Shown here one piece after another: positions 1 to 64,000 of a stretch of DNA of 64,000 nt (within the stretch, counting starts at the first letter, position 1; every line of letters starts with the position of its first letter). The notes under the pieces were generated by a model that had not been told where the DNA came from, ran no database searches, and saw nothing but the letters and a program-made list of their open reading frames with translations. The position numbers were made by a program, and so were the translations under genes. Origin of the DNA: an uncultured Nitrospirales bacterium (GTDB taxonomy: Bacteria; Nitrospirota; Nitrospiria; Nitrospirales; UBA8639); contig OX638327.1 in the NCBI GenBank assembly GCA_951812745.1, forward strand, positions 558,001 to 622,000. Reading direction: 5' to 3'.

Positions 1-90
1 TAATAGCATAGAGCAAAAGAGTTGGCTGTCAAGCTCTCAAGAAGCGTAGAAGACTAATGAGGCTAATACGTCGAAGGGACATGCCTTATG

Positions 91-140
91 GCCCTCACCT
101 CCCTCGCCCCTGGCGGGAGAGGGTCGGGGTGAGGGGGGGC
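91..140. repeat. Intergenic palindromic repeat, copy 1
   Basis: The outer arms CCCTCACC (92-99) and GGTGAGGG (128-135) are exact inverted repeats around an inner CTCGCCCC/GGGAGAGGG hairpin. Two related copies lie in inverted orientation at 39686-39815. This is the widespread CCCTCACC...GGGAGAGGG type of bacterial intergenic palindrome. It lies upstream of the AAA+ gene and could fold in RNA, but no function can be read from the sequence. Confidence 0.7.
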
Positions 141-269
141 ATAAATGTCGGCTAAGCGCAGTAAAGGCTTTCGTGTTCGTTGAGCGGGAGCCGCTTCATT
201 GACCCTCGAAAATGCCTGTGCTAGCTTGTATTTGATTGCGAACCCGGGTTTTCCGAAAGGCAGCGTGCC

Positions 270-1229
270 ATGTCTCATAGCTCCGAACGACACCCTGAAC
301 AGCAGAGAATGATGCAGATCGAGGGGATTTCCCTGCGTCTGGCCCAGCCTGATCCGTCACAGCAGGAGTGGATCGGCGATCGGGAGGTCCTTCAGCAACT
401 CCTGGCGTGCTGGCTCGTGGTGGATGAGAAAGATCTTCCGCTGTGTCCGCGAATCATGGGCCAACCCGGCATCGGAAAGACGACGTTGGCCACGTCCGCC
501 GCGCGGGAGCGGAAACAGGACTTCTACATTTATCAATGTACGGCCGATACGAGGCCCGAGGATTTATTGATTACCCCGGTCATTGCGGAAGGGAACACGA
601 TTCAGTACCAGGCCTCTCCGTTAGTCACCGCGATGTTGACCGGCGGAGTCTGTTTGTTGGACGAAGGCAATCGGATGAACGAGAAGAGTTGGGCGTCCCT
701 GGCGCCCTTGCTCGATCACCGGCGTTCGGTGGAATCCGTGGTGGCCGGCATCCAGGTCAACGCCCATGCGGATTTCCGGTGTTGTGTGACCATGAACGAG
801 GATGCCTCTACGTATGAAGTGCCGGATTATATTCTTTCGCGCCTCCAACCCAGTTTGAAACTGGAGTTTCCAGCCCGTGACCACGAGCTGGCCATCCTCC
901 ACTATCATTTGCCGTTTTCTCCACAGGAGATTCTGACGATCACCGTGGAGTTCTTGCAAAAGGCGCATCGACTCGATCTCGGATTTTCGGTGAGAGACGG
1001 TATTCACCTGGTCCAGTATGCGCTCAAACGGTTGGCGCAGGATCCGTCACATCCCCTGTCCCGCGACGAGGTTTGGCGGGAGGCGCTCATCAAAGTGCTT
1101 GGTGAGGAGGCGCTGGATCTGGAGGCGCTCGCGCAACAGCGAAAACGGGCCGTTGGCGAACAGGCGTTTCCCAGGGGATTGGGTGATTTCTTTTTTGAAC
1201 CCGATGATCCGTTGCATCCCGACAAATAA
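270..1229 (+). CDS. MoxR-like AAA+ ATPase
   Basis: A 319-residue AAA+ ATPase of the MoxR/dynein-like (AAA_5) type. The Walker A motif GQPGIGKT is at residues 64-71, Walker [11 protein letters not shown] at about 127-136, and a sensor-1-like segment containing TMNED lies near 175. The stretch between Walker A and B (TADTRPEDL...) and the aligned [15 protein letters not shown] segment are typical of MoxR proteins, which remodel partner proteins and often act with a co-encoded partner. There is no signal peptide, so it should be cytosolic. The ATG at 270 follows a purine-rich GAAAGG. The next gene starts only 6 nt after its stop, so the two are almost certainly co-transcribed. No VWA-domain gene, the commonest MoxR partner, is visible here. 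The family call is firm; the substrate is unknown. Confidence 0.85.
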
Positions 1230-1235
1230 GCGTCC

Positions 1236-5943
<4,708 letters not shown>

Positions 5944-5952
5944 CACACCACA

Positions 5953-6021
5953 CCGAGAAATCTCGCCGTGCTTGACGAGGCCGGATTTCTTGAACTGATT
6001 CGGACCGCCGGCTTCGATTGA
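5953..6021 (+). pseudogene. Remnant of an ordinary ligA 3' end (last BRCT helix)
   Basis: Starting just after the ligA stop, a reading frame ends in VLDEAGFLELIRTAGFD and then TGA at 6019-6021. This matches the standard C-terminus of canonical LigA BRCT domains (the RxLGVxVLDEAxFLxLL pattern). It has no start codon and is not in use. The simplest reading is that a native ligA stood here and that the longer ligase replaced its body, leaving the final codons. The match comes from family knowledge; I could not run an alignment. Confidence 0.7.
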
Positions 6022-6044
6022 GGAAAAAGATGAAACGGCCGGCG

Positions 6045-7328
6045 TTATTTGGAAGAACTGACTTGGGCGGGCTCCGGTTCTTCGTGGGACACGTCCTCCA
6101 GTTTGAGGATCTGAACACTCTTGATGGATCGGTTATCGGCATCCCGGATGGTCAGCAGACAACCGGCCACCTGGAGTTCCTCGCCAACTGAAGGAATATG
6201 ACCGAGGCGCTGCTGGATGAGCCCGCTGATGGTATAGAAGAGGACGTCTTCGTCTTTATCCAAGGCAACCTTCAGAAATTCATTGATTTTGCGAACTTCC
6301 GTTCGCCCGCTCACCAAAATTTCATTTTTGCCGACCCTTTTGATCAGTTCCTCGGTCACGTCCGTCTCGTCAAGAATATCACCGACGACCTCTTCCAACA
6401 GATCTTCCGTGGTGACTAATCCCATGATCCCGCCGAATTCGTTCACGACTATCGCAATGTGACGTTTCTCCTGCTGGAACTGCTTCAACAGATCACCTAC
6501 CGGTTTGGAAATGGGAATGAAGAGCGGCGGGAGGGCTAATGCCTTCAGCTTGCTGGTGCTTTTCCCTTGGGCCAGTTCGGTCAAGGCATGCGTACGATAC
6601 AGAATGCCCGTGATGTTATCGCGGATGCCGCCGTCATAGACGGGAATCCGCGAATGTTTGGTGTTGAATAATTCCTCTTTGGCTTCGTCCAAAGAAAGAT
6701 TGCCGTCCATGACGACCGTGTCGATTCTCGGAGTCATGACGTCTCGTGCCGTGAGCTCGGTGAACGCGAAGACGTTTTTGATCATCTCCACCTTTTCGTT
6801 TTCAAGCACCCCGGCTTTACCTCCGGCCTCGATCATGATCTTCAGTTCTTCTTTCGTCACGAATGGAACGGCTAGCCCCCGTCCCCCGGTCAATTTCAAA
6901 ATCAGAGGTTCCAACAGGAATAAAGCCGGAGAGAAGAGCTTTTCCGCCCAATAGATCATGTGCGCGAAGAATTGGATGGCGGACGGTGCGTGTTTGGCGC
7001 ACAGGGTTTTGGGAACGATTTCCCCGAAGATCAGCACAAAAACCGTCAACGCGCCTGTCGCAATCGCGACCGCTTCGGACCCGAAATGTTCAAAGGTGAG
7101 GATGGAAATCAACGCGGCGGCCGTCAGGTTGACGACGTTGTTCCCGATCAGGATGGTCGAAAGCAGTCGCTGGGGATTCTGTCTGAGGGAAAGCGCCAGG
7201 TTCGCAGCCCGGCGGCCTTCTTCTTTCATGGTTTCCAAGCGGCTTTCGGGAAGGGAAAAGAACGCAATTTCCGCTCCTGAAAACAACCCGGAGAACACCA
7301 GACAAATCAGAATGACGATGTATTCCAT
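6045..7328 (-). CDS. CNNM/CorC-HlyC family membrane protein with CBS domains
   Basis: A 427-residue inner-membrane protein of the CNNM transmembrane plus CBS-pair plus CorC_HlyC type, associated with Mg2+/Co2+ export or efflux control. An N-terminal membrane domain begins MEYIVILICLVFSGLFSGAE with the conserved FSGAEIAFFS motif, followed by further helices through about residue 160, including GEIVPKTLCAKHAP. A CBS pair then follows (TARDVMTPRIDTVVMDG near 195; HIAIVVNEFGGIMGLVTTEDLLEEVVGDI near 290-320), and a C-terminal CorC/HlyC domain (ILVSGRTEVRKINEFL) runs to about residue 405. The length is normal for the family. It is transcribed alone on the minus strand and points toward the ligA scar. 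The ATG at 7328 starts directly at the first membrane helix. Confidence 0.93.
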   Translation of the reverse strand: MEYIVILICLVFSGLFSGAEIAFFSLPESRLETMKEEGRRAANLALSLRQNPQRLLSTILIGNNVVNLTAAALISILTFEHFGSEAVAIATGALTVFVLIFGEIVPKTLCAKHAPSAIQFFAHMIYWAEKLFSPALFLLEPLILKLTGGRGLAVPFVTKEELKIMIEAGGKAGVLENEKVEMIKNVFAFTELTARDVMTPRIDTVVMDGNLSLDEAKEELFNTKHSRIPVYDGGIRDNITGILYRTHALTELAQGKSTSKLKALALPPLFIPISKPVGDLLKQFQQEKRHIAIVVNEFGGIMGLVTTEDLLEEVVGDILDETDVTEELIKRVGKNEILVSGRTEVRKINEFLKVALDKDEDVLFYTISGLIQQRLGHIPSVGEELQVAGCLLTIRDADNRSIKSVQILKLEDVSHEEPEPAQVSSSK

Positions 7329-7702
7329 GGGTTCAGATCAGAGAGAAACGCTAATCCTGGGCGGAACGGCCTGAAAGCCTAGAGAAATCAACCCTTTTGC
7401 TTGGCAATGGTTATGTACTGGGAAACGGGCAAAGAAAAACGGAAAAGGCGGGTAGAGAAGCTTGCACTGGTGACGGGAATATCGTCTGGGACCGTCGTCG
7501 TCCATTGGGTGTCCATAATCCTAGCACAGGAGTTCATTCCGTATCAACAGGGCACTCGAAATATTTTGAGAATCCACTCAACCAAAGCACGGCCGCTCCC
7601 TTCTTTCTTCCCTTCTGTCATTCCCGACATTTTTAATCGGGAATCCAGCGTCTTTAGTCCTTAGATAGAGATGAGGCCGGAGAGTCAGAGACTATGCCGT
7701 CC
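7329..7702. other. Intergenic region without a convincing gene
   Basis: This 374-bp gap lies upstream of the CNNM gene. Short overlapping frames exist on the plus strand but have no ribosome-binding site and no recognisable sequence. The only structured element seen is the hairpin repeat at 7620-7644. The CNNM promoter should lie near 7330-7400, but I see no clear -35/-10 pair. Confidence 0.5.
7620..7644. repeat. Dispersed hairpin repeat (ATTCCCGA...TCGGGAAT)
   Basis: ATTCCCGA (7620-7627) and TCGGGAAT (7637-7644) form a perfect 8-bp stem with an A/T-rich 9-nt loop, followed by CCAGCG. It belongs to the common GTCATTCCCG...CGGGAATCCAG class of intergenic repeat. A diverged copy is at 17443-17469 and a cousin at 15644. 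Confidence 0.65.
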
Positions 7703-8926
7703 CTATTCAGAAGCCAACCGGTCGAACTTGTAGCTTTGCTTACTCAGAACGGGAAACACCGTAAAGATCGGCGTGCTGTGCGGAATAACGCCCGTGTCCG
7801 TTCCCGGGCTCAAGGTCAAATGGAGATTCACGAAATTAAAACTCAGGCCTTCCTGCCAGGGGTGCGCTTGGGCCTCCGCATAGGTCGGAACCTTGTCCGA
7901 GGCATAGGAGCGGGTCATCAGCCCCGCGCCGCCCTGAAGCCCGTATTCATACAAGTCCGGTGCGCCTTGGATCAGGACGGACACCTTGGAGGCGTCGAAC
8001 CAGACTTTAAAATTGCAACTGACCTGAATGAACGGCCCTAGACTGCCCGTATGTTCAAGTACGGCGAGCGGGTAGGCATATTCCGGAGGCACGTCTCCGG
8101 AAGCAGGCACGGACGCGGCGGGGAACTCGGCATCCTTGATGCCGGAGAAGGACACGAATAAAAGATGAGGGTCGTCCAGGGCAATGTCATAGACTTGCCC
8201 GTCATGATAACTGCACAATTTCCCCATCTCATAGCGAAGAGGATACGAGTATCCCATTTTCGCGTAAAAAATCCGGATGCCCGCTTCCAGCGGATCATCG
8301 GGACGGCGGCTGATCTTCAGGTCGAAGGGGAGCATCATATGAAACCCGTTCGTCCGAACGGCCATGAAGGGAGCGCAGGCGCCGGGGAACTCCTTGTGCA
8401 AGGTCTCATTCTCCGGCTCGAATCGTTTGGGCGTACCGCCGAAATGCTGTGCGGTCTTGGCCTCCTTGGTCAGCCGATACTTGTTTTGGTAATACGCGCC
8501 GGCGCGCTTCTGCGCCAGATCCAGGAAATAGTCGGGGAGATCCGTCTCGACGATCAACGTGTGGCGGTCGACGGAGGCATTCCGGGACGATTTCATGGCG
8601 TCGTTATAGATGGCCAACTCGGCGGTGGTTTTCTGAACGTCATGCTCCAATTCCCTGTCCAGTTCGGGATCGAAGAACCGCGTGGTCGAGAGAAGCTGGC
8701 GGGCCTTTTGCAGTAATTCCAATTTGAGCGAATAGCGTTTGGGTTCCGCGGCAATGGCCTGGGTCGTTGCGATGATCAAACTGAACTGTTCTTCCGGAGC
8801 AATGCCGAGTGCCGTCAAGTCCTGTTCGCGAAGAAACGAGATCGCCAATGGCCCAAACGCCTCTTCACGGCGGAGGCCGAGCGTCAGCAGATAATTAAGA
8901 TACGAACGGGCTTCATCCTGGGTCAT
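7703..8926 (-). CDS. Hypothetical protein, 407 aa
   Basis: I do not recognise the family. The protein has no signal peptide and no membrane segment. The N-terminal 120 residues look helical and charged (MTQDEARSYLNYLLTLG, then a region around LLQKARQLLSTTRFF). The middle and C-terminal parts are mixed and rich in aromatic residues and Pro, with GGAGLMTRSYASDKVPTYAEAQ near 345, which suggests a globular beta-containing domain. It stands alone on the minus strand: its 5' side carries about 270 bp of non-coding sequence with a hairpin repeat, and its 3' side faces the CNNM gene promoter region. Codon use resembles the core genes here. The reading frame and ATG at 8926 are convincing; the function is unknown. 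Confidence 0.75.
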   Translation of the reverse strand: MTQDEARSYLNYLLTLGLRREEAFGPLAISFLREQDLTALGIAPEEQFSLIIATTQAIAAEPKRYSLKLELLQKARQLLSTTRFFDPELDRELEHDVQKTTAELAIYNDAMKSSRNASVDRHTLIVETDLPDYFLDLAQKRAGAYYQNKYRLTKEAKTAQHFGGTPKRFEPENETLHKEFPGACAPFMAVRTNGFHMMLPFDLKISRRPDDPLEAGIRIFYAKMGYSYPLRYEMGKLCSYHDGQVYDIALDDPHLLFVSFSGIKDAEFPAASVPASGDVPPEYAYPLAVLEHTGSLGPFIQVSCNFKVWFDASKVSVLIQGAPDLYEYGLQGGAGLMTRSYASDKVPTYAEAQAHPWQEGLSFNFVNLHLTLSPGTDTGVIPHSTPIFTVFPVLSKQSYKFDRLASE

Positions 8927-8980
8927 AGTCTGAACTTTCGGTCATGCCTTCCTGTTTCCCCTCCTTTGTAAGGACGGGAA

Positions 8981-9002
8981 CTTTTTCCGAAGAGGGAAAA
9001 GT
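8981..9002. repeat. Dispersed hairpin repeat, copy A
   Basis: A 22-bp sequence, CTTTTTCCGAAGAGGGAAAA plus GT, occurs identically at 15671-15692. CTTTTTCC pairs with GGGAAAAG (one G-U pair) around a GAAGA loop, and both copies continue with a similar TTGGGAG/TCGGGAG. It is an intergenic repeat of unknown role. Confidence 0.7.
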
Positions 9003-9157
9003 TGGGAGACAGAGACTGTGGATGGAGAGAGCTTTTGCGGCAATTCTAAGGAAACCGTGTCTGTCAGGACAAGGGGAAGGCCAAGCCAGTGGAGAGGCCA
9101 AGTCGGAAGGGGAGGGCCGGACGAGACTTACTTGCTGCCATTGAGTTGAGTGGGGTG

Positions 9158-9472
9158 CCAGGATTCACTCGATTGCGAAAGAACTCAAGTCTCAGTCAAA
9201 TGTCTTCATCCGCCTCATCTTCGTCGTAGTAGTCGTCACCGTCTGCGATGAGATCGTCCGAGACGGGGGCCACTTGCTCTTTCGAACAAAACGTTTTGCC
9301 GGACAAGTCTGGCGTATCCCATCCCAAAGCCAGGGCAGGAACACCTGTCAGTACTAAAAGCAGAAAAAGGGTGAGAAATGGTTTCATGATGATTCTCCTT
9401 TCCTCTGCGAACAGCCGGAATCCCGAGTAGATCCGCCGCTGTCATCGAGCACGATTGTTGAGTGAATCCTGG
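9158..9472. repeat. 13-bp inverted repeats bracketing the first acidic micro-protein gene
   Basis: CCAGGATTCACTC at 9158-9170 and its exact reverse complement GAGTGAATCCTGG at 9460-9472 flank a 315-bp unit that holds one small gene (9196-9387). There is no transposase, and no clear target duplication is seen next to the arms. The arrangement resembles a small non-autonomous cassette or a long-range regulatory pair. Confidence 0.6.
9196..9387 (-). CDS. Small exported acidic protein, paralogue 1
   Basis: 63 residues. An N-terminal signal-like segment, MKPFLTLFLLLVLTGVPALA, is followed by LGW and a short mature part with one Cys, ending in a run of Asp/Glu/Tyr (DDYYDEDEADEDI). The ATG at 9387 is preceded at good spacing by AAAGGAG, strong evidence of translation. 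A second gene of the same length and plan lies at 9773-9964: the two share M-K-x-F-L, an LTGxPA core and LGW at the same positions and both have acidic tails. The mature peptide would act outside the inner membrane. An acidic exported peptide encoded near a Ni/Co-type transporter could bind cations, but that is inference. Exact 13-bp inverted repeats flank the gene. Confidence 0.7.
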   Translation of the reverse strand: MKPFLTLFLLLVLTGVPALALGWDTPDLSGKTFCSKEQVAPVSDDLIADGDDYYDEDEADEDI

Positions 9473-9772
9473 CTAATACATTGTACATGATGTTTCTTGT
9501 ATATTTAGTAACCGTTACAAATATGTCATATATATTACGAAAATGACATTTATATTACATCTATGTAAATTATTGATCTGTTTAGTGGTGCAATATTACG
9601 CTAAATTTGCACTAATTAGGTGCATTTTAGTCCCATATATGCACTAAATTGACGCTATTCTGTGCCATATTGTCACTAAAAGATGTTGATTTGATGCTGA
9701 AGGGATTCTAGCTTGTGGCCGGAAAGGAGTTTTTTGCTGGCGGGTGTGGGAAACGCGGGTTTGCCTTGTCAT
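9473..9772 (-). promoter_or_regulatory. AT-rich spacer with palindromes and 32-bp-phased CACTAA repeats
   Basis: This 300-bp non-coding spacer lies upstream of acidic paralogue 1 and is far more AT-rich than its surroundings. Visible elements are: a GTAAC-C-GTTAC palindrome (9508-9518); ATGTCAT (9523-9529) inverted to ATGACAT (9543-9549), 20 bp centre to centre; and the hexamer CACTAA at 9610, 9642 and 9674, exactly 32 bp apart, within degenerate direct repeats (9601-9696). TTAGTGGTGCAA (9582-9593) is inverted relative to TTGCACTAA (9607-9615). This looks like a multi-site protein-binding region. No gene is seen in it. Confidence 0.55.
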
Positions 9773-9964
9773 TCAATCATAGTCGTCATCCTCCTTTTCT
9801 TCATCTTCATCGTCCGGAACTTCATCATCATGACTCTGCGGCATCAGCTGTAACTGCAACGCATCATCCCCTCTATAGGATGAATCCGCCATTTGCCATC
9901 CCAAAGAATTGGCGGGAGCGCCGGTCAACATCAATATCAGAAAAAAATCGAGAAATCGTTTCAT
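9773..9964 (-). CDS. Small exported acidic protein, paralogue 2
   Basis: 63 residues counted from the ATG at 9964 (a GTG one codon earlier is possible). AAAGGTGG sits at proper spacing upstream. The signal-like segment MKRFLDFFLILMLTGAPANS is followed by LGW, then a mature part rich in Asp, Glu, Gln and two Met, ending in HDDEVPDDEDEEKEDDDYD. It shares length, signal core (LTGxPA), LGW and acidic tail with paralogue 1. It lies 28 nt downstream of the NiCoT/UreH-type transporter gene on the same strand, so the two probably form an operon. That suggests a link to divalent metal handling outside the cytoplasm, which is inference. I know of no named family. Confidence 0.7.
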   Translation of the reverse strand: MKRFLDFFLILMLTGAPANSLGWQMADSSYRGDDALQLQLMPQSHDDEVPDDEDEEKEDDDYD

Positions 9965-9992
9965 CACGTACCACCTTTCTCAAATGACAGGT

Positions 9993-10709
9993 TCACGCGT
10001 ACAGAAGGAAAGCGACTCCGGCCTCCACCAGCAACACCGTGCCGAGCGCCATCGTGACGAACCCCACGACGGCCTGCAGGCTGCGATGAGCCCACGTGAA
10101 AGCCTGCGCGGTCCAGGCCATAGGCACGGCGAGCAATGACGAAAGCACCGTCATGCCGGCAATCGAGCCAAGACCGAACAACGCGACGTAGAGCAGGCCC
10201 ATGACCGGGTCCTGCACGGTCGAAGTAGTCAGGACCACCAACGCGGCTGATCCGGCCAAACCGTGGACCATGCCCACCAGCAGAGTCCGCAGGGGGAGCC
10301 TGCTCGCATGGCTATGAACGTGACGGTCGGGATCATGGCCCCCGTTCTCACCGAGATGGCTATGGACGTGGAAATGGCTCCGGCCGTCGGCATGCCGGTG
10401 GCTATGAAAATGCAGACGGTCGCGCCACAGGCGAAGGAGCACCTGCCCGCCCAGCAGGATCAGCATCACGCCGACGACACCTTCCAGCACCTGGGCCAGG
10501 GTGTCACCGAAGCGCAGATCCAGGAAGACAGCCGCACCGGCAAAGAGGAACAAGGTCAACGTATGCCCCAGGCCCCAGACCGCGCCGTGGGCGGCGATCC
10601 GGCGAACCGATCGCGTGCCCGTGCAAAGCGACGAGACGGCCGCGACGTGATCGGCCTCCAACGCATGCTGCATGCCAAGCACAAGCCCCAGCAGAAGAAT
10701 GCCCGTCAT
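9993..10709 (-). CDS. NiCoT/UreH-type nickel or cobalt transporter
   Basis: A 238-residue inner-membrane protein of the HoxN/HupN/NixA/UreH group. The signature GMQHALEADHVAAV (about 12-25) contains the HX4DH metal motif in the first helix. Further helices follow, with GHTLTLFLFAG, GGQVLLRL and, after a His-rich cytosolic loop (HFHSHRHADGRSHFHVHSH), GMVHGLAGSAALVVLTTSTV and GLGSIAGMTVLSSLLAVPM. The size fits the short UreH/SulP-like members with about 6 helices. The substrate is most likely Ni2+ or Co2+, and the His-rich loop supports metal binding. It precedes the acidic exported protein at 9773-9964 by 28 nt on the same strand. I see no metal riboswitch upstream. Confidence 0.88.
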   Translation of the reverse strand: MTGILLLGLVLGMQHALEADHVAAVSSLCTGTRSVRRIAAHGAVWGLGHTLTLFLFAGAAVFLDLRFGDTLAQVLEGVVGVMLILLGGQVLLRLWRDRLHFHSHRHADGRSHFHVHSHLGENGGHDPDRHVHSHASRLPLRTLLVGMVHGLAGSAALVVLTTSTVQDPVMGLLYVALFGLGSIAGMTVLSSLLAVPMAWTAQAFTWAHRSLQAVVGFVTMALGTVLLVEAGVAFLLYA

Positions 10710-10961
10710 AACTTATGCCCCCGGAAAAGGCATGCTGCCAATCATATGCTCTCAAGCCTCCATACAGAAGGTCTCTACTGTACGTTTCGTCGAGTTCTGT
10801 TGACAAGAGGACGGAGAACGACGCCCGGCCCCTGCAAGGCCTGGTTTCATGGTCGTGGCTCTCAGGCGAAGTTGTCGCGCCGGTCTTGCGTGGCGGGTTA
10901 TTGACCTTCATTGCGGCCCTATCCATAATGATCGCGTGACTGCAGGAAGGGGTGCTTGGTC

Positions 10962-12101
10962 ATGATTGATTGGCTTGGGATTGATCACCTGTTCGATCTG
11001 TCCAGGACGGAAGCGATTGCAGGATTCTTTACCCCGCTGGCGATCTTCGCCGTGTTTTTCCTGGCGCAGCTCATCCTTCCGGCAAGGCGGGTTCCCGGCT
11101 ACGTCATCAATCCGGAAACCGGGCAACCCCGCAACTATCGGCTCAACGGTCTTTTGGCGTTTGCCATCGCGCTGATCGTGTGGGCTCTCGAACTCACCGG
11201 GATGCCGCGTGATTGGTTCTACCGGTCCTCGATCTATGCCGTGGCCGGCGGAACGGTCTTCGCTACAATCTTGACCATCATTGCGGTGTTCAGCCAGCCG
11301 CAAGGCAAGGTGAAGAATCCGCTCCTGGCGCTATGGTGCGGCCGGGCCCAGGAACTGTCGTTCTTCAACGAACGCTTCGACGTCAAGATGTATCTGTATG
11401 CCGTCGGTGGGACGATGTTGTCGCTCAACGTCCTGTCCGGGGCCGTGTACCACTACGATCGCTTTGGCGAAGACGCCAATCCGGGCGTATTCCTGTATGC
11501 GGCGTTCTTCACGTTCTACATACTGGACTATTTCATCTTTGAGCGCGTCACGCTCTATACCTACGACCTGATCCATGAGAATGTCGGCTTCAAATTGTTC
11601 TGGGGCGGCCTCGTGGTCTACGGGTGGCTGTTCATCCTCCCGTTGTGGGGCATGGCCGTGTACCCGGACCCCGGATTCTCGCCGGCATGGACGTCCGTGT
11701 GGCTCATCGGAACGACGGCGCTGTTCCTTTTCGGATGGGGCATTTCGCGTGGCGCCAACATGCAGAAGTACGCATGCAAGCGATGGCCCGACCGCAAGTT
11801 CCTCGGGTTTATCGAGCCGGAGTACATCGAGGCGGGTGACCGCAAGATCCTGTGCAGTGGTTTCTGGGGTGTCGCCCGCCACTTCAACTACTTGGGCGAG
11901 GGGTTCCTTGCCCTGTCGATTGCCTTGGTCTTCGGCTACTTCACCAATCCCTGGGTTTGGACGTACTTTGTCTTCGTCGTCTCGTTTTTTCTCTTCCGTC
12001 AACTTGATGACGACCGACACTGCGCCGAAAAATACGGCGCCGAAAAGTGGGCCGAGTATCAGGCGCGAGTAAAGTACCGGATTTTCCCCGGCGTGTATTG
12101 A
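10962..12101 (+). CDS. Sterol C14-reductase-like (ERG4/ERG24 family) membrane protein
   Basis: About 380 residues with roughly nine membrane segments. The C-terminal third carries family signatures: LCSGFWGVARHFNYLGEG (about 286-303) and, at the end, RQLDDDRHCAEKYGAEKWAEY followed by VKYRIFPGVY. These match the ERG4/ERG24 delta-14/delta-24(28) sterol reductases, which use NADPH to reduce a ring or side-chain double bond. Bacterial members exist in a few sterol-making or intracellular bacteria. No sterol biosynthetic gene (squalene epoxidase, oxidosqualene cyclase, CYP51) is in the window, so the substrate could be a different polycyclic or isoprenoid lipid. AGGAAGG at 10944-10950 fits either the ATG at 10962 or a TTG at 10956. 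Confidence 0.85.
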   Translation: MIDWLGIDHLFDLSRTEAIAGFFTPLAIFAVFFLAQLILPARRVPGYVINPETGQPRNYRLNGLLAFAIALIVWALELTGMPRDWFYRSSIYAVAGGTVFATILTIIAVFSQPQGKVKNPLLALWCGRAQELSFFNERFDVKMYLYAVGGTMLSLNVLSGAVYHYDRFGEDANPGVFLYAAFFTFYILDYFIFERVTLYTYDLIHENVGFKLFWGGLVVYGWLFILPLWGMAVYPDPGFSPAWTSVWLIGTTALFLFGWGISRGANMQKYACKRWPDRKFLGFIEPEYIEAGDRKILCSGFWGVARHFNYLGEGFLALSIALVFGYFTNPWVWTYFVFVVSFFLFRQLDDDRHCAEKYGAEKWAEYQARVKYRIFPGVY

Positions 12102-12198
12102 GAGGGCTCCCTGGAGAATCCATATAGGCGCCTGCAACTTCGTGATCCTGACCTGAAAGCAGTGAAGAGCAGTACGGAAAATTTCTCTCGTCATCCTC

Positions 12199-14616
12199 AT
12201 GTCCGACCATAGTTCAGAAACGCAACAAGTCCTTGAATGGCCGCAAGTGCTCGAGGTGTTGGCCTTACAGGCGCATTCCGCGCCGGGGGCTGAGTTGTGC
12301 CGGCGGCTGCCGTTGGAAGACACGCTCGAACTCGCGCAACGGCGCATGCAGGAAACCACGGATATGCTGGAATTGCATCATGCGCCCGTGCCGTTCCCCG
12401 CCGTGCAATTCGAAGACTCGTCACAAGCCCTGGAAAAGGCGGAAAAGGGCGGGATCCTGGACCTCCAGACGTTGCGAGCGCTCTCCGTCATGATCCACGT
12501 GGCCGTAGCGGTGCGACGCTGTCTTGCGGTGAATCAACAAACCGCGCCCGCCCTGTTTTCTTATTATGCCTCCCTGCCGGATCTGTCCGAACTGCGACAG
12601 GAGATCGACCGGTGCGTGAGCGAAGAAGGAGAAATGCTCGGTCAGGCTTCACCGGCCTTGGCCGAAGCGCTCCGTACGGCTCAAGGGTTGAAACAGCGCA
12701 TACGCCGGCGCGTGGAGACCATGGTGGCGTCCTCACGCTACCGGGAGTTGCTGCAGGAACCGTATTATGCCCAGCGGGAGAACCGGTACGTCCTGCCGAT
12801 CAAAGCCGAGCGCCAGCACGACATCCCCGGGATCGTGCATGATATGTCGGCCAGCGGCGCCACGGTGTTTTTGGAACCCCGTGAACTCATCGACCTGAAC
12901 AACCAGATCAAAGTCGCCGAGTTGCAAGTCACCCGTGAAATCAACCGGATTCTGCAGGAACTCACGGACCGGGTTGTGGAGCACCTGCCGGACTTGCGGA
13001 GCCTGCTGCACGTCCTGACCATCCTGGACGCCATCGGAGCCAAAGCGCGATTGAGTGTCCGCATGAACGGCACGCCGGTGCGTCTCAATACGGACGGGCA
13101 CATTCGTTTGTGGAAAGCCCGCCATCCCTTGCTGCCGTTGACCATAGAGCAGGTGGTGGCCAACGACGTCATGTTTGAAAAGGATGCCGCCGTGTTGGTG
13201 ATTTCCGGGCCGAATACCGGCGGAAAGACCGTGCTGCTGAAGCTGGTGGGCTTGTGTAGCCTGATGGTGCGGGGCGGGCTCCATCTGCCCTGCGGGGACG
13301 GTTCGGAAATGGCGTTTTTCGAGGACACCTTCGCGGACATCGGCGATGCGCAGGACCTGACCAAAGACCTGTCCAGTTTTTCCGCCCACGTCAGAAAACT
13401 CATCGACCTGCTCAAGCATATCGAACACCGCACCGGCGGCGCGTCACCGCACACGCTGGTGCTGCTGGACGAGGTCATCAGTTCGACCGATCCCGCCGAG
13501 GGCGCGGCCTTGGCCGAAGCCCTCCTCCGCCGGTTCGCCGAACTCAATCTCAAGGTCGTGGTGACCACGCATTACAATTCCTTGAAGACCCTGGCCTTGT
13601 CGACCCCCGGGTTTCTGAACGCCAGCCTGGAATTCGACGTGAACACGCTGGCGCCGACGTACCGCTTCATTCCCGGCATCCCCGGCGGGTCCTCCGCGCT
13701 CGACATCGCCGGTCGTCTGGGCATGGACCCGTCGATTCTCGACCAAGCGTTGAGCCTGGTTCATCAGGAAGACCGCCAACTCGATCATATCTTCGCGGAC
13801 CTGCAACACACTCACCAGGAATTGAAGGAAGATCGGGAAGTAGCCCGGACCCAACGCGAAACAGCCGACCGTGAAGCTGAGGAAGCGCGGACGATCGCCG
13901 ACCGGCTGCGCTCCGTCGAACGCGAAGAAATCAAGAAAATGAAAAAGAAGTTCCGGGAGGAGTTGGCGGCCGCGCGTGCGGAGATTCGCCGGATCACCGA
14001 GTCGTTGCAACGGCAACGGACGTGGACGCACGCGCAGGAAGCGAAAGGTCTCCTGCAACGCGTTGCGGATACCGTAAACCAACAAACCCGGACGTCGTTC
14101 GAGACGGTTCCCATCGAATCGCTCGAGAAAGGCGACGTCGTGGAAATCGCCAACCTGGATACGCTGGGGCGGTTACTCGAAAAACCCGAAGGCAAGAAAT
14201 CCGTTCGTGTGCAGATCGGGGCCTCCGAAATGTCCGTCCACGTGAACCGGCTCGTGGGAATCGGAAAAGGAGAGGGGATGCCCCAACCGGCCTCCAATAC
14301 GGCGCAACCCGCACCGCGCTCGGTGACACCGGGCCTTTCCGCCGGGGACGCGCCGGTGGGCGCAACGGCGTCGGGTTTCGCCGGGATCGACCTGCGGGGG
14401 CACACCGCGGAAGAAGCGCTTGAACAACTGACGGTACAGTTGGACCAGGCCTTGCTGCGCAACGCCAAATCCGTCCGGATCATTCACGGGCATGGGACAG
14501 GAAAGCTCAAGGCCGCGATCCGGGAATTTCTCGCGCAGTCGGCCTACGTCGCGGAGTTTCGACCGGGGGCGAAGGAAGAAGGCGGAGACGGTGTGACGAT
14601 GGCGGAGCTGACGTAA
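12199..14616 (+). CDS. mutS2: MutS2 family endonuclease/ATPase
   Basis: 805 residues, normal for MutS2. The protein lacks the mismatch-recognition domain of MutS. It has an N-terminal core/lever region, an ABC ATPase domain with Walker A GPNTGGKT at about 337-344 and Walker B (TLVLLDEVISSTDPAEGAAL) near 420, a long charged coiled coil (about 530-620) and a C-terminal Smr nuclease domain (IDLRGHTAEEAL at 731, IIHGHGTGKL near 760). MutS2 acts on recombination intermediates and, in some bacteria, on collided ribosomes. The ATG at 12199 gives the usual N-terminus. The gene ends 3 nt from the convergent queG stop, so the two transcripts may overlap. Confidence 0.95.
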   Translation: MSDHSSETQQVLEWPQVLEVLALQAHSAPGAELCRRLPLEDTLELAQRRMQETTDMLELHHAPVPFPAVQFEDSSQALEKAEKGGILDLQTLRALSVMIHVAVAVRRCLAVNQQTAPALFSYYASLPDLSELRQEIDRCVSEEGEMLGQASPALAEALRTAQGLKQRIRRRVETMVASSRYRELLQEPYYAQRENRYVLPIKAERQHDIPGIVHDMSASGATVFLEPRELIDLNNQIKVAELQVTREINRILQELTDRVVEHLPDLRSLLHVLTILDAIGAKARLSVRMNGTPVRLNTDGHIRLWKARHPLLPLTIEQVVANDVMFEKDAAVLVISGPNTGGKTVLLKLVGLCSLMVRGGLHLPCGDGSEMAFFEDTFADIGDAQDLTKDLSSFSAHVRKLIDLLKHIEHRTGGASPHTLVLLDEVISSTDPAEGAALAEALLRRFAELNLKVVVTTHYNSLKTLALSTPGFLNASLEFDVNTLAPTYRFIPGIPGGSSALDIAGRLGMDPSILDQALSLVHQEDRQLDHIFADLQHTHQELKEDREVARTQRETADREAEEARTIADRLRSVEREEIKKMKKKFREELAAARAEIRRITESLQRQRTWTHAQEAKGLLQRVADTVNQQTRTSFETVPIESLEKGDVVEIANLDTLGRLLEKPEGKKSVRVQIGASEMSVHVNRLVGIGKGEGMPQPASNTAQPAPRSVTPGLSAGDAPVGATASGFAGIDLRGHTAEEALEQLTVQLDQALLRNAKSVRIIHGHGTGKLKAAIREFLAQSAYVAEFRPGAKEEGGDGVTMAELT

Positions 14617-14619
14617 CCT

Positions 14620-15603
14620 TCAAGACCGGGGTTCGTTCGCCAGGGCAATAGCGACGTTGCGTTGGAACCCCGCAAACTTCGCGCGCCGGATAGGGGAGCG
14701 GGCAAAGGTCCGGGAAAATTCCTCCTCGCTCAAGGCCGAGAGCCTGGTCAGGTTCGGACCCTGCGTCAGGTCGGTGGGATGCATGGTCGGTTCGTCCGTC
14801 GCCGGAGCGAAGGCATTGTACGGGCATACGTCCAAACAATCATCGCAGCCGAAGATGCGGTTGCCCATTCGGGTTTGAAGGTCTTGATCCAGCGAACGCC
14901 CGTCCCCGCGGTATTCGATCGTGACGTACGACAGACATTTCGTGGCATCGACCACGTAGGGATCGGCAATCGCTCCGGTCGGACAGGCGCGAATGCACAG
15001 CGTGCAGGTCCCGCACAGATCGGCCCCGGGTTCGTCAGGTTCCAACTCCGCGGTGGTGAGGATTTCTCCCAGCAGCAGCCACGAGCCGAAGGCAGGGGAG
15101 ACGAGATTGGAATGCTTACCGACCCACCCCAAGCCGGCTTGCTGTGCCCAGAATTTCTCCATCACCGGGCCCGTGTCCACGTAATGGCGCGTGGAACAAT
15201 CCGGTTCGAGAGCCTTGAGCACCTGTTCCAGAGCCTTGAGCTTTTTCTTGAACACCCGATGATAATCCTCACCCCAGGCATACCGGGCAATCCGGCCGTT
15301 GCCCCGTCGCTCATCCGCAGCCGCGTCGGTCCAGTAATTCAGACCGACGGAAAGAATCGAACGGCAGTTCGGCAACACCTGCGTGGGGTCGGCACGCCGT
15401 TCGGGACTGCGTCCCATCCACGCCATTGTGCCGTGATAACCTTGGGCCAACCAATGTCGCAGGTGCTCGAAAAGGGTTATAGGGGAACGACTCGTCGAAG
15501 AGGAATTCTGACGCTGATGCGATACAGGGACGCGGGCGATGCCCACCGCATGAAACCCCTGCTCAAGAGCGGCTTGTTTCAGAAGACGGGTAGTCGACGA
15601 CAC
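14620..15603 (-). CDS. queG: Epoxyqueuosine reductase QueG
   Basis: 327 residues. QueG reduces epoxyqueuosine to queuosine at tRNA wobble position 34, using cobalamin and two [4Fe-4S] clusters. The sequence shows RYAWGEDYHRVFKKKL and YVDTGPVMEKFWAQQAGLGWVGKHSNL, which are diagnostic, plus the ferredoxin-like cysteines LCGTCTLCIRACPTGAI and, later, FGCDDCLDVCPYN. The C-terminal HEAT-like extension of some QueG proteins is absent, giving the short form. The GTG at 15603 is preceded by GAGGAG. The gene stands alone, convergent with mutS2. Cobalamin dependence fits with a Co/Ni transporter nearby, but no functional link is shown. Confidence 0.95.
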   Translation of the reverse strand: MSSTTRLLKQAALEQGFHAVGIARVPVSHQRQNSSSTSRSPITLFEHLRHWLAQGYHGTMAWMGRSPERRADPTQVLPNCRSILSVGLNYWTDAAADERRGNGRIARYAWGEDYHRVFKKKLKALEQVLKALEPDCSTRHYVDTGPVMEKFWAQQAGLGWVGKHSNLVSPAFGSWLLLGEILTTAELEPDEPGADLCGTCTLCIRACPTGAIADPYVVDATKCLSYVTIEYRGDGRSLDQDLQTRMGNRIFGCDDCLDVCPYNAFAPATDEPTMHPTDLTQGPNLTRLSALSEEEFSRTFARSPIRRAKFAGFQRNVAIALANEPRS

Positions 15604-15643
15604 GAAAGAGACTCCTCAACTCTACGAGCAATTTACTAGAGTG

Positions 15644-15692
15644 GTCATTCCGAGTGAAGCGAGGAATCTGCTTTTTCCGAAGAGGGAAAAGT
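15644..15692. repeat. Dispersed intergenic repeat with hairpins, copy B
   Basis: GTCATTCCGAGTGAAGCGAG followed by GAATCTG (15644-15670) is the common ATTCC...GGAAT repeat type. It runs directly into the 22-bp element at 15671-15692, which is identical to 8981-9002. The compound shows that at least two repeat modules combine in this genome. Confidence 0.65.
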
Positions 15693-15722
15693 CGGGAGGT
15701 AGAAGCTTTATGGCGCTTCCTT

Positions 15723-16112
15723 CTAATCCTTATAGACTTTTCTCGGTTGAGTGGTCATAGGATTATCGCCACACGTAAACATCACGCTGAACCGGGCCGA
15801 ACAATTATCCGTGCCGCACGGACCACAGGAGCCGACGATCTTGGTCTTCCAGTCGGTTTTTTCCTGATCGATGGCACAGCTTGTCTTGCCGCCCTTGGAA
15901 ACGTCGATCCACGGATCGTCATAGCCGGGATAGTTGGCGACCGTGCATCCTGACGGGATCGGCACCTCACACGTGCGGCCTTGCTCTCCCTTGACCATGC
16001 CTAAATTGCAGATCGACTCAGTCCGGGGTTCGGCATAGGAGGCCCCCGTGCCACCCATAACCAGGATTCCGCTTAATACGAGTGCCAGAGACAGTGCCAA
16101 GTGTTTCATCAT
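15723..16112 (-). CDS. Cys-rich exported protein, unknown
   Basis: 129 residues. A clear signal peptide (MMKHLALSLALVLSGILVMG, then GTGASYAEP) is followed by a mature domain of about 100 residues with eight cysteines, including a GSCGPCGTDNCSARF cluster near 95-109 and FTCGDN. The even number of Cys after an export signal suggests disulphides in the periplasm or outside. I recognise no enzyme motif. GAGAGGA precedes the ATG at a good distance. It lies between queG and the YbdK-type gene on the same strand but with spacing too large to claim an operon. The function is unknown. Confidence 0.7.
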   Translation of the reverse strand: MMKHLALSLALVLSGILVMGGTGASYAEPRTESICNLGMVKGEQGRTCEVPIPSGCTVANYPGYDDPWIDVSKGGKTSCAIDQEKTDWKTKIVGSCGPCGTDNCSARFSVMFTCGDNPMTTQPRKVYKD

Positions 16113-16237
16113 GCGAGTCCTCTCTCGATTCTTTGATCCCGTAAACGGCGAAGTTTTCTCTACAATAGAACGCGCCGATCACAAGAGCAAGTGATTTTCC
16201 TCTGCAGGAGGGCAGAGGTGAGAGAACCGGAATTTGG

Positions 16238-17374
16238 CTACGCGACGTCCATCGTTTCCCGGATGACCAGGTCGGCAACGGACCGCAACGCGGCTTCTAT
16301 GTTATCGCCTTCGAGCCGGCGTAGCCGAAAGTGGTCGATCTGCCGATCCGCGCCGGTACCCTCTCGGATGATCGCGAGGGAGTGGCGTAATTCCGCCTCG
16401 CAGCCGAGTGCCTGAGCATCTTCGGCGAGGTCCTCGACGAGCGCCGACAGGTGGTCGTTAATGTCGATGCGTCCGCCTACGGCCACGTCGCCCAAAAACG
16501 CCAGCACCCCGTAGCGCGCCGCCAGCCACCGGTTTTCGGCAATGATTTCGGATGGTGGTTCCGGTGGCAGCGCGTCGTCGGCGTCATGGCGGAGCAGCTT
16601 GCGGATGAGAGAGACGTACACCGCGGCGACGGCGAGGGCGTCGTTAAGGCAGGTGCAGACGTCGCAGATGCGCAACTCGATCGTGGGGTACTTCGGCGAC
16701 GGCCGGAGATCCCACCATAACTCGCTGCCGTCGTCGATGAATTTGAGAGACCGGTACGCGTCCAACAGGCTCTCATAGTCGCGTCGCGAGGCAAATGCCG
16801 GTGGGAGACCGAACCGCGGCACCACGCTCAAGAGGTTCAGACGATAGGATTTGAACCCGGTTTCCCGTCCCGCGCTGAATGGTGACGATGCGGATAAGGC
16901 GTTCAGCAAGGGGAGGTAGCGGCGCAGGGCGGTCATGACCCGGATCCGCGAGTCGGGGTCGCCGAATCCGGCGTGAATATGCATGCCGCCCACAAGAAAG
17001 GACCGTCTTTCCTGATAAGTAATTGCAAGTCGCTGATACCGCTCCTTCGGCGTGGGCAGTTGCATCCGCCAGTCGGCGAACGGATGTGTGGACGATGCGA
17101 TCACGGCAATCTCGTGATGCTGCGCGGCATCGATAACCAGGCGACGCGTCTCGGTCAGCGCCTCGCGCAATTCGGTAAAATTCGCGCAGACCCTCGTGTT
17201 GGTCTCGATTTGAGAACGAAGGAATTCGCGCACCACGGTATGTGGCCCGCTGGCCCGCTCGCAGGTTTCGAAGATCGCGGGATCGGGATCGGCGATCAAA
17301 TCCCGCGATTCCGGGTCGATGAGAAAAAACTCCTCCTCGACTCCAAGCGTGATGTTTAAGTCGGTGTCGTTCAT
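16238..17374 (-). CDS. YbdK-type carboxylate-amine ligase (GCS2 family)
   Basis: 378 residues from the ATG at 17374; a GTG at 17392 is also in frame. Members of the GCS2 family join an amino acid carboxylate to an amine using ATP, with glutamate-cysteine ligase activity in some cases. The N-terminus LGVEEEFFLIDPESRDL is the family signature. The sequence also shows RSFLVGGMHIHAGFGDPDSR (about 128-147), GFKSYRLNLLSVVPRFGLP and the WWDLRPSPKYPTIELRICDVC metal/ATP-site block near 235-256. The length is standard. There is no signal peptide. It is a single gene, and a repeat element lies upstream of its start. Confidence 0.9.
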   Translation of the reverse strand: MNDTDLNITLGVEEEFFLIDPESRDLIADPDPAIFETCERASGPHTVVREFLRSQIETNTRVCANFTELREALTETRRLVIDAAQHHEIAVIASSTHPFADWRMQLPTPKERYQRLAITYQERRSFLVGGMHIHAGFGDPDSRIRVMTALRRYLPLLNALSASSPFSAGRETGFKSYRLNLLSVVPRFGLPPAFASRRDYESLLDAYRSLKFIDDGSELWWDLRPSPKYPTIELRICDVCTCLNDALAVAAVYVSLIRKLLRHDADDALPPEPPSEIIAENRWLAARYGVLAFLGDVAVGGRIDINDHLSALVEDLAEDAQALGCEAELRHSLAIIREGTGADRQIDHFRLRRLEGDNIEAALRSVADLVIRETMDVA

Positions 17375-17392
17375 CCCGGTAAGATATCGCAC

Positions 17393-17894
17393 TCACCGCG
17401 TGTGGAACAAGACGCGAATAACAATCGCGCCTTCTTCCTTCCGTCATTTCTGCGGAAGCAGGCATCCAGACCGTTCCTGCGCTGTCGCCCCGGAAAAGTG
17501 TTGTCGACTCAGGTCTCCGCTAGGCGACTGTCCGAGTTCGACTTTCCTGTGAATGAATCGCTGATTGCCGAGTATCCATTTTCTTCGAGAGATCAGGCGC
17601 GACTATATGACATATCACTCTATGTACACATATATGGCTTTATCTCTCTATCAAGGGTCCGATCTCTTTGAGCACATCGAGAGTGGATTTTTTTGAGAAA
17701 GAAAGCGCCGGCCTTGGTTGCAGGCGATAATTCGCTGGCTCGTTGACCTGTACGCTGCCCAATAGGAAAAGCGCTTCAAAAGGCGCTCTCCCTGACGATT
17801 CTCTGAACCACAACACGCAGGCTTAAAGGGAATCATCTATCCTGATCAAACGCTTGCATCGGTTCATGCTTTCAGCTTCGGATGGTTTTCTACA
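17393..17894. other. 502-bp intergenic region
   Basis: No convincing gene. It contains the repeat at 17443-17469. It also holds a short stem AGCGC/GCGCT (17770-17787) that, read on the minus strand, is followed by TTTCC; this could be a weak terminator for the gene ending at 17895. Between 17590 and 17650 the sequence becomes AT-rich. Confidence 0.5.
17443..17469. repeat. Dispersed hairpin repeat, diverged copy
   Basis: GTCATTTCTGCGGAAGCAGG followed by CATCCAG is a recognisable variant of the GTCATTCCCGCGAAAGCGGG-AATCCAG intergenic repeat. CTGC/GCAG forms the core stem. The element at 7620 is a relative. Confidence 0.55.
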
Positions 17895-18773
17895 TCATTC
17901 GTTTGGGTCGGTTTCAACGGGTTCACCTATCATCTCACGGTATCGTTTGACGCACGGCCAGATCTTCCGATACCCAAGCCGCCTCGCTTCTTCATTATTT
18001 TTGGCACATCGTTTTACCAATCCGGCGTAGCGGTCTTGGTTTAACATATAGACCACGAACCTGGAATAGCCGGTGATGGTCTCCTTCACGCATGGCGTAT
18101 CATCAACTGCCGTTTTTTCATTGTTTTCTTTGATCACAAAATCGTTGTAAGTCCGAGCATTGACCAATTCTTTGTACCTATTCAGCAAATAACTATTTGA
18201 ATAAAAGAGTTCTATGTCCATTTTCTCTGCCTGTTGTTGCTCTGCATAGCTTCCCTCTTCAATGTCCCATGACATCCCTAGCTTTTTGATCGTATATAGG
18301 GGGTTTGTGGTACAGGTCCTCACAATATCGTCCAGAGTTTCCAAACATTCGACGACCTTTACCGGATCATCAGATTGTAAAATAGCCTTACAATGCGTGG
18401 CCCGTTTCTTGTGACCTTGGCCTGCCTTGGCGTGGGCGATAGCTTCATCAAAGGCAGCCGCTGCACGAGCGGCGTATGACTTGGCCCAGGCGTCCATTTC
18501 TTCTTGGGTTTTGGCTTCTTCGGACCGGGCACTGACTTCGTTGATGGCGGCTTTATATTCAGAGAGAGCTTCAAGCGTCGCCAGGGGTACAACCAAGGCT
18601 TCATCGATGGCTCCGAACAAGGTCTCCGCAGACGCGACTGCCGACACGCTTCTCTGTGTGGCTTTGTCGAGTTCGGCCACGGACTCGGACAGCGTCTCGG
18701 CAAACGCAGCCGCCGGCACGCTTCCCAGCAGAACGATAACGACAAAGAAGCTCTTGAACAAAATGGTCTTCAT
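17895..18773 (-). CDS. Exported hypothetical protein, 292 aa
   Basis: A signal peptide, MKTILFKSFFVVIVLLGSVP followed by AAAFAET, predicts export with cleavage after AFA (about 25). The next 95 residues are Ala/Glu-rich and helical, likely coiled coil (ELDKATQRSVSAVASAETLF to AAAAFDEAIAHAKAGQ). A more globular part carries six cysteines in the mature chain (HCKAI, VVECLETL, RTCTTN, TPCVKE, KRCAKN, WPCVKR), suggesting disulphides. I know of no matching family. AGGAGC precedes the ATG. It is divergent from the HEPN-like gene at 18950, and the two share a 176-bp promoter region with a short hairpin. Confidence 0.7.
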   Translation of the reverse strand: MKTILFKSFFVVIVLLGSVPAAAFAETLSESVAELDKATQRSVSAVASAETLFGAIDEALVVPLATLEALSEYKAAINEVSARSEEAKTQEEMDAWAKSYAARAAAAFDEAIAHAKAGQGHKKRATHCKAILQSDDPVKVVECLETLDDIVRTCTTNPLYTIKKLGMSWDIEEGSYAEQQQAEKMDIELFYSNSYLLNRYKELVNARTYNDFVIKENNEKTAVDDTPCVKETITGYSRFVVYMLNQDRYAGLVKRCAKNNEEARRLGYRKIWPCVKRYREMIGEPVETDPNE

Positions 18774-18842
18774 GGTTTTATTGCTCCTGGTGTGCGTGAT
18801 GGTTCAGTTGCTTGTTCGACACAAGCGTAGAAAAAGACAGGA

Positions 18843-18891
18843 AGAGCCGCCAAAGGCTCTCATGTTTTGCGTGGGCAAACACATATATAAT
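18843..18891. promoter_or_regulatory. Divergent promoter region with hairpin and TATAAT
   Basis: AGAGCC (18843-18848) and GGCTCT (18855-18860) form a 6-bp stem. A TATAAT at 18886-18891 lies 58 bp before the ATG of the HEPN-like gene, but no good -35 sits at 16-18 bp. The element could serve either of the two divergent genes. Confidence 0.35.
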
Positions 18892-18949
18892 TCCCTTACG
18901 ATAGAGGGAAAAGGGCTATATTATGCTTTAATTTTGGGAAGGAGAGTCT

Positions 18950-20182
18950 ATGGCTGATGATATCTTTAGCGAAACTGACGAATTCATGAAAGAAGTTATG
19001 AACGATCCCGAAAGCCAGCGCGAAATGCAGCGTAAAATAGAAGAATGGGAGACGCAACGCCTCGATATTATATCGAGGCCTCAATCAGGGCCTGAGGCAC
19101 TCACCGACGGGGAAATCCTGAACCTCATAGGCAAAGGATTCGATCTCTTCTGCGAGGTCCCGTTTGGCAATCACTACGATCATCTCATCGAGCGACTTTC
19201 TTTTACGCATAGTGAGCTTGAGGTTGACGATGAACGTAAGTTGAAAACAACATGGACGACGTTCCTGAACGAAGCTGACACTACATTCGACGAATTAATC
19301 CTGAGTGAGGGCGTGGCTGGATGGTACGAGGAACGTGAGATGTACGCTCATGCCATTGCTGTCTATGAACATTTATATACTCTTGTTCGTCGCGGTGAGC
19401 TTGGGTGTGATCATTTCGATCAGAGGTTTGATTCGAGCGAGAGAAGTTTGCTCGAAATCTGGCTGGGCAGTCTCGTTTCTCTCTACTACTATCGCCTAAA
19501 ACAACCTGAGCGAGCGAGACATTTTTGCGAACTTATCGAAGATTATTACAATGATGACTATGTATCTCTCGTGGGGTCTGCGGAAGCCATCTCCTGGAGA
19601 GATGAACTGAGTCGTGCCGCTATTAACCCAAGATTTCAAACAGACTTGGATGCGGCGCAGAACAGACTGAGACATGAATACGGCTCATTATTTGACGATC
19701 TCCACAATAGAACTAAGAAGTTTGTCGTAGGGGCGGAGTTGTGGAGCGACAAGCATTGGATAAAAATCAATCCTTGGTCAGTTCCTCTACGCTGGGCGCT
19801 GTCGATAGAGTCGGAATTTCATTATCAGGTATTTCAGCCCAACCGGCATCAGATCGAAAGATTGCTTGGTGACGATGCCCCACGTCGTAACCAGATATGT
19901 GGTTTAGGGCAAATTATCACAGTGTTTGAAGAAGCAGGACCCAACGTTGGTCTAAGCTGCATATTAGCCCCTAAGCGCAATAGAGAATTTCTTACTTCTC
20001 GGGATACGCTTGCAAAACTGAAGGTTGTACGTAACGATCGCAATCGAGTCGCCCATGCCAGCGAAAGGAACGCCTATACCTTGGCGGAGAGCCTTGATTT
20101 TGTCGAGAAAATTCGAAAGACCAAATGGGTGTTCAAATTTTTGGACGCGTTGCAGCCGAAAAACCGCTCTACTCGCAACTGA
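18950..20182 (+). CDS. Hypothetical protein with a HEPN-like C-terminus
   Basis: 410 residues, soluble, acidic N-terminal half with several Asp/Glu clusters, then a helical repeat-like middle (AIAVYEHLYTLVRRGELG, SLYYYRLKQPERARHFCELI) resembling TPR-type helices. Near the C-terminus, LKVVRNDRNRVAH places R364-N365 and H369 in the R-x4-H pattern typical of HEPN RNase domains, followed by a predicted helix (TLAESLDFVEKIRKTKWVF). The GGAAGGAG at 18937 gives a strong ribosome-binding site for the ATG at 18950. The gene is more AT-rich than the core genes and sits just before a VapBC pair, a common setting for defence or stress genes. The HEPN assignment rests on one motif and is tentative. No nucleotidyltransferase partner is adjacent. 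Confidence 0.7.
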   Translation: MADDIFSETDEFMKEVMNDPESQREMQRKIEEWETQRLDIISRPQSGPEALTDGEILNLIGKGFDLFCEVPFGNHYDHLIERLSFTHSELEVDDERKLKTTWTTFLNEADTTFDELILSEGVAGWYEEREMYAHAIAVYEHLYTLVRRGELGCDHFDQRFDSSERSLLEIWLGSLVSLYYYRLKQPERARHFCELIEDYYNDDYVSLVGSAEAISWRDELSRAAINPRFQTDLDAAQNRLRHEYGSLFDDLHNRTKKFVVGAELWSDKHWIKINPWSVPLRWALSIESEFHYQVFQPNRHQIERLLGDDAPRRNQICGLGQIITVFEEAGPNVGLSCILAPKRNREFLTSRDTLAKLKVVRNDRNRVAHASERNAYTLAESLDFVEKIRKTKWVFKFLDALQPKNRSTRN

Positions 20183-20279
20183 CAAACGCCGGCGCCGCTA
20201 CGATGATGAAGAAAGGTAGGGCCGTCCTCATCGAGACAATGTTGACATCAGATGCGCTACAGCTTATCATCATCACATC

Positions 20280-20519
20280 ATGCCGAGAACGACCGTTGAC
20301 ATTGATGGGCCTCTTTTGAAGGAACTCAAAACCCTTCAAAAGAGAGAAAACCGATCATTGGGACAAATTATGTCTCAACTGCTGGCGGAAGCTCTCTTTC
20401 AAAGGAGAAAAACCCCGCGAGTCTCCAAACTGCCTTGGGTGTCTCGTTCTATGAAGGCCCGCATTGATTTTTCCGACAAAGAGGCCCTTTATGCCCTGCT
20501 TGATGAGAACGTGAAGTGA
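20280..20519 (+). CDS. vapB: VapB-type ribbon-helix-helix antitoxin
   Basis: 79 residues. The N-terminus PRTTVDIDGPLLKELKTLQK reads as a beta strand followed by the first helix of a ribbon-helix-helix DNA-binding fold, continued by ENRSLGQIMSQLLAEALF. The C-terminal part (KLPWVSRSMKARIDFSDKEA then LYALLDENVK) would wrap the toxin. Antitoxins of this kind bind the operator of their own operon and neutralise VapC. The stop overlaps the vapC GTG by 3 nt (GTGA), so translation is coupled. The ATG at 20280 follows no strong ribosome-binding site, which would be consistent with tight control. Confidence 0.85.
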   Translation: MPRTTVDIDGPLLKELKTLQKRENRSLGQIMSQLLAEALFQRRKTPRVSKLPWVSRSMKARIDFSDKEALYALLDENVK

Positions 20520-20950
20520 GTTATTCGGTCGATGCGAATATCTTTTTGTATGCATCGGATCGGGCCAGTTCTCATCATTCCTCAGCCCTGGAGTTCCTTC
20601 AAAGCTGTACCATCCATTCTGAGCCGTGGTACGTGGCTTGGCCGACGTTGATGGCGTATCTCCGGGTGGCGACTCACCCTCTGATCTTCTCTCACCCTTT
20701 GACCCCACAGGAAGCCCTTGGAAATATCCAGGCCCTCTTACGGTTACCCCATGTGAGACCATTGTCCGAAGCGGATGGATTTTTTGAAATCTATCGAGAA
20801 GTGACGCGAGACTTTCCCGTACGGGGAAACTTGGTTCCCGATGCGCATTTGGCGGCCCTTCTGCAACAACATGACGTCCTCAAGCTGTACACCATGGATA
20901 GAGACTTCAGGAAATTTGATTTTTTGGATGTCCGAAATCCGCTGGAGTAG
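20516..20950 (+). CDS. vapC: VapC-type PIN-domain toxin
   Basis: 144 residues. PIN-domain endoribonuclease toxin. The first catalytic Asp is in SVDANIFLYAS (D6); the C-terminal acidic residues lie in GNLVPDAHLAALLQQHDV (D near 112) and LYTMDRDFRKF (D near 130). The segment WPTLMAYLRVATHPLIFSHP and the final NPLE are typical of the Mycobacterium-type PIN subfamily (TIGR00028-like). The start is GTG at 20516 overlapping the vapB stop. VapC toxins cleave tRNA or rRNA when not bound by antitoxin. The gene looks complete. Confidence 0.88.
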   Translation: MSYSVDANIFLYASDRASSHHSSALEFLQSCTIHSEPWYVAWPTLMAYLRVATHPLIFSHPLTPQEALGNIQALLRLPHVRPLSEADGFFEIYREVTRDFPVRGNLVPDAHLAALLQQHDVLKLYTMDRDFRKFDFLDVRNPLE

Positions 20951-20960
20951 GACGGTATCG

Positions 20961-21035
20961 GCGATTCCCGGTTTTTGAAGAATCGGCGGCGCTGCCGTTT
21001 TGATCCGTTCAGGGGAGGAAAGATTGGGGAATCGC
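20961..21035. terminator. Possible bidirectional structure between convergent genes
   Basis: GCGATTCCC (20961-20969) and GGGAATCGC (21027-21035) are exact 9-bp inverted repeats. Inside them, GGCGGC-GCT-GCCG is followed by TTTT. Placed between the convergent vapC and SurA-N genes, it may end both transcripts. Confidence 0.35.
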
Positions 21036-21042
21036 GAAGGAT

Positions 21043-21753
21043 TTAGAGGAATTCCTGCCGGATTTCGACAGCGGAAGAAGCCCGCAAAGCCTGTTGGAAT
21101 GCTTCGAGTGCCTGTTGTTTCTTTTGGATCAGGAGTTGAAGCCGGATGCGGTCATTGATTTTTTCGATCTCTTGTTGGTCTTCCAAGCCCGCGGTTTGCC
21201 CTACGGCGAGTTCCTTGACGAGTTCCTCATCCACCGGATTGAGGGTCGCCACGTCCTGAACGAGGAACTGAACTTTTTGCCTGCGAAGGTCTGTGGTCAG
21301 GCCCTCTTCAAACTTCGCCGGAGAAATCCGGTTGAGCCCCAGGAGACGGTGGTAGACTTCCGCGTCAAAGGCCCCGTCCTTTTGAAATTCCTGACGTTTC
21401 ATGATGGTGTCCCGCAGTTCATCCGGATGCACTTCCAGATTGAGATCGTCTGCAGCCACAAGCCACAGTTTCTGCTCGACCAGAGAGGTCATGACCGTTT
21501 GCTTGAGTTCTTTGCGGTCAGGGGCTTCCTGCTCGGGCTGATTTCTATAGAAGGCCTCGATCCTGTTAAACGCCTCGCGGAATTCACCCAGTTCCACCTG
21601 GTACGACCCGACCACGGCCACCACGTTGGGTTGTTGCGAAGTTTCATACCCGAACCACCCCATCCCGATGGTAAAGGTGACCGCGATCACCAACATAATG
21701 ATCTTCAAGAGCCATGGGTATTTTGTCGAACCTTCGCGAATCAGCTTAATCAT
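21043..21753 (-). CDS. SurA_N/PpiD-like membrane-anchored chaperone domain protein
   Basis: 236 residues. An N-terminal membrane anchor (YPWLLKIIMLVIAVTFTIGM, about 13-32) is followed by a SurA_N/PpiD-type helical domain: VVAVVGSYQVELGEFREAFN (about 44-63), a helical region TVMTSLVEQKLWLVAADDLNL and the HPDELRDTIMKRQEFQKDGAF segment that is diagnostic for this fold. The parvulin PPIase domain that follows in PpiD is missing, and the chain ends with a helical region of about 60 residues. It should face the periplasm and bind unfolded exported proteins. It is transcribed alone. A full-length relative may exist elsewhere; this one is either a naturally short chaperone or a degraded copy. Confidence 0.82.
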   Translation of the reverse strand: MIKLIREGSTKYPWLLKIIMLVIAVTFTIGMGWFGYETSQQPNVVAVVGSYQVELGEFREAFNRIEAFYRNQPEQEAPDRKELKQTVMTSLVEQKLWLVAADDLNLEVHPDELRDTIMKRQEFQKDGAFDAEVYHRLLGLNRISPAKFEEGLTTDLRRQKVQFLVQDVATLNPVDEELVKELAVGQTAGLEDQQEIEKINDRIRLQLLIQKKQQALEAFQQALRASSAVEIRQEFL

Positions 21754-22071
21754 GGGATCAACCCCTTTGTGGAATCATGAATTACCCCTTCTAACACGCG
21801 TGATGCCGCGATTTCAAACCATCCACCCCGTCTCGCGCAGACTCCCTTTCCCATTCATATCCACCGGTTCCCCCTTTTCCTAAACCCTCTTGCCCCGCGG
21901 GCGAGCGCCAGCCCCGGCCTCGATTTCCGGGTTGGAGTGAGGAGGCAAAAGCACCCGACCCCCGTTTACTACTGACGGCAGGGATACATTTGTGCGGGTT
22001 TCAGAGACTTTGTTACACTATGGACGGACGTGATTTATCGGCGACCACGGGGAGAAAACACGATCGGATTG

Positions 22072-22506
22072 ATGAAGGTATTCAAACGCGCCGGCGCTCT
22101 TGTGGCTTTGGTGTGCGGAGTGTGGAGCCCGGCCGTCGGGTTTGCTGAGTTCGTGCCCGCCGGGGCACGGGACCAGGAAGGTATCGCCGTTACGGTTCGC
22201 ATCGAGAGTCGCCGGTTTATTCCGCACGTGGTGAACCTTCGTATCGGGCAACAAGTCCGGTTTATCCTGAAGAACGAAGACGTTGAACTCCATGCGTTTG
22301 TTCCCGCGAATCTCCTGTTTCGGACAAACGTCCAAGTAAGCGGTGACGGGGCGCCACAGTTTGGCAAAGACGGGTTCCGCCGGGTGTTGATTCCTTCAGG
22401 CGGTCAAGTCGAGTTGGTCTTCACGTCGAAGGAAGCAGGCTCCTTCCCGTTCTTCTGTGATTTGCCTGGGCATATGATGAACGGAACGATCGTCGTTGAC
22501 GGTTAG
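22072..22506 (+). CDS. Exported cupredoxin-like copper protein
   Basis: 144 residues from the ATG at 22072 (MKVFKRAGALVALVCGVWSP is a signal peptide); an upstream in-frame start would add 14 unlikely residues. The mature beta-sandwich has the copper ligands His74 (EDVELHAFVP), Cys129 and His134 in FFCDLPGHMM, with Met135/136 as the possible axial ligand. This CxxxxH-M arrangement is that of cupredoxins, small periplasmic electron carriers, or of the copper-site domain of nitrosocyanin-like proteins. The downstream gene at 22564 may be co-transcribed. It fits the redox character of the next 10 kb. Confidence 0.85.
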   Translation: MKVFKRAGALVALVCGVWSPAVGFAEFVPAGARDQEGIAVTVRIESRRFIPHVVNLRIGQQVRFILKNEDVELHAFVPANLLFRTNVQVSGDGAPQFGKDGFRRVLIPSGGQVELVFTSKEAGSFPFFCDLPGHMMNGTIVVDG

Positions 22507-22563
22507 ACGGATAGGCCAGTGTGTTGTTGTGTTCCACTATGATTTTGAAGAGGAGAAGTGCTC

Positions 22564-24306
22564 ATGAGGTTGGTTGATGTTTTCTACGGTGAACGGACCC
22601 GCGCTGGTCACCGACAGCAATCGCAGGTTTTCACGATACGTGGTCTCGGCCTGGGAGTTCTGATGGTCGGGCTGGTTGGGGTAGGGGCGGCTGATCTTTC
22701 ACGTGCCGAGGAGCCCGGTTCGGCTGCCCAAAGTCAGGCGGCGGTGCAGGTGGTCCAGAATTACGCCCACGCGGTGGCCGGTCGCGATTCCGCCGGGGTG
22801 GCCCAAAACGACTTTGTCTGTCTGCTGAAGATGGTGGAAGCCGGGGCCACGGGGAAAGGACAGTTTTTGCCTGAATCGGACCCGGTGTATGCTTGGTGTT
22901 GGGATCGGCTTGCTCAAGCGCACGCGGAAGTGATCCAGAGCCGCGACCTGGCACTGGACGAGTTATGGCCGGGCGTCGGGAAGTTGGTGAATTTTCGGGA
23001 CTTCAAACGGTTCGAGATCGCGGAAACCCGTGCCTATCAGCGCGCCCCTTCGTTTTTTGTGATGCCCGAGATCGGTGAGATGTCCGAAACGCCCGGATTC
23101 ACCTTGGAGGTGCTCAATACGGCACCGCTTCCCCACGCGTCCTTTCAGGTGCCGGGCTCAGACCACATGGTGGCTGTGCCGACCACCTTGGTCCGGATAC
23201 GTATTGCCTATCCGGATCCAATGACGTCCCCGGCGGCGAATGGCCCGGGTCAACAGGATTGGGTTGTGCCGTATAAAAAACCCATCCATCCGGTCAAGGC
23301 CGTGACCGTAAAATGGGTCGTGTTGTCGGGGCTGCTTCAGCATGGGTTTCCCGTGGATAGCGCCGTCCTCAATATGCCGCTGACGTCTTCCATGGGGACA
23401 CCGATTCCGTTCGTCATCGACCCCGGCGGGTTTGAACAGCACACCACGGAATATTGGAGTTCGAAGGAAGCACAAGCGGCAGTGACGGCCGGGCTGGCGC
23501 GGGTGAAAACGTTGCCGACGCGCCGGGAACGAATCTCCATGCTCAACCGGATATTGGTGGTGGATCCCTTGCACGTGGAAGGGTTGCAGGCCATTGCCTC
23601 CGAACTGTACGACGGGCTGTTGGATTTTGGCGCACGGACGCATGGTGTTCAGTTACAGAGCGGTCCGCTGTATGAGGAATTCAACGCGCTCTATTGGACT
23701 ATCCAATCGCAAACCGACCGGATGGATATTTCCCTTGAGATGGAAATGGGTGGGAAACTCGAACCGACCCCGGCCGATTATCTGTACCGCTTGATTCCTG
23801 CCATGGAAACCCTGGTTGACTTGGAGCCCGGAGATTTCGAAACGCGACTGAAACTGACGAATGCCTATCGGTGGACGAACGATCAGCTCACGTCCATCAT
23901 GGCACCTCAGCAGTTGCTTACGGAATTGCCGACGGATCAACCCGACATGCGTGCCAGGGTGTTGATGGCCATTGCCTGGTCGCGCATCAGTAACGTCGCG
24001 TGGAGTCGGCTTTTTGATGACCCTGATATTATTCAGGGCTACCAGGAAGCCGATGAGGCCTTTACGTTGTCCTCGGATCCCATGGTCAAATTCTCCGCAG
24101 CTTACGCCAAGGCGTACAGTTTGGCCTTTCGCCCCAAACGCGATAATCAGGCGATGTTCGAACTCTTGAAGGAAGCACGACGCTGGTATCGGCAGATTCC
24201 GGGAGCCACGCCCCGGTCCTGGGTCTTTCTCCTTCAAAATGATACATTGAAAGGGTTGGTGGAAACGGACCCGACGTTTCACGCGTTGATGACGGCGAAT
24301 TCGTAA
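22564..24306 (+). CDS. Large exported hypothetical protein
   Basis: About 580 residues. The N-terminus has a long n-region, then GLGLGVLMVGLVGVGAADLS and an SRAEE cleavage region (about 28-50). The mature part is not a family I recognise: about 300 residues with beta-rich character (DHMVAVPTTLVRIRIAYPDP; VKAVTVKWVVLSGLLQHGFP), then a helical C-terminal half resembling TPR-like repeats (RISMLNRILVVDPLHVEGLQ, METLVDLEPGDFETRLKLTN). GAGGAGA lies upstream of the ATG at 22564; a GTG at 22558 is also possible. It starts 57 nt after the cupredoxin stop and may share its transcript. It is probably periplasmic. The function is unknown. Confidence 0.7.
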   Translation: MRLVDVFYGERTRAGHRQQSQVFTIRGLGLGVLMVGLVGVGAADLSRAEEPGSAAQSQAAVQVVQNYAHAVAGRDSAGVAQNDFVCLLKMVEAGATGKGQFLPESDPVYAWCWDRLAQAHAEVIQSRDLALDELWPGVGKLVNFRDFKRFEIAETRAYQRAPSFFVMPEIGEMSETPGFTLEVLNTAPLPHASFQVPGSDHMVAVPTTLVRIRIAYPDPMTSPAANGPGQQDWVVPYKKPIHPVKAVTVKWVVLSGLLQHGFPVDSAVLNMPLTSSMGTPIPFVIDPGGFEQHTTEYWSSKEAQAAVTAGLARVKTLPTRRERISMLNRILVVDPLHVEGLQAIASELYDGLLDFGARTHGVQLQSGPLYEEFNALYWTIQSQTDRMDISLEMEMGGKLEPTPADYLYRLIPAMETLVDLEPGDFETRLKLTNAYRWTNDQLTSIMAPQQLLTELPTDQPDMRARVLMAIAWSRISNVAWSRLFDDPDIIQGYQEADEAFTLSSDPMVKFSAAYAKAYSLAFRPKRDNQAMFELLKEARRWYRQIPGATPRSWVFLLQNDTLKGLVETDPTFHALMTANS

Positions 24307-24542
24307 TGTCTGTTCAGGCGGGAATTCAGTTGTTCGTCAGGGTTTAGCGGCCAAGGCGTATCTGGAGCCGAACAGCCCGGCATCGGAATCTCTTGTGTGC
24401 TCTTTCCACGCTGTTTGCGCTATACCTTTCGCCTTTGCTTGGGACAGGGAGGATGTCGAATCTCGACCCGGATGGGATGACTGGCCGCGCAAGGCGGCAA
24501 AGAGAGTGTAAACATACGGGAACGGTTTGACGGGTTCTGGCC

Positions 24543-25958
24543 TTGTCCATTCCAAAAGAAGACTTCCAACTCGATTTTCGCAAAAATCCGCAGGTCCTCG
24601 GTACCATGGTCGACGCCATGGGCGATGGCGTGTTTACCGTGAATGCGCGCGGTCATATCGTGGCCTGGAGTACAGGCGCCGCCAGGATTACCGGCTATTC
24701 CAGCGATGAAGTGATTGGAAAATCCTGCCATATTCTTGAGGGACCGAATTGCAAAGGGTTCAGCAAGCTCACCGAGTTTTTGGAAAACCCGACGTCCTAT
24801 CCGTGGGGAATCTGCAATCAGGAATGTAAGGTATGGTCGAAGGCCGGCAAAGAACTCTACATTTATGGAAACGTGTCCGTGTTGCGGGATGAACGCGGTG
24901 AGGTTGTGGGAGCCGTGGGAACGTTTACCGACCTCACCTCTTTTATTTTAGCCAAAGAAAAAATTCGGGTATTGGAAGAGCAGGTTGGGTCCAAGGAGTC
25001 GTTTCAGCAAATGGTCGGGCGCAGTGTCGCCATGCAGGATGTCTTTCGACGTCTGCGACTGGCCGCGCAAGGAGACGTACCCGTCTTGCTGACCGGGGAG
25101 TCGGGCACGGGGAAGGAATTGGCGGCCCGGGCTATCCATGCCCTCAGCGCCAGAAAGGACAAGCCATTTTTTGCCATCAATTGTTCAGCCATTCCGGAGA
25201 CCTTGATCGAAAGCGAGTTATTCGGTCACGTGAGAGGAGCCTTTACGGGGGCGATCCGTGATAAGGTCGGTGTGTTCCAGGCGGCCGAGGGGGGCACCCT
25301 CTTCTTAGATGAAATCGGCGATACGAGTCCTTTGCTCCAACTCAAATTGCTTCGCGTCTTGCAGGAGAGCGAAATTCGGCGCGTTGGTGATGAAAAACAC
25401 ATCAAAGTCGACGTGCGACTCGTGACGGCGACGAACAAGGATTTAAAGCACCTGTTGACCACGGGGGCGGTACGGGAAGACTTTTTTTATCGCATTCGGG
25501 TCTTTGAAATTGCCCTCCCTGCGCTGAGGGAACGTCGCGAAGACCTACCCTTGTTGGTTAGGCACTTTCTCGCCGAAGGGTCGAAAGTGTACGGCCGTGC
25601 CATCAACGAAATTTCGCAGGATGGCATGCAGCAGATGGTGAAGTATTCATGGCCGGGCAACATTCGCGAATTGCGAAATGCCATTGAACATGCTTTTGTG
25701 ACGGCGGAGGGGGACTGTTTGACCGTACTCGACCTCCCTCTGGAGATTCGTACGGCCGCGTCGCATGCATCCAATGCGGTAAGCAAAGAGCCTCTGACCC
25801 CTGAGCAACAGGCCGAACGGGATCGGATACTTGAGGCCCTTCGACAAACTCAGGGAAGTAAAACCAAGGCTGCCAAATTATTAGGGTATAGCCGGGTGAC
25901 ACTCTGGAAAAAACTGCAAAAATTCGGCGTACCTGAAACAGGCTCCCCATCCCGTTAA
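24543..25958 (+). CDS. PAS-domain sigma-54-dependent activator
   Basis: 471 residues. The N-terminal PAS domain (about 18-135) contains four cysteines: C62 and C70 (CHILEGPNC) and C91 and C95 (CNQEC), a pattern able to hold metal or respond to redox. The central AAA+ domain has Walker A GESGTGKE near 185 and the sigma-54 contact loop GAFTGA near 229, then FFYRIRVFEIALPALRERRE. A Fis-type helix-turn-helix ends the protein (SKTKAAKLLGYSRVTLWKKL). It activates sigma-54 RNA polymerase. The start is a TTG at 24543, which includes the whole PAS lead helix; the ATG at 24606 would trim it. A sigma-54 promoter 125 bp past its stop is the obvious target, so the activator probably controls the next two genes. 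Confidence 0.92.
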   Translation: MSIPKEDFQLDFRKNPQVLGTMVDAMGDGVFTVNARGHIVAWSTGAARITGYSSDEVIGKSCHILEGPNCKGFSKLTEFLENPTSYPWGICNQECKVWSKAGKELYIYGNVSVLRDERGEVVGAVGTFTDLTSFILAKEKIRVLEEQVGSKESFQQMVGRSVAMQDVFRRLRLAAQGDVPVLLTGESGTGKELAARAIHALSARKDKPFFAINCSAIPETLIESELFGHVRGAFTGAIRDKVGVFQAAEGGTLFLDEIGDTSPLLQLKLLRVLQESEIRRVGDEKHIKVDVRLVTATNKDLKHLLTTGAVREDFFYRIRVFEIALPALRERREDLPLLVRHFLAEGSKVYGRAINEISQDGMQQMVKYSWPGNIRELRNAIEHAFVTAEGDCLTVLDLPLEIRTAASHASNAVSKEPLTPEQQAERDRILEALRQTQGSKTKAAKLLGYSRVTLWKKLQKFGVPETGSPSR

Positions 25959-25996
25959 CGCGTTAGCTTAGCAAGTTAACGGTTTTATGTTAACGT
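25952..25996. promoter_or_regulatory. Three GTTAAC palindromes, candidate upstream activator sites
   Basis: GTTAAC occurs at 25954, 25975 and 25989. The first two lie in the exact inverted repeat CCGTTAAC (25952-25959) / GTTAACGG (25975-25982). They overlap the end of the activator gene and sit about 95-130 bp upstream of the sigma-54 promoter, the usual enhancer distance. No T-tract follows, so a terminator is less likely. Confidence 0.55.
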
Positions 25997-26082
25997 CTAA
26001 CCCCCTCGTGTTCTGTGGCATGCACTCAAATCATAACTCATTGAAAATTTGTGAAAAATTGTTTCCTTTGTCGAACTATAAT

Positions 26083-26099
26083 TTGGCATAGCCTTTGCT
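26083..26099 (+). promoter_or_regulatory. Sigma-54 (-24/-12) promoter
   Basis: TTGGCATAGCCTTTGCT matches the TTGGCAC-N5-TTGCT consensus. The invariant GG (26085-26086) and GC (26097-26098) are separated by exactly 10 bp. Transcription should start near 26110, about 175 nt ahead of the DUF1264 gene, and is expected to depend on the activator encoded just upstream. Confidence 0.82.
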
Positions 26100-26284
26100 A
26101 TATTCTTAGATATGGACGTGGTCAAAAGAAAACCACAGGATGGGGACGTTGCAGACGATTAAAGGATCGCTTGGGGTGAAATCAACGAGGATCAGGATTT
26201 TATGATACATTGCGCCAGCGGGAAACATGTTGCTATTGCCGTGAGTCAGGAAGATGTCTTTATTCAACCATAAGGAGGTGGGTA

Positions 26285-26800
26285 ATGGTGAGTTCGATGC
26301 GTTCCATGAGTTTCATTGTGCTGCTCAGTGTCTTCTGTATCGGATTGATGGTCACGCCGGCCATGAGCGAGGGCACGCCGGCCGACGGCTTCGGCCTGCA
26401 CGTTCAAGCCCCGCACATGATGGCTGACGGACAGGTCGGTGGTCCCTTCCATCATTATTGCAAAGGCATTTCCAATGAAATCATCCAATGCCTGCTCTTT
26501 CCGTCCACCGACCCCAAGGCGCCTTTAATAGGAGTGGAATACTTCGTGGCCAAGGACCTGGCCCGCAAGGAAGTCCCGCTGATCACATGGAACAGAAACT
26601 TCCACGACCATGAGGTTGAAATCGCCACCGGTCGCGTGCTCATTCTGGACATTGAGGATAAAAACAAAGTTGCGGAAATTGCGGCCGCCGCCTCGCAAAC
26701 CGACGGCGTCATCTATCACCTCTGGCAACCGGGCCAGAAAGTGCCCGATGGAACGGTGACGATTCCGAATTCGGTTGGTCACAAATTCCGGACCGAGTAG
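26285..26800 (+). CDS. Exported DUF1264-family protein
   Basis: 171 residues from the ATG at 26285, fixed by the near-perfect ribosome-binding site AAGGAGGTG at 26270; an open frame continues upstream but is not preceded by such a site. MVSSMRSMSFIVLLSVFCIG then LMVTPAMSEG is a signal peptide. The mature part (FGLHVQAPHMMADGQVGGPF, HHYCKGISNEIIQCLLF, GVEYFVAKDLARKEVPLI, WNRNFHDHEVEIATGRVLIL) matches DUF1264 / OBAP-type proteins, whose biochemical role is unknown. Two cysteines and several His residues could bind metal or haem, but no haem motif is present. It is the first gene behind a sigma-54 promoter and is followed by a cytochrome c, suggesting a regulated periplasmic redox unit. Confidence 0.85.
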   Translation: MVSSMRSMSFIVLLSVFCIGLMVTPAMSEGTPADGFGLHVQAPHMMADGQVGGPFHHYCKGISNEIIQCLLFPSTDPKAPLIGVEYFVAKDLARKEVPLITWNRNFHDHEVEIATGRVLILDIEDKNKVAEIAAAASQTDGVIYHLWQPGQKVPDGTVTIPNSVGHKFRTE

Positions 26801-26807
26801 TGTAATG

Positions 26808-26839
26808 CCGGTGCGGGAACGTTTTATTTCCCGTACCGG
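26808..26839 (+). terminator. Hairpin between the DUF1264 and cytochrome genes
   Basis: CCGGTGCGGGAA (26808-26819) pairs with TTCCCGTACCGG (26828-26839) over 12 bp with one G-U pair and an 8-nt loop. No U-tract follows, so it is more likely an mRNA-processing or stability element, or a leaky terminator, that lowers cytochrome expression relative to the first gene. Confidence 0.5.
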
Positions 26840-26880
26840 TCCTTTCCCACCGCAGTTTCTTCACGAGAAGGAGACGTCTG

Positions 26881-27327
26881 ATGTCGTTGACGAGCAAACG
26901 AGGGGCGACCTGTGTCTTGGCCGTGTTCCTGCTGGGAGGTTCGGTGGTCTGGGGAGCCGACCCTGCGGTGCTCAAGCCACGCGTGCCGCTTGACCGGATC
27001 GAAGAAGCCAAGACGTGGCGGAACCCTTTTCCCGTTACTCCCGAACGTCTTGAACGAGGCAAAAAGCTGTTTCATGGCAAAGGGTTCTGCGTGACGTGTC
27101 ATGGACGGGACGGCAAGGGGTTTGGAAATATTCCCGGTCTGCGAGGGAAGCTCCCGAGAGATTTCACGGACAAAGCGTGGCAGGCCAAGCGGACCGATGG
27201 CGAACTGTTTTGGATTCTGAAAAACGGCAGCCCGGGCACGGATATGGCCTCGTTCATTCCGCTCGTATTGACGGAAGAAGAGGCCTGGCATGTGGTACTC
27301 TATATCCGGTCATTTGGACAGCAATAA
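26881..27327 (+). CDS. Exported monohaem cytochrome c
   Basis: 148 residues. The signal peptide (TCVLAVFLLGGSVVWGAD) ends near 26. The haem site is C70-V-T-C73-H74 (FCVTCHGRDGKGFGNIPGL), with the sixth ligand probably the Met in GTDMASFIPL (near 127), as in class I cytochromes. LTEEEAWHVVLYIRSF is the final helix usual in cytochrome c (Cytochrome_CBB3-like) proteins. GAGAAGGAGA precedes the ATG. It lies 80 nt downstream of the DUF1264 gene, is probably on the same sigma-54 transcript, and should carry electrons in the periplasm. Confidence 0.92.
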   Translation: MSLTSKRGATCVLAVFLLGGSVVWGADPAVLKPRVPLDRIEEAKTWRNPFPVTPERLERGKKLFHGKGFCVTCHGRDGKGFGNIPGLRGKLPRDFTDKAWQAKRTDGELFWILKNGSPGTDMASFIPLVLTEEEAWHVVLYIRSFGQQ

Positions 27328-27805
27328 TCTGTAAACTCCTCAAAGAAACCGCCGTCTACTGCCGCGTAGGACTACGCCTCTAGCTCGCCTCACGAATTCT
27401 CTTTCAGCATGGATTCCTAAAAGTCTATAACCTTACAGGGTGGCTGTTAAGCCTTTCTCGGAATTTCCAAAACTCATACGTGGGATTGCCGAGGATACTA
27501 CAGTCAAATGAGTATTCAAGGGATGGCAGCTAAATTTGACAATTGGCTTGATGCGGTAGATGGATCAGGGCCCGGAAAAAGGATTCAGACGTAATAGAAA
27601 TTTGCAAGTTGGTCGTTTGGTACATGACTTTTCAATGCTTCATATCGAAGGGTATGAGGCATTTTTTCAAATAAGGGTATGGAAGGAGGGAATTGACAAA
27701 CTGGTCAAGGTATGTCGGAATCGTTGGCTCTGCATTGGATCGGCTGTGACAAGAAATCCCATAAGAGAAATTCAAAAGAGTCATGATTGAAAGTCGTATG
27801 CATTG
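27328..27805. other. 478-bp intergenic region
   Basis: I see no convincing gene. A 76-codon frame at 27560-27790 lacks a ribosome-binding site and resembles nothing known. No strong hairpin or sigma-70 promoter is evident, although the kinase gene at 27806 must have a promoter here. Confidence 0.45.
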
Positions 27806-29344
27806 ATGTTTTCATCCTCCAAACTCTCCCTCACGTGTAGTGCTGTATTGATTTTGTTAGGAGGGTTTGTGTTGTTTGCCCGGGGCACGGACAATATCGC
27901 CTTGATTCAGATTCGTCCCGAGCTGGTCCCCATGTCGGTACTCGTCGCCATTGGGTTTTCTCTGAGTGGATTGGGTTTGATTTTTTTGAATTTTCTCTTT
28001 TTACGAGAAGTGAAAATTATTGGTCTTTTGACGCTCGGCCTCGGTGGATTGACTCTTCTTGAATTCATCCTGTCTTGGAATGGAGTGGGAGGTCTGTGGA
28101 TCTCGTTACAATCGTCTCAGGTTCATCCAGTGTCCCCCATATCCTCCATGTGCTTTGTCTTATTCGGCCTGGCCTTACTTGCGATGACCATGGAGCAGGC
28201 ACCGGCCAAAGGCACCTTCATTTCCGGAGTGTTAGGTGCCATCATGTTTGCATTTGGGTCGATGGGATTTTTTGCTCACCTGGTGGATTTGAGCCCAACG
28301 GAAGGGATGGGGCGGATCATGAGAATGGCGGTCCATTCCCCGGGTGGCTTTGGTTTGCTTGCGGTTGCGTTGATTGCCTTTTCCTGGAAAAACGAACAAC
28401 AGAAAACCATTGGTTCTCCACATTGGCTTCCGGTCTTGATCGGTGTTGGGGTGCTGACGATGACTTTTGGGTTGTGGATCCACTTGGATGACCAAGAACA
28501 ATCGTTTGTGGCAACAGCCCTCCTTATTTTCGGATTATTCATGGCCTCGGTCCTAGCGGTTGGGGCATTTTTTATGCAAAGGGAGCGGCGTTTGCTTGAG
28601 GAAATCCATATTTCACATCAAGGTTTAGAAATGGAGATCCATGAGCGAAAACAGGTTGAAGAACATTTACGAATTTCCCAAGAGGAATTACGCAACCTGA
28701 GTCACCGGTTGCAATCCATACGGGAAGAAGAAAAATCGAAAATCGCGCGTGAGGTGCATGATGAGCTAGGTCAGGTCCTGATGGTCTTGAAGATGGATTT
28801 GGCGTGTTTGGATGCAGAAGATTCCCAGGATTCCAAAGCCTTTCATGAAAAGATTCAATTAATGGGCGATCGCCTTGACCGGACCGTGCAGACCGTTCAA
28901 AGGATTTGCTTGGAGCTGCGCCCAAAAATTCTGGAAGTCTTTGGCCTCATGGAGGCCATTGGATGGCAGACAAAGGAATTTCAACACCGTACGGGGATCC
29001 AATGTGACCTCGTCATGGACCAAGCAAAGATTGAGTTAGATCCAGAACGTTCCATCGCCTGTTTTCGTGTGTTACAAGAAGCCCTCACCAACGTGGCGCG
29101 ACATGCCAAGGCAAGCCATGTATGCGTGAATGTCATCATAGAAAATAGCTGTTTACTGCTTAACGTGAAGGATAATGGCGAAGGGATTGAAGACAACAAG
29201 ATCTATAATTCTCATTCTCTTGGGTTGATAGGGATCCGGGAACGGGCTCATCATTTCGGAGGAGAAGTCAGCATTAAAGGGAAGCGAGGTGAAGGGACTC
29301 AACTTTCAGTCAAAATTCCGTATCCGCAAATCATGAAGGTCTGA
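27806..29344 (+). CDS. Membrane histidine kinase (HisKA_3/NarX type)
   Basis: 512 residues. Seven to eight N-terminal hydrophobic helices (about 5-260, MASE-like integral sensor; for example LTCSAVLILLGGFVLFARGT, MCFVLFGLALLAMTMEQAP) are followed by a coiled linker (EIHERKQVEEHLRISQEEL), the HisKA_3 dimerisation domain with phospho-acceptor H318 in KIAREVHDELGQVL, and a HATPase_c domain (EALTNVARHAKASHV; VKDNGEGIED; GLIGIRERAHHFGG). The NarL-family regulator at 30019 is the natural partner; an exported globin gene lies between them. The signal is unknown; a membrane-embedded sensor suggests quinone, lipid or gas status. A TTG at 27803 is one codon earlier. Confidence 0.92.
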   Translation: MFSSSKLSLTCSAVLILLGGFVLFARGTDNIALIQIRPELVPMSVLVAIGFSLSGLGLIFLNFLFLREVKIIGLLTLGLGGLTLLEFILSWNGVGGLWISLQSSQVHPVSPISSMCFVLFGLALLAMTMEQAPAKGTFISGVLGAIMFAFGSMGFFAHLVDLSPTEGMGRIMRMAVHSPGGFGLLAVALIAFSWKNEQQKTIGSPHWLPVLIGVGVLTMTFGLWIHLDDQEQSFVATALLIFGLFMASVLAVGAFFMQRERRLLEEIHISHQGLEMEIHERKQVEEHLRISQEELRNLSHRLQSIREEEKSKIAREVHDELGQVLMVLKMDLACLDAEDSQDSKAFHEKIQLMGDRLDRTVQTVQRICLELRPKILEVFGLMEAIGWQTKEFQHRTGIQCDLVMDQAKIELDPERSIACFRVLQEALTNVARHAKASHVCVNVIIENSCLLLNVKDNGEGIEDNKIYNSHSLGLIGIRERAHHFGGEVSIKGKRGEGTQLSVKIPYPQIMKV

Positions 29345-29425
29345 TCGTTCACTAAGGGCTGCAAAAATGACTCTCGAAATTTCTCGGCGAACTCCAGAAA
29401 GAGTCCGACTCCAGAAGGAACTGTG

Positions 29426-29920
29426 ATGTCACAATGTCCATTGTTATTTCATCGACTGATTTTCTTCTTTCTAGGCTATTGTTTGGTGTTCTTGGGGATA
29501 GGAGGAGTCGCATTGGTTGACCGTCACCCGGCTCAAGCTGCTGAGCAACAGACCCTGTATGAGCGCCTTGGTGGATACGATGCGATTTCGCAGATCATCG
29601 ATGAATTTTTAGAGAAGATGTGGGCTGACCCTCAAGTTGGACGCTACTTTGTGGGAATGGGCACTGATACGAGGAATCAATTACGACAGAAAAATAAGTT
29701 GCTCATGTGTAAAAATACTGGAGGCCCTTGCAAAATTATCAGTCGTGACATGAAACTCGCACATGGCGGTTTAGGCATTACCGACAGCGATTGGCAGGTG
29801 GCAGTAAGACACTTAGTGGATACCCTCAAATCCCTCAAAATTGGTGAGCAAGAACAGCAAGAACTGCTTCAGATAATTAGTGGACTGAAGGGATATATTG
29901 TGGAACGTAAGAAACGATGA
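29426..29920 (+). CDS. Exported group I truncated haemoglobin
   Basis: 164 residues. A signal peptide (LIFFFLGYCLVFLGIGGVAL, then a PAQAAEQ cleavage site near 40) precedes a TrHb group I domain: TLYERLGGYDAISQIIDEFL, ADPQVGRYF, and the proximal haem ligand His113 in MKLAHGGLGITDSDW. The final helix is EQEQQELLQIISGLKGYIV. The extra Cys pair CKNTGGPC is compatible with a disulphide outside the cytoplasm. Truncated haemoglobins bind O2 or NO; exported ones are less usual. AAGGAA precedes the ATG at 29426. Lying between a kinase and its regulator, it may shape or detoxify the gas signal that the pair senses. Confidence 0.9.
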   Translation: MSQCPLLFHRLIFFFLGYCLVFLGIGGVALVDRHPAQAAEQQTLYERLGGYDAISQIIDEFLEKMWADPQVGRYFVGMGTDTRNQLRQKNKLLMCKNTGGPCKIISRDMKLAHGGLGITDSDWQVAVRHLVDTLKSLKIGEQEQQELLQIISGLKGYIVERKKR

Positions 29921-30018
29921 GTGTGGTGCAATGATCGTTCTGGACTTAATCGCTTCGCAGCGAGACTGTAGTGAGAAGGTCATACCCTGAATGTCTCTCA
30001 ACAACCCCGCAGAGAAAT

Positions 30019-30672
30019 ATGAGTGAAACAAGAAGAAATACCATACGGGTCTTGGTTGCCGACGATCATACGGTTGTCCGCCAAGGGTTAAGGCAAATTT
30101 TATCGAAAACTCCTGACTTGGTTGTAGTTGATGAAGCGGAAACCGGCAACCAAGTGGTGGAAAAGCTGCAAACCATCCAGATTGATGTCTTAGTCATGGA
30201 TATGGAGATGCCGGAGAAAACAGGCTGGGATGTGTTACTTGATCTGAAAATTACACATCCTCAATTACCAGTGGTTATTCTGAGTATTTATTCTGAGGAC
30301 CAATTCGGAGTGCGATTTTTAAAAGCCGGCGCTTCTGGGTATTTGCCTAAAACCAGTGCGCCAGACCAGTTGGTCGAAGCGATTCGCAGGGTGGCCCACG
30401 GAGGGAAATTTATAAGCCCCAACCTGGCCGAACAATTGGTGCACACTTTGGATAAAGATTCACAAAAACCTCTTCATGAAATTCTTTCCGATCGAGAGTT
30501 TCAAGTATTTCGAATGATCGCTTCAGGAAAATCCATAAAAACTATTGCAAATGGTTTGGCCATCAGTGCGGCCACTGTGAGCACTCATCGAGCCCATATT
30601 CTGGAAAAGATGAATTTAAAAACCAACGCCGATTTAACCCTGTATGCTAGCAAACACAGAATTATTTCCTAA
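30019..30672 (+). CDS. NarL/FixJ-type response regulator
   Basis: 217 residues from the ATG at 30019 (MSETRRNTIRVLVADDHTVV). The receiver domain has the acidic pair DDH near 14-16, the phospho-acceptor Asp61 in VLVMDMEMP, and the KTSA motif Lys near 112 (GYLPKTSAPDQLVEAIRR). The LuxR/NarL helix-turn-helix is LSDREFQVFRMIASGKSIKT, then IANGLAISAATVSTHRAHIL. It is the expected partner of the kinase at 27806. The promoters it controls are not evident, but the exported protein at 30960 and the bd-like gene follow. An upstream in-frame ATG at 29971 would add 16 atypical residues. Confidence 0.93.
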   Translation: MSETRRNTIRVLVADDHTVVRQGLRQILSKTPDLVVVDEAETGNQVVEKLQTIQIDVLVMDMEMPEKTGWDVLLDLKITHPQLPVVILSIYSEDQFGVRFLKAGASGYLPKTSAPDQLVEAIRRVAHGGKFISPNLAEQLVHTLDKDSQKPLHEILSDREFQVFRMIASGKSIKTIANGLAISAATVSTHRAHILEKMNLKTNADLTLYASKHRIIS

Positions 30673-30900
30673 AATAGTATTCCTTTTTTGTCCATTGTCT
30701 TTTTCCCTCATCCTCCTCTCTCCTGTAAAGGTAATCCATTCTCCAGTTATCGAATAGATTCGATACAAAATTCATAAAACGTTGACCTTTAAACTCATAG
30801 TTTCTTGGATATTGTTTCGCGCGAGTTTTTTTTATTGTTAATGCAAAGATGAGGAAGAATATGATGTACTCGGATGGGATCCCTGATACCATAATCCTTA

Positions 30901-30918
30901 CAGAGTTCAGACACTCTG
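30901..30918. promoter_or_regulatory. Palindrome upstream of the exported protein
   Basis: CAGAGT-TCAGAC-ACTCTG is a perfect 6-bp-arm palindrome located 42 bp before the ATG at 30960. It could be an operator, or a short mRNA hairpin just ahead of the ribosome-binding site. Confidence 0.35.
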
Positions 30919-30959
30919 TGAAGATGTAACACTTAACCTCTAACAGAGGAGCATCAATC

Positions 30960-31508
30960 ATGAAAGACAAGAAGCACAAATGTATTTCTATGGCGGCAGG
31001 CATGAGGATGTATTGGACATCGATGTCTCTCATAATTGGAATCTTTGGCGTCTGTGCCACAACATTGGTTGTCGTACCATCTGTTGCTCGTGCCGACGCT
31101 TCGGAGCATGACGTCAACGAAGCCTTTGCCCCAGTCATGAAGTTGGAAGGAAAAGCCCGTAAGGAGATTAACGCGATTGCGAACATGATTGCGCCCGGGT
31201 CGAAGATGGTCCCCATTGATGCCACCAAGGCCAGTGGGGAAATGTGTATGCTGGAGACGGTGACCAAACACAATATGATCCACTTTTCGCAAACCCCCGA
31301 ACAAACCCATGAGGACGTGGTGTATTACCTCAATCCCGCCCAGTTTATCCAAAGCGGCTTGGACATCAAGAAACTTCCTCGTCACCCCAGTGAATTGGGG
31401 AAGATGGAGCCACTCCAATGGTATTACTATGATGGGACCTATGTGGAACCTCATCAGGGCAGCCAACTGAATAAGGAATTCGTCATTATGACCGTGGATG
31501 TGAAATAG
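30960..31508 (+). CDS. Exported hypothetical protein, 182 aa
   Basis: The signal peptide core is SLIIGIFGVCATTLVVVPSV, with cleavage likely after SVARA (about 45). The mature domain shows an Asn/His/Met-bearing segment (MIAPGSKMVPIDATKASGEM, then TVTKHNMIHFSQTPEQTHED) and a C-terminal strand LNKEFVIMTVDVK. I do not recognise the family and see no haem motif. AGAGGAG lies 8 nt before the ATG at 30960. The inverted repeat CAGAGT-N6-ACTCTG (30901-30918) upstream may be a regulator site. It follows the NarL regulator gene by 287 bp and precedes the bd-like membrane protein by 159 bp. Confidence 0.7.
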   Translation: MKDKKHKCISMAAGMRMYWTSMSLIIGIFGVCATTLVVVPSVARADASEHDVNEAFAPVMKLEGKARKEINAIANMIAPGSKMVPIDATKASGEMCMLETVTKHNMIHFSQTPEQTHEDVVYYLNPAQFIQSGLDIKKLPRHPSELGKMEPLQWYYYDGTYVEPHQGSQLNKEFVIMTVDVK

Positions 31509-31667
31509 CTCAGGAGAGGATCACGACAGTAAGAATCGAAGGGAATGTGGCAGGATGCCTGGATGTCCCTGATTCATGGGGCACGTCCAGGCACCCCTCA
31601 ACATTTGCACCGGATCAAATTCACGACCCGTGAGACCAAACCCCAACATGGAGGCGCTCACTGAGCC

Positions 31668-32765
31668 GTGACTTCCATCTTGCATGGATTCCTGTTGTTC
31701 GGTTTTTTGCTGCATGCCCTATTCATGAACCTCGTTATCGGTGGCACCCCGATTATGGTGGCGACTGATTGGCTGGGATACGGGACCGGTCGCGAACGCT
31801 ACCGACGGTTAGGTGCGGCGTTGGCCGATATGTTGCCTTCGTTTCTGGTTTTCGCCGTGGTGTTAGGCGTGGCATCCCTCCTGTTTGTCCAAGCGGCTTA
31901 CGGCCCCGTGTTCTATCCTGCCATGCTCCTTGTCGGCACGATGTGGATCGCGGTCCTTGGTGCCGTCATTCTCGGATATGTTGGGTTGTCTGCCTATAAG
32001 TATTGGAGAGTGTGGTTAGGTGGTCGTCCTGGCCTTCAACTCGCGCTTGGAAGTGTCAATGTCGTTCTTTTTTGGGGGGTGGCATGGATCTTTGTGATGG
32101 CCGGCATCTTGATGCTGGATCCGGAGCATTGGAAAGAAATTCAAGTTAGCGGGTTGCGTGGAATGATCTCTCTTCCTTCCCTGTTCCCGCGGTATGGACA
32201 TATGGTCCTAGCAGCCGTGGCAGGGATGGGAATCTTTCTGATGTGCTATGGGTTGTACCTGGGTTCAGGCTTTAGACGTCAGGACTCTCCGGGAGATGGA
32301 CCGACAGAAGACGATGCGACCTGGGTGACCAAGTATGGGGTGGCATGGGCTTTGGCCGGCACGTTGCCTCAAATTGTGGTTGGTCCGTGGCTCTTGTTGT
32401 CTCTACCGGATGAGGTTCGAGCCGAACTCATAAGCGGCCGGAGCCTGGGTTCTCTCGCGTTCTTTGTAGGACTCACTTTTGGATTGCTCAGTCTGGTGTT
32501 ATTAAATGCGTCACTGATGATTCCCCACGTGCGGGGAATGGCTTTGGCCGGTATTGTGAGCTTACTGGTAACCGTGTGCCTGATGGTCGTGGTCCGAGAC
32601 GCGGTTCGCCAATCTTGGTTAGCGAAGCACTCTGCCTCGATGCAACTGAACCCTGACTGGGGTGCCATGGCAATGGGAGGCGTCGTCCTTGTCATGGGTC
32701 TTGGCCTCATTGGGTACGTCGTGCATGCCTGTCGGAACGCTCATCCTTCACGCCGTCATTCCTAA
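31668..32765 (+). CDS. Cytochrome bd-like membrane protein
   Basis: 365 residues and about nine membrane segments. The first helix (SILHGFLLFGFLLHALFMNL, then VIGGTPIMVATDWLG) resembles the His-bearing first helix of cytochrome bd subunit I-type proteins. A second His sits in LFPRYGHMVLAAVAGMGIFL (about 178-197), as in the haem-binding helix of that family. The conserved long Q-loop and the signature helices of a true bd oxidase are not clear, so this is a distant, short relative rather than a standard CydA. Nitrospirota carry several divergent bd-like oxidases. The start is GTG at 31668, with GGAGG 13 nt upstream. No subunit II is adjacent. Confidence 0.6.
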   Translation: MTSILHGFLLFGFLLHALFMNLVIGGTPIMVATDWLGYGTGRERYRRLGAALADMLPSFLVFAVVLGVASLLFVQAAYGPVFYPAMLLVGTMWIAVLGAVILGYVGLSAYKYWRVWLGGRPGLQLALGSVNVVLFWGVAWIFVMAGILMLDPEHWKEIQVSGLRGMISLPSLFPRYGHMVLAAVAGMGIFLMCYGLYLGSGFRRQDSPGDGPTEDDATWVTKYGVAWALAGTLPQIVVGPWLLLSLPDEVRAELISGRSLGSLAFFVGLTFGLLSLVLLNASLMIPHVRGMALAGIVSLLVTVCLMVVVRDAVRQSWLAKHSASMQLNPDWGAMAMGGVVLVMGLGLIGYVVHACRNAHPSRRHS

Positions 32766-33046
32766 CGAAATCTCCGATTCAGCAGAAGAGTTGTGACGAA
32801 TTTCTCCGGTTGATGCGGGCGGTCCTCTCCCGGACCATGATAGGCTGATTGCGCAGGCCCTTTCATGGTCCCTCGTCTCTCCGACACCTTTCGGATCTGA
32901 TGCGCTAGTAGCGGCATATCGGTTGACAAACAGGTAAGACCAGGAGTGTATTAGACCAATTGATGCAATTATGGCTGCATTTGTGCATAACCCAAGAGTC
33001 TCTTAGAATTTCAAAAATCATGCAAAATCCGGCTGGCAACGTATTG

Positions 33047-34585
33047 ATGAAAGCTGGTCTCTGTGATCGAGCACGGAAGAGGGTATGGCGACCAGGGATC
33101 GTTGTGCTGAGCATGCTCCTGGCTTTCATGGTGGGGAGTTGCACGACCATTCCCGCTCAGCCAACGAGTCAGCCTCGGAGCGAATTCCCCAAGCCATCGG
33201 ATATGCAGCCTGATGCTCGTTCTCCGGAAGTGGCCAACCGGGAAAGTCCTGAACCAAGCCCGGCCCCGTTTTCGCTCGAGGATCGGATGGCGCTTGGCGC
33301 CCCTTCCGGTCTCATCCGCACCGACGCCAAGCCGACTCGAGTTTTCAGCTTTCGGGCACGGGAAATGCCGTTGGTCGATGCGTTACGTCTGTTCTCGCGT
33401 GCGAATACGCTCAATATCGTCGTGGAGCCGGGGATCGAAGGCGTGGTGACGGTCGACTTTCAAGGCCTTGCTCTCGAAAGAGCCCTGGCCGCGTTGTTGG
33501 ATATGCAGGGGTATTATTGGGAAAAAGATGGAGAGCTGATCGTCGTGCGCCGACTGCGAACGCGCATTTTCACAATGGATTACATTCGCCTGGAACGTTC
33601 CGGGGAAGGACGCAATAAAGCGCAAGTCACGTCCGGGTCCGGGAGAAGCGGTGGGCAGGATGCGGGCGAAGTGATCTTGAGCCAACAGGATCACATCAAA
33701 TTTTGGGAAGAAATTGAAACGCAGCTCGGCGCACTCCTCTCACCCGAAGGACGCTTCGTGGTGAATCGGTTGTCCGGCACCATTCAAGTCACGGATTTGC
33801 ACCGGCGGGTCGAAGAGGTGGCGACGTTTCTGGTCAACGTCCGCAACTCACTCTATCGACAGGTTGAGATCCAAGCCAGGATTTATGAAATCGCGCTCCG
33901 GGACGATTACAGCCTGGGAGTGGATTGGAGCCGGATCGATCTCAGCACCCCCAAGGGCAGTTTCGAGCTGGTCAACGTCATCACGGCGCCGGCCGGTGGC
34001 TTTGTCCCGCGAGCGGCAACCGCGGCCTTCAGTTTTAACGACGGCGATTTCGAAGGCGTGATCGAAGCTCTCCAGGAGCAGGGTGACGTGCAGGTGGTGT
34101 CCCAGCCTCGGATTCTGACGCTGAATAACCAACCGGCGCTGATCAAGGTCGGGACGGATCAATCCTTTTTTACCTCAACCACCACGCAAGGGACGGCAGG
34201 GGCCGGGAACATTATTACGGAACAAGTACGGAGCGTGACATCGGGGCTTGTCCTCTCGGTGACTCCGCAGATTTCCCAGGACGGGTGGATCATGATGGAC
34301 GTGTCGCCCATTATCACCCGGTTGACCGATATCGTGCAGTCAGTCAATGGGTCCACCGCCCCGATTTTGGACGTGAAACAGTCCGGCGGGCTGGTCCGCG
34401 TCCGTGATGGACAGATGGTGATTATCGGCGGGCTGATCCAGGAACAACTCACGAATACCGAACGGAAGGTGCCGTTGCTGGGCGATATCCCTCTGATTGG
34501 TTCGTTCTTCAGCGGCACCTATCAGGCCGAAAGAAACACTGAACTCGTCATCTTTCTCATGCCTCGCATTCTGAAGGTGACGTGA
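33047..34585 (+). CDS. mshL: MshL-like secretin (MSHA-type pilus/secretion)
   Basis: 512 residues from the ATG at 33047; in-frame starts exist at 32963 and 33020 but leave the signal further inside. The N-terminus ends in the lipobox LAFMVGSC (Cys32), so it is an outer-membrane lipoprotein. A short STN/N0-type domain (VFSFRAREMPLVDALRLFSR ... ALLDMQGYYWE) and a pilin-secretin N-domain (NRLSGTIQVTDLHRRVEEVA) are followed by the secretin core (VQVVSQPRILTLNNQPALIK; LDVKQSGGLVRVRDGQMVII; VPLLGDIPLIGSFFSG). It forms the outer-membrane channel of a type IV pilus or type II-like system. The stop overlaps the MshM start (TGATG), so translation is coupled. Confidence 0.92.
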   Translation: MKAGLCDRARKRVWRPGIVVLSMLLAFMVGSCTTIPAQPTSQPRSEFPKPSDMQPDARSPEVANRESPEPSPAPFSLEDRMALGAPSGLIRTDAKPTRVFSFRAREMPLVDALRLFSRANTLNIVVEPGIEGVVTVDFQGLALERALAALLDMQGYYWEKDGELIVVRRLRTRIFTMDYIRLERSGEGRNKAQVTSGSGRSGGQDAGEVILSQQDHIKFWEEIETQLGALLSPEGRFVVNRLSGTIQVTDLHRRVEEVATFLVNVRNSLYRQVEIQARIYEIALRDDYSLGVDWSRIDLSTPKGSFELVNVITAPAGGFVPRAATAAFSFNDGDFEGVIEALQEQGDVQVVSQPRILTLNNQPALIKVGTDQSFFTSTTTQGTAGAGNIITEQVRSVTSGLVLSVTPQISQDGWIMMDVSPIITRLTDIVQSVNGSTAPILDVKQSGGLVRVRDGQMVIIGGLIQEQLTNTERKVPLLGDIPLIGSFFSGTYQAERNTELVIFLMPRILKVT

Positions 34586-35415
34586 TGAACAGACGAGACC
34601 TGAACGTGTGCTACGAGCAACTGGGTTTCGCCGATGCCCCGTTTCGGATGACACCGGATACCGACTATTTTTTTCGCACGCCGCAGCACCTGCACGCGTT
34701 GGAGCATCTGCAATTCGGGATCGCGAGTGGCGAACTGGCAATGTTGACCGGTGAAGTCGGGGTCGGGAAAACACTGGTGTGCCGGTACCTGTTGCGACAT
34801 CCTCCGAAAGGCGTGCGCCTCGCCTACCTCTTGAACCCCGATCAATCATATGTGGATCTTCTGAGTTCAATCTACCGGGACCTCACCGGGCAGGTCCCCG
34901 CGGATCGCAGTATCGGGGCCTTGCAGCGGACATTGTCCCGTGTATTACTGCAATTGGCCGGGCAGGGTGAACGAGTGGCCGTGCTGGTTGATGAAGCGCA
35001 CCGCTTGAGCGGGAAAGTATTGGAGGGACTCAGACTGTTATCCAACCTGGACACCGAGAAAGAAAAACTCATGTGCCTGTTGTTTGTGGGACAACCCGAA
35101 CTCGAGCGGACGTTGTCCCATCGAGCGCTTCGCCCCTTGGCGCAACGCATCAGCATTCGATTCAGATTGAAGCCGTTCGATTGCCGGGAAACCGTGGAGT
35201 ATATCCGGCATCGTCTGCGAGTCGCGGGCCCACGAACCCGGTTCCAATTTCCTCCCGGCGTCATGATGCTCACGCACTATCTGAGCGGAGGAGTGCCGCG
35301 CCGGATCAACCAGTTGTGTCATCGTTCCCTGCTAGCGGCCTATGCCAGCCGCCGGTTCGAGGTCAACTTCCGCATGGTCCTGCGTGCGAGACGGGAAATC
35401 ACCGGCCTGATCTGA
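34585..35415 (+). CDS. mshM: MshM/ExeA-like AAA+ ATPase
   Basis: 276 residues. Family of ExeA/GspA/MshM ATPases that help assemble secretin systems, usually at the cell wall. The start FADAPFRMTPDTDYFFRTP is typical. Walker A is GEVGVGKT (about 54-61), Walker B VAVLVDEAHRLS near 132-143, then sensor GQPELERTLSHRALRPLAQR and a C-terminal SGGVPRRINQLCHRSLLAAY. The ATG at 34585 overlaps the MshL stop by 1 nt. No other MSHA genes (mshE, mshG, pilins) are in the window, so the rest of the apparatus must lie elsewhere or be absent. Confidence 0.92.
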   Translation: MNRRDLNVCYEQLGFADAPFRMTPDTDYFFRTPQHLHALEHLQFGIASGELAMLTGEVGVGKTLVCRYLLRHPPKGVRLAYLLNPDQSYVDLLSSIYRDLTGQVPADRSIGALQRTLSRVLLQLAGQGERVAVLVDEAHRLSGKVLEGLRLLSNLDTEKEKLMCLLFVGQPELERTLSHRALRPLAQRISIRFRLKPFDCRETVEYIRHRLRVAGPRTRFQFPPGVMMLTHYLSGGVPRRINQLCHRSLLAAYASRRFEVNFRMVLRARREITGLI

Positions 35416-35483
35416 GGCCTCAAGACGATTCTCCGAAAGAGAACGACGACGATAAAGAAAAGTCGGACGGCCAGAGACGATCA

Positions 35484-36521
35484 ATGAGCATTATCACAGA
35501 TGTGCTGAACCGGTTGCAGGCTGAACGGGCGTGGCGCCCCGGGCAGCCTGAGGCTTCGGCGATACCGGACAGTGCGGAACCCGTGGATTTTCGGGATTCT
35601 TCTCCTCATCCTCCGGCCGTGACTGATCGAAATCGTCTGCCATTTCTTTTGGTCGTGCTGGGGGTTGTTGGTACCGCTGCCTACCTATGGGGACTGCCCC
35701 TTATCGCGGCTCCTGACAAGGTGACCCCGGATCAGGAAACGGTGAAGGTATTGGATCCCGTGCAACACGTTCCGTCTCGGATCGTTGAGGCGATTTCTGA
35801 ACAACGGGAAGAACCGTTCACTGCGACAGAGGTCGCGGCGAGTGAGGCCCCCAAGCCGACGGAGTCAGCTTCAGCCTCCGACCCGCCGGCAAAGATGATC
35901 CCCGTTGTTCAAGCGGTACCGGTCCGGAAACCGCGTTCCTCTCCCGGGATTGGGTCAACGGCGGAACCGTCTCCGGCGCGCAACGTCGATTCGGCATCTT
36001 CCCATCAACGGAACAATCGGGTTTCCTCACTTCTTCGGAATGCCACTCCGTTTCAAGTCAAATTGGCCCGCGCCCAATATTTCGTTGAGAAACGGCGATA
36101 CTCACTGGCTGTGACCGTCCTGCAACCCCTGTTCGCGGCGCCGCCTGAACGTTGGGAGCCTTGGTTTTGGTTGGGCACGGCGCAATTGGGTTTAGGCCAA
36201 TGGGAAAAAGCCCGCGCATCGTTGGTAGAAGGGCTCGCTCGTGATGCCACGGTGCCGCAACTGTGGGTGCAACGTGCCCTGGTGAGTCAACAGCAGGGCC
36301 GATTCGGCGAAGCATTGGATGCTCTCCGGCAAGCGGAGTTGTTGGCTCCGAAGCTTCCCGAGGTGCACCTGAACTTGGCGTATGCTCTCGACGTGGAGGG
36401 AAACAGGCTCGTTGCCGTGAAGCATTATTGGACGTTTTTGGCCTTAACCGAAGGCAAAAACGCCTACCACGCCACCCGCAAGAAAGTCCTGGATCGCATC
36501 AATCGGTTAAGAAAAACCTGA
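35484..36521 (+). CDS. MshN-like membrane-anchored TPR protein
   Basis: 345 residues from the ATG at 35484 (MSIITDVLNRLQAERAW). This short N-terminal helix is typical of MshN/GspB-type partners of MshM. A single membrane helix (LPFLLVVLGVVGTAAYLWGL, about 53-72) anchors a Pro/Ser/Ala-rich linker and a C-terminal TPR domain (PFQVKLARAQYFVEKRRYSL; WFWLGTAQLGLGQWEKARAS; GEALDALRQAELL). It starts 68 nt after mshM and completes a mshL-mshM-mshN operon. The N-terminus stays in the cytoplasm near the ATPase and the TPR part faces the periplasm, where it may bridge to the secretin. A longer frame upstream is open but would overlap mshM. Confidence 0.82.
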   Translation: MSIITDVLNRLQAERAWRPGQPEASAIPDSAEPVDFRDSSPHPPAVTDRNRLPFLLVVLGVVGTAAYLWGLPLIAAPDKVTPDQETVKVLDPVQHVPSRIVEAISEQREEPFTATEVAASEAPKPTESASASDPPAKMIPVVQAVPVRKPRSSPGIGSTAEPSPARNVDSASSHQRNNRVSSLLRNATPFQVKLARAQYFVEKRRYSLAVTVLQPLFAAPPERWEPWFWLGTAQLGLGQWEKARASLVEGLARDATVPQLWVQRALVSQQQGRFGEALDALRQAELLAPKLPEVHLNLAYALDVEGNRLVAVKHYWTFLALTEGKNAYHATRKKVLDRINRLRKT

Positions 36522-36618
36522 GCCGCGTCTATCTTCCCTGAAGGCGTGCCGTCTGCACACGAAGGTATGAAAAGGGAGCCGCAGAAATGGCACCGCTCCT
36601 GATGTTGCGTGCGCCTAA

Positions 36619-36903
36619 TTATTCTCCTTGTTGACGGGGGAGGACCCGTTTAAAAGGATGGACTTCGACGCGTTCGAACACACCATGGGTTAAATAGGGA
36701 TCACCGTTGGCAATGCTTTCGGCTTGCTCCATGGTCTCCGCCTCGATGATGATCAGACTCCCGGCTTTATCCATAAAGGGTCCGGCGCAGACCAATCGAT
36801 CCTGCTGCTGTAAGCGTTCAAGATATTCCAGGTGGGCGGGTCTCTGGTCCGGGCGCTTGCTTGCCCCTTCGGGTCCATCCCATCCAATGATCACGAACGT
36901 CAT
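36619..36903 (-). CDS. YciI-family protein
   Basis: 94 residues. A ferredoxin-like alpha/beta protein of the YCII-related family: TFVIIGWDGPEGASKRPDQR, then HLEYLERLQQQDRLVCAGPF with the conserved GPF, and AGSLIIIEAETMEQAESIAN (the His/Asp pair of the family lies in the pattern HLxY...D). These small proteins are linked to lactone or haloacid chemistry in some pathways, but most are uncharacterised. It is on the minus strand, 57 nt downstream of the DUF2203 gene, with which it probably forms an operon. The length is standard. Confidence 0.85.
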   Translation of the reverse strand: MTFVIIGWDGPEGASKRPDQRPAHLEYLERLQQQDRLVCAGPFMDKAGSLIIIEAETMEQAESIANGDPYLTHGVFERVEVHPFKRVLPRQQGE

Positions 36904-36960
36904 AGACTCGGCCTTCCCATTAGAGGATGGCGAAAAGGGACAATGGCTCGGGACCGTCGT

Positions 36961-37371
36961 TCACGTGAGCCCTTTGGGCAGGACTTGCCGCCCTTTGTAC
37001 CCGTCGTCGATTTCATGCCACCATTCGATGGTGTCTTCGCCGAGCCTCCAGCAGAGATACACCACTCGGCCTTCCATGAGATACGGGAAGTCGCATAAGC
37101 CCATTTCCAGATCTTTGACAATCACTCCCATTTCATGGATGCCGTTGAGGTTTTCATAAATCGTTTCGAGTGCTTTGATGTAGCGAGGGCCCTCACAACT
37201 GCCGCCTCCGAACTGAGCGTTGGCGCTCGCTTTTTGGATTTCTTCTTTTGTTTGCAGCAGGACCCCTTTGCCGGCTTTGGCTTTGGTCAGGTGCGTCGCC
37301 AGTTTGGGGATCAACTCCGTCGCCTCGACAAAGGAGAAAATCCTGGAGAACGGCTCTTCGGGCTTGGCCAT
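36961..37371 (-). CDS. DUF2203-family protein
   Basis: 136 residues. The sequence FSFVEATELIPKLATHLTKA at the start and GVIVKDLEMGLCDFPYLMEG, VVYLCWRLGEDTIEWWHEID and GYKGRQVLP at the end are the hallmarks of DUF2203. The biochemical function is unknown; the conserved Cys, Trp and His (LCWRLGEDTIEWWH) suggest a ligand or metal site. It is the first gene of a minus-strand pair with the YciI protein. Its promoter should lie in the 650-bp region shared with rho, which runs in the opposite direction. Confidence 0.85.
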   Translation of the reverse strand: MAKPEEPFSRIFSFVEATELIPKLATHLTKAKAGKGVLLQTKEEIQKASANAQFGGGSCEGPRYIKALETIYENLNGIHEMGVIVKDLEMGLCDFPYLMEGRVVYLCWRLGEDTIEWWHEIDDGYKGRQVLPKGLT

Positions 37372-38019
37372 GTTCGGGTTGGTGGGTGAGATGGTTACGT
37401 TGAGAAGTCTCTTCCTGCTGTCGTTTCATTTATCACAACGATCGTGGCATCGCAAACAAACAATGTTTGCAAGAAACTATTGACAATGAGCAGATTCATG
37501 TTATACAAATAAAATATACCTTCAGATATGCCTCCCAAGTTGAATAGGCAGTTACTTCTTCCTACATGAGTTTTCAAGTTCCAAAATTGTAAATCCGGTT
37601 TTCACGTAATCCAAAACGCCAACACCTTTTTGTCCAAAAACATGATGAATAGGTTTCCTTCATCGGATGCATTTGTGGAATTGTCTGAATGACTGTTCCA
37701 GAACAAAAGCAGGACAGGCCGTTCATCGAGTAGTCCGTTTGAAGAGTTTGCAAACCCGTCGATATCCAGCAAGGCACGTTTCGGCTTGTCGTAACGCCCC
37801 GAAGCCGGCGGCGGGAAATGTTTGAACCACCCACTTCCATTCCTGCCTCATCCGTAAACCGGCCTGGGCGTTGTCAGCCGTCGGTTCGATGCGATGTAGG
37901 AGAAAAAAGTGAAGACAATGGGAAGTGCTTGTAGGCTGCTTCAGGCTACATGTGTTGAAAGGCCGGCAATGGTTTCAAACCCTTTCGGCTTCATGATCAC
38001 CCACCTGTAGGAGAAGGTT
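37372..38019. other. 650-bp region between DUF2203 and rho, probable rho leader
   Basis: No gene is convincing; frames of 60-90 codons on the minus strand lack ribosome-binding sites. It holds a sigma-70-like promoter (37480-37507) and, near 37932-37990, a TGTAGgCT-GCTTC-AGgCTACA hairpin and a GAAAGG...CCTTTC nested stem. Bacterial rho genes are often autoregulated through a long leader, and this arrangement would fit. Confidence 0.45.
37452..37507 (+). promoter_or_regulatory. Candidate sigma-70 promoter with an operator-like palindrome
   Basis: TTGACA (37480-37485) and TATACA (37502-37507) are separated by 16 bp, toward rho. Just upstream, GCAAACA (37452-37458) and TGTTTGC (37464-37470) are perfect inverted repeats. 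If used, it makes a leader of about 500 nt ahead of rho. Confidence 0.45.
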
Positions 38020-39270
38020 ATGCATCTTGCGGAATTAAAACAAAAATCCATCGGCGACCTTGCGGATCTGGCCCGTTCATTAAAAATCGAAGGGTCCGCG
38101 AATCTGAGAAAACAAGAACTGATCTTTGCCATCTTGCAAGGGCAGGCGGAGAAGAACGGGGTCATTTTTGGAGAAGGCGTCCTGGAAACCCTTTCCGATG
38201 GCTTCGGATTTTTGCGCGCGCCGGATTCGAACTATTTTCCGGGTCCCGATGATATATATATTTCTCCTTCTCAAATCCGTCGCTTTGGCCTGCGAACGGG
38301 CGACATCATCTCCGGTCAGGTTCGTCCCCCCAAAGGCGGGGAGCGGTATTTTGCCCTATTGAAGGTGGAAAAAATCAATTATGACGAACCGGAAATGCAG
38401 CGGGACAAAATTCTGTTCGACAACCTGACTCCCCTCTATCCCGAGGAACGCATTTCCCTGGAGTTTGATCAGGAGGAGTACTGCACGCGGGTGATGGAAC
38501 TCACCACGCCCATCGGGAAGGGACAACGCGGACTCATCGTGGCGGCCCCGCGAACGGGAAAAACCATGCTGCTTCAAGCCATTGCCCGTGCGATCCTGCA
38601 CAACCACCCGGAGACCCTGCTCATCGTCTTGCTCATTGACGAACGCCCTGAAGAGGTCACGGATTGGCAGCGCCAGGTCAAGAGCGCCGAGGTCATCAGT
38701 TCCACGTTCGACGAGCCGGCCCAACGGCATGCGCAAGTGGCCGAGATCGTGATGGAAAAGGCGAAGCGATTGGTTGAGCATCAGCGCGACGTGGTGATCC
38801 TGCTGGACAGTGTGACCCGGTTGGCTCGGGCCTACAATACGATTGCGCCTCCGAGCGGAAAGGTGCTGTCCGGCGGGCTGGATTCCAACGCGCTGCAACG
38901 GCCCAAACGGTTTTTCGGTTCGGCTCGAAACATCGAAGACGGCGGGAGCCTCACGATTCTGGCCACGGCGCTGGTGGATACGGGCAGTCGCATGGACGAC
39001 GTGATTTTTGAAGAATTCAAAGGGACGGGGAACATGGAAGTCCATTTGGATCGTCGCTTGGCGGACAAGCGTATTTTCCCGGCCATCGATATCAGTCAAT
39101 CGGGGACCCGGAAAGAAGAGTTGTTGGTCGACCGGGACCGGTTGAACAAAATGTGGGTGTTACGTAAGGTGTTGAGCCCCTTGGGGACGATGGAGGCCAT
39201 GGAGTTTCTCATGGATAAGATCGCCGGGACCAAAGACAATCAGGACTTTCTCCAGTCCATGAATCGCTAA
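38020..39270 (+). CDS. rho: Transcription termination factor Rho
   Basis: 416 residues, standard for Rho. N-terminal helix bundle ([20 protein letters not shown]), RNA-binding cold-shock-like domain ([40 protein letters not shown]) and RecA-type ATPase with the P-loop AAPRTGKT (about 182-189), Walker [16 protein letters not shown] and the Q-loop region near 280-290 ([20 protein letters not shown]). It is a ring helicase that ends transcripts and silences foreign DNA. GTAGGAGAAGG precedes the ATG. rpmE follows by 79 nt. Confidence 0.97.
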
Positions 39271-39349
39271 ATTTCCCGCCCTTTGCCAACGCCCGGTTGT
39301 TCATGGTACATAGAGGGCTTGAAACAGTCTTGAGGGGGGAATCGGCATT

Positions 39350-39559
39350 ATGAAAGCAGGCATTCATCCTGAATATTCCGAGGCGACGGTCAGTTGCGCA
39401 TGCGGCATGAAGTTCCAAACCCGTTCGACCGTGGGCGACATCAAGGTGGACATTTGTTCTGCCTGTCATCCCTTCTTTACCGGCACGCAGAAAATCGTTG
39501 ACACCGAAGGACGCGTGGAACGATTCAAGAAAAAGTACGCCAAGAAGTCCAAAGTCTAG
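39350..39559 (+). CDS. rpmE: Ribosomal protein L31 (zinc form)
   Basis: 69 residues. [19 protein letters not shown] carries the first zinc ligands C16 and C18; [13 protein letters not shown] carries C36 and C39. All four Cys are present, so this is the zinc-binding (C+) form of L31, as opposed to the RpmE2 type used in zinc shortage. It is part of the large subunit at the bridge to the 30S head. It follows rho in the order seen in many bacteria. GAGGGGGGAA precedes the ATG. Confidence 0.96.
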
Positions 39560-39685
39560 CCTGCCCGCTCGAAGCGATCTCGCGCTCCTCGATTTTCTCG
39601 CATACTTTCTTCCAATTGTAGAGAATTGTAAATGGTAAGGGGAGGCAGAGTGCCTGTGTAGGACCGTATCTCATGCCTTATAGAA

Positions 39686-39720
39686 CCCTCTTCCCTGGCG
39701 GGAGAGGGCTGGGGTGAGGG
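39686..39720. repeat. Intergenic palindromic repeat, copy 2
   Basis: CCCTCTTCCCTGGCGGGAGA followed by GGGCTGGGGTGAGGG is related to the copy at 91-140. The internal stem is CCCTC.../GGGAGAGGG. It pairs with copy 3 in inverted orientation about 60 bp away. Confidence 0.65.
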
Positions 39721-39781
39721 GGAAAAGAAAAAGACATGGTCTTGGCCGTAACCGCTGGCTGCGGCCCTACACAACGCATCA

Positions 39782-39815
39782 CCCTCACCTTAATCCTCTC
39801 CCATCAAGGGAGAGG
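39782..39815. repeat. Intergenic palindromic repeat, copy 3 (inverted), abutting prfA
   Basis: CCCTCACCTTAATCCTCTCC followed by CATCAAGGGAGAGG is the reverse complement of copy 2 with a few changes; CCTCTCCC/GGGAGAGG forms an 8-bp stem. Its right edge lies 20 nt before the prfA ATG, so an RNA hairpin here would sit just upstream of the prfA ribosome-binding region. Confidence 0.65.
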
Positions 39816-39835
39816 AAACGAGACAATGGTGTCCT

Positions 39836-40954
39836 ATGTCCGACGACAAGAGAGAGAACCAGTTTGAAGGCTGGCTTGCCCAATGGGAAGCCGTTGCACA
39901 CCGCTACGACGAGTTGACTCATCGCCTGGCGGATCCGACGGTCCTCAGCCAGCCGCCGGTGGTGATTGCCTACAACAAAGAGCGGGCCGACATTGAACAG
40001 GTCAGCCAGTTGTTTGCAGATTATCGGCGCCTGCTCGGGGAAATCGCCAATACCTCGCGGATGCTCGATGACCCGCAATTGGATTCGGAACTCAGGGCAT
40101 TGGCCGCCGATGAATTGGGGACGTTACAAGAGCAACGCACGCAGGTTGAGGGACGCGCGCTGCAGCTCCTGCATCCCCGAAACGCCGAAGACGATAAAAA
40201 CTCGTTCGTCGAAATACGAGCCGGAACGGGCGGTGAGGAGGCCGGGTTGTTCGCCGGTGAGTTGCTGCGCATGTATACGCGATACGCGGAACGCCGTGGC
40301 TTGCGGGTGCAGATGATTGATTCCAACGAGACGGGCATCGGCGGGATCAAAGAAGCCATTTTTCTGGTCGAGGGCAAAGGGGCGTACGGCGCGTTTCGGT
40401 ATGAGAGCGGGGTGCACCGTGTCCAGAGAGTCCCGAGCACGGAAGCGAGCGGGCGTATTCACACGTCCACCGCGACCGTGGCGGTGATGCCGGAGGTCGA
40501 AGACGTCGAGGTGCATCTCGATCCGAGAGATCTTCGTATCGACACGTTTTGTTCCTCGGGTGCCGGAGGACAGAGCGTCAACACCACCTACTCGGCCGTG
40601 CGTATCACCCATATTCCCACCGGTCTGGTGGTCACGTGTCAGGATGAACGATCGCAACTCAAGAATCGGGAAAAAGCCATGCGGACCTTGCGAACCCGCA
40701 TCGGCGACGCCGAACGTGAAAAACAGGAAGCCTCGATTGCCGAACATCGCCGTTCTCAAGTCGGGACGGGTGAGCGAAGTGAAAAGATCCGTACCTACAA
40801 TTACCCGCAGAACCGCGTCACGGATCACCGTATCGGGCTGAGTTTGCATAAATTGGACGCGATCCTTGACGGGAACCTTGAGGAATTGGTGAAAGCGTTG
40901 AACGATGCTCGTGAACCGGCAAGCAGTGGAGCTGAAATCGCGTCCAACACCTGA
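39836..40954 (+). CDS. prfA: Peptide chain release factor 1
   Basis: 372 residues. RF1 reads UAA and UAG. The N-terminal helical domain is followed by ENGL-type region [20 protein letters not shown], the stop-codon reading motif PST in [14 protein letters not shown] (the RF1 PxT pattern, rather than the RF2 SPF), and the catalytic GGQ in [18 protein letters not shown] (about 243-245). The C-terminus is [20 protein letters not shown]. It precedes prmC, whose product methylates the GGQ glutamine, with 2 nt between them. The start lies close to a palindromic repeat, and a good ribosome-binding site is not obvious at the usual distance. Confidence 0.97.
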
Positions 40955-40956
40955 TC

Positions 40957-41865
40957 ATGAAGATTGAAACGACGGATCTGAGCGATTCCTCTCAACCCCC
41001 GGCCACCCTCCTGTCCGCCTATCAATGGGGCTTGACCATCCTGCAGGCCGCGGAGGTGGCCAATGCAAAACATGAAACGTTCTGGCTGCTGGAAGCCGGG
41101 TTGGGTGTTTCGCGTCTCAGGGTGTATTCCGACCCCGACGGTAGGGTCGGGCCGGAAGATTGGGCACGAACCGAGTCGCTGTTTCGCCGCCGGGCGTTAC
41201 AAGAACCTTTGCAATATATTATCGGGACCCAGGCCTTTCGAGGCCGCGACTTTCTCGTGAACCCGAACGTGCTGATCCCAAGGCCTGAAACCGAGTTGAT
41301 CATCGAAGAAGTCTTGGCTTCACGCTTCTCGGCCGCTCCCTGTCACATGGTGGATATGGGAACGGGGTCGGGATGCCTGGCCGTCTCCTTGGCCTTGGAC
41401 TGCCCGGAAGTAACCGTCTTTGCGACGGATTGCAGCGCTCCGGCTCTTCGTGTGGCCAGGGACAACGCGCAACGTCATGGCGTTTCCCGGCGGGTACGGT
41501 TTTTCCAGGGCGAGTGTCTCGAACCGTTGTCCGGTGGTGCGTTCAAGGGAACGATCTCGGTCATTGTCTCGAATCCGCCCTATATTCCGGCGGATCAATT
41601 CGATCTCCTGCCACGGGAAGTCAGGGCGTTTGAGCCACTTCCTGCCCTCGACGGCGGCCTGAACGGCTTGGAGTTTTATGATCGCCTGCTTGCGGAGAGT
41701 CCGTCATTCTTGCACCCGGGCGGGATTCTGGTCATGGAAATGGGAATGAACCAAGCCGGCGACATCCGTCGAAAGGTCAGCTACAGCAAAGAGTTCATCG
41801 TCAAAACGATCCGGCGCGATCAGGCGGGTATCGATCGCGTGATCTGCCTGGAGCGAACGTCGTAA
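40957..41865 (+). CDS. prmC: Release factor glutamine methyltransferase PrmC
   Basis: 302 residues. Methylates the GGQ glutamine of RF1 and RF2 with SAM. The N-terminal helical domain holds LLEAGLGVSRLRVY; the segment YIIGTQAFRGRDFLVNPNVL and IPRPETELI is the family signature. The SAM domain has VDMGTGSGCLAVSLALD (motif I, about 130-146), and the catalytic NPPY is in VIVSNPPYIPADQFD (about 205-208). It follows prfA by 2 nt and precedes murA by 2 nt, forming one operon. Confidence 0.97.
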   Translation: MKIETTDLSDSSQPPATLLSAYQWGLTILQAAEVANAKHETFWLLEAGLGVSRLRVYSDPDGRVGPEDWARTESLFRRRALQEPLQYIIGTQAFRGRDFLVNPNVLIPRPETELIIEEVLASRFSAAPCHMVDMGTGSGCLAVSLALDCPEVTVFATDCSAPALRVARDNAQRHGVSRRVRFFQGECLEPLSGGAFKGTISVIVSNPPYIPADQFDLLPREVRAFEPLPALDGGLNGLEFYDRLLAESPSFLHPGGILVMEMGMNQAGDIRRKVSYSKEFIVKTIRRDQAGIDRVICLERTS

Positions 41866-41867
41866 AC

Positions 41868-43130
41868 ATGGACAGTTTGGTCATGACGGGAGGGCAGCGC
41901 CTGGAGGGGCGCGTCAGGGCGGGCGGCGCCAAAAATGCGGCGCTCCCCATTTTGGCGGCAACCCTGTTAGGGGGAGGAGAGTGCACGATTTCCAACTTGC
42001 CGCTGGTGAGAGACGTCTCCACCATGATGACGCTGCTCAGCTTACTGGGCGTATCCGTCAAGCGGGAGGAGGGGCGGGTGGTCGTCGATGCGACCCATGT
42101 CCACTCTCTCGAGGCTCCCTATGATCTGGTCAAAACCATGAGGGCCTCAATATTGGTATTGGGTCCGTTGCTGGCCCGATTCGGGGAAGCCGTTGTGTCG
42201 CTCCCGGGGGGATGCGCCATCGGCCCCAGGCCGGTCGACCTGCATTTGGACGGACTGCGAAAACTGGGGGCCACGGTCTCCGTCGACTATGGCTACATCC
42301 GGGCACGTGCTACGAAGTTGGAAGGCCGGCGCATTGATTTCGAGATTCCGACCGTCACCGGAACCGAAAATTTGTTGATGGCCGCCTGCCTCGCGAAAGG
42401 TACGACTGTGATCAATAATGCCGCGATGGAGCCGGAAGTCGTCGATTTGGCCGATTTCCTGATCAAACGCGGGGCCAGAATTTCAGGGGCGGGATCAGGT
42501 AGTCTCGTCATCGAAGGGGTCCCGGCGTTGCATGGAGCGGAGCACGAGGTGATTCCCGACCGGATTGAGGCCGGCACGTATTTGATCGCCGGTGCGATGA
42601 CGGGAGGGCGGGTCGAAGTGGATCGGTGCGTCCCCGAACACCTGGACGTTGTGATTTCCAAACTGAGGCAATGCGGCGCGGCCCTGTCGGAGGGGGTACG
42701 GTCGATCACCGTCGAGGCCGGAACCCGGTTACGGGCCCAGGACGTGCAAACGCTTCCTTACCCGGGGTTTCCTACGGACCTGCAGGCGCAAATAATGGCG
42801 TTGCTGTGTCTGGCGGAAGGGGCCAGTGTGATTACCGAATCGGTGTTTGCCGGGCGGTTTCTGCACGTTCCGGAATTGCGACGCATGGGTGCGGCGATCA
42901 CGGTTGATGGACACCGCGCCGTTGTGAAAGGATTAGGCCGGTTGACGGGCGCGCCGGTCATGGCGTCGGATTTGCGTGCCAGTGCCGCGCTCCTGTTGGC
43001 CGGGTTGGCTGCCGAGGGGGAAACGCGAATTTCCAGGATTTATCACTTGGAACGGGGATACGAGCGAATCGAAGATAAGCTGCAGGGCTTGGGCGCGTCG
43101 GTTCGTCGTGAGGGCTCCGATTATGAGTGA
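41868..43130 (+). CDS. murA: UDP-N-acetylglucosamine 1-carboxyvinyltransferase MurA
   Basis: 420 residues. First committed step of peptidoglycan synthesis: transfers enolpyruvate from PEP to UDP-GlcNAc. MDSLVMTGGQRLEGRVRAGG and AKNAALPILAATLL form the substrate-binding start; the catalytic loop GGCAIGPRPVDLHL contains Cys116 (equivalent to Cys115), the fosfomycin target. Later blocks PDRIEAGTYLIAGAMTGG and GFPTDLQAQIMALL are family hallmarks. Its last 8 nt overlap the hisG start (ATGAGTGA), so murA and the his genes are translationally coupled. Confidence 0.97.
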   Translation: MDSLVMTGGQRLEGRVRAGGAKNAALPILAATLLGGGECTISNLPLVRDVSTMMTLLSLLGVSVKREEGRVVVDATHVHSLEAPYDLVKTMRASILVLGPLLARFGEAVVSLPGGCAIGPRPVDLHLDGLRKLGATVSVDYGYIRARATKLEGRRIDFEIPTVTGTENLLMAACLAKGTTVINNAAMEPEVVDLADFLIKRGARISGAGSGSLVIEGVPALHGAEHEVIPDRIEAGTYLIAGAMTGGRVEVDRCVPEHLDVVISKLRQCGAALSEGVRSITVEAGTRLRAQDVQTLPYPGFPTDLQAQIMALLCLAEGASVITESVFAGRFLHVPELRRMGAAITVDGHRAVVKGLGRLTGAPVMASDLRASAALLLAGLAAEGETRISRIYHLERGYERIEDKLQGLGASVRREGSDYE

Positions 43131-43773
43131 CATGGTAACCGTCGCACTGTCGAAGGGGAAACTTCTGGATCCGACGCTGGCCCTGTTTCAGAAAGCGGGC
43201 TATCTTGGGCCGGAATTGTCGTCCGACGATCGCAAACTGGCTTTTGATGTGCCGCAGTCCGGGCTGTCTTTTTTGGTGGTCCGTCCCACGGACGTTCCCA
43301 CTTACGTGGAGTATGGAGCGGCCGACGTGGGTGTGGCGGGGAAGGATTTGTTGTTGGAGCAACAATTGGACGTCTATGAACCCTTGGATCTTCGGATCGG
43401 GTGGTGCCGGATCGCCGTAGCGACCCTGGCGGATCTTGATGGTCGTGCACGCTTATCGTCAAAACTCCGGGTCGCCACGAAGTATCCCAACATCACGGAA
43501 TGGCATTTTAACCGCCAGGGGACTCCGGTCGAAATCATCAAGTTGTATGGGTCGATCGAGTTGGCTCCGGTGGTGGGCTTGGCGGATCGTATTGTGGACT
43601 TGGTGTCGAGCGGGGAGACGCTGAAAGCCAACAAGTTGCAGGAAATGGAAACGATTGCGGAATCGACGGCGCGTCTGATCGTGAATCGTGCCAGTTTGAA
43701 AATGAAGCATCAGGCGATTACCACCATGATTAACAGGCTGCGCAAGAGTCGTCCCAAGACGGCCTGCGCCTGA
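43123..43773 (+). CDS. hisG: ATP phosphoribosyltransferase, short form HisG
   Basis: 216 residues from the ATG at 43123, which overlaps the murA stop; an open frame upstream lies inside murA and is not used. First step of histidine synthesis (PRPP + ATP). Motifs: VTVALSKGKLLDPTLALF, FLVVRPTDVPTYVEYGAADV, GVAGKDLLLEQ and the PRPP loop region ELAPVVGLADRIVDLVSSGE with TLKANKL. The C-terminal regulatory ACT-like domain of long HisG (about 280-300 residues) is missing, so this is the HisG-S form that needs HisZ. No hisZ is in the window. Confidence 0.95.
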   Translation: MSDMVTVALSKGKLLDPTLALFQKAGYLGPELSSDDRKLAFDVPQSGLSFLVVRPTDVPTYVEYGAADVGVAGKDLLLEQQLDVYEPLDLRIGWCRIAVATLADLDGRARLSSKLRVATKYPNITEWHFNRQGTPVEIIKLYGSIELAPVVGLADRIVDLVSSGETLKANKLQEMETIAESTARLIVNRASLKMKHQAITTMINRLRKSRPKTACA

Positions 43774-43780
43774 CGGCGTG

Positions 43781-45064
43781 ATGAACGTTATTTCTTCAAA
43801 AGATAAAACCTATCCGGAGGCCTTGGCCGAGGTCTGCAATCGTGCCGCTCACCAGCACGCCAAGCTCGAAAGTCGCGTGAAACGTATTCTGAAGAACGTC
43901 GAACGAAACGGCGATTCCGCGGTCGCGCGATACGTCAAAAAGTTTGATGGCCTTACGTTGTCGCCGAAAAAGTTTCGGGTATCCTCGAAAGAAATTCGGC
44001 AGGCGTATGCCGGCGTTCAACGAGCGGACCTGCAAGCCTTGCAATTTGCCGCGAAGCGCATTCGCGCGTTTCATCGCAAACAACGGGTGTCGACGTGGTT
44101 GAGTGAGGACAAGGGCGTGAAGCTCGGGCAGCTCATCACGCCGTTGGACGTCGTGGGTTTGTACGTACCAGGCGGGAAAGCGTTGTATCCTTCGACGGTC
44201 TTGATGAACGCGATCCCCGCCAAAGTTGCCGGGGTGTCGCGGGTCGTCATGTGTAGTCCCACCGCGTCCGGGGCTATCGCCCCCTGTTTGTTGGTCGCGG
44301 CGGATCTCGCCGGCGTGGATGAAGTGTATCGGATCGGAGGCGTGCAGGCCATCGGAGCGTTGGCGTATGGCACCAAGCAGATTCCCCGGGCGGATAAAAT
44401 CGTGGGCCCGGGCAACATGTACGTGGCTGCGGCCAAGCGAGCGGTCTATGGGATCGTCGATATTGATATGATTGCCGGACCGAGCGAGCTGCTGGTGATT
44501 GCGGATGAATCCGCCGACCCCGCCCATTGCGCAGCCGACCTGTTATGTGAAGCCGAACACGATGAAGAAGCACGCGTCTATCTGGTGACGACCTCGGCGT
44601 CGTTCGCCAAGAAAGTTGCGCGTGAAATTCGTCTTCAATTGCCCAAACTGACGCGGCGACATATTGCCGCGTATTCCGTCGGCCGGTATGCTAGAATTTT
44701 CGTCGTCTCGGATCTGGATGAAGCCTTTGACGTGGCCAATGCCATTGCTCCCGAACATTTGGAGGTCCTGTTGTCCAAGCCCTTCGACTACGTGAAAAAA
44801 ATTCGACATGCCGGTGCGGTATTTATGGGGGAATATACTCCACCGGCGGTGGCGGACTACGTGGCCGGTCCGAATCACGTGCTGCCGACCGGGGGCTCCG
44901 CCCGTTTTTTTTCAGCCTTGTCGCTTGATGATTACATTAAACGAACAAACGTCGTGGCGTATAACAAGGCGCAACTGAAAATCGTCACGCCCTACGTCAC
45001 GCGGCTGGCCGCCATGGAGGGGTTACAAGCCCATGCACGTTCCATAGAAAGCCGGGGGTCATGA
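43781..45064 (+). CDS. hisD: Histidinol dehydrogenase HisD
   Basis: 427 residues from the ATG at 43781 (a GTG at 43778 is adjacent). Catalyses the last two oxidations, histidinol to histidine, with NAD+ and zinc. Signatures: [60 protein letters not shown] and [18 protein letters not shown] with the zinc-ligand and catalytic His/Glu residues, then [10 protein letters not shown] and [17 protein letters not shown]. The length is standard. It begins 7 nt after hisG, and its TGA overlaps the hisB ATG (ATGA). Confidence 0.97.
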
Positions 45065-45666
45065 ATCTTTCAAAAAAACCGAGATGGGCGGCGGTAGACC
45101 GGTCCACCTCAGAGACCGACATTCGCGTGGAATTGGGCTTGGATGGGACCGGGCAACGCCGGATTGCCACGCCCGTTCCGTTCGTGGATCACATGTTGGA
45201 CGCCTTCGCGCGACACGGGTTGTTTGATCTCGTGCTTGAAGCCAAGGGCGATACCCATATTGACGATCACCACACGGTCGAGGATATCGGTATGGTGTTG
45301 GGGAGCGCCTTCAAGGAAGCGCTGGGAGACAGAGCCGGAATCCGCCGGTTCGGGTGGGCCACGGTCCCGCTCGATGAAACGTTGGCGGAAGTGGTGGTCG
45401 ATCTGAGCGGACGGCCGTTTCTGGTGTATAACGTGACGTTGTCCCATCGGGAAGTGAAAGGGTTTGATCTCGGCCTGTTTGAAGATTTTTTCCAGGCCCT
45501 GGCGAATCAAGGCGGGTTGAATCTTCACGTCAACGTTCGGTACGGCCGGAATCCCCACCACATGATTGAAGCCGTATTCAAAGCATTTGCCAAAGCCATG
45601 GACCAGGCGACTCACCAGGATGAGCGGGTGGTCGGGGTTCCTTCCACGAAAGGGGTCCTCGCCTAG
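45061..45666 (+). CDS. hisB: Imidazoleglycerol-phosphate dehydratase HisB
   Basis: 201 residues, the monofunctional dehydratase without the histidinol-phosphatase domain found in enterobacteria. The metal-binding repeats are [19 protein letters not shown] and [17 protein letters not shown] (DHML and HHxxED), and later [20 protein letters not shown] and [17 protein letters not shown]. The ATG overlaps the hisD stop by 4 nt. Because the phosphatase domain is absent, a separate histidinol phosphatase must exist elsewhere. Confidence 0.97.
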
Positions 45667-45713
45667 CATTTCGCTCGGGAGACGAAGCCGGAACGCAGGA
45701 AATAAGGCAAACC

Positions 45714-46334
45714 ATGATCGCCATTATCAATTATGAGATGGGGAACTTGCGAAGCGTCCAAAAGGGATTCGAAACCGTCGGACATCACGCGGTCGTCACG
45801 AGAGATCCCGCGGTCATTGATCGAGCGACTCACGTAGTGCTTCCCGGAGTGGGAGCCTTCGGCGATTGCGTCAACAATCTTCAACGGTTTGGTCTGGTTG
45901 AGCCGTTGCGCCGGGTGTTTGCTCAAGGGAAGCCGTTTTTGGGGATTTGCCTGGGGTTACAGGTCCTCTTTTCGGAAAGCGAGGAGTTTGGCGTGCACCG
46001 GGGGTTGAATATTTTTAAGGGAAAAGTCAAACGGTTTCCTGCCGGATCACCCCAGGCGTCGCCGTTGAAGATTCCGCATATGGGGTGGAACACGATTCAG
46101 GTCAAACAGCCGGTGCCGTTATTGGAAGGAATCGATTCGGAGGCCCACGTCTATTTTGTCCATTCGTATTACGTGGAACCTGAAGAGGCTGACGTGGTCT
46201 GTACCCAAACACGGTATGGTGTGCCTTTTGTGTCGAGTGTGACCAAAGGGAAGGTTTTTGCCTGTCAATTTCATCCGGAAAAAAGTCAAACGGTCGGGCT
46301 GCAACTCCTCAAGAATTTCGGAGCATGGAATTGA
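45714..46334 (+). CDS. hisH: Imidazole glycerol phosphate synthase glutaminase subunit HisH
   Basis: 206 residues. Class I glutamine amidotransferase that feeds ammonia to HisF. MIAIINYEMGNLRSVQKGFE is the usual start. The nucleophile elbow is FLGICLGLQVLF (Cys near 83), and the catalytic His-Glu pair is in ACQFHPEKSQTVGLQLLKNF. IPHMGWNTIQVKQ and VYFVHSYYVEP are also typical. It lies 47 nt after hisB, and the following lipoprotein gene starts inside its last 10 nt. Confidence 0.97.
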   Translation: MIAIINYEMGNLRSVQKGFETVGHHAVVTRDPAVIDRATHVVLPGVGAFGDCVNNLQRFGLVEPLRRVFAQGKPFLGICLGLQVLFSESEEFGVHRGLNIFKGKVKRFPAGSPQASPLKIPHMGWNTIQVKQPVPLLEGIDSEAHVYFVHSYYVEPEEADVVCTQTRYGVPFVSSVTKGKVFACQFHPEKSQTVGLQLLKNFGAWN

Positions 46335-47092
46335 GCGACTTCATTACCGCCGGCGCGCGCCGGCGACAAACGCGGTGGCTGTCGGCGACGCTCCTCGTGC
46401 TTTGGAGTTGTGGAGCATGTGCCCCGGAAACGGTCACCATCAGATCGCATCCTCATTTTGCTCCACGAGCCATCAACAAGGTGGCGATTACGCCGTTTCG
46501 CGTCCAAGGGGAGCGGGGAATCTCGCTCGCGTTCAGAACGTCCCCTCCGGCAGACCTTGAACATTCCCAAATCCCTCAGTCGTTGGGGAGTGTCAGCGGT
46601 TCCTCGGTTCCCGGGCGGTCTCGCCAAGTACAGGTTTCCGTGCCGGACTCCGTTCCCGACATGATCCGACATATGGTGTATTCCCAGTTGAGGCTCAAGC
46701 CCCAAGTTCAGGTCGTCCCGCCTGAAACCGTCGGACGGATCCTCGATAGTCAGGAGGGCTCTGCTCTTGCCCGTGATCGTCGGGAGACGGCTCGGCTCTT
46801 GGGACAACGACTGGCCGTGGATGCGGTCCTCGAAGGCGTGATTCGAGTGTATCGTGAACGGGAAGGCACGAAGTTCGCCGCCGATCCCGCTGCCGTCGGG
46901 TTCGAGATCCGATTGATCGGAGCCCGGGACGGCGAGGTGTTGTGGGTGGGCGATTATTTCGAGGAGCAGAAACCGCTGACTCATGATTTCAAGGGATTCC
47001 TTGAACGAGGGGGAACATTTGTCACGGCCGAGGAATTGGCGCGGGCGGGAGTTGTCCGCGTGCTGCAAAGCTTACCGTTGGGTGCGGATTAG
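46325..47092 (+). CDS. Putative lipoprotein embedded in the his operon
   Basis: 255 residues. The N-terminus has RRRQTRWLSATLLVLWSCGA followed by CAPE, a lipoprotein-type signal with a lipobox Cys near 32. The mature part has VAITPFRVQGERGISLAF, LGQRLAVDAVLEGVIRVYRE and GFEIRLIGARDGEVLWVGDY, which recalls the alpha/beta CsgG/LpoB/GNA1162-like lipoprotein fold; this is inference from shape, not a firm family match. It begins 10 nt inside hisH and is followed by hisA after 73 nt. A cell-envelope gene here is unrelated to histidine synthesis and is worth noting. It may be co-expressed with murA upstream. Confidence 0.75.
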   Translation: MELSDFITAGARRRQTRWLSATLLVLWSCGACAPETVTIRSHPHFAPRAINKVAITPFRVQGERGISLAFRTSPPADLEHSQIPQSLGSVSGSSVPGRSRQVQVSVPDSVPDMIRHMVYSQLRLKPQVQVVPPETVGRILDSQEGSALARDRRETARLLGQRLAVDAVLEGVIRVYREREGTKFAADPAAVGFEIRLIGARDGEVLWVGDYFEEQKPLTHDFKGFLERGGTFVTAEELARAGVVRVLQSLPLGAD

Positions 47093-47165
47093 AACGCGTT
47101 TCCGGCCTTCCTTACTCAGATACCTCATTCGAGACTCACACTCAGCGACAAGAGGTCGTGCCATT

Positions 47166-47888
47166 ATGATGGTCATCCCGGCAATTGATTTAAAAGACGG
47201 GCGGTGTGTACGCCTCCGGCAAGGCGACATGGCGCAGGAGACGACCTATTCTCACGATCCGGTGGCCATGGCCCGGCGATGGGAAGCCTTGGGCGCACAA
47301 CGGTTACACGTCGTCGATCTCAATGGCGCGGTGAACGGAAAACCGCATAATATGGAGCACGTGCGTGCCATTGCCGCTGCCGTTTCCATCCCGGTTCACG
47401 TGGGTGGAGGGATACGATCGTTGGCCGTCATAAAGGACTATTTTTCACACGGCATCAGCCGGGTGGTGTTGGGAACGGCCGCGTTGGAAAATACAGCATT
47501 TCTCACCGACGCCTGTGAACGTTTTCCCGATAAGATTTTTGTCGGGGTCGACGTCAAGCAGGGAAAAGTCGCATTGCATGGCTGGACGAATCTTTCCGAG
47601 TCAACGGCCGAACCCGTGTTGGCTTCCTTGAAGGAATATCCGCTTGCCGGGGTCATCTTTACGGAAATCAGTCGTGACGGGATGTTGGAGGGGCCGAACG
47701 TGTCGGCGCTACGGGAGGCGGTAGAGGCTTCGCCGATTCCTCTGATCGCCTCGGGAGGAATCACGCGGGTAGAGGATATCCGTGCGATTAAACGGTTGGG
47801 GCAAAAGATCATAGGCGTGATCGTCGGCAAGGCCTTATACGAAGGCACGTTGGACCTTCCCGCGGCGCTGGCCGAGGCTCGTGCGTAA
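47166..47888 (+). CDS. hisA: Phosphoribosylformimino-AICAR ribotide isomerase HisA
   Basis: 240 residues from the ATG at 47166 ([20 protein letters not shown]). A longer frame upstream runs inside the lipoprotein gene and is not used. TIM barrel with catalytic Asp8 (AIDLKDG) and Asp near 129 ([11 protein letters not shown]), phosphate-binding [18 protein letters not shown] and [18 protein letters not shown]. It isomerises ProFAR to PRFAR. hisF follows, with its GTG/ATG near the hisA stop. Confidence 0.97.
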
Positions 47889-47904
47889 AACGGATGGGCG
47901 GAGG

Positions 47905-48690
47905 ATGTTGACCAAACGCATCATTCCCTGTTTGGACGTGAAGGATGGCCGGGTGGTCAAGGGCGTCAGCTTCGTGAATCTTCGTGACGCCGGTGACCCG
48001 GTCGAGGTCGCAAAGATCTACGATCAAGCCGGTGCGGACGAACTGTGCTTTTTGGATATCACCGCTTCTCACGAAAATCGGGAAACCCTTTTGGATATCG
48101 TCTCCCGGACGGCGGAACAGGTGTTTATGCCGCTCACGGTCGGCGGCGGGATCCGAACCCTCGAGAATATTCGGCAACTGTTGAGTGCGGGGGCGGATAA
48201 AGTCAGCATCAATACGGCCGCGGTCGAAAACCCGGAGTTCGTGACGGCCGCGGCCCATCGATTCGGCTCCCAGTGTATTGTGGTGGCGATTGATGCGAAA
48301 CAGGTCAAGGACGCGGGTCTCGCGCGATGGGAGATTTTTACCCATGGCGGTCGCAACCCCACGGGATTGGATGCCGTGGCATGGGCACGACAGATGGAGC
48401 AGAAAGGGGCTGGTGAAATCCTGTTGACCTCGATGGATCAGGACGGCACCAAAGACGGCTATGACCTGCCGTTGACCAGGGCCGTTTCGGAAGCCGTCTC
48501 CATTCCGGTTATCGCGTCCGGTGGGGCCGGAACCGTGGCTCATCTGTATGAGGCCCTGGGAGATGGGAAGGCCGATGCCGTGCTCGCGGCCTCGATTTTT
48601 CATTATCAAACGTACAGCATCAGTGAAGCGAAAACCTATCTCAAGGAACACGGGCTTCCCGTGCGTATCGTGAATGGCCGTGGAATCTGA
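47905..48690 (+). CDS. hisF: Imidazole glycerol phosphate synthase cyclase subunit HisF
   Basis: 261 residues from the ATG at 47905 ([20 protein letters not shown], the conserved N-terminus); a GTG at 47881 overlapping hisA by 8 nt would add eight residues and is better placed for coupling. TIM barrel with catalytic Asp11 (CLDVKDG) and Asp near 130 (VVAIDAKQV); [20 protein letters not shown] and [18 protein letters not shown] bind phosphate. With HisH it makes IGP and AICAR. The end overlaps hisIE by 17 nt. Confidence 0.97.
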
Positions 48691-49378
48691 TCGGAACACG
48701 GCTCCCAACGACCTCAGGGTTCAGTTCGATGAACGCGGGCTGGTGCCTGCCATTGTCCAGGATTGGCGTGACGGCGCCATTCTGATGTTGGGATATATGA
48801 ACCGAGAGTCACTCGATCAGACGTTGCAGACCGGTTACGTACACTTCTGGAGCCGTTCGAGAGGCAAGCTTTGGAAAAAAGGGGAGACTTCCGGCCATTA
48901 CCTGCTCTGTAAACGCGTATTTCTTGATTGTGACGGGGACGTCTTGTTGGTCAAAGCCGAACCTATGGGACCCACGTGTCATACGGGCGCCCGCACGTGT
49001 TTTTTTGCGGAAGTGACGTCCCGGGGTGTGACGACGACTCAGGTTGGTGAAGAGGCAAACGGAGGCATTTTCGATCGACTGTATGAAATGGTCCTGCAAC
49101 GGAAGGCTCAGCCACAAGAGCATTCGTATGTTTCCTCCTTGATGAAAGACGGGCCCGATCGCATTCTGAAAAAAGTCGTGGAGGAAGCCGGCGAAGTCGT
49201 GTTGGCCGTGAAGAAGGAGCACCGGGAAGAAGTCATCCACGAGGTGGCGGATTTGCTCTTTCACTCGATTGTGGCCTTGGGACATTGTGAAATTCCCATG
49301 ACGGCGATTCAACAGGAACTCGGCAAACGCTTTGGTCAATCGGGTATCAGGCGTACGGGATCGGAGCCGTCCCGGTAA
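48674..49378 (+). CDS. hisIE: Bifunctional HisIE (PR-AMP cyclohydrolase / PR-ATP pyrophosphatase)
   Basis: 234 residues. HisI domain (about 12-118): [60 protein letters not shown] and the zinc Cys region [12 protein letters not shown]. HisE domain (about 128-225): [55 protein letters not shown]. The two catalyse steps 2 and 3 of histidine synthesis. It overlaps hisF by 17 nt and ends the his cluster. hisC, hisZ and a histidinol phosphatase are not in the window. Confidence 0.96.
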
Positions 49379-49398
49379 GAAACGGCGGTTCTTGCCGG

Positions 49399-49427
49399 TT
49401 GACTTGTCGTCCTGTCCCTGGTATAGT
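49399..49427 (+). promoter_or_regulatory. Sigma-70 promoter for dnaG-rpoD
   Basis: TTGACT (49399-49404) and TATAGT (49422-49427) are separated by exactly 17 bp, a near-consensus housekeeping promoter. It lies in the gap after hisIE, and the start point would be near 49434, giving a leader of about 78 nt to dnaG. Confidence 0.75.
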
Positions 49428-49511
49428 GCGAAAAGCATTATGTTCCAACAAGTTGTGTCCGATTAGCTCTTCCAAAACAGCGGGTACCGACAAAGGCTTC
49501 GGAGAAGAGCC

Positions 49512-51344
49512 TTGACAACGGCACGAGCTGGAATCCCTCCTGCTACCCTTCAACAAATCCGTGACTCCGTTGACATTGTGGACGTGGTGTCCCGCTACGT
49601 CACGTTGTCGAAAACGGGCCAGAACCTTCGAGGGCTTTGTCCTTTCCACCAGGAGAAAACGCCTTCTTTTACCGTGACCCCCACGCGACAAATGTTTTAC
49701 TGCTTTGGGTGTGGAGTGGGTGGCGATATCTTCACGTTCCTGATGCGGAAGGAAGGATTGGAATTCCTGGAGACGGTGAGAGATCTTGCCGAACGGGCAG
49801 GAATCCCTCTTCCCCGGAATGCGTCACAAGGCTTTTCACAATCAGAAACGGGTCAGCGAAAAAGGTTGGAAGGCCTTCATGCATTGGCCAATACATGGTT
49901 TCAGCAGAACCTGCATGACCCTTCCAAAGGCCGGTCGGCCTTGGCGTACCTTGCCGGTCGGGGTCTTGAATTAGAGACCCTGAAAGAATTCGGCATGGGA
50001 TATGCGCCGCCTTCATGGGACGGGCTCACCAATCATTTGACCAGACAGGGAGCGACCCCTTCCGATCTGGAGGCTTCGGGTCTGGTGGCGTTAAAAGATA
50101 CTCAGGGTAGCTCGAAACCTGCCAGATTTTATGACCGGTTTCGTGGCCGGGTTATGCTCCCGATCTGCGACCTTCGCGCAAATGTGATTGCATTTGGCGG
50201 ACGTGTGTTCGAAGAGGGAACTCCCAAGTACCTTAATTCTCCGGATACTGCGCTTTTTCAGAAGGGTCGTGTGTTGTATGGATTGCACAAGGTGCGTGAG
50301 GCGAACCAGCATCTTGACTCTTTGATTCTCGTCGAAGGCTACTTTGACGTGTTGGCGCTGCATCAGGCGGGTATTCGTCATGTTGCCGCGCCTTTGGGAA
50401 CCGCACTCACGTCCGAGCATGCCGTCTTGCTCCGTCGATTCGTCAACACCGTTGTGCTGATCTTCGACGGCGATGCAGCGGGGACCGGTGCCGTGTTACG
50501 CGCGCTGGACGTGTTTCGTGATAGTGGGGTCACCGTCAAAGTCGTTGTCATGCCTCCAGAGCATGATCCTGATTCATACGTTCGGGCTCATGGGGCTGAG
50601 CGTTTTCTGGCGTTGCAGGAACGGGCCCTGACGTTGTTGGAGTTCGCCGTGGCCCAACGTTTGGAAGGGGCAACTCATGCGACGATTGAAGAGCGAACCC
50701 GGCGCGTCGACGACATCCTGGGCATCTTGGCCAAAGTCTCAAACCCTATTGAAAAGAATGAACAGGTCCAACGCGTCGCCGAGCGACTGGGTGTCAGGCC
50801 GCAGTTGCTTCTCGATCGATATCCCGCCGTGCTCGACCGTCGTCAAGACGTTGCCCGACGTCGAGGGAACGCGACGGCCGCCGGCAGTCGGCGTAGCGAA
50901 AAACGGGAATTTCGGGAAGAACGCGAAATCGTCTCGTTCATGGTGCAGGGGAGCCTTCATTCTGAACATCTCAAGGGTCTGCGGCCTGAGGATTTTCGAT
51001 CGCCCCTCTATCGCCGGCTTGTGGAGATCGGATTGCGACATCTCGATGCGGAAGGCGGTCTTGATTTGTCGGGATTTTTCGCTGAAACCGGTCTGGATGA
51101 GACGTGTCGTGATTCGGTTGCGGAGTTGGCGGTGTCCGTGACCCATTTTGAAGATCGGGATGAGTATATTCAGGGTTGTTTGAGAGCGTTGGAACAAAGA
51201 AACTTGAGAACCCGTCTTGATGAACTGATTGCGCAGCTTCGAATCGCTGAGCGAGAGCAACGAATGGATGACGTGGATTGTCTGAATTCCCAAATCGAAG
51301 CGTTGCGTGGCAGAAAAGCCGGGTTAGCCTCGTCCACTTCATGA
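49512..51344 (+). CDS. dnaG: DNA primase DnaG
   Basis: 610 residues. Makes RNA primers for replication. The CHC2 zinc finger has C43 and H46 (GLCPFHQEKTPSFTV) and C64 and C67 (MFYCFGCGVGGDIF). The primase core and TOPRIM follow, with RFRGRVMLPICDLRANVIAF, GGRVFEEGTPKYLNSPDT, LILVEGYFDVLALHQAG and VLIFDGDAAG. The C-terminal 150 residues form the DnaB-binding region (VSFMVQGSLHSEHLKGLRPE). The start is TTG at 49512 with GGAG 7 nt before it; no ATG fits the conserved N-terminus. rpoD follows by 12 nt: the macromolecular synthesis operon without rpsU. Confidence 0.96.
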   Translation: MTTARAGIPPATLQQIRDSVDIVDVVSRYVTLSKTGQNLRGLCPFHQEKTPSFTVTPTRQMFYCFGCGVGGDIFTFLMRKEGLEFLETVRDLAERAGIPLPRNASQGFSQSETGQRKRLEGLHALANTWFQQNLHDPSKGRSALAYLAGRGLELETLKEFGMGYAPPSWDGLTNHLTRQGATPSDLEASGLVALKDTQGSSKPARFYDRFRGRVMLPICDLRANVIAFGGRVFEEGTPKYLNSPDTALFQKGRVLYGLHKVREANQHLDSLILVEGYFDVLALHQAGIRHVAAPLGTALTSEHAVLLRRFVNTVVLIFDGDAAGTGAVLRALDVFRDSGVTVKVVVMPPEHDPDSYVRAHGAERFLALQERALTLLEFAVAQRLEGATHATIEERTRRVDDILGILAKVSNPIEKNEQVQRVAERLGVRPQLLLDRYPAVLDRRQDVARRRGNATAAGSRRSEKREFREEREIVSFMVQGSLHSEHLKGLRPEDFRSPLYRRLVEIGLRHLDAEGGLDLSGFFAETGLDETCRDSVAELAVSVTHFEDRDEYIQGCLRALEQRNLRTRLDELIAQLRIAEREQRMDDVDCLNSQIEALRGRKAGLASSTS

Positions 51345-51356
51345 GAAGGGCCTTAT

Positions 51357-53156
<1,800 letters not shown>

Positions 53157-53172
53157 TATTTGAAACCGGCTC

Positions 53173-53208
53173 AAAGGGTCCTGCACGAACGTGCAGGACC
53201 CTTTTTTT
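53173..53208 (+). terminator. Intrinsic terminator of dnaG-rpoD
   Basis: AAAGGGTCCTGCAC (53173-53186) and GTGCAGGACCCTTT (53191-53204) form a perfect 14-bp stem with a GAAC tetraloop, ending in T7. It lies 16 nt after the rpoD stop and is the clearest terminator in the window. Confidence 0.95.
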
Positions 53209-53357
53209 ATGAAGTCGAATGACATCCGGCTTGTGAGGCAATGCAGGATCGCGGGCCTTGGCAGTCTCCCGAACGCTTTACTTTTTGACGAGGGCAGGGG
53301 TACGCTCTTGAGGTTTTCGACAATAAAACGTCTCGAAAACATGGTTGGTGCGGCCAC

Positions 53358-55049
53358 ATGAACAGGACCGAACGAAGACGGCAAGCCAAGTTGACGGGAA
53401 AGTCTCCGACGTCGTCAGGCACGGTGTTTGCCAAACAACTGTTTGAGGAGGCGGTCAACCACCATCGAGGTGGGCGATTGTCCCAGGCCGAAACCTGTTA
53501 TCAACAAATCCTCACGCAGGATCCGACCCATGCCGACGCACTCCATTTGATCGGGTTGGTTGCGTACCAGCAAGCTCGGTATGATCGGGCGCTCGACTGT
53601 ATCGCGAAGGCCATTCAACGCGACTCGACGAAGCCGCTTTATTTTTACAACCTGGGGCTCGTCCATCAAAAACTCAACCAATTACACGAGGCTGAACGGT
53701 CCTACCGGCAGGCGCTCTCGCTCAAGGGCGATTACGTCGAGGCGTTGGGGAACCTAGGCAACGTCTTGCGGGAACAAGGAGAACTGGATGCTGCCTGTGC
53801 GACCTATAAGCAGGTTTTGGCGATTAAACCCGATCATCCGGAAGGGTACAACAACCTGGGCGTAGTCCTGAAGGAGCAGGGCAAGCGAGACGAAGCAAGG
53901 GACGCGTACCAACGGGCCATTGCTCTCAACCCTGAAAATGCCGAGGCTCACTGTAATCTCGGTGCCATCCTGTTTGAGGGCGAATTTCTTGACGAGGCGA
54001 TTGCTCAGTTTCAGCACGCCGTTTCCATCAAGCCCCATTACGCGAAAGCCCATCATCATCTGGGATTGGCCCGGTTGTGGAAACAGGATACGGAGGGCGC
54101 CCTGCACGAACTCCGTACGTCGGCTCATCTGCTACAAAACCATGGAAGGCCCGTGCCGGTTGATACGCTCTATGCTTCCCGGATTAAGCACGATGTCGAG
54201 CAAATGCATTACTTGACCGAACGCGGATTGGGGGGACAGCCCGATTCCCGATATCAGGTTGCCCTCACCGCGTTACGACAGAAGGCTTTGCGATCAGGGG
54301 AGGCGAACCGGAGGATCCGCCTCAGCCAGGCAGAGGTGCAGGCCCTTGCTCCGTCGGTGAATCGAATTTTGCATTATGCCGACAATCCTGCGTTGCCCCA
54401 GGGAGCGTTGAATCCGGAATTGGACGTGGAGGAGATTGAGCGACGCTATAACGCGAGTCGCCCTGAAATCATTTATATCGATGCGTTGTTGCGGCCCGAG
54501 GCTCTCAAGTCCCTTCGGCAATTTTGCCGGGAATCCACGATCTGGAAAAAGGATTATGAAGACGGATACATCGGGGCGTTTCTGGGTGAAGGGTTTTCCT
54601 CACCGTTATTGTTGCAAGTGGCCGAAGAATTACGCACCGCCTTCCCGGGCATCTTTCACCAACATCGATTGCTCCAGGCTTGGGCGTTTAAGCAGGATAG
54701 CACGCGTCGTCCCCTGAAAATCCACGCCGATGCTGCAGCCGTCAACGTGAATTTTTGGATAACCCCCGATGATGCGAACCTTGATCCTACGAGTGGGGGG
54801 TTGATCGTTTGGGATAAGGAAGCTCCGCGGGATTGGGATTTCAAGGCGTACAATTCCACGGCGTTTCAGCCGAAGATTCGGGAATTCCTGAAACAAAGCG
54901 GCGCGTCGCCCGTGAAGGTCCCCTATCGAGCAAACCGGGCACTTGTCTTCAATTCCGACCTCTTTCATGAATCGGACACCTGTACGTTTCGGGACGACTA
55001 TGAATCCCGGCGCATCAATATCACCTTCCTGTACGGCCGGCGACGCTGA
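53358..55049 (+). CDS. TPR protein with a C-terminal 2OG-Fe(II) oxygenase domain
   Basis: 563 residues. The N-terminal 270 residues are TPR repeats (for example YFYNLGLVHQKLNQLHEAER; EALGNLGNVLREQGELDAAC; GYNNLGVVLKEQGKRDEARD). The C-terminal domain (about 360-563) has the iron ligands of 2-oxoglutarate oxygenases: H456 and D458 in KIHADAAAVNVNFWITPDD, H537 in FNSDLFHESD, and an Arg near 551 in RRINITFLYG that would bind 2OG. Such TPR-hydroxylases probably modify proteins or a small molecule, with the TPR part choosing the partner. No signal peptide. It stands alone after the rpoD terminator. The substrate is unknown. Confidence 0.85.
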   Translation: MNRTERRRQAKLTGKSPTSSGTVFAKQLFEEAVNHHRGGRLSQAETCYQQILTQDPTHADALHLIGLVAYQQARYDRALDCIAKAIQRDSTKPLYFYNLGLVHQKLNQLHEAERSYRQALSLKGDYVEALGNLGNVLREQGELDAACATYKQVLAIKPDHPEGYNNLGVVLKEQGKRDEARDAYQRAIALNPENAEAHCNLGAILFEGEFLDEAIAQFQHAVSIKPHYAKAHHHLGLARLWKQDTEGALHELRTSAHLLQNHGRPVPVDTLYASRIKHDVEQMHYLTERGLGGQPDSRYQVALTALRQKALRSGEANRRIRLSQAEVQALAPSVNRILHYADNPALPQGALNPELDVEEIERRYNASRPEIIYIDALLRPEALKSLRQFCRESTIWKKDYEDGYIGAFLGEGFSSPLLLQVAEELRTAFPGIFHQHRLLQAWAFKQDSTRRPLKIHADAAAVNVNFWITPDDANLDPTSGGLIVWDKEAPRDWDFKAYNSTAFQPKIREFLKQSGASPVKVPYRANRALVFNSDLFHESDTCTFRDDYESRRINITFLYGRRR

Positions 55050-55122
55050 ACGTGTGACTGACAGCGGTTGCGCACACATCCCTGAAGAGTCTGGAGAAGA
55101 GGAAGAGAAAACGAGTAGCCCG

Positions 55123-55419
55123 TTACAGGCTGACGAATCGATCGCAGCCTGTGATGATTTGGGAGAGGACCACTAATCCGCAGAATGGCACTTCTTGACC
55201 GTATCCCTCCGTGGACACCTTGTGCTGCTGGCACCCGTACGCACAGACGTTCAATTTGACACGCGCCGAAGCCAGGCTGAGGGTCGCCCGGGGGCAGGGT
55301 TTTCACGCCCTCATCGATGAGATACAAGTGCACGTTCACGTCAGAACGCAGGGCTTCACAGCGTAATCCCGCGACCACGCCCGCATGGGGATGAGCCATC
55401 CGAAGGCGTCATGAGGCAT
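55123..55419 (-). pseudogene. Frameshifted DsrE-like (TusD/DsrE superfamily) gene
   Basis: On the minus strand a start at 55419 has GGAGG (complement 55427-55431) 7 nt before it, giving MPHDAFGWLI. The frame then continues in another phase as HPHAGVVAGLRCEALRSDVN with VHLYLIDEGVKTL, and in a third phase as ASARVKLNVCAYGCQQHKV, then EGYGQEVPFCGLVVLSQIIT with GCDRFVSL, stopping at 55123. Joined, these read as a DsrE-type protein with the conserved Cys of VCAYGC. The second shift is one base within a run of five G (55290-55294); the first needs a small deletion near 55395. Either a dead gene or assembly errors. No other sulphur-relay gene is nearby. Confidence 0.6.
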
Positions 55420-55514
55420 GTCCCTGCCTCCGTACCGTTCTGAATGGATGGCGCCGCTACGGTAGAGGGAACCGGGCGACCGAAGTGCTTCATTTCAATG
55501 ACACAGAGAATAAT

Positions 55515-55548
55515 AAAAGCGGAGCTGGGTCATGCCGACCCAGCCCCG
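55515..55548 (-). terminator. Intrinsic terminator of the ComEA-like gene
   Basis: Read on the minus strand, CGGGGCTGGGTC (55548-55537) and GACCCAGCTCCG (55531-55520) form a 12-bp stem with one G-U pair and a 5-nt loop. It is followed by CTTTTATTATT and lies 23 nt after the stop of the ComEA-like gene. Confidence 0.85.
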
Positions 55549-55571
55549 CAAGCTCGATCAAAATTACGCAA

Positions 55572-55883
55572 TTACTCTGACGTGGGGGAGCCTCCAATCA
55601 CGAGGCGTTCCTTCATCTTCGCGAACGTTTTCTTGCCGATACCCCTGACCTGCATTAATTCCTCCACACTCTTAAATGGCCCGTTGGTGGTCCGGTATTC
55701 GACAATCCGCTTGGCCAACCCTTTGCCGATTCCCGGCAATTGTTGAAGTTCTTTGGCCGTGCTGGTGTTCAGATCCACCTTGCCGTCGTCCGCGAAGCCC
55801 ACTCCTGAAAAACTGACGATGAGCATCAGCGCAAGCAGGCTGATCGTGAAGTAAGACCGACTCAGTTGGTGAATGTTTCTCAT
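55572..55883 (-). CDS. ComEA-like helix-hairpin-helix DNA-binding protein
   Basis: 103 residues. A signal peptide or membrane anchor (YFTISLLALMLIVSFSGVGF, about 11-30) leads into a helix-hairpin-helix domain: KVDLNTSTAKELQQLPGIGK, GLAKRIVEYRTTNGPFKSVE, ELMQVRGIGKKTFAKMKERL. The first GIGKGLA and second GIGKKTF hairpins are complete. Such proteins resemble the DNA-binding part of the ComEA competence receptor, but ComEA itself is longer, and this type is common and of uncertain use. It is exported and probably periplasmic. GGAGGAAC lies before the ATG. A terminator follows. Confidence 0.9.
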   Translation of the reverse strand: MRNIHQLSRSYFTISLLALMLIVSFSGVGFADDGKVDLNTSTAKELQQLPGIGKGLAKRIVEYRTTNGPFKSVEELMQVRGIGKKTFAKMKERLVIGGSPTSE

Positions 55884-56166
55884 GGCTGTTCCTCCTGTGA
55901 AAGATGGTGAATGGAAAAATTAGCGTCCTGATTTTATTATCAGCAAAGAACGTGCCACGAAGATCAGAACATAAATTGTTCGGAAAACCCGTTGATTGAT
56001 AAGGGATTTTTGTTGATGCCCTTTTGAAGGGGCAGCAAGGCATGGTTCTGAGAAACAGAACGGACTGTCCACTCCGATATGCAGGAGTTGTATGCTCAGG
56101 TGTCAGGTGAGGGAAGTTTTTGTGACCGGGGCGGCAAGACGGAATCAGCACTCGACGCGGCGACGG

Positions 56167-57711
56167 TCATCGAGTGCGAGTAAAACCGTAAATATCCCCG
56201 ATTTTGGTCCGGAGGTATGACAGGAACGGCTCGACACTCAGCGCGCGGCCGGTGATCCGGTGGAGGAGATCGGCGGATGAATATTGCCGCCCGCACTGGT
56301 GGATATTATGATTCAGCCAGGTTTTGAGTGAGAGCAGGTGGCCTTGTTGGATGTCGGTTTCCAGTTCAGGGATGTCCTGACAGGCCTGCTGAAAAAACAT
56401 GGACGCATAGAGGTTGCCCAAGGTATACGTGGGGAAATAGCCCAATGCCCCCAGGGACCAATGGACGTCCTGCAGGACACCGTCGGCGTCCCGTTCGGGG
56501 ATGATCCCAAGATATTCCTGCATCTTCTCCCGCCACAGACCGGGAAGGTCCTTGACTTGAACCTGTTTTTCAATCAGGGCCAGCTCTATGTCAAAACGCA
56601 CCATGATGTGCAGGTTGTACGTGACTTCGTCTGCTTCCACGCGAATCAGAGACGGTTTCACCCTGTTCAAGGCCGCATGGAACGCGTCCAGGGAAATCGT
56701 TCCGAGTTGTGCCGGAAAATATTGTCGAAGCAAGGGGAAGAAATGCGTCCAAAAGGCTTTGGATCGCCCCACGTTGTTCTCCCATAGCCGTGATTGGCTT
56801 TCATGAATGCCCAGAGAAAGCGGCTCGCCCAAGGGGGTGCCGTAGTGCTCTTGGGGCAGACCTTGATCATAGAGACCGTGCCCCCCCTCATGGATGCAAC
56901 TGAACAGGCAGGAGGGCAGATCCTTTTCAAAGACGCGCGTTGTCACGCGGACGTCGGTGGGGTGAAACGACGTGGTAAAGGGATGGGCTGAGAGATCCAA
57001 TCGTCCCCGGTTGAAATCGTACCCCATGCCCTGGAGCACCAGCTTCCCGAACGCGAGTTGCTGCTGTTTGTCGTAGGTCTGAAACAAGAGCCGATCGTCC
57101 GGTGGCGAAGCGGCTTCCCTGACGTGTTGCAACAGGTCGCGCAATCCGTGACGAAGCGTGGCGAACAGCGGTTGAAGTTGGGCCACGGTGGCTCCGGGTT
57201 CGTAGGCGTCCAGGAGCGCGTCGTACGGGGAATCGTCGTAGCCCAGGTAGTCGATCTCTTCGAATTTCAAGGCGACGACCGATTGCAAGTTGGGCAGAAA
57301 GGACGTGAAGTCATCACGCCGGCGTGCCTCGGCCCACACTTGTTGGGCCAGGGAGCATTCGCGCTCCAGGCGATTGACGAAATCGGAGGGGAGTTTTTTG
57401 GCCCGGCTGAAGTCGCGCCAGATTTCTCGAACCAGAGCCTTGGATGCGTCATCGAGCCCGTTGGTTTCGGCGTTCGCCAAACCGGTTGTCGGATCGATAT
57501 GCTGGAACAGGAGGTCTTCGATCTCGGGGGAGACGAATTTCGCGTGGGCCAGAGTCTGAAGCGTGGCCAGTTGCTCGGCACGGGTTTGTCCCCCGCCGGC
57601 CGGCATATAGGTTTCCTGATCCCAGGACAGCAGGGCGGCGGCATCCTTGAGATGTTGTATCTCCAGAAGTTTGGATTTTAGGGTAGCCAGTGTTTGCGTG
57701 ACATTCGGCAT
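56167..57711 (-). CDS. M32-family metallocarboxypeptidase
   Basis: 514 residues, normal for thermostable carboxypeptidase 1-type (Taq) enzymes of family M32. The zinc motif HEGGH lies near 274 in CIHEGGHGLYDQGLPQEHYG, and the distal Glu is in LGIHESQSRLWENNVGRS. Typical blocks: LLSWDQETYMPAGGGQTRAE at the start, DLSAHPFTTSFHPTDVRVTT in the middle, EADEVTYNLHIMVRFDIELA and GYFPTYTLGNLYASMFFQQA at the end. It removes C-terminal amino acids from peptides, probably in the cytoplasm since there is no signal peptide. It is a single gene on the minus strand. Confidence 0.95.
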   Translation of the reverse strand: MPNVTQTLATLKSKLLEIQHLKDAAALLSWDQETYMPAGGGQTRAEQLATLQTLAHAKFVSPEIEDLLFQHIDPTTGLANAETNGLDDASKALVREIWRDFSRAKKLPSDFVNRLERECSLAQQVWAEARRRDDFTSFLPNLQSVVALKFEEIDYLGYDDSPYDALLDAYEPGATVAQLQPLFATLRHGLRDLLQHVREAASPPDDRLLFQTYDKQQQLAFGKLVLQGMGYDFNRGRLDLSAHPFTTSFHPTDVRVTTRVFEKDLPSCLFSCIHEGGHGLYDQGLPQEHYGTPLGEPLSLGIHESQSRLWENNVGRSKAFWTHFFPLLRQYFPAQLGTISLDAFHAALNRVKPSLIRVEADEVTYNLHIMVRFDIELALIEKQVQVKDLPGLWREKMQEYLGIIPERDADGVLQDVHWSLGALGYFPTYTLGNLYASMFFQQACQDIPELETDIQQGHLLSLKTWLNHNIHQCGRQYSSADLLHRITGRALSVEPFLSYLRTKIGDIYGFTRTR

Positions 57712-57856
57712 ACGCAGAGCTTCTCGTTATTCAAGGGACGTAGGTCTGACGAAAAAGACTGTACAAAGCGCTATCTCCCAATGCAAGGTGGAATGGTAAT
57801 GATGCCGGGAAATCTGCTATTTCTTCATGACGGAAAACGCGAAAAAGGAGAACTAC

Positions 57857-58516
57857 ATGAAAGCGTTAGTTGCACCTGACGTTGAAGCCTATGCAGAGGC
57901 GCATTCGATTCCGGAGTCCGACGTCTGTCGTCGGCTTCGAGAGGAAACCTATCGTTCCGTCGAGCTTCCTCAAATGGTGGTCGGTCCGTTGGAAGGGGCG
58001 TTTTTGAAAATGATAGCGACGTTGGTGGAGGCTAGGCGGGTACTGGAAATCGGCACCTTTACCGGTTATAGCGCTCTTTGCCTTGCAGAGGCACTGCCTG
58101 ATGATGGCACCGTGATCACGTGCGATATCGATGCTGCAACCACCGAACTGGCCAAACGGTATTGGGCCCAAAGTTCCGCTGGTGGAAAGATTGAGTCACG
58201 GCTTGGGCCGGCTCTTGAAACGATGCAAACACTTGCAGGTAGGTTCGATCTGATTTTTATCGATGCGGATAAAATGAACTATGTGAACTATTATCAATGC
58301 GGGTTGACGTTGTTGTCTCCCAAAGGCGTCATGCTTATTGACAACGTGCTCTGGAGCGGGGAGGTCCTCAAGCACCCGGCTCCGGATGGCACCACCGAGG
58401 TGCTTCAGGACTTGAACCGGTTTGTGGCCGCCGACCCTCGCGTGGCGGCAGTGTTGGTGACCATCAGAGATGGCGTATTGGTTGTTCGATTGAGTAGCGA
58501 CACGGGGTTTCAATAG
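57857..58516 (+). CDS. Class I SAM-dependent O-methyltransferase (family 3 / CCoAOMT-like)
   Basis: 219 residues from the ATG at 57857, fixed by AAAGGAG at 57845; the ATG at 57827 lacks a site. Motifs: LEIGTFTGYSALCLAEALPD (SAM motif I, about 60-79), VITCDIDAATTELAKRYWAQ, LIFIDADKMNYVNYYQCGLT with the metal-binding D-A-D, and MLIDNVLWSGEVLKHPAPDG, all diagnostic for the methyltransferase-3 family. It transfers methyl groups to catechol-type or related hydroxyls, using Mg2+ or Ca2+. The gene is isolated between divergent and non-coding regions. The natural substrate is unknown. Confidence 0.93.
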   Translation: MKALVAPDVEAYAEAHSIPESDVCRRLREETYRSVELPQMVVGPLEGAFLKMIATLVEARRVLEIGTFTGYSALCLAEALPDDGTVITCDIDAATTELAKRYWAQSSAGGKIESRLGPALETMQTLAGRFDLIFIDADKMNYVNYYQCGLTLLSPKGVMLIDNVLWSGEVLKHPAPDGTTEVLQDLNRFVAADPRVAAVLVTIRDGVLVVRLSSDTGFQ

Positions 58517-58658
58517 GTCGGATTGGCGACTCATGCCCTTCCTCTACGTACCCACCCCCAAGGGTCTTTCCTTCACTAGATTTTGTGGTGTACACCATGA
58601 ATCCGCTATGCCTAAAATATAGGCAAATTGGTCAATGATGCATTCAGTACTCTACATT

Positions 58659-58675
58659 GTTTTGTCGTACAAAAC
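58659..58675. promoter_or_regulatory. Perfect palindrome GTTTTGT-N3-ACAAAAC
   Basis: Seven-base-pair arms with a 3-bp spacer in an AT-rich intergenic region. It has the form of a dimeric regulator site, but no promoter or gene start is next to it. Confidence 0.35.
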
Positions 58676-58781
58676 TCATCCACAATGTTGTCCCCATTTT
58701 TGGTGGATACATGGAGCAACAATTCAATTTCATAATAGAAACAAGATGTTACGTTAGCTCATTTACGTAATGCACAATAAG

Positions 58782-58797
58782 TACCTGTGAACAGGTA
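58782..58797. promoter_or_regulatory. Perfect palindrome TACCTGT-N2-ACAGGTA
   Basis: Seven-base-pair arms with a 2-bp centre (CTGTGAACAG), similar in form to LexA- or TetR-type sites though not a clear match to either consensus. Confidence 0.35.
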
Positions 58798-58947
58798 GTG
58801 GATGACTGCCAGGATTGCTTCCTCTGTTCAGATCGGGTGGAGGTCAGCGTGACGCGACCTTAACCTACAATTGATCCTCAATTAACAGGTTATGTATGCC
58901 GGCTCACGGCCAGCAGGAAGACAAATCAGAGCATGAATCAGATTGTC

Positions 58948-59190
58948 TTAACGGAGGGCAGGGAAATGACACTCACCGGAGAGACTGGGGAGTTGGCAGT
59001 CCAACAATTTTCGGAGTTCGAATTCGGCACCTTCTCGAAACCGTTCGGCCTCGTGCTCATCCGGGAAGGGACCATAGACTCGTGGTTCGAGAAAGTTGCA
59101 GGCTACGCGAACGAACCATCCTGTTTGTCCTCTGGACGGATGTTTTTTAAAAACCGCGACTTCTTGCTCAATGGTGCCTTGATTTGCCAT
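58948..59190 (-). CDS. Small conserved-looking protein, 80 aa
   Basis: 80 residues. AAAGGAGG lies 7 nt before the ATG at 59190, among the best ribosome-binding sites here, so the gene is almost certainly translated. The sequence GWFVRVACNFLEPRVYGPFP and DEHEAERFREGAEFELRKLL reads as a small folded beta-strand plus helix domain; the YGPFPDEHEAERF part has the character of short conserved proteins of unknown role. The chain is otherwise charged and has no signal. The upstream 259 bp is very AT-rich with several TATA-like stretches that probably hold its promoter. The plus-strand frames that overlap it are shadows. Confidence 0.7.
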   Translation of the reverse strand: MANQGTIEQEVAVFKKHPSRGQTGWFVRVACNFLEPRVYGPFPDEHEAERFREGAEFELRKLLDCQLPSLSGECHFPALR

Positions 59191-59449
59191 AACGTGCCTC
59201 CTTTCGCGTGGAAACAGCTATGTTTCTGTCTGCTTTAAGAGTAGCCCATCGAACCTGAAAACATCATCATTTTGATGCTGGAATGGCTTCCTTCTGTGGC
59301 GTGGTGTATACAAAATGTTACGCGTACGTTTCGATACATATATTCCATATCCTGTACAGAGTAACATATTTTATACAATATATTGATATATTTTATTTTT
59401 TTCAAGGGATTTTTTCAGATTTTTTCATGAGGACGAAATCCTGATTTTG

Positions 59450-60028
59450 TTACCCTGACCGAAGTGGCCGGTATCGAAAGCAATTGGTCGTATGATCGTT
59501 GACCATTCCCGTGGCTTGCATGAATGCGTAACAAATAATCGAGCCGACGAATGTGAACCCCCGACGTTTCAGGTCCTGACTCATGGCATCGGAGATCGGC
59601 GTGTGACAGGGAACGTCTTGGGGGGATTTCCATCGATTCCGGATCGGTCGGTCCCTGACGAATTGCCAAATGTACTCATTAAAGCTGCCGACTTCTTTTT
59701 GAACGAGAAGAAAGGCCTGCGCATTTGAAATGGCCGCTAGAATTTTGAGCCGATTGCGAATGATAGCGGGGTTGCTCAACAGGTCCCGCACTTTTCGCGC
59801 GTCAAACCTGGCAACTGAGGCTGGGTCAAAGTGATCAAAGGCCGTGCGGAACGCTTCACGTTTTTGAAGAATCGTGTTCCAACTCAATCCGGCTTGAGCC
59901 CCTTCAAGAATGAGAAATTCGAATAGTCGCTGGTCGTCGTGGATGGGGACGCCCCATTCTTGATCATGGTACTGGATCAGGAGTGCGTTGGTCGCCCAGG
60001 AACATCGTGTGGGTGATGGCTGGCTCAT
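59450..60028 (-). CDS. tag: DNA-3-methyladenine glycosylase I
   Basis: 192 residues from the ATG at 60028 (MSQPSPTRCSWATNALLIQY); an in-frame start at 60073 would overlap the preceding gene. Removes 3-methyladenine from alkylated DNA. RCSW...YHDQEWGVPIHDDQRLFE is the family start; Cys and His residues here and HTTNCFRY (near the end) hold structural zinc. LEGAQAGLSWNTILQKREAF and FVGSIICYAFMQATGMVNDH are diagnostic. The start is 2 nt after the stop of the EEP-family gene, so they form a translationally coupled pair. Confidence 0.95.
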   Translation of the reverse strand: MSQPSPTRCSWATNALLIQYHDQEWGVPIHDDQRLFEFLILEGAQAGLSWNTILQKREAFRTAFDHFDPASVARFDARKVRDLLSNPAIIRNRLKILAAISNAQAFLLVQKEVGSFNEYIWQFVRDRPIRNRWKSPQDVPCHTPISDAMSQDLKRRGFTFVGSIICYAFMQATGMVNDHTTNCFRYRPLRSG

Positions 60029-60030
60029 CG

Positions 60031-61137
60031 TCAGTCTTTGTCCCGGTTGTCGATTTCGATGATCACGGGGCAATGATCGGACAGCCGTTGATAGGCGGGC
60101 GGGTATTCACCCTTAATCCGCCGGCATCCGGCCACGGCACAATAGCCGGTGACACGCGCCGACCGCGTGCGTATCTCGGCCATGTCTTTGGCGACCAGCA
60201 CGTGATCCAACCAATCGCCCCGACCGCGAAAATAATGCGAGCACCGAGGCTTCGGGAAAAGATCGTCGAATCCGGGCGCTTCTTTCGCCACCATGCGTCT
60301 GAGGTATTTTAATTCGGATCGTTGTGAATGATGATCACCGGCGCCCATGGTGTTGAAATCGCCAAGGATCATCACGTCTTGATCCTCTTTGAGGAAGGGC
60401 GCAACTGCGGTGTCGATCCGGTTAATCGCGGCGTGGCGAGCTCCCAGCGCAGAGACCGTGGGGCCCGATTTGAGGTGAAGGCCGATCAGGTGGAAGTCTG
60501 CACCCGGTTGGTGTGTTGATTGAACGCGTGCGTAGTGGCCGGGACGGAGTCCGCCCTCGCACGGGTTTTGTGCGGACTTGGCTCTACTGTTCAAGTGCCA
60601 GAGACTCTGCATGGCAGAAAGCGTCACCCGGCTTGCGTTCCACAGCACCCCCATGTGGTGACCTTCGGGCCTTCCGCATGGTTGCACCGCCCATTGCCAG
60701 GAATCTCCCGTTTGTCGTTCGAGTGCCGTCAATACCCGGTCCCACGCGGCCTGGGCCTTGGAGGTTGTCAGGCTTTCTTGAACGACCAAAATATCCGTTT
60801 GCATCCACACAAGGGTGCAGGTCAACCACACCAAGTCGGTCGGTGCCATGGAACGATCCGGCCGGTTGGGCGGGCTGCCAAAAGGAAACCACCGGATATT
60901 CCACGTCCCGACCCGAAGTGTGTCACGCTTCGGGACGACCATGCGTCCGCCATCCTTGACAACGCGTTCACAGTGCGTTGAAGATTTCCATACCAACGCT
61001 TCTTCCTGGGAAGAGCTTTGATGGAAAGCAGGATGAGGTACCGCTTCAAAGGCTTCGGCCACGGAGACAAGAACGACAGCGGTGCCCGCCAACGTTGCGA
61101 CCACTATGAGGCTGAGAACCAAAGAGCAAACCCGCAT
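60031..61137 (-). CDS. Exported endonuclease/exonuclease/phosphatase-family protein
   Basis: 368 residues from the ATG at 61137, chosen because AGGAA lies 7 nt before it and the signal peptide MRVCSLVLSLIVVATLAGTA follows directly; ATGs at 61152 and 61167 are also open. EEP fold signatures: LRVGTWNIRWFPFGSP, DILVVQES, LIGLHLKSG, MILGDFNTMGAGDH, DWLDHVLVA and LSDHCPVII, with the DNase I-type Asn, Glu, Asp and His residues all present. It could cut nucleic acid or hydrolyse phosphodiester lipids in the periplasm. Four cysteines (PCG, NPCEGG, PRCS, YCAVAGC) may form disulphides. It precedes tag by 2 nt. Confidence 0.88.
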   Translation of the reverse strand: MRVCSLVLSLIVVATLAGTAVVLVSVAEAFEAVPHPAFHQSSSQEEALVWKSSTHCERVVKDGGRMVVPKRDTLRVGTWNIRWFPFGSPPNRPDRSMAPTDLVWLTCTLVWMQTDILVVQESLTTSKAQAAWDRVLTALERQTGDSWQWAVQPCGRPEGHHMGVLWNASRVTLSAMQSLWHLNSRAKSAQNPCEGGLRPGHYARVQSTHQPGADFHLIGLHLKSGPTVSALGARHAAINRIDTAVAPFLKEDQDVMILGDFNTMGAGDHHSQRSELKYLRRMVAKEAPGFDDLFPKPRCSHYFRGRGDWLDHVLVAKDMAEIRTRSARVTGYCAVAGCRRIKGEYPPAYQRLSDHCPVIIEIDNRDKD

Positions 61138-61303
61138 CACGATTTCCTGCATACGTTGCCGATACATGCCAAACCTTGGCCGGGAAGGGTAGGGTAGACC
61201 GGCAGGTCCATTTCTGACGTTGGTAGTTTGGGCATTGGCAACACATTATGCTTTTTGAGAATCCGGGGGTCAAAAACGTCAATAATGTTGACTGAGGTGA
61301 GGC

Positions 61304-62986
61304 ATGACACAGACAAACGTCAATATTGAAATCGCCAATAAGGCGATCCTCCAACCAATCGAGCAGGTGGCGCAGGAAAAAATAGGACTCGCTCGGGAGG
61401 CCTTGGACCTCTACGGAAAACACAAAGCCAAAATTCCGTTGTCGGTGCTCAACGAATTGAATGAAAAGCCCGATGGGAAATTAATATTGATGACGGCCAT
61501 GACACCCACCCCGGCTGGAGAAGGCAAAACCACGACATCCGTCGGCTTGACCGACGGTCTGGCGAAGATCGGGAAAAAAGTCATGGTAGCCTTGCGGGAA
61601 CCGAGTTTGGGGCCCTGTTTCGGTATGAAAGGCGGCGCCTGCGGAGGCGGGTACGCCCAGGTCGTGCCCATGACCGACATCAATTTGCACTTTACGGGAG
61701 ACTTCCACGCCATTACCTCGGCGCATAATCTGCTCGCGGCGATGGTGGATAACCATTTGTATTGGGGGCATGACCCGTCCTTGGATGCCAGGCACATTAC
61801 CTGGCGGCGGATCATGGATATGAACGATCGGTCGTTACGCCAGATCGTCACGGGACTGGGGGCCGCCGTGAACGGCTTTGCCAGGGAAGGGAGCTTCGAC
61901 ATCACGGCGGCCTCCGAGGTCATGGCGGTGTTGTGTCTGGCGACGGATATACACGATCTGCAGCGACGGTTGGGGAACATCAAAGTCGGACAGACTCCGC
62001 AAAAAGGATTTGTCTTTGCCAAAGATATCAAAGCCCACGGTGCCATGACCGCGTTGTTGAAGGATGCGTTCAATCCCAATTTGGTCCAAACCCTGGAATG
62101 GAACCCCGCGTTGGTGCACGGGGGGCCGTTCGGCAATATTGCGCACGGGTGTAATTCGGTCGTGGCCACGAAGGCGGCCTTGAAATTGGCGGACTACGTC
62201 GTGACCGAGGCGGGATTTGGGGCCGACCTGGGTGCTGAGAAATTCTTTAACATCAAATGCCGGCGAGCGGGGTTGAGGCCGGACTGCGCCGTGGTAGTGG
62301 CCACGGTCAAGGCCTTAAAGCTGCACGGCGGAGCCGATCTCAAAGAACTGACGACGGAAAACCTCGAAGCCCTCAAACGCGGCCTGCCGAATTTAATCCG
62401 CCACCTGGACAACGTCAAGAAATTCGGAGTGCCCGTGGTGGTGGCCATTAATGAATTCTCGAGCGATACCAAGGCCGAGTTGGAACTGGTCCATGAGGTC
62501 TGCGCCGGTCGTGGAGTGAAAATGGCCTTGGCGAACCATTGGGCAAAAGGAGGGGAAGGAGCCGTTCCGTTGGCGGAGTTGGTGGTGAAGACGATCGAAG
62601 ACGAACCCACCGACTTTCGTCCACTCTATGACGACGACCTGTCGCTTGTCGAAAAAGTTCAGGTCGTATCGAAAGAGATTTATGGTGCGGACAATGCGGA
62701 TATTCCGTCACCCGTGCTCAAACAATTCGAGGAACTGGAAAACAAGGGATATCGCCGGTTTCCCATCTGCATGGCCAAGACCCAATACAGCTTTTCAACC
62801 GACCCCGATAAAAAAGGTGCCCCCACCGGATTTACGGTCCCCATTCGAGAAGTCCGGCTTTCCCTGGGGGCTGAGTTTCTCGTCGTGTTGACCGGCGGGA
62901 TCATGACGATGCCCGGGCTGCCGCGGGTGCCGGCTGCCGAAGCCGTGGGACTCGATGCCAAGGGAGACGTCGTCGGTCTGTTTTAA
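61304..62986 (+). CDS. fhs: Formate-tetrahydrofolate ligase
   Basis: 560 residues. ATP + formate + THF to 10-formyl-THF, feeding one-carbon metabolism. The P-loop [14 protein letters not shown] is near 67-80, then [44 protein letters not shown] and [20 protein letters not shown]. The C-terminal part has [19 protein letters not shown] and [20 protein letters not shown]. The length and motif set are standard. GAGGTGAGG lies before the ATG. A hairpin follows the stop. No folD or gcv genes are adjacent. Confidence 0.97.
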
Positions 62987-62997
62987 GTGAGGGCACT

Positions 62998-63027
62998 GAA
63001 GACGGGTCGAGCGAGCGTGCCGTCTTC
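62998..63027 (+). terminator. Probable terminator after fhs
   Basis: GAAGACGG (62998-63005) and CCGTCTTC (63020-63027) are exact 8-bp arms with a 14-nt loop, 12 nt after the fhs stop and followed by GCGCCCTTTTCC. The stem is good; the T-tract is short and interrupted. Confidence 0.5.
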
Positions 63028-63166
63028 GCGCCCTTTTCCGCTGTCATCCTCTGCCAAACACCAAATGGTCGTTCTGCACACCAGCCCGGGATGACCAATT
63101 AAAGCTCCCTTAGTCTTATCCCTGGCACCCCGGCGAGTATGCTATGATGACGGATCTTCGTGCGCT

Positions 63167-64000
<834 letters not shown>

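Follow-up and report, generated by a model that had tools for sequence, protein, structure and literature searches.

A putatively duplicated pair of small acidic proteins with export-type leaders beside a UreH-like permease gene in Nitrospirales

Nickel(II) sites usually take their ligands from histidine or cysteine, and CbtB, a protein of about 60 residues with one hydrophobic segment whose gene lies near that of a metal permease, ends in a histidine-rich site. Among the secondary permeases, UreH-type genes lie next to the genes of nickel enzymes (PMC2667541), and the NiCoT type has the motifs (R/K)HAXDADH(I/L) in TM2, LGX(D/E)T(A/S)(T/S)E in TM5 and GMXXXD(T/S)XD in TM6 (PMC7689651, Table 2). 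As to gene control, the icaR mRNA of Staphylococcus aureus has complementary 5' and 3' UTRs that pair (PMC3868564), pairing in mRNAs of this kind being expected to change translation or decay by RNase III, and phased AT-tracts or intrinsically curved intergenic DNA are known near promoters (PMC4132750). The GTDB genus bin75 lies within Nitrospira lineage IVb, and its MAGs are predominantly sponge-associated, with one from the coral Porites lutea (PMC11812461); lineage IVb is also treated in PMC12342949.

The window, that is, the whole stretch of 64,000 nucleotides analysed here, comes from a complete genome of 2.35 Mb, which we infer to belong to bin75 from its kinship with named MAGs. On its minus strand, a permease gene is followed by ORF2, an AT-rich spacer, arm F of an inverted repeat, ORF1, arm R and the gene of a 407-aa protein (Table 1). 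Judged from the comparisons below, ORF1 and ORF2 are best read as a duplicated, lineage-restricted pair of small exported proteins.

Table 1. Features of the locus, in window positions; a slash marks the putative cut site
Feature	Positions	Strand	Description	Basis
407-aa protein without named family	7703..8926	-	downstream neighbour	kept across the family
Arm R of inverted repeat	9157..9170	-	GAGTGAATCCTGGC, 3' of ORF1; also 5' side and loop of a predicted local hairpin	
ORF1	9196..9387	-	63-aa putatively exported acidic peptide (MKPFLTLFLLLVLTGVPALA/LGWDTPDLSGKTFCS...DEDEADEDI), ATG start	orthologues, dN/dS
Arm F of 14-bp inverted repeat	9460..9473	-	GCCAGGATTCACTC, in the ORF1 5' leader	conservation, G-U pairs
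AT-rich (71%) spacer	9474..9701	.	helically phased, predicted curved; between ORF2 and the ORF1 leader	
ORF2	9773..9964	-	63-aa paralogue (MKRFLDFFLILMLTGAPANS/LGW...DEDEEKEDDDYD), ATG start	orthologues G006 and G007, dN/dS
UreH-like Ni/Co-type permease	9993..10709	-	238 aa, HALEADH = HX4DH, His-rich loop	

The two proteins are 47% identical and alignable end to end, with LTG(V/A)PA, LGW and an acidic C-terminus in common. The original prediction had given both exactly 63 residues and one plan: the plan stands, as does the length in the source genome, but across the family the orthologues range from 58 to 63 residues (63, 63, 59, 58 and 58 for ORF1; 63, 63 and 61 for ORF2), and the equal length is a coincidence. 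For ORF2, an alternative GTG one codon upstream of the ATG would give 64 residues. The good ribosome-binding sites noticed earlier are indeed present, purine-rich in both cases (GAGGAAAGGAG 5' of ORF1 and GAGAAAGGTGG 5' of ORF2), and are kept among species. For ORF1, each of the ten interspecies comparisons offers 12 to 26 synonymous changes, and dN/dS lies at 0.04-0.23 throughout; for ORF2 it is 0.21-0.23 in divergent pairs (0.21 between the source genome and G007), while the pair with G006 has too few changes for a verdict. Indels in the orthologues are whole codons, and the least-changing part is the acidic tail (DEDEADEDI in ORF1, DEEKEDDDYD in ORF2), which is kept as sequence, beyond mere composition; in the ORF2 tail, pN is 0.07 against a pS of 0.98 between the source genome and G007. 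The low dN/dS, the indels of whole codons and the well-kept tail show that both ORFs are genes and that they evolve as coding sequences under purifying selection.

The ORF1 orthologues share Lys2 (replaced by Asn in one species, G004) and a hydrophobic core, together with P-A-L-A, (L/F)GWD.PDLSGK...CS and an acidic end. The alignment, judged by inspection, shows the hallmarks of Sec export and signal peptidase I cleavage, namely a positive n-region, a hydrophobic core and small residues at -3/-1. Either A-L-A or A-N-S precedes (L/F)GW in the aligned proteins, with Ala at both -3 and -1 in five of five complete ORF1 proteins; the signal-peptide pattern is broken by Asn2 of the G004 ORF1 protein and by the Val that G007 ORF2 has at -1. 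A lipobox was not found, as there is no Cys near the leader end and LPAM_1 scores 12.9 bits against a cut-off of 20. The AlphaFold model has a helix at residues 3-20, followed by coil of low confidence. Searches of Pfam, NCBIfam, PHROGs and the PDB gave no significant match for either protein, nor does a sequence match to any family connect them with CbtB-type one-helix metal-transport proteins. The earlier view of both proteins as exported agrees with these signal-like leaders (Lys2, the core and the A-x-A conserved before LGW in ORF1), and the claim that there is no named family holds. By their sequences, ORF1 and ORF2 are acidic gene products with an export-type leader; all beyond this we infer.

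Our preferred explanation is that signal peptidase I would cut before LGW/FGW and so release a mostly disordered polyanion into the periplasm. The part after the leader has 38-43 residues and a net charge of about -13 to -15, and such a polyanion would most likely be a low-affinity, high-capacity binder of divalent cations, with the outer face of the UreH-like permease as the likeliest site of action, given the position of the genes. A bent-DNA region upstream would set ORF1 expression, and pairing between the 5' and 3' UTRs would stabilise the ORF1 message or mark it for RNase III. We put this explanation forward as a whole, both the exported cation-binding pair and the control of ORF1, as tentative and somewhat short of probable; taken singly, a periplasmic cation-binding role is possible rather than probable, and buffering of cations is plausible.

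The permease has weak matches only, to the NicO, DsbD_2, ArsG and NicT models, and scores 15 bits against TIGR00802, whose cut-off is 333. It departs from the NiCoT TM2 motif, with QHALEADHV retaining the HX4DH core alone, and by inspection the TM5 and TM6 motifs are absent from its 238 residues. The original prediction had proposed to test whether such short ORFs co-occur with UreH/NiCoT genes. The peptides do adjoin the permease gene in six of the six genomes that have them, but of the 49 family genomes 42 carry that gene, mostly without peptides, and a scan of 24 further permease loci found no acidic-tail ORF beside it. In the source genome, ORF2 starts 28 nt past the permease stop codon (9993-9995), as first noted, and the same distance recurs in G006; elsewhere the next peptide start lies roughly 160 nt (G007), 340 nt (G004), 200 nt (G012) or 34 nt (G003) away, so that the distance is correct but not conserved (34 to 342 nt in other species). 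Since all six occurrences represent one inherited locus, the adjacency counts once. With one locus, a permease that mostly lacks the peptides and a 28-nt spacing that is not conserved, the link to nickel or cobalt is weak.

Nickel clients were also considered. Within the genus, no nickel-enzyme gene adjoins the permease gene, and the urease genes of the source genome lie elsewhere; in another genus of the family, some permease homologues follow a HypB-like gene (named by eye). Urease is found in nine of the 14 genomes of the genus and in eight of the ten with the permease. It was rejected as the client, since the peptide-bearing G004 and G007 lack it and the peptides do not track it; NiFe hydrogenase was rejected as well, with only short matches in every genome, which were read as complex I-like. 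Of the usual nickel ligands, mature ORF1 offers a single Cys and no His, and the mature ORF2 of the source genome a single His and no Cys. For the cation role, then, speak the export signal, the conserved polyanionic tail and one locus beside a Ni/Co-type permease; against it stand the mostly peptide-free permease, an operon that is not conserved, the near absence of His and the untracked urease. Of the metal-binding or charge-buffering function proposed originally, the general form is still plausible, whereas, with a single locus, almost His-free tails and the lack of urease tracking, specificity for nickel or cobalt is not supported.

The same proteins might instead remain uncut, as single-helix membrane proteins that extend their acidic tail into the periplasm and serve the permease, or some other complex of the envelope, as regulatory or accessory subunits. 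The adjacent permease gene in six genomes and the predicted helix at 3-20 would suit such a subunit, as would the Val before LGW in G007 ORF2, which makes a poor cut site there. However, A-x-A precedes (L/F)GW in every complete ORF1 protein, the hydrophobic stretch is short and runs into a Pro-Ala turn typical of cut leaders, and the permease is common without the peptides; we regard uncut membrane subunits as rather unlikely, though worth keeping in view.

The distribution of the peptides is narrow. They are present in six of the 14 genomes of bin75, all six having ORF1 and three (the source genome, G006 and G007) ORF2 also; the ORF1 orthologues are those of G003, G004, G007 and G012, plus that of G006, whose assembled sequence is divided between two contigs and has no start. 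Among 222 other genomes of the order, only a few weak matches were obtained (E 0.002-0.009), mostly within longer frames. A GTDB-wide pattern scan with one genome per species (84,980 species) returned five relatives only, the MAGs 'Nitrospira sp. SB0662_bin_26', 'Nitrospira sp. bin75', 'Nitrospirales bacterium Plut_88904', 'jk18x22bins.71' and 'MEX2-MAG12'. Homologues outside the strain, which the original prediction had called for, thus exist in five other species. A mobile or viral origin of the pair was rejected, with no relatives among viral contigs or plasmids. In G007, the ORF2 leader aligns with the ORF1 leader over about 90 nt, a degenerate arm F included (matched by none of 1000 shuffles); this likeness implies that the leader was duplicated too, and the pair most likely descends from a single unit copied together with its leader.

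The 407-aa protein downstream is found in 43 of the 49 family genomes at 67-98% identity, has no Pfam or NCBIfam match, and gave a structure model of poor quality. In the tree of its gene, peptide holders and non-holders are interleaved, which requires either losses or exchange by recombination. Along window positions 7600-12400, compared with L052, L053 and L054, DNA identity between species switches: between the source genome and G006 it is about 96% on the permease side and 91% on the 407-aa side, and with G004 it is 83% and 95%, respectively. This mosaic favours homologous recombination between species of the genus. In two assemblies, a contig ends near the locus. The G012 contig stops just past ORF1 in what appears to be the start of a transposase gene (L004:1-90), and its 407-aa gene is on another contig; in G006, the assembled spacer runs directly into about codon 6 of ORF1, near the contig end (L013:1900-1974), which may reflect either an assembly error or a true loss of the leader, with arm F, and of the start codon. 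Another sequence of the window, CCCCTCCTTTGTAAGGA (8958-8974), has 23 genome copies with at most one mismatch (reversed control, none) and by these counts is a dispersed repeat family; a 55-bp piece around it has the opposite orientation in G003.

Such a distribution raises the prospect that the peptides are secreted or surface factors for life in a sponge or coral host and that their place beside the permease gene is incidental. They are confined to a mostly host-associated genus (PMC11812461) and patchy inside it, and the locus is a recombination mosaic with variable spacing to the permease. Yet the orthologues hold the same place in every holder genome, and nothing is known of a second export system or of a secretion signal that would serve them; host factors of this kind seem to us on the unlikely side. 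The periplasmic cation-binding polyanion is kept as the working explanation, and its proposed control lies in the DNA around ORF1.

The spacer between ORF2 and the ORF1 leader, earlier called structured, is AT-rich and ordered as DNA, but not as RNA. Its A/T period is 10.6-10.7 bp in the source genome, G006, G007 and G004 (0, 0, 1 and 12 of 500 shuffles are as strong, respectively) and is not seen in the short G012 spacer. In a wedge model of DNA curvature, the spacer ranks first in predicted curvature of 3193 window positions, and in each of the four spacers only 0-2 of 300 shuffles reach the observed value. Identity peaks at lags 11, 20-21 and 31-32 fit helical phasing better than a strict 11-bp tandem repeat, which was rejected. 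RNA folding is no better than in shuffles (z -1.1 on either strand) and Rfam has no match within the window, so a structured RNA was rejected too, as was a regulon-wide operator array, since elsewhere the core motif TATGACATATTTGTAA is no commoner than expected by chance; the spacer sequence is unique in the genome. We predict, hence, that the spacer is bent as DNA and does not form a structured RNA. A consensus sigma-70 promoter was not found ahead of ORF1. Elsewhere in the window, a second strongly AT-rich intergenic stretch (59300-59420, down to 24% GC) has no obvious periodicity.

Flanking ORF1 are the two arms of the inverted repeat. The original prediction had exact 13-bp repeats bracketing one gene: the bracketing is exact, but the arms are 14 bp long, with 100% complementarity and 289 bp between them. 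They are among the best-conserved non-coding DNA of the locus. Across four species, mean column identity is 93% in arm F and 70% in the remaining leader. Arm R lies in an 18-column run that is unchanged in four species, and no other part of the alignment, not even the coding DNA, is kept so well; arm R is invariant in all sequences compared, whereas the DNA just beyond it falls to 46%. Pairing of the arms in RNA is predicted with probability 0.98-1.0 in all four species that have both, and the two arm substitutions observed, the only informative ones, both keep the predicted pairing as G-U. If the transcript spans both arms, the ORF1 message has complementary 5' and 3' UTRs kept in evolution. 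In all six genomes, arm R is also predicted to form a local hairpin with the downstream CACTC(G/A) or TACTCG, and the hairpin loop, AAUCCUGGC, complements part of arm F. G003 keeps arm R intact but lacks arm F, so arm R cannot serve only the end-to-end clasp; its survival there can be explained by the local hairpin. These observations lead us to predict a message whose 3' hairpin is captured by its own 5' leader. The most specific form of our explanation, in which an exported polyanion specific to sponge symbionts acts with the UreH-like permease and its dose is set by this self-clasping message downstream of a bent control region, is speculative and quite unlikely to be right in every part.

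The layout of the repeat, two perfectly complementary 14-bp arms 289 bp apart, is also seen in invertible segments, and the G006 contig breaks inside ORF1, as might be expected if the bracketed segment were a DNA element, either an invertible switch or what was once a MITE-like cassette. This is very unlikely: a search of the genome with the 13-bp core of the repeat gave no further exact copy, by which a repeat family or MITE was rejected; the segment has one orientation in the assemblies of all four genomes with both arms; a target-site duplication was not seen; and in G007 and G012 the arms differ from each other while the RNA pairs are preserved. That ORF1 and ORF2 are open reading frames of no consequence, as their small size and narrow distribution might hint, is hardly credible given the dN/dS values in ORF1 and in the divergent ORF2 pairs, the whole-codon indels and the conserved ribosome-binding sites.

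In summary, the locus adds an unnamed family of very small putatively exported proteins, easily overlooked in annotation, from an uncultured, host-associated nitrite oxidiser. Should the cation role be true, the implication would be that a secondary metal permease may work with an acidic partner in the periplasm, and if the end-to-end pairing is true, the locus would provide a conserved Nitrospirota case of 5'-3' UTR control.

Compared with CbtB, the acidic peptides have the same size, a single hydrophobic segment and a permease neighbour, but their tails are Asp/Glu with almost no His. The neighbouring permease shares HX4DH (as HALEADH) and a long His-rich loop with the UreH/NiCoT/HupE secondary nickel-cobalt permeases, for which the available text of PMC2667541 and PMC7689651 does not describe a small acidic exported partner. 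Like icaR mRNA, the ORF1 message has complementary 5' and 3' UTRs predicted to pair (PMC3868564); unlike in icaR, an unrelated gene of another phylum, the ORF1 pairing is known from prediction and spans 14 bp, at a place some 70 nt before the start codon that leaves the ribosome-binding site clear. Finally, the spacer resembles phased AT-tracts in its 10.6-10.7-bp A/T period and predicted intergenic curvature (PMC4132750), and differs from them in that its position between ORF2 and ORF1 is kept in several species while its sequence has diverged.
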